From Acidovorax temperans (GTDB taxonomy: Bacteria > Pseudomonadota > Gammaproteobacteria > Burkholderiales > Burkholderiaceae_C): DNA of 64,000 nucleotides. Made by a program: the position numbers and the translations under genes. The notes under the pieces were generated by a model. That model worked only from the letters and a program-made list of their open reading frames with translations. It had not been told where the DNA came from and did no database searches. Location of the stretch: contig NZ_VFPV01000002.1 of assembly GCF_006716905.1 (NCBI RefSeq), forward strand, positions 1,020,501-1,084,500. The letters are read 5' to 3'. Positions 1-64,000 of this stretch are shown here, one piece after another. Each line of letters starts with the position of its first letter. Positions within the stretch are counted from its first letter, which is position 1.

Positions 1-1071
1 GCCGATCAGGCTCATGTCGCCCTTGAGCACATTCCAGAGTTGAGGCAGTTCGTCCAGGCGGGTTCTGCGGATGATTTTGCCCACGGAAGTCACCCGGTCA
101 TCGTTGGGTTGGGCAAATCGCGCAGTGGTGGCTTCTTCGTGCCGCATGCTGCGCAGTTTCCAGATACGGAACTCGCGGCCGTTGCGACCGATGCGAATTT
201 GGGAAAACAGCATCGGCCCTGGCGTGTTCAGCTTCACGGCCAGGCCAGCTGCCAGACACAGCGGAAGCCACAGGGGCAACGCAGCCAGCGTCAAGCCAAT
301 GTCGGTCAGGCGCTTGACGGTGTCGTATGCCGGATTGCCGTCCAGCGCCCATAAGTCCTGGGCTTGCAGGTTGGACAACATTTTTCGGCCGCTGATCAGT
401 TCTGCCACGGCTTCCACGCTGTAGAGCCTCACATGCTGCAGGCGCAAGTCGCTGATCAAGCGTTCGCGAACCGCGTCGGTGGGCGCTTGCGGGTCGATCA
501 CCACGCCAGCCAGGGCAGATGTGTCATCCGTGACTTGGGGGGCTGCATCCGATGCGGCTGGAATGGCCAAGGGCCGCAGCTGGATGTCTTGCTGGCTGAA
601 TTCCGAGGCATCCCCCAGCAGTTCTTTCAGCCGCATGGGTACAGAGGAATCCAGATAGGCGAGTGACAACGCATAGCGCCCTCGCTCTCGCCAGTGCCCC
701 AAAGTAAACCAGGCGGCAGACAGCAGGTAGACCAGCAGCACAGCGCCGCGCGAATAGGGTTGCTGCAGCAGTGCAAACCCCAGCGGGGCCGCCAGGTACG
801 GTGCCGCCGTGGCCACCAGAAGAAAGCGCCGTTCTTCGAACTGGGGCAGGTACGCTCCGTTGTAGAGCCAGTAGGAGGTGATGGCGTAAGGCACGCTGCA
901 CCACAAGACCGTCTGAGGGAACTGGTACGTTGCCCACTGGTATTGCTCCAGCACCCATCCGATGGCGTAGCTCAACAGCAGCACCAAGATGCCTTTCAAG
1001 GCCCAGCCCAGCACGGCACCTTGGCGGTGTGCTGTGGAAGAGTCGAGGGGGCTGTGAGAGTGGCTCTTCAT
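1..1071 (-). CDS. Bacterial sugar transferase (polyprenyl glycosylphosphotransferase), partial at left edge
   Basis: Enzymes of this family (WbaP/WcaJ C-terminal type) move a sugar-1-phosphate onto undecaprenyl phosphate at the inner membrane, starting an exopolysaccharide or O-antigen unit. The reading frame is open from an ATG at 1071 to base 1, giving 357 visible residues with no stop, so the C-terminus lies outside the window. The N-terminal third has several hydrophobic segments. The catalytic domain starts near residue 265 and shows [18 protein letters not shown], then FRIWKLRSM, and the family signature [20 protein letters not shown] at the edge. Its ATG overlaps the stop of the upstream glycosyltransferase by 4 bp (ATGA), so the two are translationally coupled. 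The sugar substrate cannot be told from sequence. Confidence 0.9.
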
Positions 1072-2198
1072 GGATGGCTTGGAGAAGGGGAGAGGGCGCT
1101 TTGGTAGGTTGCCATCACCTCCATGCCCATGCGTTTTGCGGTGTAGTGCTGCTCATAGCGTTGTCTTGCTGCGCGGCCAAGGCTGGTGCGTAGCGCGGGC
1201 GACTCTACCAGTTGTCGCAACGCCAGCGCCAATGCAGTTGCGTCATTGGGAACCAGGCGGGCTTGGGTGGCGTCGGGCAACAACTCGTGCATCCCGGGCA
1301 GGTCGCTGGCCACAATCGCCAGCCCGCCGCGCATCGCCTCGATCACGGAAATGGGTAAGCCTTCGTGGTCCGAGGTCAGCACAAAAATGCTGTGCTTCAT
1401 CAGCTGTGCAGAAATATCGTCCACATCTCCGGCGAACACAACGGATTGCAGTCCCAGCTGCCTGGCCATGGCCTGGTGGCTGGCAAGTTGAGGGCCTCCG
1501 CCAAAAAACGTGGCTGGCACCTCACACCCCAAATCATCACGCAAATGTGCGAGTGCTTGCAGTAGCAGGTCTGGGCGCTTTGGTGGGGCCATGCGTGCCA
1601 CCATGGCGATGCGGGGTGGGGCGGCCGCCAGCTCGGTGGCGAGGTGCGTGGATGCGGGCACCTCTTCAATACCGTTGTGAACGACCACCACCCGCCCGGA
1701 TGGAAGTGGCAGTGCGCGTGCCAGCCTGCGCTCGTGTTCTGACACACACACCATGCGCCGTGTCAGGGGGGCGAGCAGCCATTCGACGGCAAAAGCGGCC
1801 ACGCGCCGCTTCCAGGGGTTTCCTGCCTTGAACGCAAATCCGTGCACGGTGTAAATCACCGGCTTGCAGGTTCGCGCTCCCGCCAGTCGTGCCGCCACAC
1901 CCGCCATCGCGCTGTGGGCGTGCACAAGGTCTGGAGACTGCTCTCGCACGATGTCTTGAAGGCGCCCTACGGCTTGCGCCAAGCCAGCGACGCCTGCAGC
2001 GTTGCCCAGTGAAGGAATGGAATGCACCCGAATGCCCGCAGCGTTCAGCGCGCACGCCAGAGGCGACTGCAGGCAGTCACCGCCGATGGCCACCTGCACC
2101 TCGATGCCTTGTCGGTCGCGCAATTCGCGGCACAGCGTCAGTACGTGGCTTTGGGCGCCTCCCACCTCTCCTTTGGTGATGACCTGAAGCACTTTCAT
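1068..2198 (-). CDS. Glycosyltransferase family 4 protein
   Basis: Predicted cytoplasmic GT-B retaining glycosyltransferase that adds a sugar to a lipid-linked polysaccharide intermediate. With the start at 2198 it is 376 aa and opens with [19 protein letters not shown], the usual GT4 N-terminus with the GG donor loop. The C-terminal nucleotide-sugar half contains [18 protein letters not shown], then [20 protein letters not shown], the E-x7-E type motif of the family. A longer in-frame start at 2270 would overlap the LON-domain gene and adds no family-like sequence, so it was not chosen. It is 4-bp coupled to the sugar transferase downstream, so both belong to a polysaccharide cluster that continues off the left edge. 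Donor and acceptor are unknown. Confidence 0.88.
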
Positions 2199-2238
2199 GG
2201 CACCGGGGCTGCGGGCAAGGCCGTTGCCCTGCGGGCGG

Positions 2239-2874
2239 TCACTGTGCAATTCCCGTGCGCTCCAGTACATCGCCCACCAGCTCCAGCCGTACCAGCGGGT
2301 TGTCCAGTTCCATCAGCCGCTGTTTCAACTCCATGGGCACGGGCAGCAGTTCACACCAGCGGTTGGCCACCCAGCCACAGTCGTCCAGTTGTTCCGGCGT
2401 GGGCAACTTGGCTGCTGGGTTCAGCGCATCGCGCGCATGCAGGGTGTGCAAGACCTGGGTCAGGGCCGTGGCGGTTTTCTTCAGGTCTTCAGGGATGGGG
2501 ATGGACAAATCCCTGTCCAGTTGCGACACGCTGGCAATCCACAGGCCATGAACCAGGTGGTTGCGCTGGGTGATCCGAAACCGCTCAGTGCCTTTGCACA
2601 CCAGGGTGATCAATCCAGGCTGGGGGCTTGCGAGTTGCTCGATGACCGCCAGCGTACCCACGTCGTGAAACTGCTCATCCGGCGCCCCAGCCCGGCGCAC
2701 TTCGCTGCCCTGTGTCAGCGACACCACGCCGAACGGGGCGCCTGTTTGATGGCATTTGCGCACCATGTCGAGGTAACGCACCTCAAACACGCGCAAGGCC
2801 AGCACCCCGTCGGGGAAAAGCACCGACGCCAGGGGAAACAAGGGCAGGGATGAAAGGGTCAGGGTCTGGGTCAT
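2239..2874 (-). CDS. LON peptidase substrate-binding (LON N-terminal) domain protein
   Basis: The 211-aa protein is essentially a stand-alone LON substrate-binding domain (PF02190), without the AAA+ or protease domains of Lon. It begins with SLPLFPLASVLFPDGVLALR, then FEVRYLDMV and a conserved GVVSLTQGSEV stretch, typical of the family. Such proteins are common in Betaproteobacteria, and their role is not established; binding of unfolded or regulatory proteins is the usual guess. It lies 40 bp upstream of the glycosyltransferase on the same strand, but it is not an obvious part of the polysaccharide pathway. The yggT gene starts divergently about 190 bp away. Confidence 0.85.
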   Translation of the reverse strand: MTQTLTLSSLPLFPLASVLFPDGVLALRVFEVRYLDMVRKCHQTGAPFGVVSLTQGSEVRRAGAPDEQFHDVGTLAVIEQLASPQPGLITLVCKGTERFRITQRNHLVHGLWIASVSQLDRDLSIPIPEDLKKTATALTQVLHTLHARDALNPAAKLPTPEQLDDCGWVANRWCELLPVPMELKQRLMELDNPLVRLELVGDVLERTGIAQ

Positions 2875-3066
2875 GGGCCTGGGTGGAACGCCTGGTCAAG
2901 ATCTGCCGGGCTTGGCTGGATTGCTGGCCCTGGGCTGCCCAGCGGTCAGAATGGGGTGGGGCCCATGGCCCAATCCCCCAGGCGGTCTGGCGCTGAATCT
3001 TGGGCCGCTATCATCCCACGGCGCAGCCGGTTTTCCGCCGGGGCACCCCTTCATTTGTGGATTTCC

Positions 3067-3630
3067 ATGTTGTATCAAATCGCTACTTTGCTGCTCGATG
3101 TCATTGGTGGGCTGTTGACCGGTGCTTGCCTGTTGCGCCTGTACATGCAGTGGCAGCGTGTGCCTTTTTCCAACCCGGTGGGGGCTCTGGTGTTTGCGTT
3201 GACCGACTGGTTCATCATGCCGCTGCGCCGGCTGATTCCGCCCACAGGCCAGTGGGACATCTCCAGCCTGGTGGGGGGCTTGCTGGTGCAGCAGGTGCAA
3301 TATGGCCTGCTGTGGCTCATTGCGGGCGGCGCCATCTCGGGCGCAGTGGTGCCGTTGCTGGCAACCTTCGGTCTGGTGCGGGTCGCGATTTCGGGCTTGA
3401 TTGGCCTGCTGATCGTTCACGCGATCCTGTCCTGGGTGCAGACGCGCTCTCCCATGTCGGATGTGATGGGGCGGCTGTGCGCGCCGCTGCTCAGGCCTGT
3501 GCAGCGGGTCGTCCCACTGGTGGGCGGTTTGGACCTGTCACCCCTGGTGTTGCTGGTGCTGCTGCAGATCGCCATGATCGTGCTGGGCCACTTGCAAGCT
3601 GCGGTGTTGACGGGGGCTTTGCAGGGCTGA
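3067..3630 (+). CDS. YggT family integral membrane protein
   Basis: This 187-aa protein has two copies of the YGGT domain (PF02325): the first around residues 5-75 with the characteristic RLYMQWQRVPFSNPV and LTDWFIMPLRRLIPP, the second in the C-terminal half with HAILSWVQTRSPM and APLLRPVQRVVP. Four to five hydrophobic helices are visible, so it sits in the inner membrane. YggT proteins are linked by context to osmotic or membrane stress and cell-division genes in other bacteria, but their function is unproven. The ATG at 3067 was chosen over an upstream in-frame ATG because the domain starts immediately after it. A short GC hairpin at 3635-3654 follows the stop and may end transcription. Confidence 0.88.
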   Translation: MLYQIATLLLDVIGGLLTGACLLRLYMQWQRVPFSNPVGALVFALTDWFIMPLRRLIPPTGQWDISSLVGGLLVQQVQYGLLWLIAGGAISGAVVPLLATFGLVRVAISGLIGLLIVHAILSWVQTRSPMSDVMGRLCAPLLRPVQRVVPLVGGLDLSPLVLLVLLQIAMIVLGHLQAAVLTGALQG

Positions 3631-3733
3631 GGCTGGGCAGGGGCCACGCTGCCCTGCTGCTTCAACCCGTGTGTGGCCATCGGTTGCTGGGTCGCAAAGG
3701 CGCTTGGTTGACGTTTTGCGACTCATTTTCTTG

Positions 3734-3797
3734 AATATCAATAAAAATAGCTGCTAGCGCTTACTGGATAAGCGCTAGCAGCTATTGATTTGATAGC
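3734..3797. repeat. Dispersed palindromic repeat, copy A (most complete)
   Basis: A nearly perfect stem-loop: the arms AATAGCTGCTAGCGCTTA and TAAGCGCTAGCAGCTATT enclose a 5-nt loop (CTGGA). AT-rich shoulders ATCAAT and ATTGAT extend the pairing. The same unit, more or less degraded, recurs at 15621, 19083, 27924, 28627, 37909, 39606, 60524 and 62188. It lies between yggT (plus) and accD (minus), convergent genes, where it could also act as a bidirectional terminator. Confidence 0.9.
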
Positions 3798-3849
3798 GTT
3801 TGCGGTAGGGCGATCACTCAAAATCGCCCCGCACCGCAGTAGCGTGGGC

Positions 3850-4722
3850 TTACACCACCGCGTCGGCTGGCAGGCGCTGCAGCATGGCCAAGCTGCTGGC
3901 CACGGTGCTGCGCAGTTCACGGCGGTCACAGATGAAGTCCACAGCACCCTTGGTCTGCAGGAATTCAGCACGCTGGAAGCCCTCGGGCAGTGTCACGCGC
4001 ACGGTGGATTCGATCACGCGGGGGCCCGCAAAGCCGATGAGGGCTTTGGGCTCGGCAATCACGATGTCGCCCACGAAGGCAAAGCCAGCGCTCACGCCGC
4101 CCATGGTCGGGTCGGTCAGCACGCTGATGTAGGGCAGCCCCTTCTTGGCAAGGCGGGTCAGCGCTGCGTTGGTCTTGGCCATCTGCATGAGCGACAGCAG
4201 GCCTTCTTGCATACGGGCACCGCCGGTGGCGGTGAAGCAGATGAAGGGCACCTTTTGTTCGATGGCAGTTTCGACGCCGCGCACAAAGCGCTCGCCCACC
4301 ACAGAGCCCATCGAGCCGCCCATGAAGTCGAACTCAAAGCACGCAGCGACCACATTGATGCTCTTGACCGCACCACCCATGACGATGAGGGCATCGGTTT
4401 CGCCCGTGTTCTCCAGGGCTTCTTTCAGGCGCTCGGGGTACTTGCGGCTGTCCTTGAACTTGAGGGCGTCCACCGGCAGCACTTCCTGGCCGATTTCATA
4501 GCGGCCTTCAGCGTCCAGAAATGCGTCCAGCCGTGCGCGGGCGCCAATGCGATGGTGGTGGCTGCACTTGGGGCAGACGTTCTGGTTTTGCTCCAGGTCG
4601 GCCTTGTAGAGCACGGTTTCGCAGCTCGGGCACTTGATCCACAGCCCTTCTGGCACCTGGCGGCGCTCGGTGGGGTCGGTTTGCTGGATCTTGGAGGGCA
4701 GGAGTTTTTCGAGCCAGGACAT
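3850..4722 (-). CDS. accD: Acetyl-CoA carboxylase carboxyltransferase subunit beta
   Basis: AccD pairs with AccA to transfer the carboxyl group from carboxybiotin to acetyl-CoA, making malonyl-CoA for fatty acid synthesis. The 290-aa protein has the N-terminal zinc ribbon with Cys31, Cys34, Cys50 and Cys53 (CPSC and CPKC), then the crotonase-fold carboxyltransferase domain with the oxyanion motifs [12 protein letters not shown] and [12 protein letters not shown]. Length and motifs are those of a complete, functional AccD. It lies about 170 bp downstream of trpA on the same strand, an arrangement common in this family. A GC-rich repeat in that gap may separate the transcripts. Confidence 0.97.
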
Positions 4723-4824
4723 GGTTTCCTCTGTATGAATGAGCCTGTGGCGGCGCGCCCTTAACGCTAGCGCTGCCCATCAATCAGGGCTCCCGCGCAA
4801 GGGCCGCCCCGCCGCGCTGGGAGC

Positions 4825-4884
4825 GTCCCCCTTCCTGTGCGCAGCACAAGGAGAAGGGGGAAGCGGCAAAGCCGCTCAGGGGGA
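4825..4884. repeat. GC-rich inverted-repeat element between trpA and accD
   Basis: CCCCCTTCCTGTGC pairs imperfectly with GCACAAGGAGAAGGGGG around a short loop, and a second small hairpin AGCGGCAAAGCCGCT follows at once. Elements of this look are frequent between genes in Comamonadaceae genomes (from memory, not checked). It occupies most of the trpA-accD gap and may end or attenuate the trp transcript. Confidence 0.55.
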
Positions 4885-4893
4885 TGCCCTCTA

Positions 4894-5718
4894 TTATGCG
4901 TCGAGCGCCTTGCGCACGCCGCGCAGGAAATCCATGGTCATGGGGACGACCTTGGCGTGTTCCTGGTCTTCAATCAGCTGGATGATGCGGCTGCCGATCA
5001 CTACGGCATCAGCCACCTTGCCAATGGCCTGGGCGGTGGCTGCGTCGCGGATGCCGAAGCCCACGCCCACCGGAATATGAACGTGCTGGCGAATGCGGGG
5101 CAGCATCTGTTCGACAGCCGCTGTGTCCAGCGCACCCGAACCTGTGACACCTTTAAGCGACACGTAGTACACGTAGCCGCTGGCCACGCGTGCCACCTGG
5201 GCCATGCGTTCGGAGGTAGAAGTGGGGGCCAGCAAAAAGATCAGATCCATGCCGTGGGCGCGCAGGTCGGCGGCAAAGGCCTCGCATTCCTCGGGCGGGT
5301 AGTCCACGATGAGCACGCCATCCACACCGGCTGCGGCGGCGTCTCGCACAAAGGCGCTGCCGGTCGTGCCCGGCGTACCGTGCTTCTGGTCGTAGCGTTC
5401 CACGGGGTTGGCGTAGCCCATCAGTACCACAGGGGTGGTGTTGTTGCGCTTGCGGAATTCGCGCACCTGGTCCAGCACCTGCACCATGCCAACGCCCAGG
5501 CTCAGAGCCTTCTCGCCCGCCTTCTGGATCACTGGGCCATCGGCCATGGGGTCTGAAAAAGGCACACCCAGTTCGATCACGTCAGCGCCCGCTTCCACCA
5601 TGCCGTGCATGAGGGCGGGCGTGATGTCGGCGAACGGAAAGCCTGCGGTCACATAGGGAATCAGCGCCTTGCGGCCTTGGGCCTTGAGGGCGGAGAACGT
5701 TGCTTCGATGCGGCTCAT
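4894..5718 (-). CDS. trpA: Tryptophan synthase alpha chain
   Basis: TrpA cleaves indole-3-glycerol phosphate to indole, which is channelled to TrpB in the alpha2-beta2 complex. The 274-aa protein starts [20 protein letters not shown] and carries the catalytic loop [18 protein letters not shown], with the general-acid/base Glu and Asp. The phosphate-binding [10 protein letters not shown] is near the C-terminus. Its ATG overlaps the trpB stop by 4 bp (ATGA), so it is coupled to trpB. It is the last gene of the truA-trpF-trpB-trpA run. Confidence 0.97.
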
Positions 5719-6998
5719 TTGACCACCTTGACGGGTTGCTCGCCGCCCTTGACGGACTGCCCCTGGCAGCTGGGGCGGCAGTAGAAATCGGCACCACTGA
5801 GGTCGGCCACGGTGCCAATATCTTTGTCACCGCGCCCGGAGAGATTGACCAGGATGGATTGGTCAGGGCGCATGGTCTTGGCCAGTTTCATGGCGTAGGC
5901 CACGGCATGGCTCGATTCAAGGGCGGGAATGATGCCCTCGGTACGGCACAGGTAGTGGAAGGCGTCCAGCGCCTCTTTGTCGGTGATGCCCACGTATTCG
6001 GCACGGCCGATCTCTTGCAGCCAGGCGTGCTCGGGCCCCACGCCAGGGTAATCCAGGCCCGCGCTGATGCTGTGGGTTTCGGTGATCTGGCCGTTGTCAT
6101 CCTGCAGGATGAAGGTGCGGTTGCCGTGCAGCACGCCGGCGCTGCCTTTTTGCAGCGATGCGGAGTGGCGGCCAGAGTCCAACCCCTCGCCCGCAGCCTC
6201 CACACCAATCAGACGGGTTTTCTCGAACGGAATGTAGGGGTGGAAAATGCCCATGGCATTGCTGCCGCCACCCACGCAGGCGATCACGGCGTCGGGCTGC
6301 TGGCCCAGCACTTTCTGTTCGGCCAGCATGGCTGGCATCTGCTCAATGCATTCCTTGCCAATCACGCTCTGGAAGTCGCGCACCATCATCGGGTGCGGGT
6401 GTGGGCCCGCCACGGTGCCGATGATGTAGAAGGTGTTGTCCACATTGGCCACCCAGTCGCGCATGGCGTCGTTCAGGGCATCCTTCAGGGTCTTGCTGCC
6501 AGATTCGACGGGCACCACGGTGGCACCCAGCAGCTTCATGCGGTACACGTTGGGGCTCTGGCGCTTCACGTCCTCGGCGCCCATGTACACCACACATTCC
6601 AGGCCGTAGCGGGCGCAGATGGTGGCCGTGGCCACACCGTGCTGGCCTGCGCCGGTTTCGGCAATCACACGGGGCTTGCCCATGCGCTTGGCCAGCATGG
6701 CCTGGCCAATCACGTTGTTGATCTTGTGCGCGCCGGTGTGGTTCAGGTCTTCGCGCTTGAGGTAAATCTGCGCGCCACCCATTTCGCGGCTGGTGCGGGC
6801 CGCGTGGTAGATGGGCGAGGGGCGGCCCACGAAATGCTTGAGTTCGTACTGGAATTCCGCCAGGAACTCCGGGTCGTTCTGGTAGCGGGCATATGCCTCG
6901 CGCAGTTCCTGGATGGCGTGGGTCAGGGTTTCGCTGACGAAGCTGCCACCATAGGGGCCAAAGTGCCCGGAGGCGTCAGGTTGCTGATAAGAGCTCAT
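5715..6998 (-). CDS. trpB: Tryptophan synthase beta chain
   Basis: TrpB condenses indole with serine to give tryptophan, using pyridoxal phosphate. With the start at 6998 it is 427 aa. The N-terminus reads [20 protein letters not shown], and the PLP lysine lies in [15 protein letters not shown]. The glycine-rich phosphate-binding loop is [10 protein letters not shown]. An in-frame frame extension upstream to 7172 lies wholly inside trpF and has no TrpB-like sequence, so the internal ATG is the start. The gene then overlaps the end of trpF by 23 bp and trpA by 4 bp. Confidence 0.97.
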
Positions 6999-7776
6999 GG
7001 GGATTCTTTGCAAGTTGGGCATCGGCCGCACGCACGGCGGCAACGAAGCGTTGGATTTTTTCGGCGTCTTTGATGCCCTTGATGGGTTTGCCATCAGGGC
7101 CATCGGCTTCAACGCCAGAACTGACATCAACCGCCAGCGAGAGGCCTCGCGGGCGGACTTGCAAAATGCCATCGGTCACGTTTGCAGGCGTGAGTCCACC
7201 AGACAAAACGAGGTGAGAGCTGACGCTTGGTGGAAGGAGTGACCAATTGAATGCCTTGCCGCCACCACCATAACCGTCGACATGGGCGTCGAGCAGGATG
7301 GCCTGGGCGTGTGAAAAATCCTGCGCGTATTTTACGAGGTCGAATCGTTCAGCCCCATCGCCTATGGGTATGCGTGCTGCCCGCAAAAATGGACGCAACC
7401 CGTGGCCTGTGGCCAGCAGGCAATCGGCCGGCGTTTCATCACCATGAAATTGCACAATAGCGCCCGCCACCATTGCGCAGGCAGCTGCAATATTGGTAGC
7501 ACTTTCGTTCACGAACAGCAGCACCGGGGTAACGAATGGCGGGAGTCTGCGTGCCAATTGCGCAGCGCGCTCAGGGGTGACTGCTCGGGGGCTGGGCGCA
7601 TACAGCACAAAACCCACAGCGTCGGCACCCGCCGCCACGGCGGCATCCACATCCTGTTCGCGGGTCAGGCCGCAGATTTTGATGCGCGTGCGTTCGCAGG
7701 TCATGGCACGGGGTTTTGTTGGGAAGCCATGCGGGTGGGGTGTGGAGGCGGTTTTAGCAGAGTGGTGGGTGGTCAT
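6976..7776 (-). CDS. trpF: Phosphoribosylanthranilate isomerase
   Basis: TrpF performs the Amadori rearrangement of phosphoribosylanthranilate to CdRP, the third tryptophan-specific step. Family motifs are [12 protein letters not shown] with the catalytic Cys, AIVQFHGDE, and [18 protein letters not shown] with the catalytic Asp; the phosphate site is [11 protein letters not shown]. Two starts are possible. The ATG at 7776 overlaps the truA stop (ATGA) and gives 266 aa with about 24 extra residues rich in His, Thr and Pro. The ATG at 7704 gives the usual 242 aa. The coupling favours 7776, the family alignment 7704. Confidence 0.95.
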
Positions 7777-8648
7777 GGCAGCCAGGCAAAGGGAGGGGTG
7801 CTTTCAGGAAGCTTCCACTCCGCATCGTAGACCGGGCCCAGAAAATACAGCCCGTCTGGGGAAAAGGTGGGTGCTGCCGCATCGCGCGACCGCGCATTGA
7901 GCACGCTCTGCATCCAGCTTACTGGCTGCTTGCCACTTCCGACGGCGATCAGGCAGCCCATGATGTTGCGGATCATGTGGTGCAAAAAGGCGTTGGCTTC
8001 GAACTCGAAACGCCAATAGCAGGGGCTCCATCCCAGCTCGGGGTGCGGCGCTGCGGCACGGCTGTCAGTGATCTCTATGCGTTTGATCGTTTTGACCGGC
8101 GTCTTGGCCTGGCAGGCAGATGCCCTGAACGATGTGAAATCGTGTTCACCGAGCAAGATGCTGGCGGCTTGCCGCATTGCATCGCCGTTGAGTGGCGTGT
8201 GTACCCAGCCCACGCGACCAGACTCGACACTGGGGCGCACGGGTGATTGCAGCAGCACGTAAGCGTAGCGCCTGGCCGTGGCACTGGCGCGCGCGTGAAA
8301 GCTGTCAGGCACCTGCTGCGCCCATTGCACCGCAATGTCGGGTGGCAAAAAGGCGTTGGTGCCCCGAACCCACGATGCATTGGGGCGGCGCAGGGGGGTG
8401 TCGAAGTGCACGACCTGCATCAGCCCATGCACCCCACTGTCGGTGCGGCCCGCACACAAGGTGCTCACTGCATGCGTAGCAAAGCGGCCCAGGGCCGCTT
8501 CGAGCTTGTCTTGAACAGTGTTGCCAGATAACTGGCTTTGCCAGCCGTTGTAGCCTTGCCCGTTGTAGCTGACGCCCAACGCCATCCTCACGGTGGCGTT
8601 GGAGGGGCAGGCGTTGGTCGGGCTCTCGGGTGTCAGCTCTGGCGGCAT
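7773..8648 (-). CDS. truA: tRNA pseudouridine(38-40) synthase TruA
   Basis: TruA converts uridines 38-40 in the anticodon arm of many tRNAs to pseudouridine. The 291-aa protein shows LGVSYNGQGYNGWQSQ near the start and the catalytic Asp70 in CAGRTDSGVHGLMQVVHF. The C-terminal MIRNIMGCLIAVGSGK helix is also typical. Its ATG shares one base with the fimV stop (TGATG) and its stop overlaps the trpF ATG, so it bridges fimV and the trp genes. The fimV-truA-trp order is well known in Beta- and Gammaproteobacteria. Confidence 0.96.
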   Translation of the reverse strand: MPPELTPESPTNACPSNATVRMALGVSYNGQGYNGWQSQLSGNTVQDKLEAALGRFATHAVSTLCAGRTDSGVHGLMQVVHFDTPLRRPNASWVRGTNAFLPPDIAVQWAQQVPDSFHARASATARRYAYVLLQSPVRPSVESGRVGWVHTPLNGDAMRQAASILLGEHDFTSFRASACQAKTPVKTIKRIEITDSRAAAPHPELGWSPCYWRFEFEANAFLHHMIRNIMGCLIAVGSGKQPVSWMQSVLNARSRDAAAPTFSPDGLYFLGPVYDAEWKLPESTPPFAWLP

Positions 8649-11251
8649 CAGCCCAGATCAGCCAGCAAGCGCTGGGCGCGGGTTTTGAGTGCGCCTGTCG
8701 CCTCTGCCACCACTTCCTCGATCAGGGTGCGGGCACCATCGGTGTCGCCGATCGCGTTGAACTCTTCCGCCAGCGCCAGTTTGGTCGCCAGAGGATCGTC
8801 ATGAGCAGCAGCCTCGCCATCATCGTCATCGTCACCCATTGGTGCAGATGCCGTGGTGATTTCTTCGCTGACCGATGGTGTACTCGGCGTGAGCGTGCTG
8901 AGGGTGGAAGGCGCTGTCAGGTCGAGCGAGAGATCTCCCAGATCGAATTCCAGCGTGTTGTTGTCTGGGGTGTCAGACGACAAAGGCGCGAGGCCAGAGG
9001 GTGCAATGCTCAGATCATCTGCGGCGCCCAGTGGGTCGAGCGTCGGAGCGGCTTCAGCCATAGGGGGGCGGGCCGTTTCTGGCTCGTCATCCAGCGAAGG
9101 CGGTTCCATTTCTGGAGCCAGGCCAGAGGCCGCAGCCGCTGCGGCGAACCCACCGGCGGCGGGGGCATCCGTCAGGGCATCGTCTGGCAGGTCGAGATCC
9201 AGGTCCAGGTCGAGATCAGAAGGCAGTGCAGCAGCCGCAACGGCACCCATCGCGGCGGGCATCGTGCTCGCAAAGCCGCCGGCGGGGGCGGGCTGAGCGA
9301 CTTCACCGCCGGGGCGTCCACCGGGTTGGTACAGGGCATTTTCCGGATCCAGGCCGCGGCCCAGTTCGGTGATGCGGGCCCAGTCGGGGCCCTCACCCTG
9401 GGTGAGCTTGAACACGTCGCCTGCCACTGCTTCCAGGGCCTTGCGGTCCTGGCGTTTGGCGTAAATTTCGCCCAGCTTGACGTGGACGGAAACCCGTGCG
9501 GGGTTGTGGCGAATCGCCTCTTTCAGAATCTCTTCCGCTTGCAGGTCGCGGCCATAGGCCAGGTAGACGTCGGCTTCTGCAACAGGGTCCACATCGCCGC
9601 CAGCATCCAGCTGGCTGGGCGAGTAGGCCATGGAAGAGCCGCCCGTGGTCATTTCGCTGTTGGCGGTGTCGATGCGTTGACCACCGCTGGCGCCGAAGAA
9701 CGAGTCAGGCTGAATGCGGCTTTCCATGAAGGAACTGTCTACGCCGCCAGCGCCACGGCGGCGCTGCACGACACGGTAAGCGCCATAACCGATCAACAGA
9801 GCCAGCAGGCCGCCACCGGCCAATGGAATCATGGGGTCTTCCATCAGCCCATCAAGGAAGCTGGGCTCTTCGATGGGTGGTGGAGGGGGCGCGACCACCT
9901 TGGGTGCGGGCGCTGCTGGTGCAGATGCCTCGGCGGCAGGGGCAGACGCAGTGGCATCGGGGGCTGATGCAGCATCCGCAGGGGTGCTGGCCGCTTCGGC
10001 TGGCACCTCGGGTGTCGAAGCAGGTGCTTGCGGGGCTGTCGGGGTGGCGGGAACGCCGGGCACTTCTGCCTTGATCGCCGCAGGCGTACTGGCCGCTGGG
10101 GCGGTGGCTGGAGCCGCGCCTGCAGCAGAGGCCGCGCTGACCTTGTTCAGGTCGCTGATGTTCTTGGACAGCTCGGCCATACGGGCATTGGCCTCGCTGG
10201 CTTGCTTGTCTTTCGCCAACTGGTCTTCAGCAGCCTTTTGGCCCTTGAGCGAACCCTTCGAGAGGGTCAGCTTGTCTGGGGCAGCTGTTGCGGGCTTGCG
10301 GTCTTCCACCTGGGCCTGCACCTTGCCACTGGCCGAGCGCTCGGCCGAGGCCACTGTTGCGCTCGGTGCGGCATCAGCCAACTTGCGGCGGAAGGTGTTG
10401 AAGTCGCGGCTTTGGGCTGCCAGGATTTGGCGAGCCTCGGTGTTGGACACCGACTTGGCGGTGGCTTCATCCGGAATCTGCAGCACAGAGCCGGCACGCA
10501 CACGGTTCACATTACCCTGGATGAATGCATCGGGGTTGGCGCGCATCATGGCCACCAGCATCTGGTCCAGAGACACATCTGCAGGGCGGTGGGCATTCGC
10601 AATGCGACCGGCCGTGTCGCCAGGCTTGACGGTCACGCCGTCGGCGGGGGCGGGGCGCGATGCTGCGGGTGCACGCACGGCGGGGGCGGCTGGAGTCGCT
10701 ACACGCGCAGGGACGGGGCGTTGCTGTGCCGCGGCGGCTGGCACTGTGATCTGGGGCGCTGCTGTGGCTGTAGGTGCTGCACTGCGCAATGCCGGTGGGT
10801 CCAGCAGCAGGGTGTAGCTGCGAACAATCTTGCCTGTGCCCCAGGTGGTGTCCAGGACCAGATCGAGAAACGGGTCGTTGACCGGGCGGTCGCTGGTTAC
10901 CCGCAGCACGGCGCTGCCATCCGCACGGCGTTGCAGCTGGATCTGCAGGGCGTTCATCAGCGGATTGAACTCCATGCCTTGGGATCGGAACACCTCGGGC
11001 GACGCCGCTGTGGCACGCAGGGTCTCAGCTTCCGCCGCAGTGATTTGGGGCACGTCGATCTCGGCGCGCAAAGGTTCACCCAGCGCCGATTGCACCGTGA
11101 TTCGCCCCAAGGCCAAAGCAGACGCCTCGCCTGCGTGCAGGCCGACGCAAAGCACGGCAGCAGTCGCCAGAGCTGAAAATTTCCAACGATGCATGTTTGC
11201 CATCAACTGATTAGGTGGTGCGGCTCGGTCGAGCGGTGTTGTTTTTCTCAT
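8648..11251 (-). CDS. fimV: FimV/HubP-type polar peptidoglycan-binding protein
   Basis: FimV proteins are inner-membrane polar hubs that bind peptidoglycan and are needed for type IV pili and polar organisation. The 867-aa product starts at 11251 with a signal-like stretch (FSALATAAVLCVGLHAGEAS), followed by the FimV N-terminal domain (LGRITVQSALGEPLRAEIDV). A LysM-like segment follows from VTVKPGDTAGRIANAHRP, then Ala/Pro-rich low-complexity sequence and one membrane helix (LAGGGLLALLIGYGAYRVV). The acidic cytoplasmic part has a DLDLDLDLDLP run, and the conserved FimV C-terminal domain (KLALAEEFNAIGDTDGARTL) ends the protein. The open frame continues upstream to 11881 inside asd but codes nothing FimV-like there. 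A second possible start is the ATG at 11203. It is fused to truA by TGATG. Confidence 0.92.
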   Translation of the reverse strand: MRKTTPLDRAAPPNQLMANMHRWKFSALATAAVLCVGLHAGEASALALGRITVQSALGEPLRAEIDVPQITAAEAETLRATAASPEVFRSQGMEFNPLMNALQIQLQRRADGSAVLRVTSDRPVNDPFLDLVLDTTWGTGKIVRSYTLLLDPPALRSAAPTATAAPQITVPAAAAQQRPVPARVATPAAPAVRAPAASRPAPADGVTVKPGDTAGRIANAHRPADVSLDQMLVAMMRANPDAFIQGNVNRVRAGSVLQIPDEATAKSVSNTEARQILAAQSRDFNTFRRKLADAAPSATVASAERSASGKVQAQVEDRKPATAAPDKLTLSKGSLKGQKAAEDQLAKDKQASEANARMAELSKNISDLNKVSAASAAGAAPATAPAASTPAAIKAEVPGVPATPTAPQAPASTPEVPAEAASTPADAASAPDATASAPAAEASAPAAPAPKVVAPPPPPIEEPSFLDGLMEDPMIPLAGGGLLALLIGYGAYRVVQRRRGAGGVDSSFMESRIQPDSFFGASGGQRIDTANSEMTTGGSSMAYSPSQLDAGGDVDPVAEADVYLAYGRDLQAEEILKEAIRHNPARVSVHVKLGEIYAKRQDRKALEAVAGDVFKLTQGEGPDWARITELGRGLDPENALYQPGGRPGGEVAQPAPAGGFASTMPAAMGAVAAAALPSDLDLDLDLDLPDDALTDAPAAGGFAAAAAASGLAPEMEPPSLDDEPETARPPMAEAAPTLDPLGAADDLSIAPSGLAPLSSDTPDNNTLEFDLGDLSLDLTAPSTLSTLTPSTPSVSEEITTASAPMGDDDDDGEAAAHDDPLATKLALAEEFNAIGDTDGARTLIEEVVAEATGALKTRAQRLLADLG

Positions 11252-11430
11252 GTGCTGTTCCCGCCCCGGAGCGTGAAAATATGTAAAAAGCACCATAGCA
11301 GCAATGTTTTGCAGTGACAAGCTGAGGTGGCGTCGAAGCTTTGGTGGGCAACCATGGGCTCTCATTTGAGGCGTAAACCTGTTGCCATTCGACAACGTGG
11401 CGTAACTGGTTGTTTCTGCGCTCGAGAATG

Positions 11431-11462
11431 AAAAAAGCGCGCAAAACGTCGGTTTTGCGCGC
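11431..11462 (-). terminator. Rho-independent terminator downstream of asd
   Basis: On the minus strand AGCGCGCAAAAC and its complement GTTTTGCGCGCT form a 12-bp hairpin with a 4-nt loop, followed by a run of six T. It lies 20 bp past the asd stop and separates asd from fimV. Confidence 0.85.
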
Positions 11463-11481
11463 TGGGTGCAGGCCTTTGAAA

Positions 11482-12612
11482 TCAGGCGGACAACAAAATC
11501 CGCAGCATGCGGCGCAGGGGTTCCGCAGCGCCCCACAGCAATTGGTCGCCAATAGTGAAGGCACCCACATACTCGGGGCCCATGGCCAGCTTGCGGATGC
11601 GGCCTACAGGGATGGTCATGGTGCCGGTCACGGCCACGGGGGTCAGATCCTTGATGGTGGCCTCGCGTGTGTTGGGCACCACTTTCACCCACTCGTTGTC
11701 GGCCGCAATCATGGCTTCGATATCGGCCACGGGCACGTCCTTCTTGAGCTTGAAGGTCAGAGCCTGGCTGTGGCAGCGCATGGCGCCCACACGCACGCAA
11801 AAACCGTCCACCGGGATGGCGGCCGAGCCAAAGCCCTCGCCCATGCCGAGGATCTTGTTGGTTTCGGCCATGCCCTTCCACTCTTCCTTGGACTGGCCGT
11901 TGCCCAGGTCCTTGTCGATCCAGGGGATCAGCGAGCCGCCCAGGGGCACGCCAAAGTTGGCGGTTTCAGCGGCAGACAGGCTGCGCTGCTTGGCGATCAC
12001 CTTGCGGTCGATTTCCAGGATGGCGCTCTTGGGGTCATCCAGCAGAGACTTCACTTCGGCATTCAACGTGCCGTATTGCGTGAGCAATTCGCGCATGTGC
12101 TGCGCGCCGCCGCCCGATGCTGCCTGGTAGGTTTGGGTGCTCATCCATTCGACCAGCCCCGCCTTGTAGAGTGCGCCCACGCCCATCAGCATGCAGCTCA
12201 CGGTGCAGTTGCCGCCCACCCAGTTCTTGCCGCCGTTGGCCAGCGCGTTCTTGATGACGGGCATGTTGACGGGGTCGAGGATGATGACGGCGTCCTTTTC
12301 CATGCGCAGGGTCGATGCAGCGTCGATCCAGTGGCCGTTCCAGCCCGCTGCGCGCAGCTTGGGGAAGACTTGCGTGGTGTAGTCGCCGCCTTGAGCCGTG
12401 ATGATGATGTCGCAGCGCTTCAAGGCGTCGATGTTGTACGCGTCTTGCAGGGTGGTTTCGTTCTTGGCTTGTGCGGGGGCCTTGCCGCCTGCGTTGGATG
12501 TGGAGAAGAACAATGGCTCGATCAGGTCGAAGTCTTTTTCTTCGATCATGCGGTCCATCAACACCGAGCCGACCATGCCGCGCCAGCCGACCAAACCTAC
12601 CAACTTGCTCAT
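11482..12612 (-). CDS. asd: Aspartate-semialdehyde dehydrogenase
   Basis: Asd reduces aspartyl phosphate to aspartate semialdehyde with NADPH, the branch point to lysine/diaminopimelate and to threonine, isoleucine and methionine. The 376-aa enzyme has the nucleotide-binding [20 protein letters not shown]-terminus and the catalytic Cys136 in GGNCTVSC. The length fits the Gram-negative class. It is preceded by a candidate leader peptide and alternative hairpins (12635-12846) and followed by its own terminator, so it is probably a single-gene unit under attenuation-like control, between leuB and fimV. Confidence 0.97.
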
Positions 12613-12634
12613 TTCAACGCCCTTTCAGATTAAG

Positions 12635-12703
12635 AAACAGTGCCAGACCAGACTGTTTGCCCCGGCTCGTCTGGCCAGGGAGGGCGCACGACGGTACCGG
12701 AGC
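12635..12703 (-). promoter_or_regulatory. Candidate attenuator hairpins in the asd leader
   Basis: Read on the minus strand just after the leader ORF stop, three pairings can be drawn. GCTCCGG (12703-12697) pairs with CCGGGGC (12665-12659). CCAGAC pairs with GTCTGG a little further on. AAACAGT (12658-12652) pairs with ACTGTTT (12641-12635). The second competes with the loop regions of the other two, as alternative structures in attenuators do. The last stem has only CTTAATCT after it, a poor T-run, so it could equally control translation of asd, whose Shine-Dalgarno (GAAAGGG) follows. Confidence 0.4.
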
Positions 12704-12707
12704 TGGA

Positions 12708-12812
12708 TCAGCCCTTAATAATGGTCGTGGTTTTGGTGGTGATTGCGCGCACAGCCACGCCTGCCAGGGCGGCAGTAGCGGTGTTCAGGGTGAACGGGCG
12801 AGCGGCAAACAT
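12708..12812 (-). CDS. Putative Thr/Ile/Lys-rich leader peptide upstream of asd
   Basis: A 34-codon ORF begins with MFAARPFTLN and ends with AITTKTTTIIKG and a TGA. Eight of the 34 codons are Thr, and the last ten sense codons before Gly are Ile-Thr-Thr-Lys-Thr-Thr-Thr-Ile-Ile-Lys. Those three amino acids are end products of the pathway that asd feeds. This resembles the threonine-operon leader peptide of enteric bacteria in composition and position. The ATG lies at the expected +1 of a TTGGCC/TAGAAT promoter, so the mRNA would be leaderless. No homologue search was possible. Alternative: a chance small ORF. Confidence 0.5.
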   Translation of the reverse strand: MFAARPFTLNTATAALAGVAVRAITTKTTTIIKG

Positions 12813-12818
12813 GCTGAG

Positions 12819-12846
12819 ATTCTAGCCGATTGCGTGCATGGGCCAA
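12819..12846 (-). promoter_or_regulatory. Candidate sigma-70 promoter of the asd leader
   Basis: On the minus strand TTGGCC (12846-12841) and TAGAAT (12824-12819) are 16 bp apart: 4/6 and 5/6 matches to the -35 and -10 consensus. The ATG of the leader ORF begins 7 nt after the -10 box, exactly where transcription should start. Confidence 0.5.
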
Positions 12847-12877
12847 TGCGGGAATTGCATACACCGTTTTCCCCAAC

Positions 12878-12902
12878 AAAAAGGGCGGCCACAGCCGCCC
12901 TT
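12878..12902 (-). terminator. Rho-independent terminator downstream of leuB
   Basis: AAGGGCGGC and GCCGCCCTT form a 9-bp hairpin with a 4-nt loop, extended by outer CCCC/GGGG; on the minus strand it runs into TTTTTGTT. It closes the leu gene group before the asd promoter. Confidence 0.85.
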
Positions 12903-12926
12903 GGGGATGACGTTGCGAACCAGCGA

Positions 12927-13997
12927 TCAGGCGAGCGCCTTCACCACGGCATCGCCCATCTGCGCGGTGCCCACCTTGGTGGTGCCTTCGCTGTAGATGT
13001 CGGGCGTGCGCAGGCCTTGGACTAGCACCTTTTGCACAGCGGCTTCGATGCGCTGGGCGGCGGCTTCCTGGTTCAGGCTGAAGCGCAACATCATCGCGGC
13101 GCTCAGGATGGTGGCCAGCGGGTTGGCCACGCCTTTGCCGGCGATGTCGGGCGCGCTGCCGTGGCTGGGTTCGTACAGGCCCTGGTTGCTGCTGTTCAGG
13201 CTGGCCGAGGGCAGCATGCCGATCGACCCGGTGAGCATGGAGGCTTCGTCGGAGAGGATGTCGCCGAACATGTTGCCGGTGACCACCACGTCAAACGCCT
13301 TGGGCGCCTTGACGAGCTGCATGGCGGCGTTGTCCACGTACATGTGCTGCAGTTCCACGTCGGGGTACTGCTGGCCCACCTCGGTGACCACGTCCTTCCA
13401 GAACTGGAAGGTCTCCAGCACGTTGGCCTTGTCCACGCTGGTGACCTTTTTGCTGCGCTTGCGCGCGGCCTGGAAGGCGACGTGGGCGATGCGCTCGATC
13501 TCGGGCTTGCTGTAGCGCATGGTGTCATACGCTTCCTCGGCGCCGGGGAAGTGGCCGTCGGTGGCCACGCGGCGGCCGCGTGGTTGGCCAAAATAGATGT
13601 CGCCCGTCAGCTCGCGGATGATGAGGATATCGAGGCCCGCAATCAGCTCGGGCTTGAGGCTCGACGCCCCCACGAGCTGCTCGTAGCAGATGGCGGGCCG
13701 GAAGTTGGCAAACAGCCCCATGTTCTTGCGCAGGCCCAGAATGGCTTGCTCGGGGCGCAGCGGGCGGTCCAGCTTGTCGTATTTCCAGTCGCCTACCGCG
13801 CCGAACAGCACGGCGTCGGCATCCATGGCGAGCTTCAGGGTGGATTCGGGCAGCGGGTGGCCATGGGCCTCGTAGGCGGCGCCGCCTACGAGGGCGGATT
13901 CCATCTCGAACGGGAGCTCCAGCGCTTCCAGAACCTTGACGGCTTCGGAGACGATTTCGGTGCCAATGCCGTCACCGGGTAAAACTGCGATTTTCAT
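12927..13997 (-). CDS. leuB: 3-isopropylmalate dehydrogenase
   Basis: LeuB oxidatively decarboxylates 3-isopropylmalate with NAD to 2-ketoisocaproate, the third leucine-specific step. The 356-aa enzyme starts [16 protein letters not shown]. It has the substrate-binding arginines in the [21 protein letters not shown] region, the [15 protein letters not shown] helix, and the NAD site [19 protein letters not shown]. It is complete. In relatives leuB commonly follows leuD directly; here about 1.7 kb of AT-rich DNA with two foreign-looking genes separates them. Confidence 0.97.
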
Positions 13998-14066
13998 GAT
14001 TGACTCATTTTGGTTTTGATTTTGATGACAGTGCGATTTTTATATTTATATTAATTGGATGGGAAA

Positions 14067-14882
14067 TTATGGGTTGAGCTGGATGGGTAAATTTATGATG
14101 CGACCATTACGGAGCAGGCCGAGTAGGATGCGATTTCCTCGGCGTTCTGAAATAAGAGTGGATAGATTGTTGATGTTTGATATTGCGATGCCATCAAGAG
14201 ATACGACAATGTCGCCGGAGAGGATGTCGCCATTAAATGCAGGTGATCCATCGACGACTAGGCGGACTGCAACACCTCTGTTTGTCTGCAATTCGTTGCG
14301 CTCTGCATCATTTAAATCTCTAAAATCGGCGCCAAGTAGAAATTTTTGTTTGACGAAATAACCTGCACTATAGTCGCTCTTATGCACTGTGATTGGAATG
14401 AAGCTGGTCGTTGTCCCATAGGTGGTGCTTGTACCGCTGCTATATGCGGTGACTGTGCCACTCTTTCCGTAGGCAGTGGCCGAACCTGTCGAATATGTCG
14501 TCGTACTCGTTGGCGTGCTGATTGGTATGATTGAAGACTCCGAACCTGTGTACTGAGGATTTAGAATAACTACGAGATCTGCGCCAACAGTCTTGCCTTG
14601 CTCAATGGCGGAATTTTCAGACTCCGATCTGCCGCTATTGAAGGAAGCGCTGCCAATGAGTCTGTATCCACGCTTCGCATATGCATCAATGAGAGCCTGC
14701 CCGTTGATTGGGGCTGCTCTCTCTACCAGTGGGGTGACCGGTGGCGGGGCTGCTCGCATTGATGCAATAGTCTCGGGCGTTGCACCATTCTCCGGCTTGT
14801 AAAATTGTTTATATCCATTTGCGCAACCGCCGAGTGCAATAACGATTGCTAGGCTGATGATAAATTTTTTCTTTAGGGGCAT
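14067..14882 (-). CDS. Predicted lipoprotein with C-terminal PDZ-like domain
   Basis: The 271-aa protein has a lysine-rich N-terminus, a hydrophobic core and a lipobox ending LGGC with Cys20, so it is probably lipidated. Residues 45-115 (PINGQALIDAYAKRGYRLIG, then DLVVILNPQYT) look like a small folded domain. Residues 115-160 are Ser/Thr/Tyr/Gly low complexity. Residues 185-265 (GVAVRLVVDGSPAFNGDILS, then GDIVVSLDGIAI) match a PDZ domain, the peptide-binding module of envelope proteases and chaperones, but no protease is attached. The GC content is visibly below that of its neighbours. Function unknown; it sits in the island that splits leuB from leuD. Confidence 0.72.
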   Translation of the reverse strand: MPLKKKFIISLAIVIALGGCANGYKQFYKPENGATPETIASMRAAPPPVTPLVERAAPINGQALIDAYAKRGYRLIGSASFNSGRSESENSAIEQGKTVGADLVVILNPQYTGSESSIIPISTPTSTTTYSTGSATAYGKSGTVTAYSSGTSTTYGTTTSFIPITVHKSDYSAGYFVKQKFLLGADFRDLNDAERNELQTNRGVAVRLVVDGSPAFNGDILSGDIVVSLDGIAISNINNLSTLISERRGNRILLGLLRNGRIINLPIQLNP

Positions 14883-14952
14883 GCTCAGGATGTCCTTTGG
14901 TATTTATTGCAATGAATTTTTAATTGTTATTTGAAAGACGATCGAACTTTGT

Positions 14953-15501
14953 TCATCTGAAATAAACCCCTCGTCCGGCGCTTGTGAATGGGTCTTTCTT
15001 GTATCCGTTGGCTTGATGCAGTTCTCTGATCAAAATGATGGAATCATCTGATACTTGCTCTGCGTTTTCTAAAGTTGCGAATTTTTGCCATGCAGTTGAA
15101 GGGATTATCGACATGGGAAGCTGGGTCTCTAGCTGGGTGTCGATGATATCTGTTGTGGTTTTGCTGTGGGCCATGGAGTCCCGAAATTTAAAAAGATCAA
15201 GCAATGATTTATGTTGTTGTCTGTTTTGATCAAAGGGTATGTTGACTGCTTCTAAAAAAATTTTGTACTTCTCAAGTTTCGGGATTTTTCGTTCAATTTT
15301 TTCCCATTCTTTATTACGCAAACTACCTAAATGATTGAGGTATGCTTCGATCATGAATGCTGACAGCAAGAGAGAGGCGGTGCATGTGTAAATTCGCCCC
15401 TCTTCGCTAGCCTTTGCTAAGCTCAGCATATGACGAGATCCTATCCATAGGTAAACAAAAGTTTTTGTCTTTTGGCTTCCTCGGATATTTTGGTTAAGCA
15501 T
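14953..15501 (-). CDS. Hypothetical protein with HEPN-like R-x4-H motif
   Basis: The 182-aa, mostly helical protein is not one I recognise by name. Residues 40-60 (TASLLLSAFMIEAYLNHLGS) and FKFRDSMAHSKT with Arg107, Asp108 and His112 follow the pattern of HEPN domains, whose R-(polar)-x3-H motif is the active site of many toxin and defence RNases. Several other HEPN proteins are only binding modules, so RNase activity is inference. Base composition is AT-rich (about AAA/TTT codons throughout), unlike the leu genes on either side. No antitoxin (MNT/nucleotidyltransferase) gene lies next to it. Confidence 0.6.
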   Translation of the reverse strand: MLNQNIRGSQKTKTFVYLWIGSRHMLSLAKASEEGRIYTCTASLLLSAFMIEAYLNHLGSLRNKEWEKIERKIPKLEKYKIFLEAVNIPFDQNRQQHKSLLDLFKFRDSMAHSKTTTDIIDTQLETQLPMSIIPSTAWQKFATLENAEQVSDDSIILIRELHQANGYKKDPFTSAGRGVYFR

Positions 15502-15620
15502 TTGGTATGTAGTGCGTTGAATTTGGAGGTATATGAGCAGCGTTCATTTGCATGCTTGGTGTTCGCCGTATTGCTCGTGAGTGCACCGTGTGATCACGAC
15601 TACATGGTCGCTCAGCTTAA

Positions 15621-15675
15621 ATTTTGATAGCTACTGGCGCATGCTTGATAAGCGCTAGAGGCCAATTTGACTAAT
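15621..15675. repeat. Dispersed palindromic repeat, copy B
   Basis: Degraded copy: TTTTGATAGCTACTGGCGC, then GCTTGATAAGCGCTAGAGGC. It marks the upstream boundary of the AT-rich island, about 20 bp past the leuD stop. Confidence 0.75.
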
Positions 15676-15695
15676 ATTTCTGGTGATGCGCCGTC

Positions 15696-16346
15696 TTACG
15701 ACACCATGGTGTGCGCCAGCCACGGCTTGGTCGCCAGGCGCTGGGCTTCAAAGGCGCGGATTTTGTCAGACTGGCGCAGGGTCAGGCCGATGTCGTCAAA
15801 GCCGTTGAGCAGGCAGTACTTGCGGAAGGCCTGCACCTCGAACGGGATCTCTTCGCCCTGCGGTCTAACAATCACCTGGCGTTCCAGGTCGATGGTGAGC
15901 TGGTAGCCGGGGAAGGCCAGCACTTCGTCAAACAGCTGGGCCACGGTGGCTTCGGGCAACTGGATTGGCAGCAGGCCGTTCTTGAAGCAGTTGTTGAAGA
16001 AGATGTCGGCAAAGCTGGGCGCGATGATGGCGCGAAAGCCGTACTGGTCCAGCGCCCAGGGCGCGTGCTCGCGGCTGGAGCCGCAGCCGAAGTTCTTGCG
16101 GGCCAGCAGGATGCTGGCGCCCTGGTAGCGTGGCTGGTTCAGCACGAAGTCGGGGTTGGGCTTGCGCTGGCTCTCGGGGATGCCGGGCTCACCCTTGTCC
16201 AGATAGCGCCACTCGTCAAACAGGTTGGGGCCAAAGCCCGTTTTCTTGATCGACTTGAGGAACTGCTTGGGGATGATGGCGTCGGTGTCGACGTTCTCGC
16301 GGTCCATGGGGGCGACGAGGCCCTTGAGCAAGGTGAATTTCTGCAT
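15696..16346 (-). CDS. leuD: 3-isopropylmalate dehydratase small subunit
   Basis: LeuD forms with LeuC the isopropylmalate isomerase that interconverts 2- and 3-isopropylmalate. The 216-aa subunit begins [20 protein letters not shown], with [13 protein letters not shown] and [14 protein letters not shown], the swivel-domain motifs contacting substrate. It is complete and lies 12 bp downstream of an entericidin-like gene that follows leuC. Confidence 0.97.
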
Positions 16347-16358
16347 GGTGGCCTTGTG

Positions 16359-16484
16359 TTACTTGGCGGCGCGCTCAATGGCGTTGCCTGCGCGTTCAAT
16401 GTCTTGGCCCACACCCTTGACGGTGTTGCAGCCCGCCAGCACAAAGGCCAGCGCAAGGGTGATGAAGGCGACAGTCTTGTTCAT
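16359..16484 (-). CDS. Entericidin A/B-type small lipoprotein
   Basis: A 41-aa ORF too short for routine gene finders: MNKTVAFITLALAFVLAGC, a signal peptide ending in a lipobox with Cys19, followed by NTVKGVGQDIERAGNAIERA, the amphipathic tail typical of the entericidin EcnA/EcnB family (PF08085). A clear AAGGAG sits 7 nt before the ATG at 16484. Entericidins are small envelope lipoproteins described as a toxin/antidote pair in enterics; here only one is present. It sits between leuC and leuD, as in related genomes (from memory), and may just be co-transcribed with them. Confidence 0.85.
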   Translation of the reverse strand: MNKTVAFITLALAFVLAGCNTVKGVGQDIERAGNAIERAAK

Positions 16485-16505
16485 GGTGTGCTCCTTGGTT
16501 GAGGG

Positions 16506-17927
16506 TCAGGCGAATTGACGGATGTCCACAAAGTGGCCATGAACGGCAGCCGCTGCGGCCATGGCGGGGCTCACGAGGTGGGTGCGGCCGCCGTTGCCCT
16601 GGCGTCCTTCAAAGTTGCGGTTGCTGGTGGATGCGCAGCGCTCGCCGGGCTCCAGGCGGTCGGCGTTCATGGCCAGGCACATGCTGCAGCCGGGTTCGCG
16701 CCATTCAAAGCCTGCGGCCTTGAAGATCTGGTCCAGGCCTTCGCGCTCGGCCTGCTCTTTGACGAGGCCCGAGCCTGGTACCACCATCGCCAGCTTCACA
16801 TTGCTGGCCACCTTGCGGCCCAGGCTTTTCACCACGGCAGCGGCTTCGCGCATGTCTTCGATGCGGCTGTTGGTGCAAGAGCCGATGAACACCTTGTCGA
16901 TGGTGATGTCGTTGATCGGCCTGCCAGGCTGCAGGCCCATGTACGTCAAGGCGCGCTCAATGGCGCCGCGCTTGGTGGCGTCCTTTTCCTTGTCAGGGTC
17001 GGGCACGCGGGCGTCCACGCCCAGCACCATCTCGGGGCTGGTGCCCCAGGTGACTTGCGGCACGATTTCAGAGGCGTCGAGCTTGACCACGGCGTCAAAC
17101 TTCGCGTCGGCGTCAGAGTGCAGCGTCTTCCAGTACGCCACGGCCTGATCCCATTCCACGCCGGTGGGCGACAGGGGGCGGCCCTTCACGTATTCAATGG
17201 TCTTGTCATCCACCGCCACCAGGCCTGCGCGGGCACCGGCTTCGATGGCCATGTTGCACACGGTCATGCGGCCTTCCATGCTCATGGCGCGGAAGACAGA
17301 GCCTGCAAATTCAATGGTGTAGCCCGTGCCGCCAGCGGTGCCGATCTTGCCGATGATGGCCAGCACCACGTCCTTGGGCGTGACGCCTTTGGCCAGCGTG
17401 CCATCGACCTGCACCAGCATGTTCTTGGCCTTCTTGGCCAGCAGGGTTTGCGTGGCCATCACGTGCTCGACTTCCGAAGTGCCAATGCCGTGGGCCAGTG
17501 CGCCAAACGCACCGTGCGTGCTGGTGTGGCTGTCGCCGCACACCACCGTCATGCCGGGCAGGGTGGCGCCGTTTTCAGGGCCAATCACGTGCACGATGCC
17601 TTGGCGCTTGTGCATGAAGGGGAAGAACGCGGCGGGCGTGATCTGCGCCATGTTCTTGTCCAGCGTGGTGATCTGCTCTTTGCTGATGGGATCGGTGATG
17701 CCGTCGTAGCCCTTTTCCCAGCCGGTGGTGGGCGTGTTGTGGTCGGCGGTGGCCACGATGGAGCTGGTGCGCCACACCTTGCGGCCGGCTTCGCGCAGTC
17801 CTTCAAAGGCTTGCGGGCTGGTCACCTCGTGCACCAGATGCCGGTCGATGTAGAGGATGGACGTGCCATCTTCTTCGGTGTGGACAACGTGCTCGTCCCA
17901 GATCTTGTCGTAGAGGGTGCGTCCCAT
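16506..17927 (-). CDS. leuC: 3-isopropylmalate dehydratase large subunit
   Basis: LeuC is the aconitase-like Fe-S subunit of isopropylmalate isomerase. With the start at 17927 ([15 protein letters not shown]) it is 473 aa. The [4Fe-4S] ligands are the Cys in [16 protein letters not shown] and the two in [30 protein letters not shown] is the active-site loop. An in-frame ATG at 17954 would add nine residues. leuC follows a LysR gene by about 32 bp, so its promoter may lie inside or upstream of that gene. Confidence 0.97.
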
Positions 17928-17959
17928 AGCGTGGTCTTCTTTCAGGTGGGTCAATGATT

Positions 17960-18934
17960 CTAGTGTTGCGGTGCCAATTCCGGGGTGGCCACGGTGGCTG
18001 GTGTCGGGGCTTGGCGCGGTGCTGTCAAGTGTTCTACCAGCAGGCGCGATGTCACGGGCAGAGCGTCAAAGTCGCGTGCCACCACGCGCAGTTCGCGGCG
18101 GGCCCAGGCGTCGGTCAGGGGCACGGCCGTGAGGCGGCCCACGCTGCGCATCAGCGCAAAGGCGCGGTCGGGCAGCAGCCCTACGCCCAGGCCGTTGTCA
18201 ATCATGCGGCACATGGCATCGAGCCCCGTGACCTGGATGCGCTGGCGCAAGGGGCGGCCAGCGGCAGCGGCTGCTGCGCGCATCGCCAGGCTGATGCTGC
18301 TGTTGGCATGCAGGCCCACGATGTCCCAGTCCAGAACTGCTTCAAAATCAATAGCGTCCAGCGCTGCCAGCTCGTGCCCTGCGGGCACTACAAGCATCAA
18401 GCGATCAGATCGGTAAGGGCGGCTGGGCAGCTCTTGCGTGCCGCCACTGCCCATGCCCACGTTGCAAATCCCCAGGTCAGCGGCGCCTTCCTGCACGGCG
18501 TGCAGCACGGCCGTGCTCAGGTGTTCCTGCAGGTCGATCTTGATCTGGCTGTGCTGGCGCGCAAACGCGCCCAGGTCTTCGGGCAGAAACTGGAAGATGG
18601 CCGAGATGTTGGCGTGCACCCGCACATGGCCCCGCACGCCTTCGGCGTATTCGCTCAATTCGCCCTGCATGCGCTCCAGCCCGAAAAGCACGGTGCGCGC
18701 ATGGTGCAGCAGGCTTTCGCCCGCGGGGGTGAGGGTGACCCCGCGGCTGTGGCGGTAGAGCAGGGCGGTGTCTACCGCGGCTTCCAGATCGGACAGGCGC
18801 TTGCTCACGGCCGATGCGGCGATGAATTCTCGCTCCGCCGCGCGGCCAATGCTGCCCAGCTCACACACCGCCACAAACAGTTGCAGCGAGGTGAGGTCAA
18901 TTCGGCGCGCAAAGTTGCGCTCTGAGCTTTTCAT
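17960..18934 (-). CDS. LysR family transcriptional regulator
   Basis: The 324-aa protein has the LysR winged helix-turn-helix at residues 10-70 ([55 protein letters not shown]), then the periplasmic-binding-like effector domain. The ligand is unknown. It is encoded directly upstream of and in the same direction as leuC, which suggests that it affects leucine genes or is simply co-transcribed; most LysR regulators act on divergent targets, and none is seen here. Confidence 0.9.
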
Positions 18935-19082
18935 GGCGGGCGTTGAAAGGGCTTGCCTTCTTGTTCGGAGAAGGCTTTCTATTTTCTACCCAATTTTCAC
19001 CGAAAGCCATCGCCAAACGCGATGACTTGCATCGTTGTCGGGTTTTGACTGGGACGCCACGGCCAGAGGCAAATTTCTAGTG

Positions 19083-19133
19083 AAATATGCCACCAAGCCG
19101 CACTGGATAAGCGCCAGGCGCTCTCTTTTTTGA
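19083..19133. repeat. Dispersed palindromic repeat, copy D (decayed)
   Basis: Only the centre survives: CACTGGATAAGCGCCAGGCG, in the 250-bp gap between the LysR gene and the beta-CASP RNase gene. Confidence 0.5.
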
Positions 19134-19188
19134 AAATTTAGGCAGTTGGGTGCGATGTTGCCGCACCCAACGCAGGCCAAGCCCCAGC

Positions 19189-20553
19189 CTACAGCTCGAC
19201 GGTGCAGCCGTGCTCGGGCACTTGGGCTTGCCAGTGCAGCTCGTGCGAGATGCGTTGTCGCAACTGGTCTGATGCACTCATTTCGCCATGCACGACAAAC
19301 ACCCGGTCGGGTGCGTGCTCCATGCTGCGCAGCCAGGCGATGAGCTGGTGGCTGTCTGCATGGGCGGAAGCGGAGTTGAGCTTCACCACTTCCGCCCTCA
19401 CGGCAACGTCTTGCCCGTGAATACGTATGGATCGCTCACCGTCGGCAAGGCGTGCGCCACGGGTTCCGGGGGCCTGGTGGCCTGTCAGGATGATCATGTT
19501 GCGGTGGTCGCCAGAGTGCAGCGCCAGGTGGTGCAGCACACGGCCGCCCGTGGCCATGCCGCTGGCTGCCAGGATGACCATGGGGCCATGCAAGCGCGCC
19601 AAGCCTTTGGATTGTTCTGGGGTTTGCACCATCGTCGCGCCATGCTCCAGTGCGTTCACTTCCCGGGCATTGAGGCGGTGTTCGCCCAGGTGGTGCTGGT
19701 ACAGCCCCGTGGTGCTGACGGCCATGGGACTGTCGAGAAACACCTTGAGTGAGGCTGGAATTACGCCCTGCGCTTTAAGTAAGCCGATGGCATGCAGCAC
19801 TACCTGTGCGCGCCCCACGGCAAACACCGGCACCACAGCCACGCCCCCGCGTGCAGCCAGACGCGCCAGCGCGGGGCCGAGTTCGCTCAACAAGTCTTCG
19901 GCCGGGTGTTCCCGGTCGCCGTAGGTGGATTCCACCAGCACCGTGTCGGCCTTGGGTGGCGCGTCGGGCGGGTTCATCAGCATGTCATCGGGCCGCCCCA
20001 GGTCGCCCGAGAACAGAATGCGGCGCCCACCCACTTCCAGCAACACACTGGCCGCGCCCAGGATGTGCCCGGCGTTCGAAAACGTGGCGTACCAGCCGGG
20101 CAGGGGCTCAAAGCGCTGGTGCAGGCCGTGGGGCTTGAATTGCTTGAGGCAGTGCAGGGCATCCAGCCGGGTGTACAGCGGCAGCGCAGGGCTGTGGCTG
20201 CTGAATTTGTGGCGGTTCAGGAACGCCGCGTCTTCTTCTTGCAGGTGGCCGCTGTCGGGCAGCAGGATGGCGCACAGGTCGCGAGTGCCCCGCGTGGCAT
20301 GGATGTCGCGGTGGTAGCCGTCGCGGGCGAGCAGGGGCAGGTAGCCGCTGTGGTCCAGGTGGGCGTGGGTGAGAACCACCGAGTCGATCTCGTGGGGCGA
20401 CAAGGGCAGTGGCTGCCAGTTGCGCAGGCGCAGTTGCTTGTAGCCCTGGAACAGCCCGCAATCCATCAGCATGCTTTTGCCGTTGTGGCGCACCAGGTAC
20501 TTCGACCCGGTCACGGTGCCGGATCCGCCCAGAAAGGTGATGCTCACGCTCAT
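19189..20553 (-). CDS. MBL-fold beta-CASP RNA exo/endonuclease
   Basis: The 454-aa protein begins VSITFLGGSGTVTGSKYLV and has the metallo-beta-lactamase zinc motif HAHLDHSGY, then the His in FSNAGHILGAASVLLEVG and the Asp in FSGDLGRPDDM. The beta-CASP insert with ASGMATGGRVLHHLA and the C-terminal SAHADSHQL motif follow, as in bacterial and archaeal CPSF-like RNases (YsiA/YtjC-type annotation). It should bind two zinc ions and degrade or process RNA. It is transcribed alone; no operon partner is visible. Confidence 0.88.
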   Translation of the reverse strand: MSVSITFLGGSGTVTGSKYLVRHNGKSMLMDCGLFQGYKQLRLRNWQPLPLSPHEIDSVVLTHAHLDHSGYLPLLARDGYHRDIHATRGTRDLCAILLPDSGHLQEEDAAFLNRHKFSSHSPALPLYTRLDALHCLKQFKPHGLHQRFEPLPGWYATFSNAGHILGAASVLLEVGGRRILFSGDLGRPDDMLMNPPDAPPKADTVLVESTYGDREHPAEDLLSELGPALARLAARGGVAVVPVFAVGRAQVVLHAIGLLKAQGVIPASLKVFLDSPMAVSTTGLYQHHLGEHRLNAREVNALEHGATMVQTPEQSKGLARLHGPMVILAASGMATGGRVLHHLALHSGDHRNMIILTGHQAPGTRGARLADGERSIRIHGQDVAVRAEVVKLNSASAHADSHQLIAWLRSMEHAPDRVFVVHGEMSASDQLRQRISHELHWQAQVPEHGCTVEL

Positions 20554-20700
20554 GTGTGTTTCTCCCGTTGCTGCAAGCCTCCATGGTATGCGCTGTGTCG
20601 ATGGCTCTCAGCGGGGCCGGTTACTCAGTCCTTGGGGAGTCTTGATGGTCATCAACGATGAGACTTGGGATTGGCGGTTCGTTCTTGGGGGCGATGCATG

Positions 20701-20735
20701 AAAAAAGCGACCCGGCGTAAACCGGGTCGCTTTTT
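20701..20735. terminator. Bidirectional Rho-independent terminator downstream of dnaJ
   Basis: AAAAAGCGACCCGG and CCGGGTCGCTTTTT form a perfect 14-bp hairpin with a 6-nt loop. A-run and T-run flanks make it work in both directions; on the minus strand it ends the dnaK-dnaJ transcript. Confidence 0.9.
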
Positions 20736-20791
20736 GTGAAGGCTACAGCGCTGCCGCCTGGCTGTGCGCTGGTGCAGCGCACAGAAACCGA

Positions 20792-21931
20792 TCAACTGAA
20801 GAAGTTCTTCAGACGGTCTGTCCAGCTCTCGCCGCTGGGCGAATGGCGGGAGCCGCCTTTTTTCAGAGACTCTTCCAGTTCGCGCAACAGCTTGCGCTGG
20901 TGCTCGGTGAGCTTGACCGGCGTTTCCACCGCGATGTGGCAGTACAGGTCGCCAGGGTAGCTGGAGCGCACGCCCTTGATGCCCTTGCCGCGCAGACGGA
21001 ACTGCTTGCCAGCCTGCGTGCCCTCGGGGATATCAATGGCCGCCTTGCCCGCCAGCGTGGGCACTTCGATCTCGCCGCCCAGGGCCGCCGTGATGAAGCT
21101 CACGGGCACCTGGCAGTGCAGGTCATCGCCATCGCGCTCGAAGATGTCGTGCTTCTTGATGCGGATTTCGATGTACAGGTCACCGGGTGGCCCACCGTTG
21201 GTGCCTGGCTCGCCGTTGCCGGTGCTGCGAATGCGCATGCCATCGTCGATGCCCGCAGGAATCTTCACTTCCAGCGTCTTCTGCTTCTTGATCTTGCCCT
21301 GGCCATGGCACGCGGTGCAAGGCTCAGGAATGATCTTGCCGGTGCCGCGGCAGTGCGGGCAGGTTTGCTGCACGCTGAAGAAGCCCTGGCGCATCTGCAC
21401 GGTGCCAGAGCCCTGGCAGGTGCCGCAGGTCTTGGCGCTGGTGCCTGGCTTGGCACCGCTGCCGTGGCAGGTGTCGCACGAATCCCAGGACGGGATACGG
21501 ATTTGCGCATCCTTGCCGCGTGCTGCTTCTTCCAGCGTGATCTCCATGGCGTAGCTGAGATCGCTGCCACGGTACACCTGGCGGCCACCCGCGCCACGGC
21601 GTCCGCCCTGCTGGCCGAACATGTCGCCGAAGATGTCGCCAAACGCCTCGGCAAAGCCGCCAAACCCTTCTGCTCCACCCCCGGGGCCGCGCATGTTGGG
21701 GTCTACCCCCGCGTGGCCGTATTGGTCGTAGGCGGCCCGCTTTTGCGGGTCGGAGAGCATCTCGTAGGCCTCTTTGGCCTCCTTGAATTTCTCCTCGGCG
21801 GGCTTGGCTGCATCACCCTGGTTGCGGTCGGGGTGGTGCTTCATCGCCAGCTTGCGATAAGCCTTCTTGATTTCTTCGTCCGAAGCGTTTTTGGCAACGC
21901 CCAGGACTTCGTAAAAGTCTCTTTTCGACAT
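20792..21931 (-). CDS. dnaJ: Chaperone DnaJ
   Basis: DnaJ delivers unfolded substrates to DnaK and stimulates its ATPase. The 379-aa protein (start at 21931, [20 protein letters not shown]) has a J-domain with the HPD tripeptide (KHHPDRNQG) and a Gly/Phe-rich linker. The zinc centre has four C-x2-C-x-G-x-G repeats ([32 protein letters not shown]), and the two C-terminal substrate-binding beta domains follow. It is a complete type A DnaJ, about 105 bp downstream of dnaK, and part of the grpE-dnaK-dnaJ heat-shock group. Confidence 0.98.
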
Positions 21932-22037
21932 GGTGATCTCTGGCCCGGTTGGAACAGGAACGCCGCGCAAGCCTGGGAGCCTGTGTGTGCAAGCTCTTTC
22001 GGCCCCGCGCGGCGGCTGGGGTCAACGCGAGGGGCGA

Positions 22038-24038
<2,001 letters not shown>

Positions 24039-24071
24039 TCAAGTCGTCCCTCTCGATTTACCTTAAAAAAT

Positions 24072-24623
24072 TTATTTGGGGGCGCTGACAGTGACCAGTG
24101 CAGGGCGCAGCACACGCTCCGCAATCACATACCCCTTTTGCAGCACAGTCACGATGGTGTTGGGCTCTTGCTCAGAAGGCACGACGCTGATCGCCTGATG
24201 CTGGTGTGGGTCGAACTTGGAGCCCGCTGCGGGATTGATGGCCAGCACCTTGTTGCGTTCCAGAGCTGAGGTGAGCTGGCGCAGGGTCGCGTCTGCTCCT
24301 TCGCGAAGTTGCTGGGGCGTGGCTTCCTTGATGGCCAAGGCTGCATCCAGGCTGTCTGCCACGGGCAGAAGGCTTTCGGCAAAGCTCTCGATCCCGAACT
24401 TGCGGGCTTTGGCTACTTCGTCTTCGGCGCGGCGGCGGGCGTTTTCCGCCTCTGCCTTGGCGCGCAGGAACTGGTCTGCCAATTCAGCACTCTTGGCCTT
24501 GAGCTCAGCCAACTCGCCTTGCAGGCGCGCCAGCTCGTCGGAGGCATTGGCGGCCATGGCGGCTTCCACTTCCTCGGGGGACGGGGCGGCTGATGAAGAT
24601 GTGTTCTGGCTGTTGTCGGACAT
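24072..24623 (-). CDS. grpE: Nucleotide exchange factor GrpE
   Basis: GrpE ejects ADP from DnaK. With the start at 24623 ([20 protein letters not shown]) it is 183 aa. It has the long N-terminal coiled-coil helix ([20 protein letters not shown]), the [16 protein letters not shown] region, and the C-terminal beta domain ([16 protein letters not shown]). The open frame extends upstream past the sigma-32 promoter into non-coding DNA, so the internal ATG is right. First gene of the heat-shock group. Confidence 0.96.
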
Positions 24624-24662
24624 GTCGTAGTCTTTGTAAATAAAACAGTACGCGCGAGAGCT

Positions 24663-24686
24663 TGGGGGCTTTCGCTGAATTTCAAG
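24663..24686 (-). promoter_or_regulatory. Sigma-32 (RpoH) heat-shock promoter of grpE
   Basis: On the minus strand CTTGAAA (24686-24680) is followed, after 11 bp, by CCCCCA (24668-24663). This fits the RpoH consensus CTTGAAA-N11-15-CCCCAT closely. It lies 40 bp upstream of the grpE start. Confidence 0.75.
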
Positions 24687-24777
24687 CCGTGGGGGCAAAA
24701 GAACCTTGGTTTGGCCCTTGGAGCGGCTGTTTTTCCAGGCGCTTGCCCAGTATGGGAAAGGCAAAAAGCAGCCAGAG

Positions 24778-24806
24778 TGTACAAGTGTGCTGCCAAAGGC
24801 TATAAT
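24778..24806 (+). promoter_or_regulatory. Sigma-70 promoter of the rpsF operon
   Basis: A perfect TATAAT at 24801-24806 has TGTACA (4/6 to TTGACA) 17 bp upstream. It lies 80 bp before rpsF, and divergent to the grpE heat-shock promoter. Confidence 0.6.
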
Positions 24807-24885
24807 TTCCGGCTTTGCCTTGCCACACCGCACAATCTCGAAAAGATTGGGACGCAGCGGGCGGCTTTATCCAAAAGGAGTATGC

Positions 24886-25263
24886 ATGCGTCATTACGAA
24901 ATCATTTTGTTGATCCATCCGGATCAAAGCGAACAAGTTCCAGCCATGCTGGAGCGCTACAAGGGCATGATCACCGCTGGCGGCGGTAAGGTGCACCGCG
25001 TGGAAGACTGGGGCCGTCGTCAACTGGCGTACCTGATCAACAAGCTGGCCAAGGCCCACTACCTGTGCGTGAACATCGAAGCCGACCAAGCTGTGATGGC
25101 TGAGCTGGAGCATGCCTTCAAGTTCAACGACGCCGTGCTGCGCCACCTGACTGTCAAGAAGAAGAAGGCTGAAACCGGCCCATCTTCCATGATGAAGACT
25201 GTTGAGCGCGAAGAGGCCCGCAAGGCCAGCCAAGCCGAGTACGCAGCTGCTGGCGAGCGCTGA
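24886..25263 (+). CDS. rpsF: 30S ribosomal protein S6
   Basis: S6 binds with S18 in the platform of the 30S subunit. The protein is 125 aa from the ATG at 24886, with AAAAGGAG just before it, and reads [20 protein letters not shown], then [20 protein letters not shown], the S6 core. The open frame also extends upstream but without S6 sequence. First gene of rpsF-priB-rpsR-rplI-dnaB. Confidence 0.98.
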
Positions 25264-25278
25264 TCCATCCACTTTGGA

Positions 25279-25569
25279 GTGGAGAACCGCGTCGTCTTGA
25301 CAGCATGCATTGCAGAGGCTGAGTCCCTGCGATACACCCCCGCCGGTTTGCCTGCCATCAACCTGCGGCTCGAACACGAGTCGCAACAGACAGAAGCAGG
25401 TCACCCCCGGGCCGTCAAGGCTGCCATCAAGGCCGTTGCCTTTGGTGCAATGGCCGAGCGGCTGGCGAGGCAGAACATCGGAAGTCTCTGGACTTTTTCG
25501 GGTTTTCTGGCCACCCCGCGCAACGGCAAAAACGCAGTGCTCCACATCCAGGATATTCAACAAAATTAA
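25279..25569 (+). CDS. priB: Primosomal replication protein N (PriB)
   Basis: PriB is a small OB-fold ssDNA-binding protein of the PriA restart primosome, evolved from SSB. The 96-aa product starts at a GTG (25279) after a GGAG-like site. It reads [20 protein letters not shown], then [15 protein letters not shown] and [20 protein letters not shown], as in betaproteobacterial PriB. Its place between rpsF and rpsR is the standard one. Confidence 0.93.
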
Positions 25570-25586
25570 TTTTCAAGGGGTCCGCA

Positions 25587-25868
25587 ATGGCCACGTTCAA
25601 GAAGTTCAATAAAGACAAGCGCCCAAAGCGCAACACCCAGTCCCTGCTGTTCAAGCGCAAGCGTTTCTGCCGCTTCACAGTGACCGGTGTGGAAGAGATC
25701 GACTACAAGGATGTCGATACCCTGCGTGATTTCATCGCCGAAAACGGCAAGATCATTCCCGCGCGCCTGACCGGCACGCGCGCCATCTACCAGCGTCAGC
25801 TGAACACCGCCATCAAGCGCGCTCGCTTCCTGGCCCTGGTGCCTTACAGCGACCAGCACAAGATCTAA
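25587..25868 (+). CDS. rpsR: 30S ribosomal protein S18
   Basis: S18 pairs with S6 on the 30S platform. The 93-aa protein has the conserved [20 protein letters not shown] and the [20 protein letters not shown] core that ends [20 protein letters not shown] precedes the ATG. It lies 17 bp after priB. Confidence 0.98.
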
Positions 25869-25880
25869 GGAGCACAACCC

Positions 25881-26333
25881 ATGCAAATCATTCTGCTCGA
25901 CAAGGTTGTGAACCTCGGCAACCTCGGCGAAATCGTCAAGGTGAAAGACGGCTACGCCCGTAACTTCCTGATTCCTTCGGGCCGTGCTCGTCGCGCCACC
26001 GAAGCTGCCAAGGCAGAGTTCGAAGCCAAGCGCGCTGAACTCGAAAAAGCTGCTGCCGCCAAGCTGGCAGAAGCCCAAGCCCAAGGCGAAAAGCTGGCTG
26101 GCACCACCATCAAGCTGACACAAAAAGCTGGTGTGGACGGCCGTCTGTTTGGTTCTGTGACCAACCATGACATCGCTGAAGAGCTGAACAAGCAAGGCTA
26201 CAAGGTTGCCAAGTCTCAGATCCGCCTGCCCAACGGCCCTATCAAGGTCGTGAGCGAAAGCACTGTGAGCGTTGCTCTGCACACCGACGTGGTGGTGGAC
26301 GTGACGGTTTCGGTCTACGGCGAAACTGCCTGA
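25881..26333 (+). CDS. rplI: 50S ribosomal protein L9
   Basis: L9 binds 23S rRNA at the base of the L1 stalk. The 150-aa protein begins [20 protein letters not shown] and has the N-domain [15 protein letters not shown], the long connecting helix and the C-domain [20 protein letters not shown]. It starts 12 bp after rpsR and is followed by a terminator. Confidence 0.98.
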
Positions 26334-26354
26334 TTTTCTTCAGGCAATCCAAGC

Positions 26355-26377
26355 AAAGCCGCCCTCGGGCGGCTTTT
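26355..26377 (+). terminator. Rho-independent terminator after rplI
   Basis: AAAGCCGCCC and GGGCGGCTTT form a 10-bp hairpin with a 2-nt loop, ending in TTTT. It should reduce read-through from the ribosomal genes to dnaB. Confidence 0.85.
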
Positions 26378-26504
26378 GTCATTGGGTCGGCCTGATTTGT
26401 ACAGGATTGCCCACCTGCAGTCCACAGATTGCTCACAGGCTTATCCCCGCAGGTCATGTGCCTGTGTGAGGAATAGCATCCAGACATCGTTCGGAGAATT
26501 TCCT

Positions 26505-27926
26505 ATGTCCGCAGTCTTTCCTCCCCTAGATGACCAGGGCTTTGCTGCACCCAGTGTTCAGGACAGTGAGGTAGCTCGTTTGCGCATTCCACCCCATTCG
26601 GTGGAAGCTGAGTCCAGTGTGCTGGGTGGGTTGCTGCTCGACAACAATGCCTGGGATCGCGTGGGAGACTTGCTGACCGAAAGCAACTTCTATCGCCATG
26701 AGCATCAACTGATCTTCACAGCGATTGCGAGCCTGGTGAATGCCAGCAAGCCCGCCGATGTGATCACTGTGTTCGAACACCTGCGCAGCCTGGGCAAGGC
26801 GGAAGAGGTGGGAGGGCTGGCGTATTTGAATAATCTGGCGCAGTACGTCCCCAGTGCCAGCAACATCCGTCGCTATGCCGAAATCGTGCGTGAGCGATCC
26901 ATCCTGCGCAAGCTGGTCACCGCCAGCGATGAGATTTCCACGAATGCGTTTGATCCGCAGGGCAAGACCGTCGAGCGCATTCTTGATGAAGCAGAAGCCA
27001 AGATTTTCGCCATCGGCGAGGAAGGCTCGCGCAACAAGCAGGGGTTTCAGTCGCTCGATACGCTGGTGATCGACCTGCTCGACAAAGTGCAGGAGATGGC
27101 TGACAACCCGGCGGATGTGACGGGGGTGCCCACAGGCTTTGCTGATCTGGACCGGATGACTTCGGGGCTGCAGGCGGGCGACATGATCGTGTTGGCGGCT
27201 CGCCCTTCGATGGGGAAGACCTCGTTCGCGGTGAACATTGCCGAGCACGTGGCGCTCAACGAAGGCCTGCCTGTCGCCATCTTCTCCATGGAAATGGGCG
27301 CTGCTCAATTGGCCGTGCGTATCGTGGGTTCGATTGGACGTGTGAACCAGGGCAACTTGCGAACCGGCAAGCTCACAGACGACGAGTGGCCGCGCTTGAC
27401 CGAGGCGATTGAAAAGCTGCGCACAGTGTCGCTGCACATCGATGAAACCCCTGGCCTCACACCAGGCGAATTGCGCGCCAACGCTAGGCGCTTGGCGCGC
27501 CAATGCGGCAAGCTCGGGCTCATCGTGGTGGACTACCTGCAGCTCATGAGCGGCTCGGGCGCGGGCAGCGCCGACAACCGTGCGACCGAACTGGGGGAAA
27601 TCTCCCGGGGTTTGAAGATGCTGGCCAAGGAACTGCAATGCCCGGTGATTGCACTCTCGCAGCTGAACCGTTCGGTGGAGCAGCGCACTGATAAGCGCCC
27701 GATGATGTCCGACCTGCGTGAATCGGGCGCCATCGAGCAGGATGCGGACATCATCATGTTCATCTACCGCGACGACTACTACAACAAGGACAGCAAGGAG
27801 CCGAACGTGGCCGAGGTCATCATCGGCAAGCAGCGTAACGGCCCCACCGGTACCGTAAAACTGTTCTTCCAGAAGAACCAGACCCGCTTCGAGAATCTGG
27901 CCATGGGTTCGGGTGACGACTATTGA
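26505..27926 (+). CDS. dnaB: Replicative DNA helicase DnaB
   Basis: DnaB is the hexameric 5'-3' helicase at the replication fork. It is 473 aa from the ATG at 26505 (CGGAGA upstream). The N-terminal primase-interacting domain starts at [20 protein letters not shown]. The C-terminal RecA-like domain has Walker [14 protein letters not shown], Walker [13 protein letters not shown], and the [20 protein letters not shown] and RDDYYNKDS segments. No intein is present. The TGA stop lies at the first bases of dispersed repeat copy E. Confidence 0.98.
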
Positions 27927-27967
27927 TAAAAATAGCTGCTGGCGCTTGCTGAATAAGCGCTAGCTAC
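27924..27967. repeat. Dispersed palindromic repeat, copy E (left of IS200-like element)
   Basis: TGATAAAAATAGCTGCTGGC, then GCTTGCTGAATAAGCGCTAG; it starts within the dnaB stop codon. It is cut short on its right by the IS200/IS605 element, whose other side carries the fragment at 28627. Confidence 0.8.
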
Positions 27968-28627
27968 CAAAAGGAGGCCCCCCGGCTCTGCCGGGGAGGC
28001 AGTAGAAGTTTGACTTTTCAGGAGGTTGTCCACCGTAGAGACTTTCAATCGTGAGCCGCCAAGCAAACGAAAGGAAGAAACACGATGGACAAGTATGAAA
28101 GTTTGAGTCACACGGCCTGGGATTGCAAATATCACGTGGTCTTCATCCCCAAGTGTCGAAGGCGAACGCTGTACAAGCAGCTACGCGAACACCTGGGTGA
28201 GGTATTCAGAAAGTTGGCCGCGCAAAAGGAATGCAGGGTTGAAGAGGGGCATCTGATGCCCGATCACGTGCACATGATGCTGTCGATCCCACCGAAGTAC
28301 TCGGTGTCGCAGGTGGTGGGCTTTATCAAAGGCAAGAGCGCAATCCACCTTGCGCGGGTGTACGGAGAGCGAAAGCGCAACTTCGTGGGTCAGCACTTCT
28401 GGGCGCGAGGGTACTTCGTCTCGACGGTGGGACGCGACGAAGCGGTGATACGGGAGTACATCCGAAACCAGGAGAAGGAAGACGAGAGGTTGGACCAACT
28501 CGGTCTATGGAGGTGAGTAGCCACCGATAGGTGGCCCCAAGAATGAGGGGCCGCGTTAGCGACCCCTTACAGCCGCTTTGAGCGGCTCACATCCCGAATG
28601 CCCCCGGCTTTGCCGGGGGATGGTTAC
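27968..28627 (+). mobile_element. IS200/IS605-family insertion sequence (tnpA only)
   Basis: About 660 bp with no terminal inverted repeats or target duplication. Each end carries a GC hairpin, CCCCCCGGCTCTGCCGGGG on the left and CCCCCGGCTTTGCCGGGGG on the right, as the ssDNA-transposing IS200 group has. One tnpA gene lies between them and no tnpB. The exact borders are uncertain by several bases. The element sits in or beside a dispersed repeat copy. Confidence 0.85.
28085..28516 (+). CDS. tnpA: IS200/IS605-family transposase TnpA (Y1 HUH)
   Basis: A 143-aa single-domain Y1 transposase that cuts and joins single-stranded DNA through a phosphotyrosine. It shows CKYHVVFIPKCRRRTL at the start, the HUH motif PDHVHMMLSIPPKYSVS (His61, His63) and the catalytic Tyr125 in REYIRNQEKED. 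All catalytic residues are present and the length is normal, so the copy looks active. Confidence 0.95.
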   Translation: MDKYESLSHTAWDCKYHVVFIPKCRRRTLYKQLREHLGEVFRKLAAQKECRVEEGHLMPDHVHMMLSIPPKYSVSQVVGFIKGKSAIHLARVYGERKRNFVGQHFWARGYFVSTVGRDEAVIREYIRNQEKEDERLDQLGLWR

Positions 28628-28650
28628 TAGCTATAAAAATTATAGCTAGC
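28627..28650. repeat. Dispersed palindromic repeat fragment, copy F (right of IS200-like element)
   Basis: CTAGCTATAAAAATTATAGC followed by TAGC, a self-complementary AT-rich end of the same repeat as copy E; together they suggest one unit split by the insertion sequence. Confidence 0.6.
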
Positions 28651-28683
28651 GGAATCGAGGTTGGGCGCGTAGCCCGTTCGCCT

Positions 28684-29070
28684 CTACTGCTTGAGCGCCC
28701 ACACCAGTAGCCCCGCACAGGCGCACGCCACGATGGTAAGGGCCAAGGTCAAGCGGCGGTTGTGCTGGCGCAAGTCTTCTACCGCCTGGATCACCTGGGC
28801 ATTTTGCTGAGCGAGGGACTGGATCAGCGCCGCCCCGTCCAGTTGTTCCTGCTCCAGCTGCAGCACGCGTTCACGCAAATGCTGCAGCTGTACGTCGGTA
28901 GGCAGGGCGGCTTCTGTCCCGGCGTCTGCGATAGAGCCCGCTGCCGTGGCCTCTGCTTTGCCCTTTCGGGTGGCGCCCAGCAGCTTTTTGGCGGCTTGCA
29001 GAATCTGGGGTGTGGCCTCAATGACATCGCCCCAGGGCACCAGTTTGAGTGCAGTCACCCAGCCGACCAT
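28684..29070 (-). CDS. Hypothetical C-terminally anchored coiled-coil protein
   Basis: The 128-aa protein is not recognised. It starts MVGWVTALKLVPWGDVIEAT, has a central region with likely coiled coil (LQHLRERVLQLEQEQLDGAA, then NAQVIQAVEDLRQHNRRLTL), and ends with a single membrane helix (LALTIVACACAGLLVWALKQ). It looks tail-anchored, with the coil in the cytoplasm. It starts 2 bp after the phoH-like gene stop, so the two are probably translated together. The frame is open upstream into the phoH gene but only as a shadow. Confidence 0.7.
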   Translation of the reverse strand: MVGWVTALKLVPWGDVIEATPQILQAAKKLLGATRKGKAEATAAGSIADAGTEAALPTDVQLQHLRERVLQLEQEQLDGAALIQSLAQQNAQVIQAVEDLRQHNRRLTLALTIVACACAGLLVWALKQ

Positions 29071-29072
29071 GG

Positions 29073-30818
29073 TCAAAGCACCTCGCTGGCGAAGTCTGCG
29101 AGGCGCGAACGTTCGCCGCGTGCGAGCGTAATGTGCCCGCTGTGAGGCCAGCCTTTGAATCGATCCACTGCATAGGTCAGGCCGGACGAGCCTTCGGTCA
29201 GGTACGGTGTGTCGATCTGTGCCAGGTTGCCCATGCAGATGATCTTGGTGCCAGGGCCTGCGCGGGTGATGAGCGTCTTCATCTGCTTGGGCGTCAGGTT
29301 CTGTGCCTCGTCGATGATCACGTACTTGTTCAGGAACGTGCGCCCTCGCATGAAGTTCATGCTCTTGATCTTGATGCGGCTGCGGATCAGTTCGTTGGTA
29401 GCAGCACGGCCCCATTCGCCTGCATTGCCGCCGTCTCCTTTGGCCAGAAATTCCAGGTTGTCGTCCAGCGCACCCATCCAGGGGCCCATCTTTTCTTCTT
29501 CGGTGCCTGGCAAGAAACCGATGTCCTCGCCCACACTCACCGTGGCGCGGGTCATGATGATCTCGGTGTAGCGGCGGTCGTCCAGCACCTGGGTCAGTCC
29601 TGCGGCCAGGGCCAGCAGGGTCTTGCCGGTGCCGGCAGTGCCGGTCAGCGTGACGAAGTCGATCTCAGGATCCATGAGCAGGTTCATCGCAAAGTTCTGC
29701 TCGCGGTTGCGGGTGGTCACGCCCCACACGGCATTCTTGGCTGAGCCGAAGTCCTTGAGGGTTTGCAGCACCGCAGTTTTTTCGCGGATCTCGCTCACCC
29801 GGGCGAACAGGCTGGGCTCGCCGGGTGCTTCAAAGTACACAAACTGATTGATCATCAGTTGCGGCACGATCGGGCCACCGATGCGGTAGTACGTGTGTGC
29901 GCCGCTTTGCCAGCTTTCGACGTTCTTGCCGCTCTTGGACCAGAAGTCCTGCGGCAGTGCGAGCACCCCCGCGTACAGCAGGTCGCCATCGTCCAGGGTC
30001 TTGTCGTTCTGGTAGTCCTCGGCGTTCAGCCCCAGCGCACGCGCCTTGACGCGCATGTTGATGTCTTTGGAAACCAGCACCACTTCGCGCGGTGCGTGCT
30101 CTTTGGACAAAGCCGCCACAACGCCCAGAATCTGGTTGTCGGCCTTGCCAGCTGGGAGGCTGGTGGGCAGGCTGTAGTCCAGCGGTGCGGTCTGGAAGTA
30201 CAGGCATCCACCGGCGGCACGCTGCCCTGTGGAATCCAGCTTGAGCCCGCGTCCGATGTCCGCCCCCTCGACTCCCGCGAGCGCATCCAGTGTCCGGCTG
30301 GTCTGGCGGCCATTGCGCGCCACTTCGGTCATGCCCTTCTTGTGGGCATCCAGCTCTTCCAGCACGATCATCGGTAAGAAGATGTCGTGCTCTTCAAAGC
30401 GGAACAGGCTGGTGGGATCGTGCAGAAGGACGTTGGTGTCGAGCACAAACAGCTTGGCTGGGCCTTGCGTTTTTTTGCTGCGTGGCAGGCTCTTGCCCTG
30501 GCTGCCCTGGCTGCCGTTGCTTGCGGTCACTGGGGTATTGCTGATGGTTTTCTTCGCAGCAGCCTGGCGCGTAGAAGTCGTAGATTTGGGCGTCGCCACG
30601 GCAGGGGCTGTGGCCTTGGTGGCAGCCTCCGCCGTGTTGCGCGTGCGTCGGCGCATCGGTGCAGCAGCAGTGGGGGCCTCCAGTGCAATGGTCTCAGTGA
30701 CTTCTTCAGGCTCTGCAGCGACTGCGCGAGAGCTTGCGCGGGCCGGGTTTACCTTGTTTTCATAGGCTTCGGGCGAGAGACGGGCGGCGCGGCGGCCAGG
30801 GGCGGGTGGCAATGGCAT
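29073..30818 (-). CDS. PhoH family protein with N-terminal PIN domain (PhoH2/YlaK type)
   Basis: The 581-aa protein fuses a PIN RNase-like domain to a PhoH ATPase. A low-complexity basic N-terminus (residues 1-130) leads to the PIN start KLFVLDTNVLLHDPTSLFRF, with acidic residues in VLEELDAHKKG. The PhoH part has Walker A LTGTAGTGKTLLALAAGL and Walker B VIIDEAQNLTPKQMKTLITR. Related PhoH2 proteins are reported to unwind and cut RNA. The ATG at 30818 was chosen over one at 30857, which has no conserved sequence. Co-directional with the small membrane gene downstream. Confidence 0.9.
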   Translation of the reverse strand: MPLPPAPGRRAARLSPEAYENKVNPARASSRAVAAEPEEVTETIALEAPTAAAPMRRRTRNTAEAATKATAPAVATPKSTTSTRQAAAKKTISNTPVTASNGSQGSQGKSLPRSKKTQGPAKLFVLDTNVLLHDPTSLFRFEEHDIFLPMIVLEELDAHKKGMTEVARNGRQTSRTLDALAGVEGADIGRGLKLDSTGQRAAGGCLYFQTAPLDYSLPTSLPAGKADNQILGVVAALSKEHAPREVVLVSKDINMRVKARALGLNAEDYQNDKTLDDGDLLYAGVLALPQDFWSKSGKNVESWQSGAHTYYRIGGPIVPQLMINQFVYFEAPGEPSLFARVSEIREKTAVLQTLKDFGSAKNAVWGVTTRNREQNFAMNLLMDPEIDFVTLTGTAGTGKTLLALAAGLTQVLDDRRYTEIIMTRATVSVGEDIGFLPGTEEEKMGPWMGALDDNLEFLAKGDGGNAGEWGRAATNELIRSRIKIKSMNFMRGRTFLNKYVIIDEAQNLTPKQMKTLITRAGPGTKIICMGNLAQIDTPYLTEGSSGLTYAVDRFKGWPHSGHITLARGERSRLADFASEVL

Positions 30819-30856
30819 GGTGTGCGAAGGCCTCAAGCAAAAGTGTTCAGAAAGCA

Positions 30857-30886
30857 AAAAGCCGCCTGGAGGCCAAGGCGGCTTTT
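30857..30886 (-). terminator. Rho-independent terminator downstream of the peroxiredoxin gene
   Basis: AAAAGCCGCC and GGCGGCTTTT form a 10-bp hairpin with a 10-nt loop; on the minus strand it ends in TTTTTGC. It separates the peroxiredoxin gene from the phoH-like gene. Confidence 0.75.
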
Positions 30887-31001
30887 AAGGAGGGAATGGG
30901 TCGTTGCAAGGTGCAAAGGCATCGACCCATTATGCCCATCTCGTGTGACGGAGCGTTGTGCGCGCAAGCACTCCGTAGGGTGTTGCCAATACAAGTGTCG
31001 A

Positions 31002-31487
31002 TCAGGCAGCTTTTTTGAGGGCCTTGATGGATTTCACGGCCTTGAGCACTTCGTCCACATGCCCGGGCACTTTCAGGCCGCGCCACTCTTGCAGCAGCAG
31101 GCCATCAGGGCCGATGAGGAAGGTGCTGCGCTCAATGCCCTTGACCTTCTTGCCGTACATGATTTTGTTCTTGACCACGCCGAACATGTGGCACATTTTT
31201 TCTTCGGTGTCTGCGATCAGTTCGAAGGGCAATTCCAGCTTTTCCTTGAAGTCGTCGTGGGACTTCATGTTGTCGCGAGAAACGCCAAATACTGCAGCGC
31301 CAGCCTTGGCAAAATCTTTGTACTTGTCGCGGAACTGCATGGCTTCAGTGGTGCAGCCGGGCGTGTTGTCCTTGGGATAGAAGTACAGAATCAGAATCTG
31401 GCCCGTGTGAGACGTGTTGGAGACTTTGATCCCGCCGGTCGCGTTGGCTTCAAATTCAGGGAGGGGTTTGTTGACAACGATCGCCAT
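31002..31487 (-). CDS. bcp: Thioredoxin-dependent thiol peroxidase (Bcp/PrxQ)
   Basis: Peroxiredoxin that reduces hydroperoxides. The 161-aa protein has LYFYPKDNTPGCTTEAMQFR with the peroxidatic Cys45, then FGVSRDNMKSHDDFKEKLEL and the STFLIGPDGLL strand. The second Cys that many Bcp proteins carry five residues after the first is missing here (Met50 in its place); the only other Cys is in EEKMCHMFG near residue 98. So it is either a 1-Cys type or uses that Cys. Single-gene unit with its own terminator. Confidence 0.93.
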   Translation of the reverse strand: MAIVVNKPLPEFEANATGGIKVSNTSHTGQILILYFYPKDNTPGCTTEAMQFRDKYKDFAKAGAAVFGVSRDNMKSHDDFKEKLELPFELIADTEEKMCHMFGVVKNKIMYGKKVKGIERSTFLIGPDGLLLQEWRGLKVPGHVDEVLKAVKSIKALKKAA

Positions 31488-31624
31488 ATCACTTCAATCT
31501 CTCAGGATGTAGTCGTTGATAAGCCGGGGGAGCAGGTGTGTTATTGTTTTTGGTGGTGCCCCCGACCGCAACCCGCAATTTTACTCTGAAAATGCTACAA
31601 GACCAAATGCAGGGCCTGTATGTA

Positions 31625-32716
31625 TGTAAGGGGTATCTATTTAGCTCCAGTGACGTGAGAATAGCTGGATGGAAACCCAGATGCTAACGCCAACTCCTGG
31701 ACGGGACTACCCCCGCACCTGGAACGAATTTCTTGACTGGTTTGCCACCGAAGAGGCTTGCCAGGCGTTCCTGGAGAAGCTTCGGTGGCCCCAAGGCTTC
31801 GTCTGCCCGCGTTGCGGCAACGCTGGCGATGTGTACCGCGCCAGCCGCACCCGCCTGATGTGCCGCTCATGCCAGTACCAAGGCACAGTGACATCTGGAA
31901 CCATCTTTGACAAGACGCGCACACCGCTGCGTGTCTGGCTGGCTGCAGCTTGGTACCTGACCAATCAGAAACAAGGCGTGAGCGCCCTGGGGCTGCAGCG
32001 CGTATTGGGTTTGGGGAGCTACCAGACCGCCTGGACCATGCTGCACCGGTTTCGACGTGCCATGGTCCGCCCGGGCCGGGACAAGCTCAAGGGGCTTGTG
32101 GAGGTGGATGAAACGTACCTGTCCATCACGGATCGCAAGAATCCCGCCACCCCTGCAGGGCGCAAGAGCAGCACCACCAAAGTGTTGATGGTCATGGCGG
32201 TGGAGATCGTGGAGCCCAAGGGGTTTGGGCGCATCCGGTTACGCCGCATTGACCGAGACGCCGCCACCCACGTAATCCCCTTTGTGCAGGAGGTGGTCGA
32301 GCCTGGAGCCCAGGTACGCACGGATGGTTCGGCGGCATACCGCGCTCTGGGAGAACTGGGTTACACCCACCAGCGCACCGTCATGCTCGGCTCAGGCGTA
32401 CCTGCCCATGTCTCCATGGCGGGAGTGCACCGGGTCGCCTCACTGGTACAGCGCTGGGTGCTGGGAACACATCATGGCTCTGTACAGCCAGACCACCTGG
32501 ACGCCTATCTCGATGAATTCGTGTTCCGTTTCAACCGGCGCACATCCAGCTCACGCGGGATGCTGTTTTACCGCTTGCTGCAGCAAGCGGTGGTTACGCC
32601 GCCAGTGACGTATGGGGATGTCGTGAGCAAGAACACCGGGGAGAGCCAATCGGATACCATTGCTGGATGAAATCACAGTATTAATGGGGCTACTGGAGCT
32701 AAATAGATACCCCTTA
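31625..32716 (+). mobile_element. IS1595-family insertion sequence
   Basis: About 1.09 kb bounded by perfect inverted repeats: TAAGGGGTATCTATTTAGCT with CCAGT (31627-31651) and its complement at 32692-32716. Both sides carry TGTATGTA, which fits the 8-bp target duplication of IS1595 elements; because the target is itself a TGTA tandem repeat, the left border is uncertain by a few bases. One intact transposase gene fills the element, so it is probably active or recent. Confidence 0.88.
31669..32670 (+). CDS. IS1595-family (ISXO2-like) transposase
   Basis: The 333-aa transposase has an N-terminal zinc ribbon with Cys46, Cys49, Cys65 and Cys68 (CPRCGN, MCRSCQ) and then the ISXO2-like DDE domain. 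That domain shows LKGLVEVDETYLSITDRK, VRTDGSAAYRALGELGYTHQ and GVHRVASLVQRWVLGTHHGS, ending YLDEFVFRFNRRTS. No frameshift or truncation is visible. It is read away from the bcp promoter region. Confidence 0.93.
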   Translation: METQMLTPTPGRDYPRTWNEFLDWFATEEACQAFLEKLRWPQGFVCPRCGNAGDVYRASRTRLMCRSCQYQGTVTSGTIFDKTRTPLRVWLAAAWYLTNQKQGVSALGLQRVLGLGSYQTAWTMLHRFRRAMVRPGRDKLKGLVEVDETYLSITDRKNPATPAGRKSSTTKVLMVMAVEIVEPKGFGRIRLRRIDRDAATHVIPFVQEVVEPGAQVRTDGSAAYRALGELGYTHQRTVMLGSGVPAHVSMAGVHRVASLVQRWVLGTHHGSVQPDHLDAYLDEFVFRFNRRTSSSRGMLFYRLLQQAVVTPPVTYGDVVSKNTGESQSDTIAG

Positions 32717-32793
32717 TGTATGTACATGCCTGCATATGCATGTCCGCTGGCGAAAGGGCATGCGGCGGTGTTTTTGGGCTGCGCGCCCAGCGC

Positions 32794-33171
32794 TCAGGCG
32801 CCGGTTTCAAGAATAAGTGCCGCCACTACATTGCGGCCCTCGCCGGCCAGGATGTTGTAGGTTCGGCATGCGGCTGCGGTATCCATCGTCTCCAAGCCCA
32901 GCCTTCTCGCCATCAGAGGCTGCAGCCATGCGGGGTTGGGAAAGCGGTTGCGGTTGCCACTTCCGAAGATGATCAGTTCGGTGTCGAGTGTGGCCAAGTG
33001 TTCGAAGTGAGCGGGTGTCAACTCTTCAAAGCGCGAGCAGTTCCACGGCTGCAGGAGCCCGCTCGAGCCCACGATCAAGCTCTGGGTGTGCTTTTCGCCA
33101 TCCACGCCAATCCAGTCGGGGCCATATCCGTGGATGGTTTGGGCGTCGGAACGGTCGGGCTGGAATTTCAT
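32794..33171 (-). CDS. Mth938-like domain protein
   Basis: The 125-aa protein belongs to the Mth938/DUF498 family (NDUFAF3 homologues in mitochondria). It shows IHGYGPDWIGVDGEKHTQSL, LIIFGSGNRNRFPNPAWLQP and the C-terminal AACRTYNILAGEGRNVVAAL. Mitochondrial relatives help complex I assembly; the bacterial role is not known. The ATG at 33171 was chosen since the frame upstream holds no family sequence. Divergent from alaC. Confidence 0.88.
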   Translation of the reverse strand: MKFQPDRSDAQTIHGYGPDWIGVDGEKHTQSLIVGSSGLLQPWNCSRFEELTPAHFEHLATLDTELIIFGSGNRNRFPNPAWLQPLMARRLGLETMDTAAACRTYNILAGEGRNVVAALILETGA

Positions 33172-33317
33172 GGTGTGCCTGAGTGCGAGGTGCGTCATGT
33201 GCCTTGGCTGGCGGGACACCTGGGGAGTGGGTAGGTTCTGAACTGTGGTCAAATTATAGGTTTCGCCAAGGCACGCCGTGCCTGGGTTGGCCTTTGTCCC
33301 CGTCATTCCCGCCCGCC

Positions 33318-34553
33318 ATGAAAACCGTTCACAAATCCGCCAAGCTTGCCAATGTTTGTTACGACATCCGGGGTCCCATCATGGACGCGGCCAAGCAGAT
33401 GGAGGAAGACGGTCACAAGATCATCAAGCTCAATATTGGCAATCTGGCGGTCTTTGGTTTTGATGCCCCCGAGGAAATCCAGCAGGACATGATCCGCAAC
33501 CTGCCCAACTCGGCGGGCTATTCGGACAGCAAGGGGATTTTTGCCGCGCGCAAAGCCGTGATGCATGAAACCCAGAAGCAGGGCATCAAGGGTGTCACGC
33601 TGGATGAGATTTATCTGGGCAATGGGGCCAGCGAACTGATCGTGATGGCCACCAACGCCTTGCTGGACAACGGCGACGAACTGCTGCTGCCGTCCCCTGA
33701 CTATCCGCTGTGGACGGCCGCCGCCAGCCTGTCGGGGGGCACCCCGGTGCACTACTTGTGCGATGAGGCCAATGGCTGGATGCCGGATCTGGACGACATC
33801 CGCGCCAAGGTGACGCCCCGCACCAAGGGCATTGTGGTCATCAACCCCAACAACCCCACCGGTGCTTTGTATTCCGAAGAACTGCTGCGAGGCATTCTGG
33901 CCATCGCACGTGAGCATGGCCTGGTGGTGTTTGCGGACGAGGTGTACGACAAGGTGCTGTACGACGGTGCCAAGCACACCGCGCTGGGCTCGCTCAGTGA
34001 AGACGTGCTCACGCTCACCTTCAATTCGCTGTCGAAAAGCTACCGCTCGTGCGGCTACCGCGCTGGCTGGCTGGTCGTCTCCGGCGACAAGAAACCTGCC
34101 AAGGACTACATCGACGGTTTGAACATGCTGTCGAACATGCGCCTGTGCGCCAACGTGCCGGGGCAGTGGGCCATCCAGACTGCGCTGGGCGGTTACCAAA
34201 GCATCAACGACCTGGTGTGCGAAGGCGGTCGCCTGCGCAAGCAGCGCGATCTGGCGTATGAGCTGATCACTGCCATCCCGGGCGTTACCTGCGTGAAGCC
34301 GCGCGCCGCGCTGTACATGTTTCCCCGCCTCGATCCCGCGGTGTATCCGATCAAAGACGACCAGCAGTTTTTCCTGGAGTTGTTGCAGGAGACCAAGGTC
34401 ATGCTGGTGCAGGGCACCGGCTTCAACTGGGGCGCGCCAGACCACTTCCGCATCGTGTTCCTGCCCCATGAGGACGATCTGCGCGAGGCCATTGGCCGCG
34501 TGGCCAAGTTCCTGGAACAGTACCGCAAGCGCAGCCAATTGGCTGCTGCGTAA
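33318..34553 (+). CDS. alaC: Alanine-synthesising aminotransferase (AlaA/AlaC type)
   Basis: PLP-dependent class I/II aminotransferase of the group that makes alanine from pyruvate and glutamate. The 411-aa protein starts MKTVHKSAKLANVCYDIRGP. It has NGASELIVMATNALLDNGDE, INPNNPTGALYSEELL, the FADEVYDKVLYDGA Asp that pairs with the pyridine, and the Schiff-base Lys in FNSLSKSYRSCGYRAGW. The assignment as AlaA versus AlaC is less certain than the class. It precedes hom by about 90 bp, so alaC-hom-thrC may be one transcript. Confidence 0.9.
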   Translation: MKTVHKSAKLANVCYDIRGPIMDAAKQMEEDGHKIIKLNIGNLAVFGFDAPEEIQQDMIRNLPNSAGYSDSKGIFAARKAVMHETQKQGIKGVTLDEIYLGNGASELIVMATNALLDNGDELLLPSPDYPLWTAAASLSGGTPVHYLCDEANGWMPDLDDIRAKVTPRTKGIVVINPNNPTGALYSEELLRGILAIAREHGLVVFADEVYDKVLYDGAKHTALGSLSEDVLTLTFNSLSKSYRSCGYRAGWLVVSGDKKPAKDYIDGLNMLSNMRLCANVPGQWAIQTALGGYQSINDLVCEGGRLRKQRDLAYELITAIPGVTCVKPRAALYMFPRLDPAVYPIKDDQQFFLELLQETKVMLVQGTGFNWGAPDHFRIVFLPHEDDLREAIGRVAKFLEQYRKRSQLAAA

Positions 34554-34645
34554 TGTGAACGGGCCGCAGACGGGCCCGCAGGAACGCCTGCCCATGGCGC
34601 TGATGAAGAGCGCCGAGTGAATTACCGATTAAGAGCAAAAGAGTT

Positions 34646-35986
34646 ATGACCATGAAACCCATCCAAGTAGGCCTGCTGGGCATCGGCACCGTCGGCAGCG
34701 GCGTGTTCAACGTATTGCAACGCAACCAGGACGAAATCAGCCGCCGCGCTGGCCGGGGCATTGAGATTGCCATGGTGGCCGATCTGGATGTGGAGCGCGC
34801 CAAGAGCGTGGTGGGTTCGAAGGTTCAGGTGGTCAACGACGCACGTGCCGTCATCGCCAACCCTGACATCGACATCGTGATCGAGCTGATCGGCGGCTAT
34901 GGCGTGGCCAAGGCACTGGTGCTGGAGGCGATTGCCGCCGGCAAGCACGTGGTCACCGCCAACAAGGCCTTGCTGGCCGTGCACGGCACCGAGATTTTTG
35001 CGGCGGCATCTGCCAAGGGCGTGATGGTGGCCTTCGAGGCCGCCGTGGCCGGTGGCATTCCCATCATCAAGGCGCTGCGCGAAGGTCTTACGGCCAACCG
35101 CATCCAGTGGATTGCCGGCATCATCAACGGCACCACCAACTTCATCCTGTCCGAGATGCGCGACAAGGGCCTGGACTTTGACGTGGTGCTCAAGGAAGCC
35201 CAGCGCCTGGGCTACGCCGAGGCCGACCCGACCTTCGACATCGAAGGCGTGGACGCCGCGCACAAGGCCACCATCATGTCGGCCATCGCTTTCGGCATTC
35301 CCGTGCAGTTCGACAAGGCCTATGTGGAAGGCATCACCAAACTGGGTGCGGCCGACATCAAGTACGCCGAGCAACTGGGCTACCGCATCAAGCTGCTGGG
35401 CATCACCAAGCGCGCCGAAAAGGGCATTGAGCTGCGCGTGCACCCAAGCCTGGTGCCTTCCAAGCGCCTGATTGCCAATGTGGAAGGCGCGATGAACGCC
35501 GTGGTGGTGCAGGGCGACGCCGTGGGCACCACGCTGTACTACGGCAAGGGTGCGGGCTCTGAGCCCACCGCCAGCGCCGTGATTGCCGACCTGGTGGACA
35601 TTGCCCGCCTGCACACCGCCGACCCTGAGCACCGCGTGCCGCACCTGGCGTTCCAGCCCCACACGCTGACCGATGCCATGGGCGCCCTGCCCGTGCTGCC
35701 CATGAGCGAAGTGGTGACCAGCTACTACCTGCGCCTGCGCGTGGCCGATCAGGCGGGCGTGCTGGCCAAGGTGACGGGCCTGCTGGCCGAAGCCGGTGTC
35801 AGCATCGACGCCGTGCTGCAGCGCGAGGCGGACGAAGTGGGCGGCGAAGGCTCCACCCAGACGGACCTGATCATCCTCACGCACGACACCCGCGAAGGCA
35901 CCATGGATGCCGTCATCGCCCAGATGCAGGCGCTGCCCACCGTGCTGGCCCCCATCACCCGCATCCGCAAGGAAGAGCTGAACTGA
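34646..35986 (+). CDS. hom: Homoserine dehydrogenase
   Basis: Reduces aspartate semialdehyde to homoserine for threonine and methionine synthesis. The 446-aa monofunctional enzyme has the NAD(P) loop VGLLGIGTVGSGVFNVL and ANKALLAVHG. GIINGTTNFILSEMRDKGLD and YAEADPTFDIEG are in the catalytic domain. A C-terminal ACT domain (SYYLRLRVADQAGVLAKVTG) probably gives feedback inhibition by threonine. It lies in the alaC-hom-thrC group and uses the product of asd, encoded 22 kb away. Confidence 0.97.
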   Translation: MTMKPIQVGLLGIGTVGSGVFNVLQRNQDEISRRAGRGIEIAMVADLDVERAKSVVGSKVQVVNDARAVIANPDIDIVIELIGGYGVAKALVLEAIAAGKHVVTANKALLAVHGTEIFAAASAKGVMVAFEAAVAGGIPIIKALREGLTANRIQWIAGIINGTTNFILSEMRDKGLDFDVVLKEAQRLGYAEADPTFDIEGVDAAHKATIMSAIAFGIPVQFDKAYVEGITKLGAADIKYAEQLGYRIKLLGITKRAEKGIELRVHPSLVPSKRLIANVEGAMNAVVVQGDAVGTTLYYGKGAGSEPTASAVIADLVDIARLHTADPEHRVPHLAFQPHTLTDAMGALPVLPMSEVVTSYYLRLRVADQAGVLAKVTGLLAEAGVSIDAVLQREADEVGGEGSTQTDLIILTHDTREGTMDAVIAQMQALPTVLAPITRIRKEELN

Positions 35987-36059
35987 TCCCACCCCGTGGC
36001 AAGGCCGCGCACAGCGGCTGACCCGCGGGCACTGACGGCAATCTCCATGCGCACCCGCC

Positions 36060-36374
36060 ATGCCCACCCTGGTTGCAGTTCTCACCTTGGTCGCTTTGCT
36101 CAAGCTGTCCAATGTGGACATGCCGCGCTGGCATCTGGCCTTCTGGTTCGGTGTGTTGGTGGGGGCGGCGCTCATGGGGCACATGCCCCGGCTGCACGCG
36201 GTGGGGCATGGCCTGCTGAGCTTTGTGCAGGCCTGGGTGTACTTTGTGTTGCTGGACCGCACCGACAACCGCCTGGACCGCGTGTGGCACTGGCTCATCC
36301 TCATCGGGGGCTTCGGTCTCATCATCATGGCGCGCATGCTCATCGACATCCGCGCCTACGGCATCAGTTTTTGA
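36060..36374 (+). CDS. Small hydrophobic membrane protein between hom and thrC
   Basis: A 104-aa ORF with three or four membrane helices (VAVLTLVALLKL, AFWFGVLVGAALMGH, SFVQAWVYFVLLDRT, WLILIGGFGLIIMARMLI). I do not recognise the family. It lies in the 400-bp gap between hom and thrC on the same strand, ends 20 bp before thrC and so is probably co-transcribed. Codon use matches the neighbours. Confidence 0.65.
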   Translation: MPTLVAVLTLVALLKLSNVDMPRWHLAFWFGVLVGAALMGHMPRLHAVGHGLLSFVQAWVYFVLLDRTDNRLDRVWHWLILIGGFGLIIMARMLIDIRAYGISF

Positions 36375-36393
36375 ACCCTCACGGGACCCTCTC

Positions 36394-37839
36394 ATGAAAT
36401 ACCTCAGCACGCGCGGCCACGCAGACCGCAAACAGTTCTGCGACATCCTGCTCGAAGGCCTGGCGCCCGATGGCGGTCTGTACTTGCCCGAGCACTACCC
36501 GCAGGTGGACGACGCCATGCTCACGCGCCTGCGCAAGGCCTACCACGAGCAAGGCTACGCCGAGCTGGCCTTCCAGATCCTGTCGCTGTACATCGACGAC
36601 ATTCCTGCGGCCGATCTGAAGGCCCTGTGCGCCAAGACGTACACCGCTGAAGTATTCGGCACGGGCGAGATCGTGCCCCTGCGCCACCTCGAAAACAGCC
36701 TGTGGCTCGAAGCCCTGTCCAACGGCCCCACGCTGGCCTTCAAGGACATGGCCATGCAGCTCTTGGGCAACCTGTTCGAATACGAACTGGGCCGCCGTGG
36801 TGCCGAGCTGAACATCCTGGGCGCCACCAGTGGCGACACCGGCAGCGCGGCCGAATACGCCATGCGCGGCAAGAAGGGCATTCGCGTGTTCATGACCAGC
36901 CCGCACGGCCGCATGAGCCCCTTCCAGCAGGCGCAAATGTTCAGCCTGCAGGACGAGAACATCCACAACATCGCCATCGAAGGCGTGTTCGACGATTGCC
37001 AGGACATCGTCAAGGCCGTCTCCAACGACCTGGAGTTCAAGCGCAAGTACAAGATCGGCACCGTCAACTCCATCAATTGGGCGCGCCTCTTGGCGCAGGT
37101 GGTGTACTACTTTGCGGGCTACATCCAGGCCACCGAGACCAACGACCAGAAGGTCAGCTTCACCGTGCCCTCGGGCAACTTCGGCAACGTCTGCGCCGGC
37201 CATGTGGCGCGCATGATGGGCTTGCCCATTGCCAAGCTGGTGGTGGCCACGAACGAGAACGACGTGCTCGACGAGTTCTTCCGCACCGGTGTGTACCGCG
37301 TGCGCGGCAGTGCGGATACGCACGAAACGTCGAGCCCGTCCATGGACATCAGCAAGGCCAGCAACTTCGAGCGCTTTGTGTTCGACCTGCTCGGCCGCGA
37401 CGGTGCCAAGACCAAGGCGCTGTTTGGCGATGCGCTGTCGCAATCGGGCCAGTTCGACCTGAGCCAGGACCCCCGCTTTGCCGACGCCGCCGCCAAATAC
37501 GGCTTTGAAAGCGGCAAGAGCACCCATGCGGACCGCCTCGCCACCATCAAGGACAACTACCAGCGCCACGGCGTCACCATCGACACCCACACCGCCGACG
37601 GTGTGAAGGTGGCGCTGGAACACCACAGCGACGCCAGCGTGCCCATGATCGTGCTGGAGACGGCGCTGCCCATCAAGTTCGCGGCCACCATCGAGGAAGC
37701 CCTGGGCCATTCGCCCGAGCGGCCCGCGAAGTTTGAAGGCATTGAAGCCCTGCCCAAGCGCGTGCAGGTGATGCCTGCTGATGTCACCCTGATCAAGGCC
37801 TACATCGAGCGCCATTGCGCCCCGGCCGTGTTGGGCTGA
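36394..37839 (+). CDS. thrC: Threonine synthase
   Basis: PLP enzyme that converts O-phosphohomoserine to threonine. With the start at 36394 (MKYLSTRGHADRKQFCDILL) it is 481 aa. The PLP lysine lies in SNGPTLAFKDMAMQL, and the phosphate-binding and active-site regions are GATSGDTGSAAEYAMRGKKG and TVPSGNFGNVCAGHVARMMG. Length fits the longer proteobacterial/fungal-type class. It follows hom and a small membrane protein. Confidence 0.97.
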   Translation: MKYLSTRGHADRKQFCDILLEGLAPDGGLYLPEHYPQVDDAMLTRLRKAYHEQGYAELAFQILSLYIDDIPAADLKALCAKTYTAEVFGTGEIVPLRHLENSLWLEALSNGPTLAFKDMAMQLLGNLFEYELGRRGAELNILGATSGDTGSAAEYAMRGKKGIRVFMTSPHGRMSPFQQAQMFSLQDENIHNIAIEGVFDDCQDIVKAVSNDLEFKRKYKIGTVNSINWARLLAQVVYYFAGYIQATETNDQKVSFTVPSGNFGNVCAGHVARMMGLPIAKLVVATNENDVLDEFFRTGVYRVRGSADTHETSSPSMDISKASNFERFVFDLLGRDGAKTKALFGDALSQSGQFDLSQDPRFADAAAKYGFESGKSTHADRLATIKDNYQRHGVTIDTHTADGVKVALEHHSDASVPMIVLETALPIKFAATIEEALGHSPERPAKFEGIEALPKRVQVMPADVTLIKAYIERHCAPAVLG

Positions 37840-37908
37840 AGGCGGTTTTTTGGAGCGCCCCGGCCATCAGCCCCGGCGGGCTGCTGGCATGTGTGGGCAG
37901 TGATATGA

Positions 37909-37966
37909 GTGAAAAATGCCCCTGGCGCTTACTGGATAAGCGCTAGCAGCTATAAATAGCATAGCG
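37909..37966. repeat. Dispersed palindromic repeat, copy G
   Basis: CCTGGCGCTTACTGGATAAG, then CGCTAGCAGCTATAAATAGC; nearly complete on its right side. It lies between thrC and mobB. Confidence 0.8.
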
Positions 37967-38031
37967 GTGTCTGTTTGCGTTGCGGTGCCACTGGTTGCCC
38001 GTACGGACAGGTGCCCACCAAGGAGCATGGG

Positions 38032-38589
38032 ATGAAGGTTGTAGGCTTTGCCGGGTTCTCCGGCAGTGGCAAAACCACGTTGGTAGAGCAATTGATTCCC
38101 GAGCTGCGCCTGCGCGGCCTGCGGGTGTCGGTGGTCAAGCATGCCCACCACAGCTTCGATATGGACCACCCCGGCAAGGACACCTACCGCCACCGCGAGG
38201 CCGGAGCCTTTGAGGTGGTGGCGGCGTCGGACAAGCGCCTGATGCTGGTGCGCGAGTTTGAACAGCCCGCCGTGCTCAGCGTGCACCACCTGCTGGCAGA
38301 GTTGTACCAAGGGGTGGACTGGGTGCTGGTGGAAGGCTTCAAGGAAAGCGACCTGCTCAAGATCGAAGTCTGGCGCGCGCCAGAGCCCGGCAAATCTGAG
38401 CGGCCCGTGCGCTACCCGGAAGACGGCTTTGTCGTGGCCATTGCCACCGACGCTCCTGACCAATTGCCCGAGCCCACCCTGCGGCCGGTGCTGGATTTGA
38501 ACGCTCCCGCCCAAGTGGTCGATTGGATGTTGCAGAACGCCGATCGCTTTGAATACGACTGGGAAATGCACGGAGAAACCCTGCGATGA
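38032..38589 (+). CDS. mobB: Molybdopterin-guanine dinucleotide biosynthesis adaptor MobB
   Basis: P-loop GTP-binding adaptor that helps MobA attach GMP to molybdopterin. The 185-aa protein starts MKVVGFAGFSGSGKTTLVEQ with the Walker A, then VVKHAHHSFDMDHPGKDTYR and the DWVLVEGFKESDLLKIEVWR segment typical of MobB. AAGGAG precedes the ATG. Its stop overlaps the moeA start by 4 bp; mobB-moeA-moaD form one coupled operon. Confidence 0.93.
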   Translation: MKVVGFAGFSGSGKTTLVEQLIPELRLRGLRVSVVKHAHHSFDMDHPGKDTYRHREAGAFEVVAASDKRLMLVREFEQPAVLSVHHLLAELYQGVDWVLVEGFKESDLLKIEVWRAPEPGKSERPVRYPEDGFVVAIATDAPDQLPEPTLRPVLDLNAPAQVVDWMLQNADRFEYDWEMHGETLR

Positions 38590-39836
38590 ACGCCCCCCAG
38601 AAACCCCGCTCGCCCCTCAAGCCCCTGGATGAAGCACTGGCCGACCTGCTGGCCCACGCGCAGCCGCTGCCGGGGCTGGAGACTGTAGACACCTTCAACG
38701 CCGACGGGCGTGTGCTGGCGCAAGACTGCGTGTCGGCCCTGCACGTGCCGCCGCAAGACAACAGCTCGATGGACGGCTACGCCGTGCGCCTTACCGATGT
38801 GGCCGCTGTTGGCGTGGTGCTGCCCGTGTCGCAACGCATTGCTGCGGGCAGCGCTGGCGAGCCGCTGGCTGCTGGCACGGCCGCCCGCATCTTCACCGGC
38901 GCGCCGGTGCCCGAGGGGGCTGACGCCATCCTGATGCAGGAAGACTGCGAAGCACTGGCCGCGGCTGAAGGCCTGGGCCAGGTGCGCATCAATGCCGTGC
39001 CGGCTGCCGGGCAGTGGATTCGCCGTGCGGGCGAAGACATCACCCAGGGCGCGGTGGTGCTGCAGGCAGGCACGCGCCTGTCGCCCGCCGAACTGGGCCT
39101 GGCCGCCAGCATTGGCATGCACCAGCTCCAGGTGGCGCGCCGCCCGCGCGTGGCCTTGTTCTCCACCGGCGATGAACTCGTCATGCCCGGTGAAGTGCCG
39201 CCCGAGCAAATGCGCCCCGGTGCCATCTACAACAGCAACCGCTTCTTCTTGCGCGCCATGCTGCTGCGCCTGGGCTGCGAGGTGACGGACTTCGGCATCG
39301 TGCCCGACCGGCGCGAGGCCACCATCGAAGCCCTGCGCCAGGCAAGTTGCGACCACGACCTGATCCTGACCAGCGGTGGCGTGAGTGTGGGCGAGGAAGA
39401 CCACATCAAGCCCGCCGTGGAATCGCTGGGCCGCCTGGACTTGTGGCAAATCGCCATGAAGCCCGGCAAACCCTTCGCTTACGGCACTGTGGGCAAGGCG
39501 CATTTCATGGGCCTGCCGGGCAACCCGGTGTCCAGCTTCGTGACCTTTGCCGTGCTGGTGCGGCCCTTTGTGCTGCGGCTGCAAGGCGTGCGCGATATTG
39601 CTCCTAAAAAAATAGCTGCTACCGCCCGATTTGATTGGCCCAAGGCCGATAAACGCCGTGAATTTCTGCGGGTGCGCCAGCACCCCGATGGCGGGCTGGA
39701 GCTGTTCCACAACCAAAGCTCGGGCGTGCTCACCTCGGCGGCCTGGGGCGATGGCCTGGTGGACAACCCCGCAGGCCAGACCATTGCGGTGGGCGACACC
39801 GTGCAATACCTCGCTTTTTCGGAGCTGCTGCAATGA
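38586..39836 (+). CDS. moeA: Molybdopterin molybdenumtransferase
   Basis: MoeA inserts molybdate into adenylylated molybdopterin. The 416-aa protein shows VPPQDNSSMDGYAVR, GTAARIFTGAPVPEGADAIL, LFSTGDELVMPGEV and LTSGGVSVGEEDHIKPAVES, then MKPGKPFAYGTVGKAHFMGL and PGNPVSSFVTFAV: all standard motifs. Residues about 339-359 (PKKIAATARFDWPKADKRRE) are encoded by DNA resembling the dispersed repeat (copy H). It overlaps mobB and moaD by 4 bp on each side. Confidence 0.96.
   Translation: MNAPQKPRSPLKPLDEALADLLAHAQPLPGLETVDTFNADGRVLAQDCVSALHVPPQDNSSMDGYAVRLTDVAAVGVVLPVSQRIAAGSAGEPLAAGTAARIFTGAPVPEGADAILMQEDCEALAAAEGLGQVRINAVPAAGQWIRRAGEDITQGAVVLQAGTRLSPAELGLAASIGMHQLQVARRPRVALFSTGDELVMPGEVPPEQMRPGAIYNSNRFFLRAMLLRLGCEVTDFGIVPDRREATIEALRQASCDHDLILTSGGVSVGEEDHIKPAVESLGRLDLWQIAMKPGKPFAYGTVGKAHFMGLPGNPVSSFVTFAVLVRPFVLRLQGVRDIAPKKIAATARFDWPKADKRREFLRVRQHPDGGLELFHNQSSGVLTSAAWGDGLVDNPAGQTIAVGDTVQYLAFSELLQ
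39606..39657. repeat. Dispersed repeat-like segment inside moeA, copy H
   Basis: AAAAAAATAGCTGCTACCGC is an 18/20-type match to the repeat's left arm, and GATAAACGCC about 30 bp later resembles its right arm (GATAAGCGCT). The reading frame stays open through it. Confidence 0.45.
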
Positions 39837-40084
39837 AGATCACCGTCCGCTACTTCGCCTCCATCCGCGAGGCCATCGGCCACGGCAGTGAGTCGGTGGA
39901 CACCACGGCCACTACTCTGGGCGCGCTGCGTGATGAACTCATCGCCCGGGGCGGCGCCCACGCCAGCAGCCTGGCCCGCGGCCGCGCGGTGCGCATGGCG
40001 CTGAACCAGAACCTGAGCGACGAAGCCGCCGCGCTGGCCGACGGTGCCGAGGTAGCTTTTTTCCCGCCCGTGACGGGCGGGTGA
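39833..40084 (+). CDS. moaD: Molybdopterin synthase small subunit MoaD
   Basis: Ubiquitin-like sulfur carrier that donates sulfur for molybdopterin. The 83-aa protein reads MKITVRYFASIREAIGHGSE, then MALNQNLSDEAAALADGAEV, and ends in the FFPPVTGG tail whose final Gly is thiocarboxylated. Its start overlaps moeA by 4 bp. The partner moaE is not in the window. Confidence 0.95.
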   Translation: MKITVRYFASIREAIGHGSESVDTTATTLGALRDELIARGGAHASSLARGRAVRMALNQNLSDEAAALADGAEVAFFPPVTGG

Positions 40085-40349
40085 GGGGGGGATGCGCGGG
40101 CGGGTGCCAGTGGGTATCGTCGCAGGTTGACTCAACACCCCCGGCTACAAAGGCGGCTTGGCGGATAGATTCAGGCACTCGCGCCATGTGGTGGATCAGG
40201 CACGAACCGCATTGAACCGCTCACTGAGGGTCGTCGATGCGCTGTGCAAGGCGCCGATAAGCTCAACCCGAGCGGATATTTCAAGGTCAAAGCGGCCTGC
40301 GCAGTGGCGACCCCTCCGATCTGCTTGGGCACCACCAAAGAGACGTTGC

Positions 40350-43232
40350 ATGACATATTCCGGCGAACACGACATCCAGGTTCCGCACACCACAGCGCAT
40401 CACGCCAAGTACTTTGCGTGGGAGCTGACGCGCCGTCGTGCTGCATCTGAAGAAGACCGCCTGGCCCAATCGCTTTTCGATGCCAGTGTGGACCTAAACC
40501 CCCACCAGATTGACGCAGCCCTTTTTGCCCTCAACAACCCCCTGAGCAAAGGCGTGGTGCTGGCCGACGAAGTGGGGCTGGGCAAGACCATTGAAGCCGC
40601 GCTGGTGTTGTGCCAGTTGTGGGCCGAGCGCAGGCGCCGCCTGCTGGTGATTTGCCCAGCAGCCTTGCGCAAGCAGTGGGCGCAAGAGCTGTCAGATAAA
40701 TTCAACCTACCCGCAGAGGTGCTGGATGCACGCACCTGGCACCGGCTTCGTGAAGGCGGTATTTACGACCCGTTGGACCGCGACGTCATCAGCGTCATGT
40801 CCATCCACTTCGCCGCCCGCATGGAAGCCCAGTTGGCCGCCGTGCCGTGGGATGTGGTCGTCATCGACGAAGCCCACAAACTGCGCAACGCCCACCGCAA
40901 GAGCCATGAAACCGGGCAAGCGCTCAAGCGTGCATTGGGCGGCCGCAAAAAATTGCTGTTGACAGCGACACCTTTGCAAAACTCCTTGATGGAGTTGTAC
41001 GGCCTTACCTCGCTCATTGACGAAGAAATCTTTGGCGACGAGCGCAGCTTTCGCTCGCAATACAGCAGTATCGATGGCGACATCCAGTCTTTGCGCCGCC
41101 GCCTGCAGCCCTTCATCAAGCGCACCCTGCGCCGCGACGTGCTGGAGTACGTGCCGTACACCCAGCGCCATGCACTCACCACGCCGTTCTCCCCCTCAGA
41201 GGAGGAAGTCCGGTTTTACGAGCTGATCTCCGCCTACCTGCAGCGCGACTTCAGCTACGGCTTCCCAACCCGACAAAAACACTTGGTCGGCCTCATCTTG
41301 CGCAAGCTGCTGGCTTCTTCCACCGAAGCCGTAGTGGCCACGCTGGATGCCATTCGCACCCGGCTGCAGCGCCTGCTCGACAAACAGACCATCGACGAAG
41401 AGTGGATTCAACAACTCATTGAAAACGAAGACCTCGACGAAGATTTGTTGGAGGAAGATGACCCGGTTGCCTCGCAAGCCGACGGCACACCGCCCGTGGA
41501 CTACGCCCTGGTGCGCGAAGAGCTGGCCGAGCTGGACGAATACCTACGCCTTGCCCGCAACATCCGCGAAGACCAAAAGTCACACGCGCTGTTGTCCGCG
41601 CTGCAACAGGGCTTTGAGCGCATGGGTGCCATGGGCGCGGCCCGCAAGGCAGTCATCTTTACCGAGTCCCGCCGCACCCAAGACTACCTGGCCCGCTACT
41701 TGGAGGCCCATGGCTATGCGGGCAAAGTTACCCAGTTCAGCGGTGGCAACCAAGGCCCCGCATCCACCGGCATCTACCAGCGCTGGCTGGCCCAATACAC
41801 TGGCAGTGACCGGGTGACCGGTTCCCCCGCCATTGACCGCCGCACCGCGCTCATCGACCACTTCCGCCAAGAGTCAGAAATCCTTATCGCCACCGAAGCT
41901 GCGGCCGAGGGCGTGAACCTGCAGTTCTGTTCGCTCGTCGTCAACTACGACCTGCCCTGGAACCCCCAGCGTGTGGAGCAGCGCATTGGCCGTTGCCACC
42001 GCTACGGCCAGCGGTTCGATGTAGTGGTCATCAACTTCTTGAACCAGCGCAATGCGGCTGATCAGCGCGTGCTGGAGCTGCTGCAAGACAAGTTCCACCT
42101 GTTCGACGGCGTGTTTGGCGCGTCGGACCAAGTGCTCGGCCAAATTGAGGGCGGCATCGACTTTGAAAAGCGCATTGCTGAAATTTACGACCGCTGCCGC
42201 ACCCCTGCCGACATCGACGCCGCCTTTGCGCAGCTCCGCACCGAGCTGGACGCTGATATCCAAGCCCGCATGCAAGAGACCGAAAAACTCTTGCTGGAGC
42301 ACTTTGACGCCGACATCCACGACCTTCTGCGCAGCCAGAAAGAGCGCGCCGAGAGCCAGCTCGACCGCGTGACCCGCTTCTTCTGGTGGCTCACGCAGTA
42401 CGTGCTGGCAGGGCAGGCGCGGTTTGACACCGCAAAGCTGGGCTTCGAGCTGCAAACCCCGCCCGTAGTGCAAGCGCCCGCAGGGGTTTACCAGCTCATC
42501 CGCAAGGGCGAAACCCCGCCCGAGCACGCCCGCATCTACCGCCTGACCCACCCGCTGGGCCAATACGTGCTCGACACCGGGCGCAACCTGCCAGCGCCCC
42601 TGCAAAGCCTTACCTTCCACTACGGCAGCCACAAACCCCGCATCAGCATGGTGGAGCGCCTGGTGGGTCAAAGCGGCTGGATGCAGCTCAGCCTGCTGGA
42701 GCTGGACAGCTTTCAGCACGAAGAGCACCTGGTGTTCACCGGCATGACCGACACCGGCGAAGTGCTGGATCAGGAAAGCTGCGAAAAGCTTTTCTACCTG
42801 CTGGCCACCACCACCGACCTGCAAGCCAGCCCACCCATGGAGCTGCAGGCCAATGCCCAGCGCCAGCTTGAGGCCACCCTCAGCCGCGCGTTGGAGCTCA
42901 ACGACCAGTTCTTCCAGCAAGAGCGCGACAAGCTCGAAGCCTGGGCCGACGACCGCATCGCCTCTGCCGAGCAGGCCCTGAAAGACACCAAGCTCAAGCT
43001 CAAAGGCCTGAAACGCCAGGCCCGCATGGCCCTAAGCATGGAAGACGCAGAGCGCCTCCAACGAGACATTGGTAGGACCGAATCCGAGCAGCGCCGCCAG
43101 CGGCAAGAGATATTTGCTGTGGAAGACGAAATCGAAGCCCGGCGCGACGCGCTCATTGCCGCTCTGCAAAAGCGCCTGCACCGCGCCAGCCGCAACCAAA
43201 GCCTGTTTGTGCTGCGCTGGAGCGTGGTGTGA
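40350..43232 (+). CDS. SNF2/RapA-type DEAH helicase of a defence locus
   Basis: The 960-aa protein is a superfamily 2 ATPase. It has Walker A VVLADEVGLGKTIEAALVLC (DEVGLGKT at 73-80), the DEAH box VVIDEAHKLRN (Asp173), TATPLQNSLMELYGLTSLID, and the second RecA lobe with TEAAAEGVNLQFCSLVVNYD and PWNPQRVEQRIGRCHRYGQR near 530-545. A long coiled coil (about 840-930, e.g. EQALKDTKLKLKGLKRQARM) ends it. Such helicases probably translocate on duplex DNA or displace bound proteins. The ATG at 40350 (AGAGA before it) was preferred to one at 40158. It is followed by mod, a DUF1016 gene and res, so it is probably part of that defence system. Confidence 0.88.
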   Translation: MTYSGEHDIQVPHTTAHHAKYFAWELTRRRAASEEDRLAQSLFDASVDLNPHQIDAALFALNNPLSKGVVLADEVGLGKTIEAALVLCQLWAERRRRLLVICPAALRKQWAQELSDKFNLPAEVLDARTWHRLREGGIYDPLDRDVISVMSIHFAARMEAQLAAVPWDVVVIDEAHKLRNAHRKSHETGQALKRALGGRKKLLLTATPLQNSLMELYGLTSLIDEEIFGDERSFRSQYSSIDGDIQSLRRRLQPFIKRTLRRDVLEYVPYTQRHALTTPFSPSEEEVRFYELISAYLQRDFSYGFPTRQKHLVGLILRKLLASSTEAVVATLDAIRTRLQRLLDKQTIDEEWIQQLIENEDLDEDLLEEDDPVASQADGTPPVDYALVREELAELDEYLRLARNIREDQKSHALLSALQQGFERMGAMGAARKAVIFTESRRTQDYLARYLEAHGYAGKVTQFSGGNQGPASTGIYQRWLAQYTGSDRVTGSPAIDRRTALIDHFRQESEILIATEAAAEGVNLQFCSLVVNYDLPWNPQRVEQRIGRCHRYGQRFDVVVINFLNQRNAADQRVLELLQDKFHLFDGVFGASDQVLGQIEGGIDFEKRIAEIYDRCRTPADIDAAFAQLRTELDADIQARMQETEKLLLEHFDADIHDLLRSQKERAESQLDRVTRFFWWLTQYVLAGQARFDTAKLGFELQTPPVVQAPAGVYQLIRKGETPPEHARIYRLTHPLGQYVLDTGRNLPAPLQSLTFHYGSHKPRISMVERLVGQSGWMQLSLLELDSFQHEEHLVFTGMTDTGEVLDQESCEKLFYLLATTTDLQASPPMELQANAQRQLEATLSRALELNDQFFQQERDKLEAWADDRIASAEQALKDTKLKLKGLKRQARMALSMEDAERLQRDIGRTESEQRRQRQEIFAVEDEIEARRDALIAALQKRLHRASRNQSLFVLRWSVV

Positions 43233-43264
43233 CGTGTCGCCAAAACCCGAAAATATCGACACGT
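43232..43264. promoter_or_regulatory. Inverted repeat upstream of mod
   Basis: ACGTGTCG (43232-43239) and CGACACGT (43257-43264) are perfect complements 17 bp apart, directly after the helicase stop and about 100 bp before mod. A second partial site ATGTCGA follows at 43275. It could be an operator for the methyltransferase gene; no regulator gene is adjacent. Confidence 0.35.
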
Positions 43265-43366
43265 TTTCGCCATATGTCGATGCCGCGTACATGTACCGCA
43301 CACCCCATTAGCCACGCCAGACTTGCGCCACATCCCGAATACACCTGCCAGCACCCATAAGAAGCT

Positions 43367-45364
43367 ATGACCAACACCGCCCACCTCACCGAACTCGGCC
43401 ACAGCCCCGACGCACTGGCCCAGCGCCAGGCCGACCTGCTGGCCCTGCTGCGCCAGACTGCCCCCGAAGTGTTGAGCGACAACCAAATCAATATTGAAAA
43501 ACTCAAAGAGCTGCTGGGCCAAGAGCGCATAGCGCCAGCGGAGCACTACGAGCTGAACTGGGCCGGCAAAACCGAAGCCCGCCGTGAAATACAAAAAACC
43601 AGCAGCCACACCCTGCGGCCAGACGCCAACAACCCGGCCCACGCCCAGCACATGCTCATAGAGGGTGAAAACCTGGAAGTGCTGCGCGTGCTGCAAAAAA
43701 GCTACTACGGCAAGGTCAAGATGATCTACATCGACCCACCGTACAACACCGGCAACGACAGCTTTGTGTACCCCGACGACTATTCAGAAACGCTGGACGA
43801 ATACCAAAAACGCACGGGCGAGAAAAGCGCCGAAGGGTATTTGAACAAGCAAAGCCTGTGGAAGAAAAACAGCAAGGAAAGCGGCCAGTACCACAGCGCG
43901 TGGCTGAGCATGATGTACCCGCGCCTGTATTTGGCGCGGAATTTATTGCGCGATGACGGGGTTATTTTTATTTCGATTGATGACAATGAAGCGGCGAATT
44001 TGAAGTTGCTTTGCGATGAGATTTTTGGGGCGGAGAATTTTGTTGGGTGCATTATTTGGAAGAATGTTACTGACAACAATCCAACTAATGTGACGACAGA
44101 GCATGAATATGTGCTGGTCTTTTCTAAGAATAAAAGTCAGTTGGCCGGGCAGTGGAAGAGCAGCTTGTCGGACGCGAAGAGCAAATTAATTGAAGTTGGA
44201 AAAGAGCTCATTGCTAAGCATTCAAACCAGAAGGACTTGCAGACCGAATACACAACTTGGTTTAGAGAAAACAAGAGTTTTCTGGGTCAGTTGGATAGAT
44301 ACAAATACATTGACGTTGATGGCGTCTACACCGGAAGTCAAAGTGTCCACAACCCCGGCCGGGAGGGGTATAGATATGATGTTTTGCACCCGACTACAAA
44401 AAAGCCTTGCAAGCAACCATTGCTCGGATACAGGTTTCCACAGGAGACCATGCAAAAACTTCTCGACGAAAAAAAGATCTTGTTTGGTGATGATGAATCC
44501 AAAATCATTGAGCTAAAAGTTTACGCGCATGAATTTCAAGATAAGTTGTCAAGTCTGATTGATTTTGATGGTCGTGTTGGTGCTTACGATCTACGGGAGC
44601 TTTTTAGCGAAGCCATAAAGGTTTTCAATAATCCAAAGCCTGTTGAGTTTCTTTCGAGATTCTTTTCTTACATTACCAAAGATGACGACATCATTCTCGA
44701 TTTTTTCGTCGGTAGTGGTACTACTACACAGGCAGTGATTGAGCTCAACCTCGAAGACGGCGGCAAGCGCCAAAGTATTTGCGTTCAAATGCCCGAAGTT
44801 CTGGAGGAAAGCACCGAAGCCTACAAAGCGGGCTACCGCACCATTGCCGACATTACCCGCGCCCGCATCGACAAGGTGATTGCCAAACTCAAAGCCGAGC
44901 ACCCCGATAAAACCGCTGATTTGGCCTGCGCCCATTTCACGCTGGCCCCGTCCAACTTCAAGGTATGGCGTGGCGATGTGGGCAGTGCCGATGCGCTGCG
45001 CGAGCAGTTGGCCTTGTTCCAAAGCGCCGAAAAGGCCGGGCAGCCCCAAGCCACCGACGCGCAGACCGCCATGCTGACCGAGCTGTTGCTCAAGCATGGC
45101 TTGGGCGCACTGGGGGTGCATGCAGTCAGCGCACCTAAGCAGGTGGCGGGCGTGACGGTGCACCGCGTGCTGCTGCCCGACGACAAGCACTTGTGGCTGT
45201 GCTTTGAGCCCTACACCGACGCGCTGAAAGACGAGTTGGTGAAAGCCCGCCCGGCGCAGGTGGTGCTGCTCAATTCCTGCTTTGTGGGTGACAAAGCGGA
45301 CGAGCAGCTGGCCAACCTGCAACTGGAGCTGGCGGGGCTGGATATTGGCCTGACGGTGATTTGA
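43367..45364 (+). CDS. mod: Type III-like DNA methyltransferase (Mod)
   Basis: Predicted N6-adenine (beta-class) methyltransferase of a type III restriction-modification system. The 665-aa protein has the catalytic motif MIYIDPPYNTGNDSFVYPDD (DPPYN at 123-127) before the AdoMet motif ILDFFVGSGTTTQAVIELNL (about 446-452), the type III order. Between them, residues about 190-455, lies the target recognition region. Its DNA (43,930-44,745) is clearly AT-richer than the rest of the gene, so this part has probably been exchanged by recombination. DUF1016 and res follow closely (8-bp gap, then 4-bp overlap). The recognition site cannot be read from sequence. Confidence 0.93.
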   Translation: MTNTAHLTELGHSPDALAQRQADLLALLRQTAPEVLSDNQINIEKLKELLGQERIAPAEHYELNWAGKTEARREIQKTSSHTLRPDANNPAHAQHMLIEGENLEVLRVLQKSYYGKVKMIYIDPPYNTGNDSFVYPDDYSETLDEYQKRTGEKSAEGYLNKQSLWKKNSKESGQYHSAWLSMMYPRLYLARNLLRDDGVIFISIDDNEAANLKLLCDEIFGAENFVGCIIWKNVTDNNPTNVTTEHEYVLVFSKNKSQLAGQWKSSLSDAKSKLIEVGKELIAKHSNQKDLQTEYTTWFRENKSFLGQLDRYKYIDVDGVYTGSQSVHNPGREGYRYDVLHPTTKKPCKQPLLGYRFPQETMQKLLDEKKILFGDDESKIIELKVYAHEFQDKLSSLIDFDGRVGAYDLRELFSEAIKVFNNPKPVEFLSRFFSYITKDDDIILDFFVGSGTTTQAVIELNLEDGGKRQSICVQMPEVLEESTEAYKAGYRTIADITRARIDKVIAKLKAEHPDKTADLACAHFTLAPSNFKVWRGDVGSADALREQLALFQSAEKAGQPQATDAQTAMLTELLLKHGLGALGVHAVSAPKQVAGVTVHRVLLPDDKHLWLCFEPYTDALKDELVKARPAQVVLLNSCFVGDKADEQLANLQLELAGLDIGLTVI

Positions 45365-45372
45365 ACGGGGCC

Positions 45373-46443
45373 ATGATGAAGCCCATGCATGCATCCGGTG
45401 ACGCCGCCCCTGCTTTGTTGAACGATGTGCGCCAGCTCATTGAGCAGGCGCGCGCGCATGTGGCCAGCGCGGCCAACAGTGCGCAGACCTTGCTGTATTG
45501 GCAGGTGGGTGAGCGCATCCGCCGTGAAGTGTTGGGCGAGGCCCGCGCCGACTATGGTGAACAGATTGTGTCGACGCTGTCGACACAATTGGTGCAGGCG
45601 TATGGCAGAGGGTTTTCTGAAAAAAGCCTTCGGCGCATGATTCAGTTCGCAGAGGTGTTTGCTGATGCACAAATTGTCGCGACACTGTCGCGACAATTGA
45701 GCTGGAGCCATTTCATTGAAATCCTGCCTCTTAAGCAGCCGCTTGAGCGGGAGTTTTATGCCGAGATGTGCCGACTGGAGCGCTGGAGCGTGCGCACCCT
45801 GCGCGAGCGCATTGGCAGCCAGTTGTACCTGCGCTCGGCCGTTGCCAAAAAGCCAGAGGGCGTGATTGCCAAAGAGCTAAGCCATCTGCGCGAAGGCGGG
45901 CAGATGACGCCCGACCTGGTGTTTCGCGACCCCTACATGCTGGACTTTTTGGGCCTGCCCGACGGCTACAGCGAGCGCGACCTGGAGAGCGCCATCCTGC
46001 GTGAGATGGAGCGCTTTTTGCTGGAGCTGGGGGCAGGTTTTACGTTTGTGGCGCGGCAAAAGCGCATCAGCGTGGGGGCGGACGACTTTTATCTGGACTT
46101 GCTGTTCTACCACCGGCACCTGCGCCGCTTGGTGGCGGTGGAGCTGAAGCTGGAGAAGTTTTCCCCTGCGCACAAGGGGCAGATGGAGCTGTACTTGCGC
46201 TGGCTGGACCAGAACGACCGTGCCGAGGGCGAGGCTTCGCCCATTGGTTTGATTTTGTGCGCCAGCGCCGACCGCGAGCAGGTGGAGCTGATGGATTTGG
46301 ACAGCGCCAACATCCGCGTGGCGCAGTACCTGCACGCCTTGCCCGATGTGCAGGTACTGCAAGCGCAGCTGCACCGCGTGGTGCAACTGGCGCGCGAGCG
46401 GCAGGCCCGGCTGGCCCCGCCCGATAACAAGGATGAGACATGA
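45373..46443 (+). CDS. DUF1016/YhcG family PD-(D/E)xK nuclease-like protein
   Basis: The 356-aa protein has the DUF1016 N-terminal helical domain (LYWQVGERIRREVLGEARAD, then FSEKSLRRMIQFAEVFAD and LSWSHFIEILPL) and the C-terminal YhcG nuclease-like domain. The latter shows KRISVGADDFYLDLLFYHRH and LVAVELKLEKFSPAHKGQME, a D-x-n-ELK arrangement of the PD-(D/E)xK fold. The family is common near restriction systems, with no settled function. It sits between mod and res and overlaps res by 4 bp (ATGA), so it is expressed with them. Start: ATG at 45373, after a possible TTG at 45361. Two perfect palindromes lie in its N-terminal third. Confidence 0.88.
   Translation: MMKPMHASGDAAPALLNDVRQLIEQARAHVASAANSAQTLLYWQVGERIRREVLGEARADYGEQIVSTLSTQLVQAYGRGFSEKSLRRMIQFAEVFADAQIVATLSRQLSWSHFIEILPLKQPLEREFYAEMCRLERWSVRTLRERIGSQLYLRSAVAKKPEGVIAKELSHLREGGQMTPDLVFRDPYMLDFLGLPDGYSERDLESAILREMERFLLELGAGFTFVARQKRISVGADDFYLDLLFYHRHLRRLVAVELKLEKFSPAHKGQMELYLRWLDQNDRAEGEASPIGLILCASADREQVELMDLDSANIRVAQYLHALPDVQVLQAQLHRVVQLARERQARLAPPDNKDET
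45565..45589. repeat. Perfect palindrome 1 inside the DUF1016 gene
   Basis: ATTGTGTCGAC-GCT-GTCGACACAAT: 11-bp arms with a 3-nt loop, coding for IVSTLSTQ. Confidence 0.85.
45672..45698. repeat. Perfect palindrome 2 inside the DUF1016 gene
   Basis: AATTGTCGCGAC and GTCGCGACAATT, 12-bp arms with an ACT loop, coding for IVATLSRQL; a sequence variant of palindrome 1, about 107 bp downstream. Confidence 0.85.
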
Positions 46444-49208
46444 CGATGAAGTTGCAATTTGCCCACCAGGACTACCAAAAGAAGGCAGTCGATGCGGTGG
46501 TGAAAGTGTTTGATGGCCAGCCACTAGCCAAAGGCGACTTTGCTCTGGCTGTGCAGCAAGGCAGCGTGGCCTATGCGGGGGACGGCAGCATTGGCAACGC
46601 GCTGAAGCTCTCGGACGAGCAACTGCTGGCCAATGTGCAGGCGGTGCAAAAGGACAATGGCTTGGAGCCATCTGCCACTTTGGCCGAGTCTCGCTCAGAC
46701 AATGGCAAAGAGGTGTTTTGCCCGCTGAATTTCACCATTGAGATGGAAACCGGCACGGGCAAGACCTACAGCTTCATCAAGACGATGTATGAGCTGAACA
46801 AGGTGTACGGGTTCAAGAAGTTTGTGGTGGTGGTGCCCAGTGTGGCCATACGCGAAGGCACCATGAAGAACCTGCAGATCACCCGCAGCCACTTTGCAGC
46901 GGACTATGCCAATGTACCCTGCGTGCCGATTTTGTACGACAGTACCAAGCTGACAGACTTGCGCCACTTTGCGCAGAGCGATGCGCTGAGCGTGCTGGTC
47001 ATCAACATTGACAGCTTTACCAAAGACAACAATAAGATCAACCAGAAGGGCGAAAAGGCGTTTGCGCCCATTGAATACATCCGGGCGGTGAACCCCATCG
47101 TCATCGTGGACGAACCGCAAAACTTTGAGACCGATGTACGCCGCCGCGCGCTGTTTGACTTGAACCCGCTGTGCACGCTGCGCTACTCGGCTACGCACAA
47201 GAACCCCTACAACCTGCTGTATTCGCTCAACCCCGTGCAGGCGTATGACCTGGGGCTGGTGAAGCAGATTGAGGTGGACGGCGTGCTGGCCGATGAAGAC
47301 CACAACCAGGCCTTTGTGGAGCTGGTGGGCATTGAGGCTCGCCCTGCTTCTGTCAAGGTCAAGGTCATTATTGATGTGAATGGCAAGACGGGCCCCAAGC
47401 GTTCCGAGTTGACCCTGAAGCTGGGCGATGACCTGTATGCCAAGTCTAAGCAGCGCGATGTTTATGAGGACGGTTACATCCTGAACGAAATCCGGGCAGA
47501 CGACGGGGAGATTGAGTTCTCTGGTGGGCGGGTGATTCGCATCCACCAAGCCCACGGGGGGCTGGCTGACGATGTGATGCGCTTCCAGATTGAGCGCACG
47601 GTGGCGGCGCACTTTTCCAAGCTCAAGAACGTGCAGCCCATTGGTGTGAAGGTGTTGAGCCTGTTTTTTATCGACAAGGTAGCCAACTACCGGGCGTATG
47701 ACGAGGATGGCAATGCCACCTTGGGCAAGTTTGGTGTGTGGTTTGAAGAGGCGTTCAACAAGTACGCCAGCATGCCCAAATACCGTGGGCTCATTGCGCA
47801 CAGTGCCAGCGAGGTACACAACGGCTATTTTTCGGGCGACAAGAAGGGCAAGGGTGTGAAGGCCAAAACGGTGTGGGTGGATACATCGGGCACGGTAGCC
47901 AAGGACGACAGCACCTACCAGCTCATCATGAAAGACAAAGAGCGCCTGCTGAGCGCGGATGTGCCCTTGCAGTTCATCTTCAGCCACTCGGCGCTGCGCG
48001 AGGGCTGGGACAACCCCAATGTGTTCCAGATTTGCACGCTGAACGAGACCAAGAGCGCCATGAAGAAGCGCCAGGAAATCGGGCGTGGTCTGCGCCTGTG
48101 TGTGAACAAGGATGGTGAACGTGTGCAGGACAAGCGGGTGAACGTGTTGACGGTCATACCCAACGAGAGCTACGAAGCCTTCGCCAAGGCGCTGCAGCAG
48201 GAGATTGAGGACGAAACTGGCGTGAGCTTTAGCGGGCGGGTGAAAAATGCCCGCGCCAAGGCGCGCATCAAGCGCAAAGCCTTGTCCGCCGAGGAGGAAG
48301 CGCTGTTTCAGGCCATTTGGAAAAAGATCAACTACCAGACCTCCTATAGCGTGACGCTGGATACCCCAGCGCTGATTGCGGAGTGCGTCAAAGCCCTGGG
48401 TGACTTGAAGCAATACCCCAAAGTGCGGCCGCCCAAGATACGTGCTGACAAAGCAAAGATCATCATGCGCAGCGAAGGGGTGGAGGGGCTGCACATTGGT
48501 ACCGGCGACACCGACGCCAAGGTGTATGGCACCACGGTGCCTGATGTGTACGCGTACATCCAGAACCGGGTGCACCTGTCGCGGTCCAGCATCTTTGCCA
48601 TTTTGGACGGCTCAGGGCGCTTGGGTGAATTGCTGGTCAACCCACAGGCATTTCTGGATACTGCCATTGCGGCCATGACCACTTGTTTGCAGGCGCTGAT
48701 GGTCAAGGGCATCAAGTACAAAACTATCAACGGGCGCCAGTATGAAATGAGCCTGTTTGACGAAGAGTTGGAAACGTACTTGAGCAGCGTGTACCCGCCC
48801 GCCAATGACGACCTGACCACGCCAGTGGATAAAACCTTGTTGCAGGCTCAGCCCGTGGATGAACAAAAAGCACCTGTGGGTGATGCATTTACCTGTGTGC
48901 TGAGCGAGAGCGACACCGAAAGCCAGTTCGCCCATGACTGCACGGTGGATGAACGTGTGAAGTTCTTCTTCAAGCTGCCCAGCCGCTTCAAGGTTGCTAC
49001 CCCTTTGGGCAGCTACAACCCCGATTGGGCGGTGGTGCTGGAGAACGACGAGCGGGTGTACTTCGTGGCAGAAACCAAATCCACCACCGTGCGCGCTAAC
49101 CGGCGACCGGCGGAGAATCTGAAAATCGACTGCGCGCGGGAGCACTTCGCGCTGGCAAACGACTTGCAGTTCAAGGATGTGACGAGCTTGAATGAGTTGA
49201 TGGGCTGA
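46440..49208 (+). CDS. res: Type III restriction subunit Res (DEAD-like helicase-nuclease)
   Basis: ATP-dependent restriction subunit that scans and cuts DNA with Mod. The 922-aa protein has the Walker A FTIEMETGTGKTYSF (GTGKT at 105-109), the Walker B-like PIVIVDEPQNFET, helicase lobe 2 with SALREGWDNPNVFQICTLNE and EIGRGLRLCVNKDGER, and a C-terminal PD-(D/E)xK nuclease (NPDWAVVLENDERVYFVAET followed by KST, near 860-882). All catalytic motifs are present. Overlaps the DUF1016 gene by ATGA. Last gene of the locus. Confidence 0.94.
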   Translation: MTMKLQFAHQDYQKKAVDAVVKVFDGQPLAKGDFALAVQQGSVAYAGDGSIGNALKLSDEQLLANVQAVQKDNGLEPSATLAESRSDNGKEVFCPLNFTIEMETGTGKTYSFIKTMYELNKVYGFKKFVVVVPSVAIREGTMKNLQITRSHFAADYANVPCVPILYDSTKLTDLRHFAQSDALSVLVINIDSFTKDNNKINQKGEKAFAPIEYIRAVNPIVIVDEPQNFETDVRRRALFDLNPLCTLRYSATHKNPYNLLYSLNPVQAYDLGLVKQIEVDGVLADEDHNQAFVELVGIEARPASVKVKVIIDVNGKTGPKRSELTLKLGDDLYAKSKQRDVYEDGYILNEIRADDGEIEFSGGRVIRIHQAHGGLADDVMRFQIERTVAAHFSKLKNVQPIGVKVLSLFFIDKVANYRAYDEDGNATLGKFGVWFEEAFNKYASMPKYRGLIAHSASEVHNGYFSGDKKGKGVKAKTVWVDTSGTVAKDDSTYQLIMKDKERLLSADVPLQFIFSHSALREGWDNPNVFQICTLNETKSAMKKRQEIGRGLRLCVNKDGERVQDKRVNVLTVIPNESYEAFAKALQQEIEDETGVSFSGRVKNARAKARIKRKALSAEEEALFQAIWKKINYQTSYSVTLDTPALIAECVKALGDLKQYPKVRPPKIRADKAKIIMRSEGVEGLHIGTGDTDAKVYGTTVPDVYAYIQNRVHLSRSSIFAILDGSGRLGELLVNPQAFLDTAIAAMTTCLQALMVKGIKYKTINGRQYEMSLFDEELETYLSSVYPPANDDLTTPVDKTLLQAQPVDEQKAPVGDAFTCVLSESDTESQFAHDCTVDERVKFFFKLPSRFKVATPLGSYNPDWAVVLENDERVYFVAETKSTTVRANRRPAENLKIDCAREHFALANDLQFKDVTSLNELMG

Positions 49209-49220
49209 TGGGCAGGCGCG

Positions 49221-49250
49221 CAGGGCTATTGCGCATTGAGCAAAGCCCTG
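49221..49250 (+). terminator. Hairpin after res, possible terminator
   Basis: CAGGGCT and AGCCCTG enclose a second short pairing TTGC/GCAA; the T-run after it is weak (TCAGTTTG). It lies 12 bp past the res stop, between convergent genes. Confidence 0.45.
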
Positions 49251-49291
49251 TCAGTTTGTGCGCCGACCGTTGGGGCTGTTTCGACCCCGGC

Positions 49292-50140
49292 TCAGCGGGC
49301 TTGCAGCCAGCTCTTGAGCGGCTGGCTGGCCCAGGCCTTGGCTTCGTCCCCCACAAACATCTTGGGCGCCGATGACGCCAGGCGCTTGCGCTTTTCCTGC
49401 GCCTGGATGGACTTCTGGGCTGCGCCCATCCAGTCCGTGATCGACAACTGCTCGGCGCCTGCCTGGTTGAACAGCGCGTCGGCAAAGAAGGTGTATTCGC
49501 CGGGGTACTGGCATTTGAAAGATGCCTTGTGCACATCGGTGGCCGTCAGCACCACGCGGTTGGGCGCGCGCAGGGGCTCCAGAAAGGCGCCGCTGTAGCA
49601 GGCAGACAGCACGACCAGCGTGGGCGTCTTGGCCAGCGGGGCCAGCGCATCGCTCAAGCCCCGGGCGGTGATGGGCGCGGCGTTTTTGCCTGCGACGTTG
49701 ATGTTCAGCGTACCGGGGTTGGAGTGGGTGGAGATCAGCAGCATCACCCGGTCTTGCGGCCGGGCCACTTCGGCCATCTTGGTCATCACCAGTTCAAAGT
49801 TTTCCAGCGTGGCCTGGGGCCAGTCACTGGGCTGGTCGCGCGCGGGGTTGGCCAGCTTCAGGATGAGGGCGTTGGGGTCCATCTGTCTGGCCAGTTTTTC
49901 GGCGGCCAGCACATCGTTGCGGAAGGCCTTGGCCTGCGAGTGCAGGGCAAAGCCCGCGAAGATCAGCCGGGGTGGGGGCGCGGGGGCGGGCGCTTCGGCC
50001 ACAGGCGCTGGTGGTGGGGGTGCCACGGGCTCTGGCGCAGGTTCGGGGGCGGTGGCGCAGCCCGCGGCCAGCAGGGCGGCCCACAAGGCCCCGGCAGAAA
50101 GAAGGCCCCGCCGGGAGGATGCTGTGGCAGTGGAGAACAT
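49292..50140 (-). CDS. Peptidase C13 (caspase-fold, legumain-like) lipoprotein
   Basis: The 282-aa protein has a signal sequence with the lipobox LLAAGC (Cys28), then a Pro/Ala-rich linker (residues 30-58) that could span the periplasm. A C13-family cysteine peptidase fold follows, with the catalytic His139 in VMLLISTHSNPGTL and Cys181 in LVVLSACYSGAFLEPL. So it is probably an envelope-anchored protease; substrates are unknown. Such proteins are frequent in Betaproteobacteria. It is convergent with res and not clearly part of the defence locus. The start at 50140 fits the signal peptide; a longer frame to 50332 does not. Confidence 0.82.
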   Translation of the reverse strand: MFSTATASSRRGLLSAGALWAALLAAGCATAPEPAPEPVAPPPPAPVAEAPAPAPPPRLIFAGFALHSQAKAFRNDVLAAEKLARQMDPNALILKLANPARDQPSDWPQATLENFELVMTKMAEVARPQDRVMLLISTHSNPGTLNINVAGKNAAPITARGLSDALAPLAKTPTLVVLSACYSGAFLEPLRAPNRVVLTATDVHKASFKCQYPGEYTFFADALFNQAGAEQLSITDWMGAAQKSIQAQEKRKRLASSAPKMFVGDEAKAWASQPLKSWLQAR

Positions 50141-50317
50141 GGTGGTGGTTTTGCGAAAAATGGTGGATGGAGGCAGGGCCTGCGGGCTGTCGGCGCCGTA
50201 TCGTACGTGACGGGCACAAGGCGCAGAGCCTCCAGTCACAGGCATTTTCACAAGCCTTTTAGGTGTTTGAGGCAGGCGGGGTAAGCGCAGTAAGCTATCA
50301 AATAAATAGCAAAATGC

Positions 50318-50342
50318 AAAAAGCCGGTGCATGCACCGGCTT
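50318..50342 (-). terminator. Terminator downstream of opgH
   Basis: A perfect palindrome AAGCCGGTGCATGCACCGGC with TT; on the minus strand it is followed by a TTTTTGC run. It lies about 90 bp past the opgH stop, next to a fragment GCTATCAAATAAATAGC resembling the end of the dispersed repeat. Confidence 0.7.
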
Positions 50343-50433
50343 CAAGGATGTGTGGCATTTGTCACAAAACCACCAAGGGGAGGGAAGCGAGGGCGCATGG
50401 AACGGATGTTCTTCGCCTCGCTCGCGGCTTGGA

Positions 50434-52443
50434 TCAGGCCATGGCCGCTGCGGGTACCAGGCCGTGCCCTGGCTGCGCGAGCCTTTGGGCATGGCGCCAG
50501 GCCCGGCGCAACACCGGGGGCGACCACGCCTCTTCGGGAATAAGCAAGAAGCGCTGCGCCCGCATCGACCGGCCCAGAGCGATCTGGCTGGTGATGACGG
50601 CCATGGGAATGGCCAGGGCCAGCGGCACCCCCACGGGCGCCAGCCACAGCAGGGCGCCGCTGTCGATGGCGCCAATGCCCGCCGCCAGCAAGGCAATCAC
50701 GCCGGTCATGGGGGCCAGCTGAGCCATGGCGTGGCGCCATGGAACGGCTTGCGCTTCGCGGGGCGGAGACTTCCAGTCCAGCGCAATGCCCGTCAGCGCC
50801 ACCAGCACAAACAGCGAATGGGCCAGCATGCGCACAGGGGCCTGCAGCAGGGCCAGCATGCTTTCGAGCAAAGCGCTTTTCAGCAGGCTCCAGCCGCCGC
50901 CATACTGCTGCTGCTCACGCCGCATGAAGACGGCCAGCACCCCCAGCACGCGGGGCAGGAACAGCATGCTCAGCGTCCAGGCCCACAGCGCCAGCAGTTC
51001 GGTGGGCAGGATGTGCCAGTCGGTCAGCACTGGCGCGCCAGACACCCACAGGGCTGTGCCCAGCGTCATGAAAGCCAGCCACAGCGGGGCCGACAGGTAG
51101 GCCATGGCGCCCGTCACGAACATGGAGCGGTGCACGGGGTGGATGCCGGGCTCGGCCATCAGGCGCGCGTTTTGCAGGTTGCCCTGGCACCAGCGGTGGT
51201 CGCGCTGCAGTTCGGCCAGCAGGTCGGGCGGTTGCTGCTCGTAGCTGCCCACCAGGTCGGCCACCAGCCACACGTGGTAGCCCGCGCGGCGCATGAGGGC
51301 GGCTTCCACAAAGTCGTGGCTCATGATGCCGCCCGCCAGGCCCCCTTTGCCGGGGATGGGCGCGAGCGCGCAATGCTGCATGAAGGGTGCCACGCGGATG
51401 ATGGCGTTGTGCCCCCAGTAATGCGATTCACCCAGTTGCCAGAACTGCATGCCCAGCGTGAACAGGCGGCCGGTGACGCGCGAGGCGAACTGCTGCGCAC
51501 GCGCGTGCAGCGTGACGTGGCCAATGGCTTGCGTAGCCGTCTGGATGATGCCTGCCGTAGGGTTGGCTTCCATGAGCTTGGCCATGGAAACGATGCAGTC
51601 GCCGCTCATCACGCTGTCGGCGTCCAGCACCACCATGTAGCGGTAGTCCTTGCCCCAGCGGCGGCAGAAGTCGGCCACATTGCCTGCCTTGCGGTGGGTG
51701 CGGCGCTTGCGCAGGCGGTAGTACACCTGCACCTGCGGCTGCTGCGGGTTGGCAGCCAGTGCCATGCGCAGGTCTTCCCAGGCGGCGCGTTCTGCGCGGG
51801 CAATATCGCTGTCGTAGCTGTCGGACAGCACGAACACGTCAAACGTCTGCCCGTGGCCGGTGGCCGCCACCGATTCGCAGGTGGCGCGCAGCCCGGCAAA
51901 CACGGTGGCCACGTCTTCGTTGCAGATGGGCATGATGATGGCGGTGCGCGCGTCGGGCGACAGTGCGTGGCCCGCCACGCTGCGGGCCGAGAGCGAATGC
52001 TTGTCGCCGCGCAGCATGACCCAAAAACCCATCATCCCGGTCATGAAGCCGGACACCACCCAGGCCGAGAGCAGGGCAAACAGGGCGATCTGCCCCCAGC
52101 CCAGCCACGCACTTTCATACGCGGGCTGCACCTGGGCAAACAGCACGCTGGCCAGCACCGTGCTGCACAGCACCAGCAGGACAAAGGTCCAGCGGCGGCG
52201 CTGGGCGGCGGCCTGCCAGGGCTGGGCCGGGGCGGCGGGTTCTGCGCCTTCTACTCGGGGTGTGCGGCCTGTCAGCGCGCGTGCCACGCTTTTCCAGAAA
52301 CCCTGCCACGGCAGCGCAGGCATCGATCCGCGGTGCACCGGGGGCGCCGTCACGCTGTTGGGGTGGCGCACTTCGCGCACGGGGCTGCGCGCAGCGGTGG
52401 CGTGCGGGTCAAGGCTGCGGGGAGCTGTGTGGGGGTGATGCAT
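50434..52443 (-). CDS. opgH: Glucans biosynthesis glucosyltransferase H
   Basis: OpgH (MdoH) makes the linear beta-1,2-glucan backbone of osmoregulated periplasmic glucans from UDP-glucose and exports it. With the start at 52443 (AGGAG before it) it is 669 aa. It has N-terminal and C-terminal clusters of membrane helices around a GT2 domain with VVLDADSVMSGDCIVSMAKL (DxD) and AELQRDHRWCQGNLQNARLM (QxxRW type). An in-frame extension upstream to 52509 overlaps opgG and lacks conservation. Lies 38 bp after opgG on the same strand. Confidence 0.95.
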   Translation of the reverse strand: MHHPHTAPRSLDPHATAARSPVREVRHPNSVTAPPVHRGSMPALPWQGFWKSVARALTGRTPRVEGAEPAAPAQPWQAAAQRRRWTFVLLVLCSTVLASVLFAQVQPAYESAWLGWGQIALFALLSAWVVSGFMTGMMGFWVMLRGDKHSLSARSVAGHALSPDARTAIIMPICNEDVATVFAGLRATCESVAATGHGQTFDVFVLSDSYDSDIARAERAAWEDLRMALAANPQQPQVQVYYRLRKRRTHRKAGNVADFCRRWGKDYRYMVVLDADSVMSGDCIVSMAKLMEANPTAGIIQTATQAIGHVTLHARAQQFASRVTGRLFTLGMQFWQLGESHYWGHNAIIRVAPFMQHCALAPIPGKGGLAGGIMSHDFVEAALMRRAGYHVWLVADLVGSYEQQPPDLLAELQRDHRWCQGNLQNARLMAEPGIHPVHRSMFVTGAMAYLSAPLWLAFMTLGTALWVSGAPVLTDWHILPTELLALWAWTLSMLFLPRVLGVLAVFMRREQQQYGGGWSLLKSALLESMLALLQAPVRMLAHSLFVLVALTGIALDWKSPPREAQAVPWRHAMAQLAPMTGVIALLAAGIGAIDSGALLWLAPVGVPLALAIPMAVITSQIALGRSMRAQRFLLIPEEAWSPPVLRRAWRHAQRLAQPGHGLVPAAAMA

Positions 52444-52481
52444 CGGCGGCTCCTGTGTCTGCAAACGGGGTGCACTCGGGC

Positions 52482-54050
52482 CTACTCGGGAAGAATGACG
52501 TGGGTCCATGTTTCGCTCACAGCGTGTTGGAGGTGTTGAAGAAAGGCTCGCAATTCAATGGGCTGGTCTTTGCGCAGGCGCTCCATGCGCAGCGTCATGC
52601 GCCACTGGCCGGTGGCCGGGTTGCGGTACACACCGCTTTCCAGCACGCGGCCGTTGGCGTCGCTGGTCACCACTGCTTTGACGGGTGCGTCGGCCTTCAG
52701 GTCGTGCAATGCCGGGCCGGTGAAATCGACCACGTACTGCACCTGCGTGCGCAGCGCTTCGGCGCTTTGCTGCGTGTAGCCCACGCCTTTGCGCGACTGT
52801 GTGGCCCAGGCGCTGGGGGGGCGTTGCTGCTCATCGCCTTGCCATGCCAGCTCGTAGCTGACTTCCAGCGGCGTGCCGGGGGCGGGTAACTGCTGCGGCA
52901 CCCAGTAGGCAACCACGTTGTCATGGGTTTCGTCGGGCGTGGGCAGTTGCACCAGTTCCACACGGCCGGGGCCCCAGTGGTGCAGGGGGCGCACCCAGGC
53001 GCTGGGGCGGCGTTCATAGCGGGCTTCCACGTCTTCGTAGCTGCTCCACTGCCGGTCGCGCTGCATCAGCCCGAAACCCTTGGGGTTGGTGGTGGCGAAC
53101 GACGTGACCAGCACCTGCCGGGGGTTTTGCAGCGGGCGCCACAGCCATTCGCCTTCGCCCGTGGCCACCATCAGGCCGTCGGAGTCATGCACCTCGGGGC
53201 GGAAGTCGTCCTTGCGCGGCTGGTTTTCACCAGACAGGAACATGCTGGTCAGCGGCGCAATGCCCAGCGTCTTGATGGGGCCTGCGCTGCCGCCGCGCAC
53301 AAAGATGCGCGCGCGCACGGTGGTCACCGTCTGCGGGCCCGGCTGAATGTCGAAGCGGTAGGCCCCGGTGGCGCGGGGCGAGTCCATGAGCGCATAGACG
53401 GTGGCCTGCGTGTCGCCGGGCTGCGGGCGCACCAGCCAGAACTCGGTGAAGCGCGGAAATTCCTCGCCCTTGCCGCCCACGGTGTCAATGGCCAGACCCC
53501 GGGCCGACAAGCCGTACTGCTGGCCCGCGCCCAGCGCCCGGAAGTAGCTTGCGCCCTGGAAGACCACCAGCTCGTCCTTGTACGCGGGCGAATTCAGGTG
53601 GTAGTGCAGCCGAAAGCCTGCAAACCCCAGGTCGCCCCAGCTTTGGGGTTGCACCTTGTTTTTGCCGTAGTCAAAGTCGGCCGTGCGGTAGGGGATGTGG
53701 CGCGTGCCTTGGGGCGACACCTCGTTGATGAGCACCGGCTCGCGCTGGTACAGACCGAGGTGGAAGAACATGGCCTCAAACGGCAACTGCTCGGCACGCC
53801 ACAAGGCACGGTCGGGACGCCAGCGAATGTCGCGCACCTGGTCGTAATTCAGCGCGGCGAGCGCAGGGGGTAGGCGCCCATCGGCAGCGCTGTAGGGCTG
53901 CGCCGCACGCTGCTTGGCCAGCTGGGTGATGTGGTCCAGGTCCACCGTCTGCGCGTGGACACCCGAGGCCATGAGCGCGGCACACAGTGCCACGGCACGC
54001 AGCCCCACCCGGTGCGGGCGCGAAAAAAAGGAGGAAAAAACAGCTTGCAT
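52482..54050 (-). CDS. opgG: Periplasmic glucan biosynthesis protein OpgG/OpgD
   Basis: Periplasmic protein needed to make or branch the glucan backbone. The 522-aa protein starts with a signal peptide (VALCAALMASGVHA, cut before QTVDLD) and has the MdoG core: LAALNYDQVRDIRWRPDRAL, FMLGLYQREP-like PFEAMFFHLGLYQREPVLIN, then TAPLTSM-like LGIAPLTSMFLSGENQPRKD and FRPEVHDSDGLMVATGEGEW. OpgG and OpgD are hard to separate by eye; the pairing with opgH favours OpgG. First gene of opgGH. Confidence 0.92.
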   Translation of the reverse strand: MQAVFSSFFSRPHRVGLRAVALCAALMASGVHAQTVDLDHITQLAKQRAAQPYSAADGRLPPALAALNYDQVRDIRWRPDRALWRAEQLPFEAMFFHLGLYQREPVLINEVSPQGTRHIPYRTADFDYGKNKVQPQSWGDLGFAGFRLHYHLNSPAYKDELVVFQGASYFRALGAGQQYGLSARGLAIDTVGGKGEEFPRFTEFWLVRPQPGDTQATVYALMDSPRATGAYRFDIQPGPQTVTTVRARIFVRGGSAGPIKTLGIAPLTSMFLSGENQPRKDDFRPEVHDSDGLMVATGEGEWLWRPLQNPRQVLVTSFATTNPKGFGLMQRDRQWSSYEDVEARYERRPSAWVRPLHHWGPGRVELVQLPTPDETHDNVVAYWVPQQLPAPGTPLEVSYELAWQGDEQQRPPSAWATQSRKGVGYTQQSAEALRTQVQYVVDFTGPALHDLKADAPVKAVVTSDANGRVLESGVYRNPATGQWRMTLRMERLRKDQPIELRAFLQHLQHAVSETWTHVILPE

Positions 54051-54242
54051 GCCAGCACTAGGGCAAACCCTGTGCCAGCTTGAAAAAACGCTTTTAAATC
54101 AATGGCTTGAATGCACTGGAACGTGTAAACAATTGTGCGGGCACCTGCCAAGGGCCTTCAAGGCGGCTGGATGCCGCGTTTTTGTCGCCTGCTGGCGACG
54201 CTTTGCCCCGTGCGGGGAGCAAAGTCATTGCAAATCAGGCAC

Positions 54243-55655
54243 TTACTCTTGTCGCCCATCGGCGACATCGTCGCCCATGGCGCCGTCCCCCTTGAACTGG
54301 CCGGGCGTGAGTGCGTGTTTTTGCAGCAGCCGGTAAAACTCGGTGCGGTTGCGCTGGGCCAGCCGTGCGGCGTCGGCCACGTTGCCGTCGGTCATCTTGA
54401 GCAGGCCCACCAGGTACTCGCGCTCAAACCGTTGCCGGGCTTCGGCAAAGCTCAGCACCTGCGTTGAGGGCGTGCGCAGGGCCCGCTGCACCAGCGACAG
54501 CGGCACCAGCGGCGTGGTGGACAGCGCGCACACCTGCTCGACCACGTTGTAGAGCTGGCGCACGTTGCCGGGCCAAGCCGCGGTGGTCAGGGCCTTGAGG
54601 GCTTCAGGTGCAAAGCCAGACAGGTGCTTGTCGTATTTGTGGGCCAGCTTGTCCAGAAAGTGGTTGGCCAGCAGCGCGATGTCTTCGCGCCGCTCTGCCA
54701 GGGTGGGCAGCAGCAGCGTGACGACGTTGAGCCGGTAGTACAGGTCTTCGCGGAACTGGCCTGCGGCCATGGCGGCTTCCAGATTGCGGTGCGTGGCCGA
54801 GATGACGCGCACGTTGATCTGGATGGACTGGCTGGAGCCCACGGGCCGAACGGCCCGCTCCTGCAGCACCCGCAACAGCTTCACCTGCAGCGCGGGCGGC
54901 ATGTCGCCAATCTCGTCCAGCAGCAGCGTGCCGCCATCGGCCGCCTGGAACAGGCCCTTGTGGTTGCTCACGGCGTCGGTGAAAGCGCCTTTGACGTGGC
55001 CGAACAGTTCGGATTCGAGCAGCGCTTCGGGAATCGCGCCGCAGTTCACCGCCACAAAGGGCTTGGAGGCGCGAGGGCTTGCGCGGTGGATGGCCTGGGC
55101 CAGCAGTTCCTTGCCCGAGCCGCTGTCGCCCAGCAGCAGCACGCTCGCATCGGATTGCGCCACCATGAACGCTTCTGACAGCACATCGGTCATGCGGGCC
55201 GAGCGGCTCACGATATCGGCACGCCACGCCTCGTTGTCATGCGCCTGGTGCACTGCAGGGGCGCTCAGGGCCAGGGCCTCGGCCACTTTTTCCAGCAGCT
55301 CTTTGCCGTCATAGGGCTTGGTGAGGTAGGTGAACACACCGCGCGCGGTGGCCTGCACGGCATCAGGAATGGTGCCGTGCGCGGTGAGCAAAATGACGGG
55401 CAGCGAAGGGTGGCGCGCATGCACTTCGTCGAACAGCGCCAGGCCATCCTTGCCGGGCAGGCGTACGTCGCTCAGCACCAGCTGCGGCCGGGCAATGTCG
55501 AGCTGGGCCAGGGCTGCCTCGGCCGAGCCCACAGCCACCACTTCGTGCCCCGCCGCCTTCAGGCGCAGCGAGAGCAGGCGCAGCATGTCGGCATCGTCGT
55601 CCACCACCAGAATGCGGTGCTGGGCCGGGCGTGATGGGGGCGTGGAGGAAGGCAT
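54243..55655 (-). CDS. glrR: Sigma-54-type response regulator (GlrR-like)
   Basis: The 470-aa protein joins a receiver domain (ILVVDDDADMLRLLSL, phospho-acceptor Asp63 in LSDVRLPGKDG, Lys in LTKPYDGKE) to an AAA+ sigma-54 interaction domain and a FIS-type helix-turn-helix (DGNVADAARLAQRNRTEFYR). The ATPase has Walker A LLGDSGSGKELLAQAIHRAS and Walker B GGTLLLDEIGDMP. The sigma-54 contact loop reads GAFTDA (223-228), not the usual GAFTGA. It is encoded with a sensor kinase and a QseG-like lipoprotein, as glrK-qseG-glrR in enterics. The target genes are unknown here. Confidence 0.9.
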   Translation of the reverse strand: MPSSTPPSRPAQHRILVVDDDADMLRLLSLRLKAAGHEVVAVGSAEAALAQLDIARPQLVLSDVRLPGKDGLALFDEVHARHPSLPVILLTAHGTIPDAVQATARGVFTYLTKPYDGKELLEKVAEALALSAPAVHQAHDNEAWRADIVSRSARMTDVLSEAFMVAQSDASVLLLGDSGSGKELLAQAIHRASPRASKPFVAVNCGAIPEALLESELFGHVKGAFTDAVSNHKGLFQAADGGTLLLDEIGDMPPALQVKLLRVLQERAVRPVGSSQSIQINVRVISATHRNLEAAMAAGQFREDLYYRLNVVTLLLPTLAERREDIALLANHFLDKLAHKYDKHLSGFAPEALKALTTAAWPGNVRQLYNVVEQVCALSTTPLVPLSLVQRALRTPSTQVLSFAEARQRFEREYLVGLLKMTDGNVADAARLAQRNRTEFYRLLQKHALTPGQFKGDGAMGDDVADGRQE

Positions 55656-55665
55656 GGCGTGGGGG

Positions 55666-56361
55666 TCAGGGTTTGGTGCCGTTGCCAGGGCTGTTGGCGC
55701 CCGCAGCGGGTGCAGAAGGCGATGCGGCAGCAGGCGCGGGGCGTGTTTGCAGGCTGCGTTCGATGGCGCGCACGGCTTCGAGCCGTTCGCTCAGCTGGTC
55801 GTTGCGGCGCTGGGCATCGCGCAGTTGCTGGCCTTGCCGCTCCAGTTGTTCCTCCAGCCGCCGCTGGTGCGTCAGCCGCGCCTCCAGCAGCCGGGCCAGG
55901 GGGTGCAGGTCTTGCGCGTTGGCGTCGGCCAAGGTGCGCTGCACCAGGCCCAGTGCGCGGGCCGTGTCTGCGGGCTGTCGGGTCTGGGTCAGCAGCAGTG
56001 CCAGCCGCAGGTGGCGGGCGGGCTTGGTGTCGTCGGGCACCGAGAGGCGGGCCATCTCGCGCGCCAGGGTGGTGGCGCTGGCGTCAAGCGCGCGGTCGGC
56101 ATAGGCCAGCGTGTCGCGCAGCAGGTCTTTGGCGGGGGATGCGGGCTCTTCCAGCTCGGGCAGGGTCGGCTCTGGGGGCGTGGGCGCTAGTGTCCGGTTT
56201 GCCTCTGCCGTGGCCGCTGGTGGTGCCACCTCGATCGCTTCGGCCGCTTGCGGCTGCGGGGCTGAGGTGGCGCAGCCGGCCAGCACCGCCACGCACAAGG
56301 CCACCCCCCACAGCAGAGGGTGGCGCGGCGTGTGGCGGGGGTGGGTGGCTTCAGGATGCAT
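55666..56361 (-). CDS. QseG-like outer-membrane lipoprotein
   Basis: A 231-aa predicted lipoprotein: hydrophobic segment then lipobox VAVLAGC at about residue 29, Pro/Ala-rich spacer, and a helical region (LLRDTLAYADRALDASATTL, then a coiled coil LEEQLERQGQQLRDAQRRND). It lies between the kinase and regulator genes and overlaps the kinase gene by 11 bp. In enterics QseG in this position modulates the GlrK kinase. Low sequence complexity makes the family call a context inference. Confidence 0.7.
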   Translation of the reverse strand: MHPEATHPRHTPRHPLLWGVALCVAVLAGCATSAPQPQAAEAIEVAPPAATAEANRTLAPTPPEPTLPELEEPASPAKDLLRDTLAYADRALDASATTLAREMARLSVPDDTKPARHLRLALLLTQTRQPADTARALGLVQRTLADANAQDLHPLARLLEARLTHQRRLEEQLERQGQQLRDAQRRNDQLSERLEAVRAIERSLQTRPAPAAASPSAPAAGANSPGNGTKP

Positions 56362-57799
56362 CAGGGAGTTCGATTCGGAAAAAAGAGTGGGGCGCTTCGC
56401 CCAGCAGGTGCACGCGCCCGCCGTGGGCATGGATGTATTCCTGCACGATGGACAGCCCGATCCCGGTGCCGCGCACCGCGTTTTCTGGCTGGCGTTCACC
56501 ACGGAAGAAGGGCTCGAACACATGGGCCTTGTCTGCCGGGGCCACGCCGGGCCCCTGGTCGGACACGTCAATCAGCACCGCACCGGACGCGCGCGAAACG
56601 GCCAAGCGTACCGTACCCTGTTCGGGCGAAAAGCGAATGGCGTTGGACAGCAGGTTGCCCACGGCCGAGGCGATTTTTTCGGGGTCCAGCTGCAAGGTAG
56701 TGCGCTCGCCGCTCACCTCCACCCGCAGCTGGCGGGCCTGCCACTGCAGGCGCTGGCTTTCCACCAGGTCTTCCAGCAGGCCGATGAGTTCGGTTTCGCG
56801 CCGCTGCAGCTGGCGGGCTTCAAACGCCGCCGCGTTGAAACGCAGCAGCGCTTCGATCTCGCTTTGCAGCACCAGCGTGTTCTGGTGCAGGATCTGCGCC
56901 ACTTCCTTCTGGCCCTCGGTCAGCTCCCCGGTCACACCGTCTTGCAGCAGGGCCACGCCTTCGCGCAGCGCGGCCAGCGGGGTTTTGAGTTCGTGCGACA
57001 CATGGCGCAAAAAGCGCGCCTTGTCGGCATCCAGCTCCAGCAGCCGCAGGCGCAGCCATTCCAGCTGCTGGCCCACGCGCCGCACGTCGGCCGGGCCGGT
57101 GATGGCCACGGGCCGCTCCAGCTGGTTCTCGCCCAGGCGGCGAATGGCGCGTTCCAGCCGCTTGAAGGGCCGCGCCAGCCACACGCCCAGAGACAGTGCC
57201 AGCACCAGGGCCAGCACGATGGCGCCCAGCAGCTGGTGCGTGACGGCTTCGCGGCTGGCCTGCACCATGGCGTCGAGTTCGCTGCTCTTGCGCGCGTTGA
57301 GTTCCTGCACCGCCTGGCTGATGGCCGCGTGCAGGTTGTCCAGCGCCACAAATTCATCGGCCACGCTGCGTTCGTGCTCCAGCGACAAGCCGGGCGGCGC
57401 GCGCAGCAGCTCGTGCACCGTGTCCATATGGCTGCGCCACTGCCGGGCCTGCTCGGGCGGCAGCCCCGCGTCTTCCAGCTGCTGCACCAGGCGCCGCGCA
57501 TCGGCCGCCATGTCGTCAAAGCTCTGGCGCAGTTGTGCATCGCCCAGCACCAGTGACTGGCGCGCTGCACGCTCCAGCGCCTGGCCCCGCTGGTTCAGGG
57601 TTTGCGCGGCCACGTTCAGGGCCGCTGCCTGGGCGGCGCTGGCCTGGCTTTCGGTCATCAGCGCTTCCAGCGTGAACAGCGTGCGCAGCGCACTGGTGCC
57701 CAGCAAGCCCGCGATCAGCAAGAACGCGAGCAGCAGCAGTTGCTGGAAGGACGGGCCGTAGTGCCGGGCCTTGGCGGGGCTGGTGGCTTCCTGGGCCAT
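56351..57799 (-). CDS. glrK: Sensor histidine kinase (GlrK/QseE-like)
   Basis: The 482-aa kinase has two membrane helices (about 18-40 and 190-209), a helical periplasmic domain between them, HAMP, the dimerisation box RFLRHVSHELKTPLAALREG with phospho-His269, and an HATPase with ASAVGNLLSNAIRFSP and DVSDQGPGVAPADKAHVFEP. Domain layout and gene order match the GlrK/QseE family of envelope-stress sensors. It starts 26 bp after miaB ends on the same strand, so miaB, the kinase, the lipoprotein and the regulator are probably one operon. Confidence 0.9.
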   Translation of the reverse strand: MAQEATSPAKARHYGPSFQQLLLLAFLLIAGLLGTSALRTLFTLEALMTESQASAAQAAALNVAAQTLNQRGQALERAARQSLVLGDAQLRQSFDDMAADARRLVQQLEDAGLPPEQARQWRSHMDTVHELLRAPPGLSLEHERSVADEFVALDNLHAAISQAVQELNARKSSELDAMVQASREAVTHQLLGAIVLALVLALSLGVWLARPFKRLERAIRRLGENQLERPVAITGPADVRRVGQQLEWLRLRLLELDADKARFLRHVSHELKTPLAALREGVALLQDGVTGELTEGQKEVAQILHQNTLVLQSEIEALLRFNAAAFEARQLQRRETELIGLLEDLVESQRLQWQARQLRVEVSGERTTLQLDPEKIASAVGNLLSNAIRFSPEQGTVRLAVSRASGAVLIDVSDQGPGVAPADKAHVFEPFFRGERQPENAVRGTGIGLSIVQEYIHAHGGRVHLLGEAPHSFFRIELPDAS

Positions 57800-57824
57800 G
57801 GCCGTGAGGGTCAGGCGGTGAAAG

Positions 57825-59171
57825 TCAGGCGGTGAGGGGTGCGCCCTCGCGCACCAGCACCTCGCCGCGCAGGGTGTAGGCCTTGGCTTCGGTGATGGTC
57901 ACATCCACCATCTGCCCCACCAGGCGGGGCTGGCCCGCAAAGTTGACCACGCGGTTGCATTCGGTGCGGCCCATCAGCTCGCCTGCATCGCGCTTGGAAG
58001 CGCCTTCCACCAGAATGCGCTGCACCGTGCCCACACGGCTTTCGCTGATGGACTTGATGTTGGCGTTGATGACGCTCTGCAGATGCTGCAGGCGGCGCAG
58101 CTTCACGTCGTGCGGCGTGTCGTCGTGCAGGCCGGCGGCGGGCGTGCCAGGGCGGGGGCTGAAGATGAAGCTGAAGCTGTTGTCGAAGTGAATGTCGTCG
58201 ATCAGCTTCATCATCTTGTTGAAGTCGTCTTCCGTCTCGCCGGGGAAGCCCACGATGAAGTCGCTGCTCATGGCCAGGTCGGGGCGAATGGCGCGCAGCT
58301 TGCGCACCGTGCTCTTGTATTCCATGGCGGTGTAGCCGCGCTTCATGGCCATCAAAATGCGGTCGCTGCCGTGCTGCACGGGCAGGTGCAGGTGGCTGGC
58401 CAGCTTGGGCAGCTTGGCGTAGGCCTCGATCAGCCGGGGTGTGAACTCGTTGGGGTGGCTGGTGGTGTAGCGGATGCGTTCGATGCCGGGGATGTCCGAC
58501 ACGTATTCCAGCAGCAGCGCAAAGTCGGCAATCTCGGCCGTGCCACCCATCTTGCCCAGGTAGGCGTTCACGTTCTGGCCCAGCAGGGTGATTTCCTTCA
58601 CGCCCTGGTCGGCCAGGCCCGCCACTTCCACCAGCACATCGTCAAACGGGCGGCTCACTTCTTCGCCACGGGTGTAGGGCACCACGCAGTAGCTGCAGTA
58701 TTTGCTGCAGCCTTCCATGATGGACACGAAGGCTGAGGCGCCTTCGACGCGCGCGGGCGGCAGGTGGTCGAACTTTTCAATCTCGGGGAAGCTGATGTCC
58801 ACCTGCGGCTTATCCAGTTGCTCGCGCTGGTTCAGCATCTCGGGCAGGCGGTGCAGGGTTTGGGGGCCAAACACCACGTCCACATAGGGGGCGCGCTTGA
58901 TGATTTCGGCGCCTTCCTGGCTGGCCACGCAACCGCCCACGCCAATCTTCACGCCGCGGGCTTTCAGGTGCTTGATGCGGCCCAGGTCGCTGAAGACCTT
59001 TTCTTGGGCCTTTTCGCGCACCGAGCAGGTGTTGAAGAGGATGAGGTCGGCCTCGTCCACGTTCTGGGTGGGCTCGTAGCCTTGGGCGGCGTTGAGCACG
59101 TCGGCCATCTTGTCCGAGTCGTACTCGTTCATCTGGCAGCCGAAGGTTTTGATAAAGACTTTTTTGGCCAT
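57825..59171 (-). CDS. miaB: tRNA-2-methylthio-N6-dimethylallyladenosine synthase
   Basis: Radical SAM methylthiotransferase that adds methylthio to i6A37 in tRNAs reading UNN codons. With the start at 59171 ([20 protein letters not shown]) it is 448 aa. The N-terminal domain has three Cys ([29 protein letters not shown]), the radical SAM motif is [15 protein letters not shown], and a TRAM domain ends it ([20 protein letters not shown]). All seven expected motifs are visible. Confidence 0.97.
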
Positions 59172-59262
59172 GGCAATTTCAAAAATAGCAAGCAAACACC
59201 GCTGCCCACGGGGCGCGGTGACTGAGGGTGGGGTGGCCCCAAGGATCCTGAGGGGCCGAAAC

Positions 59263-59282
59263 GCCGCCGCAGATGCGGCGGC
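59263..59282. terminator. GC hairpin between the exported protein gene and miaB
   Basis: GCCGCCGCA and TGCGGCGGC form a 9-bp hairpin with a 2-nt loop, 9 bp past the stop of the minus-strand gene at 59291; on that strand it is followed by GTTTC only. A second pairing GGCCCC/GGGGCC lies at 59235-59258. Confidence 0.4.
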
Positions 59283-59290
59283 TGGACGCG

Positions 59291-59758
59291 TTACTTCAGA
59301 ACGTTGTCCGTGGTGATGTTGGTGGGTGCAGGGCTCTTGCCCTTGAGCGGCTTGGCCGCCTCGGCTTCGCTCAGGATCCAGGCCGCGTGCAGCATGCCGG
59401 TGCTGGTTTCAAGCACGTAGTTGACCTTGTACGTCTGGCCGATCACGGTGTGGCGTTGCACCAGTGTGTTTTGCGGGCTGAACAGGCGCATGCCAGGGGC
59501 CATGCGGATGTCGCGGCTGTTGAGGCGCGCCTCTTGCACCCCCAGGATGGTCAGCGTGCCGCGCTCTGCCGCATCAGGAAAGTTGCGCACGGCGCCCAGC
59601 GGGTTGACCACTTGCGCCTGGGCGCGGGGCAGTGCCGCGATGCTTGCGGCGCCTATCAGCGCTGCGGCCGCCAGCTGGGTGCGCCAGCGGCGGCGCAGGG
59701 CCCCGCGTGCCGTGGGTTGGGCAACTGCGTGGGAGGGGGGGCAAAAGGGTGTGTTCAT
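59291..59758 (-). CDS. Hypothetical exported protein
   Basis: A 155-aa protein with an arginine-rich N-terminus ([11 protein letters not shown]), a hydrophobic stretch ([20 protein letters not shown]) and a likely signal peptidase site before QVVNPL. The mature part ([20 protein letters not shown], then [20 protein letters not shown]) is beta-rich; I do not recognise it. Could be a periplasmic or surface protein. It lies between the TRIC-channel gene and miaB, all on the minus strand. Confidence 0.7.
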
Positions 59759-59822
59759 GGGGGGCAGCAATTCGTGGTGTACATCCAGGGGCTGGGTGCG
59801 CGATTTTACGGCCTGGCCCCGT

Positions 59823-60464
59823 TCATACCCGCCAGGCGGGCAGCTCCCAGTTGCGCCACAGCGCCAAACCCCGCAGCCCGGCCGTGATCAGCACGCACGC
59901 CAGCAGGGGGCTGACCACGGTGCCTTCCACCTGGCGCAGCGCCACATCGGCCCAGCCGCCGGCAAAGGCGCACAGCGCATAAGGGCGGTGGTCGCTGAAG
60001 GCCTGGGGCACCTCGTTGCACAGCACATCGCGCAGCACCCCGCCAAACACGCCAGTGGTCACGCCCATCATCACGGCAATCAGCGCGGGCATGCCCACAG
60101 CGGTGGCAATGTCCACGCCCACGGCGGCAAAAAGCCCCAGGCCGATGGCGTCGGGCAGCAGCATGGCGCGCTCGGTGGGTTGAAAGTGCCGCTGGCGCAT
60201 GAACAGCATGGCCGCCACGCTCAGCCCCAGAATGCCCCACACAAACTCGGTGTGCCGCACCCAGAAGAAGGGCCGCTGGTCCAACAGCAAGTCGCGCAGC
60301 GTGCCGCCGCCGAAGGCCGACACAAACGCCACCACGCACACACCCACCGCGTCAAACCGCTTGCGCGCCGCCATCATCACGCCCGACAGGGCAAAGGCCA
60401 CGGTGGCCGCCACTTCCAGGGCGATGCGCAGCAGTTCAATCCAGGGGGCGTCGATCCATTTCAT
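59823..60464 (-). CDS. TRIC-type cation channel (YadS/UPF0126)
   Basis: The 213-aa membrane protein has seven predicted helices with the duplicated Gly-rich motif of the family: AFGGGTLRDLLLDQRPFFWV in the first half and FGGVLRDVLCNEVPQAFSDH in the second. Prokaryotic TRIC proteins form trimeric K+/cation channels; older annotation is UPF0126/YadS. Monocistronic by position. Confidence 0.9.
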   Translation of the reverse strand: MKWIDAPWIELLRIALEVAATVAFALSGVMMAARKRFDAVGVCVVAFVSAFGGGTLRDLLLDQRPFFWVRHTEFVWGILGLSVAAMLFMRQRHFQPTERAMLLPDAIGLGLFAAVGVDIATAVGMPALIAVMMGVTTGVFGGVLRDVLCNEVPQAFSDHRPYALCAFAGGWADVALRQVEGTVVSPLLACVLITAGLRGLALWRNWELPAWRV

Positions 60465-60523
60465 GGCGCGATTGTCGTGCGTCGCTGCGGCGCATGGGCC
60501 TGCCCAGCGGGTGTGAGGGTGGT

Positions 60524-60616
60524 TTTGCTATTTAATTTATAGCTGTTTGCGCTTGATGGATAAGCGCTGGAGCCTGTTTTGTCTGAATTATTGGCGTTGG
60601 CAGGCCCGCTGCCTTC
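60524..60616 (+). repeat. Extended dispersed repeat, copy J (left flank of fic)
   Basis: TTTGCTATTTAATTTATAGC, then GGATAAGCGCTGGAGCCTGT, then TTGGCGTTGGCAG. It matches copy K at 62188-62281 over its whole ~93 bp in the same orientation, including a tail not present in other copies. Its end overlaps the stop codon of fic. Confidence 0.85.
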
Positions 60617-62021
60617 ACCCCTTCATGTCCTGGGCACGCCGCTCCCACTCCCCAAACTCCAGCGGCCGGATCCCAAACCGCACGGCATTCCCGGCGTGCA
60701 GCGCGCCAAACTCGGCCAGCGCCAGTTGCACAAAATGCGCGTGGTCGGCCGCCGCAACGGAAGCTGGCATCCTGCTTGTCACCGCCTGCTCCGTGGGCGC
60801 ATCCCCCTGCCGCACGATGGCTGCAATCACCTCCGCCAGCGCTTGTCGATGCCGCAGCCGAAAAATGTCTGGTGGCACCAGGTTCTGCTTCACCGCCACG
60901 TATTGCTGACAAGACCGCTCGTAGGCCCACACAAACACATCGCGCAGCAGGTCCACGCGGTTGAGTTCGTACACGCCCAGCATGCCGTCCACATACGCTT
61001 GCTGCGGTACGTCGATGAACGACAGCGGGCACAGGTTGTGACGGATGAAGGGGATGTTGGCGGCCAGGCGCGAGACGCGTTTATTCACATCCTCGAACGG
61101 CTGCAGGTACGGCAGGTGCACCATCAAGAAGAAGGCTTGCTCAAACGGGTCGGTGATCTCGGCGGCCATCTGCGTGACGATGCCGAAGAGTTCTTCGAGC
61201 CGTTGGGGCAAGGCAATGGGTAAGAAGACGCTGCCCCCGATCTCCACGGCGCGGCGGCGAATGCGGCCCACGGCGGTGGGGTCGGCCATCAGGCCGTCGG
61301 ACAGGAAGGCGTGCAGCGCGATCAGCGTGTCTGTGTGTACGCGGGCGTTTTCGGGGTTGAGCACCAGGTATTCGATGGCCTGCTTGTGGTTCAGGATCAT
61401 CTGGGTTTCTAGCGCGTTTTTGCCTTCGGCGGCCTGGCCGAACTCGATCAGGCGTTCGGTGTCGAGGTGGCTGTAGGTGTTGCCTTCGAGGTGGGAGGAG
61501 GCCCAAGACAGGTCGATGAGCAGGCGTTGGAGGATGTCTTTGGCAAAGGTGCCCGCAGGTGTTTGGTCTGCCGGTGAGCGGCCCAGGCTGTGCAGTTGTT
61601 CACGCAGGCCCGGCGGCAGGTAGGCCGTGTGGTTGGGCTCGTAGCTCGATAAAAAGTCCAGTTGGTAGCCCACCGGTTTACGCAGGTGGCGGGGCTGGGA
61701 GACAGTGGCACGGATGTCTGCGCCCTCTTTGGAGGTGGGGACGTAGTCTGCGGTGCTGGGGGGCACTGCTGTTGCCACAGCGGTGGATGTCTGCGCAGAT
61801 GCGCCGGGCTGTGGCAGGCGGTGGTAGCGGGTGGCCCGGCCTTCGCCGCGCACCCCTATGCGTTTTTGCTCCACCAGCAACGCCAGGTGACGCTGCAGCG
61901 TTCGGCGGGGTATGCGGTTGCCATGCTGCTGGAGGAGACCGTCAATGCCTACCTCGTCGGTACTGGCGTTGATCCATTCGGCGAGTTGGTCCAGCGCTTG
62001 GGGCGGCGTGAGGCGGGGCAT
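60615..62021 (-). CDS. Fic family protein with degenerate active-site motif
   Basis: The 468-aa protein has an N-terminal winged-helix-like part (IDGLLQQHGNRIPRRTLQRH, then LVEQKRIGVRGEGRATRYHR) and a C-terminal Fic fold. Fic enzymes mostly transfer AMP to a hydroxyl, using HPFx(D/E)GN-x-x-R. Here the motif is QPFEDVNKRVSR (307-318): Gln replaces the catalytic His, and Val the Gly; a His302 lies five residues earlier. So classical AMPylation is doubtful. The helix SHLEGNTYSH near residue 200 resembles the inhibitory (S/T)xxxE(G/N) motif. The frame upstream of 62021 runs into a repeated operator-like array. Flanked by direct repeats. Confidence 0.88.
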   Translation of the reverse strand: MPRLTPPQALDQLAEWINASTDEVGIDGLLQQHGNRIPRRTLQRHLALLVEQKRIGVRGEGRATRYHRLPQPGASAQTSTAVATAVPPSTADYVPTSKEGADIRATVSQPRHLRKPVGYQLDFLSSYEPNHTAYLPPGLREQLHSLGRSPADQTPAGTFAKDILQRLLIDLSWASSHLEGNTYSHLDTERLIEFGQAAEGKNALETQMILNHKQAIEYLVLNPENARVHTDTLIALHAFLSDGLMADPTAVGRIRRRAVEIGGSVFLPIALPQRLEELFGIVTQMAAEITDPFEQAFFLMVHLPYLQPFEDVNKRVSRLAANIPFIRHNLCPLSFIDVPQQAYVDGMLGVYELNRVDLLRDVFVWAYERSCQQYVAVKQNLVPPDIFRLRHRQALAEVIAAIVRQGDAPTEQAVTSRMPASVAAADHAHFVQLALAEFGALHAGNAVRFGIRPLEFGEWERRAQDMKG

Positions 62022-62035
62022 GTTCGAGGCTCCTA

Positions 62036-62123
62036 GTGGCGCGAATCGGCATTGCACCAAATAAAGTGGCGCGAAAATATTTTGCGCGCCAAATAAAGTG
62101 GCGCGAAAGCGTTTGCGCGCCAC
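62036..62123 (-). promoter_or_regulatory. GTGGCGCG direct/inverted repeat array upstream of fic
   Basis: GTGGCGCG occurs at 62036, 62066 and 62098 on the plus strand, spaced 30 and 32 bp. The inverted form CGCGCCAC is at 62116-62123 and CGCGCCA at 62085-62091, each making a near-palindrome with the copy before it. Between copies, CCAAATAAA is repeated. It lies 15-100 bp upstream of the fic start, where an autoregulator would bind. Confidence 0.6.
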
Positions 62124-62187
62124 TATAGGATCGGCCCTCTCTGCGCATGGCCGGGGCAAAACCCGGTAGCACTGTTTCAAGTGTTAA

Positions 62188-62281
62188 TTTGCTATCAAAT
62201 AAGTAGCTTGAAGCGCTTTACGAATAAGCGCTAGAGCCTATTTTTATCTGAATCACGGGCGTTGGTAGATTTGCCGCCTTC
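62188..62281 (+). repeat. Extended dispersed repeat, copy K (right flank of fic)
   Basis: TTTGCTATCAAATAAGTAGC, then GAATAAGCGCTAGAGCCTAT, then GGGCGTTGGTAG. It overlaps the last codons of the antiporter gene and supplies its TAG stop. Direct repeat of copy J, about 1.66 kb away. Confidence 0.85.
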
Positions 62282-64000
62282 TCCAGCATTCTCCACTCCG
62301 CCATACCCTGGGTAGACCTGCGCCCTGGCTTCGCGCTCGGTGTGTTCCTGGCGCTCCTTGGCCATTTGCTCGGCCAGCTGGGCGCGGCCTTCGCGGGCCA
62401 CGGCCACCATCTTGGCGCGGTCTTTGTGGTGGGGGTACATGCGGTCGGCCAGCGCAATGTTGTGCTCGCGAAAGCGCCGGGTCATCTCCTGCGCCCGCGT
62501 GGGGCTCTGGCCCATCAGCTCCAGCACGGTGCGGGCGCTTTCAAGGCTGGACTCGAACAGCTCGCGCTGCACCAGTGTCACCCCCAGGTCGCGCAGCGCG
62601 TTCCAGTGGGTCAGGTCGCGTGCGCGGGCCACCAACTGCAATTGCGGGAAGTGCTTGCGCGCCAGGGTGACGATCTTGAGGGATTGCTCGGGGTCGTCCA
62701 CCGCCACCACCAGCACGCGGGCGTGCTCGGCCCCGGCGATGCGCAGCAGGTCCAGCCGGGTGGCGTCGCCATAAAACACGCGGTACCCAAAGGCGCGGGC
62801 GATCTCGAGAATTTCCACGCTGTGATCCAGCACGGTGGTGGGTATGCCCTGGGCCAGCATCACACGCGCCACGATTTGCCCGTAGCGGCCGAAGCCGGCG
62901 ATGATGACTGGGGCTTCCTGCGGCTCCGAGATCTCTTGCTCCGGCGGTGCGGCGGGCTTGAGCTGCGCGTAACGGCGCAGCAGGGCGCGGTCTACCAGCA
63001 CCAGCAGCAGCGGGCTGATGAGCATGGAAAGCGCCACCGCGCCGATGAGCAGCGAGGCCGTTTCGGCCGAAAACACCTGCGCCCCGGCGGCGGCCTGGAA
63101 GACCACGAAGGCAAACTCGCCCCCTTGCGCCAGCAGCAGGGTGAACACGGGCCGCTCTTGATAAGGCACGCCTGCCACTTTGGCCAGGGTGTAGATCACC
63201 ACTGCCTTGAGGGCCAGAAAGCCCAGCAGGATGCCCGCCATGAGCCAGGGCGAGCGCATGAGCACGCCAAAGTCAATGCTCATGCCCACGGCGATGAAGA
63301 ACAGGCCCAGCAGAAGGCCCTTGAAGGGCTCGATGTCGGCTTCCAGCTCGCTGCGGTATTCGCTGTCGGCCAACAGCACCCCGGCCAGAAAAGCCCCGAG
63401 CGCCATCGACAGGCCCACCATCACCATCAAATACGCAATGCCCACCACCAGCAGCAGCGAGGCAGCGGTGAAGATTTCAGGCGTGCGGCTCTTGGCAATC
63501 CAGCGCAGCAGGGGGCGCAGCAGCAAGCGGCCGCCGAGCACGATGGCGCCGATCACGCCGACGATCTTCAGGGCCTCCAGCAGCACCTCGCCCGCCGAAT
63601 GGTCGTCGCCAGCCCCCGCGGCCGCGCCCAACAGGGGCAGCAGCGCCAGGATGGGGATGGCCGCCACGTCCTGGAACAGCAGGATTGAAAAACCCGCCTG
63701 CCCGCTGCTGGTGCGCATGAGGTTGCGTTCGGCCAGCACCTGCAGCGCAATGGCGGTGGACGACAGCGCCAACCCCAGCGCCGCCACCAGGCTGATGCGC
63801 CAGGGCAGCCCGGCAAGCCAGCCTGCCGCAAACAGCACGGCCGCGCAGCCCAGCACCTGCGCGCTGCCGGTGCCGAAGATGGGGCGGCGCATGGCCCAAA
63901 GGCGGCTGGGTTGCAGCTCCAGCCCCACCAAGAAGAGCATGAGCACCACGCCAAACTCGGCAAAGTGCAGGATGTCTTGCACATTGCTCACCAGCCCCAG
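62231..64000 (-). CDS. KefB/KefC-type potassium/proton antiporter, partial at right edge
   Basis: Monovalent cation:proton antiporter-2 family protein. The frame is open to base 64000, so about 50 N-terminal residues are missing; 589 are visible. It begins VQDILHFAEFGVVLMLFLVG, has about ten more membrane helices with ALGLALSSTAIALQVLAERN and AGVLLADSEYRSELEADIEP, and a cytoplasmic RCK/TrkA-N domain (VIIAGFGRYGQIVARVMLAQ). The charged C-terminus ends in residues encoded by repeat copy K. Glutathione-gated K+ efflux is the known job of Kef proteins; no KefF/G partner is seen. Confidence 0.92.
   Translation of the reverse strand: MGLVSNVQDILHFAEFGVVLMLFLVGLELQPSRLWAMRRPIFGTGSAQVLGCAAVLFAAGWLAGLPWRISLVAALGLALSSTAIALQVLAERNLMRTSSGQAGFSILLFQDVAAIPILALLPLLGAAAGAGDDHSAGEVLLEALKIVGVIGAIVLGGRLLLRPLLRWIAKSRTPEIFTAASLLLVVGIAYLMVMVGLSMALGAFLAGVLLADSEYRSELEADIEPFKGLLLGLFFIAVGMSIDFGVLMRSPWLMAGILLGFLALKAVVIYTLAKVAGVPYQERPVFTLLLAQGGEFAFVVFQAAAGAQVFSAETASLLIGAVALSMLISPLLLVLVDRALLRRYAQLKPAAPPEQEISEPQEAPVIIAGFGRYGQIVARVMLAQGIPTTVLDHSVEILEIARAFGYRVFYGDATRLDLLRIAGAEHARVLVVAVDDPEQSLKIVTLARKHFPQLQLVARARDLTHWNALRDLGVTLVQRELFESSLESARTVLELMGQSPTRAQEMTRRFREHNIALADRMYPHHKDRAKMVAVAREGRAQLAEQMAKERQEHTEREARAQVYPGYGGVENAGEGGKSTNARDSDKNRL

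Follow-up and report, generated by a model that had tools for sequence, protein, structure and literature searches.

We identified a putative leader-peptide attenuator, conserved among relatives, preceding asd, which encodes aspartate-semialdehyde dehydrogenase. The leader is probably leaderless and appears to read threonine, isoleucine and lysine codons, and sometimes methionine codons; in many genomes the end of leuB would serve in its place.

Genomic context of the leader

The instance described here lies in a 64,000-nucleotide stretch of DNA from Acidovorax temperans, hereafter the window, which is assigned to Comamonadaceae. The gene order on the minus strand is leuC, an entericidin-like small lipoprotein gene, leuD, two further genes, leuB, asd, and a large FimV-like gene, where leuC, leuD and the FimV-like gene are what we take these genes to be from their sequences. 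The lipoprotein gene between leuC and leuD (16359-16484, minus strand) encodes 41 residues and matches Pfam Entericidin with 39.8 bits. Of the genes in the leuD-leuB interval (14067-14882 and 14953-15501, both on the minus strand), one encodes a PDZ-domain protein and the other a 182-residue protein with no NCBIfam or Pfam match. The features from leuB to asd are the following.

12927..13997, minus strand: leuB, encoding 3-isopropylmalate dehydrogenase (TIGR00169, 494.5 bits; translation)
12881..12902, minus strand: terminator-like hairpin 3' of leuB (pattern scan)
12819..12846, minus strand: promoter-like site TTGGCC-N16-TAGAAT (sequence scan)
12708..12812, minus strand: leader ORF of 34 codons, MFAARPFTLNTATAALAGVAVRAITTKTTTIIKG followed by the stop (translation; relatives)
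12714..12743, minus strand: putative sensing run of ten codons, Ile-Thr-Thr-Lys-Thr-Thr-Thr-Ile-Ile-Lys
12659..12703, minus strand: hairpin S2, GCTCCGGTACCGTC (12703-12690) with GACGAGCCGGGGC (12671-12659)
12660..12680, minus strand: alternative hairpin S3, CCCTGGC (12680-12674) with GCCGGGG (12666-12660)
12681..12686, minus strand: CGCCCT, complement of the asd Shine-Dalgarno region (AGGGCG, 12623-12618)
11482..12612, minus strand: asd, the presumed target (NF005144, 641.9 bits; TIGR01745, 611.4 bits)

The asd start at 12612 follows NCBIfam asd_gamma and lies 23 nt beyond the lower end of the segment (12635..12846) covered by a first-pass annotation. That annotation had described a 34-codon ORF with a Thr/Ile/Lys end just upstream of asd, and the ORF is indeed present (12812-12708, minus strand), with 95 nt between its stop and asd. 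Its tail reads AITTKTTTIIKG, the run being followed in translation by one glycine codon and the stop. The translated LeuB of the window has a plain C-terminus (ten residues, letters not shown) and carries no such run. The terminator-like hairpin at 12881..12902 probably splits the leuB transcript from the asd transcript in this genome.

Conservation of the codon run

The first-pass annotation made conservation of the terminal codons in relatives a check on its reading, and this is borne out, with change among separate-ORF tails falling mostly at third codon positions. Within 400 nt upstream of asd, a forward frame ends with at least six Thr, Ile, Lys or Met codons among its last ten in 75 of 81 loci. 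The reverse strand gives 0 of 81, and each block-shuffled set about 0.5. The 81 loci are the window and the 80 best asd loci of a bacterial genome scan, mostly titled Comamonadaceae; the exceptions are L019, which has just 40 nt upstream of asd, and L065, L068, L071, L078 and L079, which lack the run. At the same 6/10 threshold, a run-type end is found in 27 of 120 further upstream regions, compared with 3 for the reverse strand and 0.76 for shuffled sequence; the searches that supplied these regions covered 150 genomes of the order, 60 genomes of a second family and 3 genomes of a third. These 27 rows represent 25 genomes, since L134 and L201, and likewise L135 and L200, are identical places. 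Similar leaders thus occur in two further Burkholderiales families beyond that of the window: in part of the second family (such as AIVITKTITTKTIIKR and TATTIKTITKTIP) and in the third (SIKRTTTIITKTVMKG, SITTIITKKTKTIILV). The remaining families among the 120 regions show no run at this threshold.

The run is confined to the end of the leader. Across 64 separate leaders the fraction of Thr, Ile, Lys and Met is 0.834 in the last ten codons, versus 0.099 elsewhere, and leaders with unrelated N-termini share the tail. The runs use all four threonine codons, both lysine codons and two isoleucine codons, and some relatives also have methionine codons. A short ORF rich in end-product codons therefore lies ahead of a biosynthetic gene, as in known attenuators, and as far as sequence can tell the codons of the run are those of the metabolic branch that asd feeds. 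In the window genome itself, the KTTTI codon pattern has one match, at this leader; the reversed pattern, used as a control, likewise has one, so that the count shows merely the absence of a second copy. A stricter pattern disallowing Ile-Ile missed the window leader in the genome scan. It is the relatives, not this single-genome count, that place the run beyond chance.

The position of the run relative to the stop is also nearly fixed. The final codon is never Thr, Ile, Lys or Met in 75 of 75 leaders of the first set, 20 of 20 divergent leaders and 19 of 19 leaders of the second family (114 leaders in two families), and the codon before it is one of these four in 75/75, 20/20 and 18/19, respectively; the 75 were found by a pattern allowing only Gly, Ser, Arg or Thr between run and stop, which favours run ends near the stop, and the 20 and 19 without that limit. 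Outside this tally, the three distinct leaders of the third family end in KG, LV and LV, and the two ending in LV break the rule.

Distribution of the RNA element

A covariance model built from 46 sequences matches 166 of 200 genomes of the window's family (107 of 126 genera), with one match per genome in nearly all, among the matches listed. In all 34 strong matches examined (the 30 best of the family search and 4 of the order search) the element adjoins asd, preceded by a separate ORF in 31 and by a LeuB tail in 3. Seven marginal matches lie in other families; six of these loci were fetched, and none of the six contains asd. For these neighbourhoods and for the classing of LeuB ends, a run was called at five of ten codons, and for the weakest matches and the genomes without a match at four of ten. 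On that basis the 20 weakest among the matches listed comprise 19 LeuB tails and one other ORF. Twenty of the 34 family genomes without a model match were examined; three have a weaker LeuB tail, one has a degenerate tail and 16 have none, asd being split between contigs in one of the 16.

A probable leaderless start

The TTGGCC-N16-TAGAAT promoter of the first-pass annotation was recovered as the sole promoter-like site on either strand of 12000-13500 (shuffle mean 0.1). Its TAGAAT box lies six bases before the leader ATG. The annotation also placed this ATG at the transcription start, and the relatives, in which promoter conservation was assessed on the -10 box, agree with that placement: a TACAAT-like box stands 6-8 nt before the ATG in 62 of 64 separate leaders (exactly TACAAT in 55), where the chance rate is about 0.5%. 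The two exceptions have TATACT at 9 nt. The choice of leader start codon took no account of the box; it aimed at a length of about 33-34 codons. In the second family, a TAGACT, TAAACT or TATATT box lies 6-8 nt before the ATG in 19 of 19 leaders.

A Shine-Dalgarno-like 4-mer precedes the leader in just 1 of 64 separate ORFs; with a slightly wider set of 4-mers, one precedes asd in 62 of 64 of the same loci. Because of the box spacing in 62 of 64 loci and the single Shine-Dalgarno-like 4-mer among 64, we read the separate leaders as probably leaderless, with almost no 5' UTR in the window. Leaderless leader peptides occur in Actinobacteria and Sinorhizobium. Leaderless transcripts are also among those reported for Burkholderia cenocepacia (PMC4603805) and Cupriavidus metallidurans (PMC7563307), although the word asd is absent from the main text of both papers.

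Hairpins following the leader stop

In relatives the S2 hairpin directly follows the leader stop (CCTGGTTCGTC...GACGAGCCGGG) and reaches up to 12 bp; it is imperfect in the window. S3 (CCCGGC with GCCGGG in relatives) uses the 3' strand of S2, so that the two are mutually exclusive. S2 is paired in 91.8% of cells on 48 sequences and 91.3% on 46, compared with at most 52% in slid controls, and S3 in 96.5%. The covariation score of S2 was reached by 6 of 500 shuffles on 48 sequences and 0 of 500 on 46, and that of S3 by 0 of 500, but kin sequences may exceed shuffles in such statistics without any structure. S2 shows a few compensatory changes, and its further pair types are fewer than in most shuffles. 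The number of double-change pairs is unremarkable both for S2 (reached by 72 of 500 shuffles on 48 sequences and 98 of 500 on 46) and for S3 (419 of 500). Where the base shared by S2 and S3 is A (5 of 46 sequences), it faces U in S3 every time and in S2 four times. A small hairpin spanning the stop codon is also conserved (89.1% paired). Alignment A2, with 19 loci of the second family, shows conserved hairpins with hardly any variation, which makes covariation uninformative there.

The competing hairpins of the first-pass annotation are therefore conserved in relatives, but the window leader alone folds no better than shuffles (z -0.75 and -1.04). RNAalifold on alignment A1 recovered just five S3 pairs. 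As to paired stem changes, the comparison supports one conserved hairpin pair, and the Shine-Dalgarno pairing showed no covariation. A further possible hairpin, AAACAGT...ACTGTTT (window 12635-12658, minus strand), lies 3' of S2 in many separate-ORF loci of alignment A1 and is absent from LeuB-tail and Rhodoferax-type rows.

The run at the end of leuB

Many relatives have no separate ORF; instead LeuB itself runs into the codon run (...MGDAVVAAITGKTITKS). Acidovorax delafieldii and Hydrogenophaga pseudoflava carry the separate leader, whereas Roseateles asaccharophilus and Paucibacter have the LeuB tail. Further LeuB ends of this kind are ...MGDAVVAAITKTITKG, ...AITTTTKTIKS, ...AATTMTKTIKG and ...AITGKTITKS, and the hairpin sequence after the stop is common to both forms. 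In 17 LeuB-tail loci the extension past MGDAVV averages 11 residues, 66% of them Thr, Ile, Lys or Met, while LeuB ends without the run, a mean of 4.1 residues past MGDAVV, in 57 separate-ORF loci and 6.6 residues past it in 19 loci with no leader; since the classes were set by run position, this contrast describes exclusivity and is no independent test, and 41 loci whose LeuB end was not within 900 nt were left out. The ending AALRGKALTRS of LeuB at L274, followed by recognisable S2-like sequence, looks like a decayed leader. In five LeuB-tail loci (L244, L248, L251, L252 and L258) there is a possible extra hairpin, GGACCC(C)...GGGGTCC, over the S3 strand before asd.

A tree of Asd with 92 rows, among which 12 are LeuB-tail, requires 10 changes between the three states, the direction not being given. 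This is a quick tree in which 40 of 89 inner branches are open and from which divergent LeuB-tail loci were left out. Its well-supported branches force at least three changes for the separate ORF, outgroups included, and only one for the LeuB tail, which allows that the LeuB tail may have arisen once. It is fairly probable that in a large part of the family the gauge for asd is built into the last codons of leuB as Thr/Ile/Lys(Met) sensors, and that it has moved at least once between leuB and a free leaderless ORF. The tree places the asd loci L033 and L050, whose records bear the titles Akkermansia and Singulisphaera, with Limnohabitans rows, and the records look like mis-binned contigs.

A model for the control of asd

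The codon run, its in-frame conservation, the apparently leaderless layout, the conserved hairpin and the fixed distance between run and hairpin point to the following model, in which we infer that the ribosome stalls, which way asd responds and at what step it is controlled. Transcription would start at or within a few nucleotides of the leader ATG, as the conserved -10 spacing suggests, and a ribosome would translate the leader from this ATG. A shortage of charged Thr-, Ile- or Lys-tRNA would hold the ribosome on the terminal run, its front leaving the stretch after the stop free, so that S2 could form and asd be expressed. With ample amino acids, a ribosome at the last codon or the stop would cover the 5' strand of S2, and the freed strands could form S3 and let the CGCCC element pair with the Shine-Dalgarno region of asd, turning asd down. 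In many relatives the last codons of leuB would act as the leader.

That a ribosome-mediated attenuator sensor acts on asd we consider likely, and translation of the Thr/Ile/Lys run probably sets the level of asd. The control by stalling that the first-pass annotation proposed thus finds support in the comparison of relatives, but a short leaderless peptide is not the sensor throughout: in many relatives the run lies in the last codons of leuB. As to the output, we give about even chances that it is the initiation of asd translation rather than transcription.

We folded the RNA ahead of a ribosome placed at each codon in 72 loci (62 separate-ORF and 10 LeuB-tail), omitting L066, L070 and L080, for which the automatic search gave no Shine-Dalgarno sequence. 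Counted from the first base of the codon in the A site, the ribosome edge was set at 13 nt. In the separate-ORF loci S2 has a predicted mean of 5.8-7.4 bp for A-site codons -2 to -13, and falls from 7.4 bp at codon -2 to 0.4 at -1 and 0.03 at the stop. Given that the final codon is never Thr, Ile, Lys or Met in the 114 leaders tallied, the run ends where a waiting ribosome would cease to permit S2. S2 reaches at least 6 bp at codon -2 in just 42 of 72 loci. In the LeuB-tail loci S2 amounts to just 1.2-3.5 bp over codons -2 to -13, peaking at -2, and S3 at the stop position is predicted at 6.3 bp, versus 1.8 bp in the separate-ORF loci.

The position of the ribosome changes the predicted S2 but not the predicted access to the asd Shine-Dalgarno sequence. 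We sought a clean Shine-Dalgarno switch by simple folding, and found accessibility to be unrelated to ribosome position. Between codon -2 and the stop the sequestering helix goes up in 21 of 72 loci and down in 11, and in the LeuB-tail loci it runs opposite to the model, being weaker when the ribosome is at the stop than when it is far upstream. Complementarity between the CGCCC element and the Shine-Dalgarno region averages -14.6 kcal/mol, versus -9.8 kcal/mol for shuffled sequences (standard deviation of the shuffled mean 0.33). Covariation between cognate CGCCC elements and Shine-Dalgarno sequences is absent among the 48 distinct of the 72 loci (permutation p 0.78).

Alternative explanations

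The same sensor could act through premature termination of transcription within the leader, intrinsic or Rho-dependent, as in the E. coli thr operon, whose attenuator works on transcription (PMC12925634). We hold this output possible though rather doubtful. The failure of simple folding to give a clean change in Shine-Dalgarno access speaks for it, as do terminator-like sites between the leader stop and asd in 10 of 75 loci, five of which, in Hydrogenophaga-type loci, consist of GGTCTGGTCTGGACC and then a T-rich tail. However, these 10 of 75 are no higher than the 9 of 64 in the 250 nt preceding the leader start, where genuine leuB terminators may lie. Pattern scans gave no such site in the window leader or in any of the 19 second-family loci, and none in 65 of the 75 loci and 18 of the 20 divergent ones. 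An intrinsic terminator between leader and gene, which marks thr-type attenuators, is thus missing from the window and from the 65 loci, and this favours translation or Rho over a thr-type terminator.

Other readings deny the codon gauge itself. The stretch could be an RNA-level element, such as a protein or Rho binding site, with the peptide incidental, and it is indeed A/C-rich, with nucleotides strongly conserved in close relatives and, among LeuB tails, a merely slight third-position excess (52, 147 and 163 pairwise differences at codon positions one, two and three, n=10 distinct). Changes among separate-ORF tails, though, are concentrated at third positions (32, 182 and 435, n=18 distinct), the isoleucine insertion is one whole codon, and directly after the run come one other codon and the stop. 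Other clades, moreover, have different nucleotide strings with the same amino-acid make-up, and we regard an RNA-level element as very unlikely. The third-position excess in separate ORFs, together with the free order of residues, suggests selection on codons beyond nucleotides. An arrest peptide or otherwise functional peptide that gauges no charged tRNA would account for the tail TKTTTIKG, found in 36 of 75 first-set loci, and peTrpL is a known leader peptide that acts in trans. Yet residue order is free across clades, with composition kept (ITKTITKG, TTTKTIKS, TTKTIIKR, TITKTIP), a pattern more in keeping with codon sensing than with a specific contact of the nascent chain, and we give a functional peptide little chance. 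Finally, the Thr/Ile/Lys-rich tail of LeuB does belong to LeuB in LeuB-tail genomes and could be a feature of that protein that resembles the leader ORF by accident. Such a coincidence is highly improbable, as the run is absent from the LeuB end in separate-ORF and no-leader loci and behind the stop both forms have the same hairpin sequence.

Implications and comparison with known systems

If the model is correct, the branch-point gene asd is under leader-peptide control in a major bacterial order, and the gauge reads several end products of one intermediate together. It would also give a handle on threonine, isoleucine and lysine supply in Hydrogenophaga, Acidovorax and similar genera. The LeuB form suggests how the translation of an enzyme that is itself functional can be read for regulation. 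With a similar RNA element following two kinds of putative sensor, these genomes offer a natural experiment, in which the origin of leader peptides would be directly testable.

In the open-licence literature searched, preprints excluded, we found no description of asd attenuation in Betaproteobacteria or of a leuB tail in the role of leader; Vitreschak and colleagues reportedly surveyed proteobacterial attenuators in 2004. The thr attenuator controls thrABC from an ordinary 5' UTR with an intrinsic terminator, and is not known to sense lysine. The thrL leader of the thr operon in enterobacteria resembles the leader described here in that threonine and isoleucine codons precede aspartate-family genes under ribosome-mediated attenuation (PMC12925634). 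Unlike thrL, the present run also contains lysine and sometimes methionine codons, and the presumed target is asd rather than thrABC. The separate leader is probably leaderless, no general intrinsic terminator was found, and the sensor sometimes appears to lie in leuB. The uORF of Corynebacterium ilvB-II is alike in being rich in pathway amino acids and lying ahead of a biosynthetic gene, but that gene is the branched-chain gene ilvB, and transcription attenuation has been proposed for it (PMC10272879).

The asd RNA motif RF01732, given in a table of PMC2864571, likewise bears the name of asd, and an attenuator-like sequence before asd of Streptococcus mutans figures in a title among the references of that paper; both belong to Lactobacillales. 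The window contains no Rfam match at or above the gathering score of its family, and none to the RF01732 model; near the leader, with E up to 10, there are three weak matches (E 0.13-1), none of them to asd and all far below gathering scores. For the LeuB form the closest likeness is to secM-secA, where a ribosome halted near the end of the upstream coding region alters RNA structure before the next gene. However, SecM is a dedicated regulator with an arrest sequence, whereas LeuB is a metabolic enzyme whose terminal run resembles a codon gauge.
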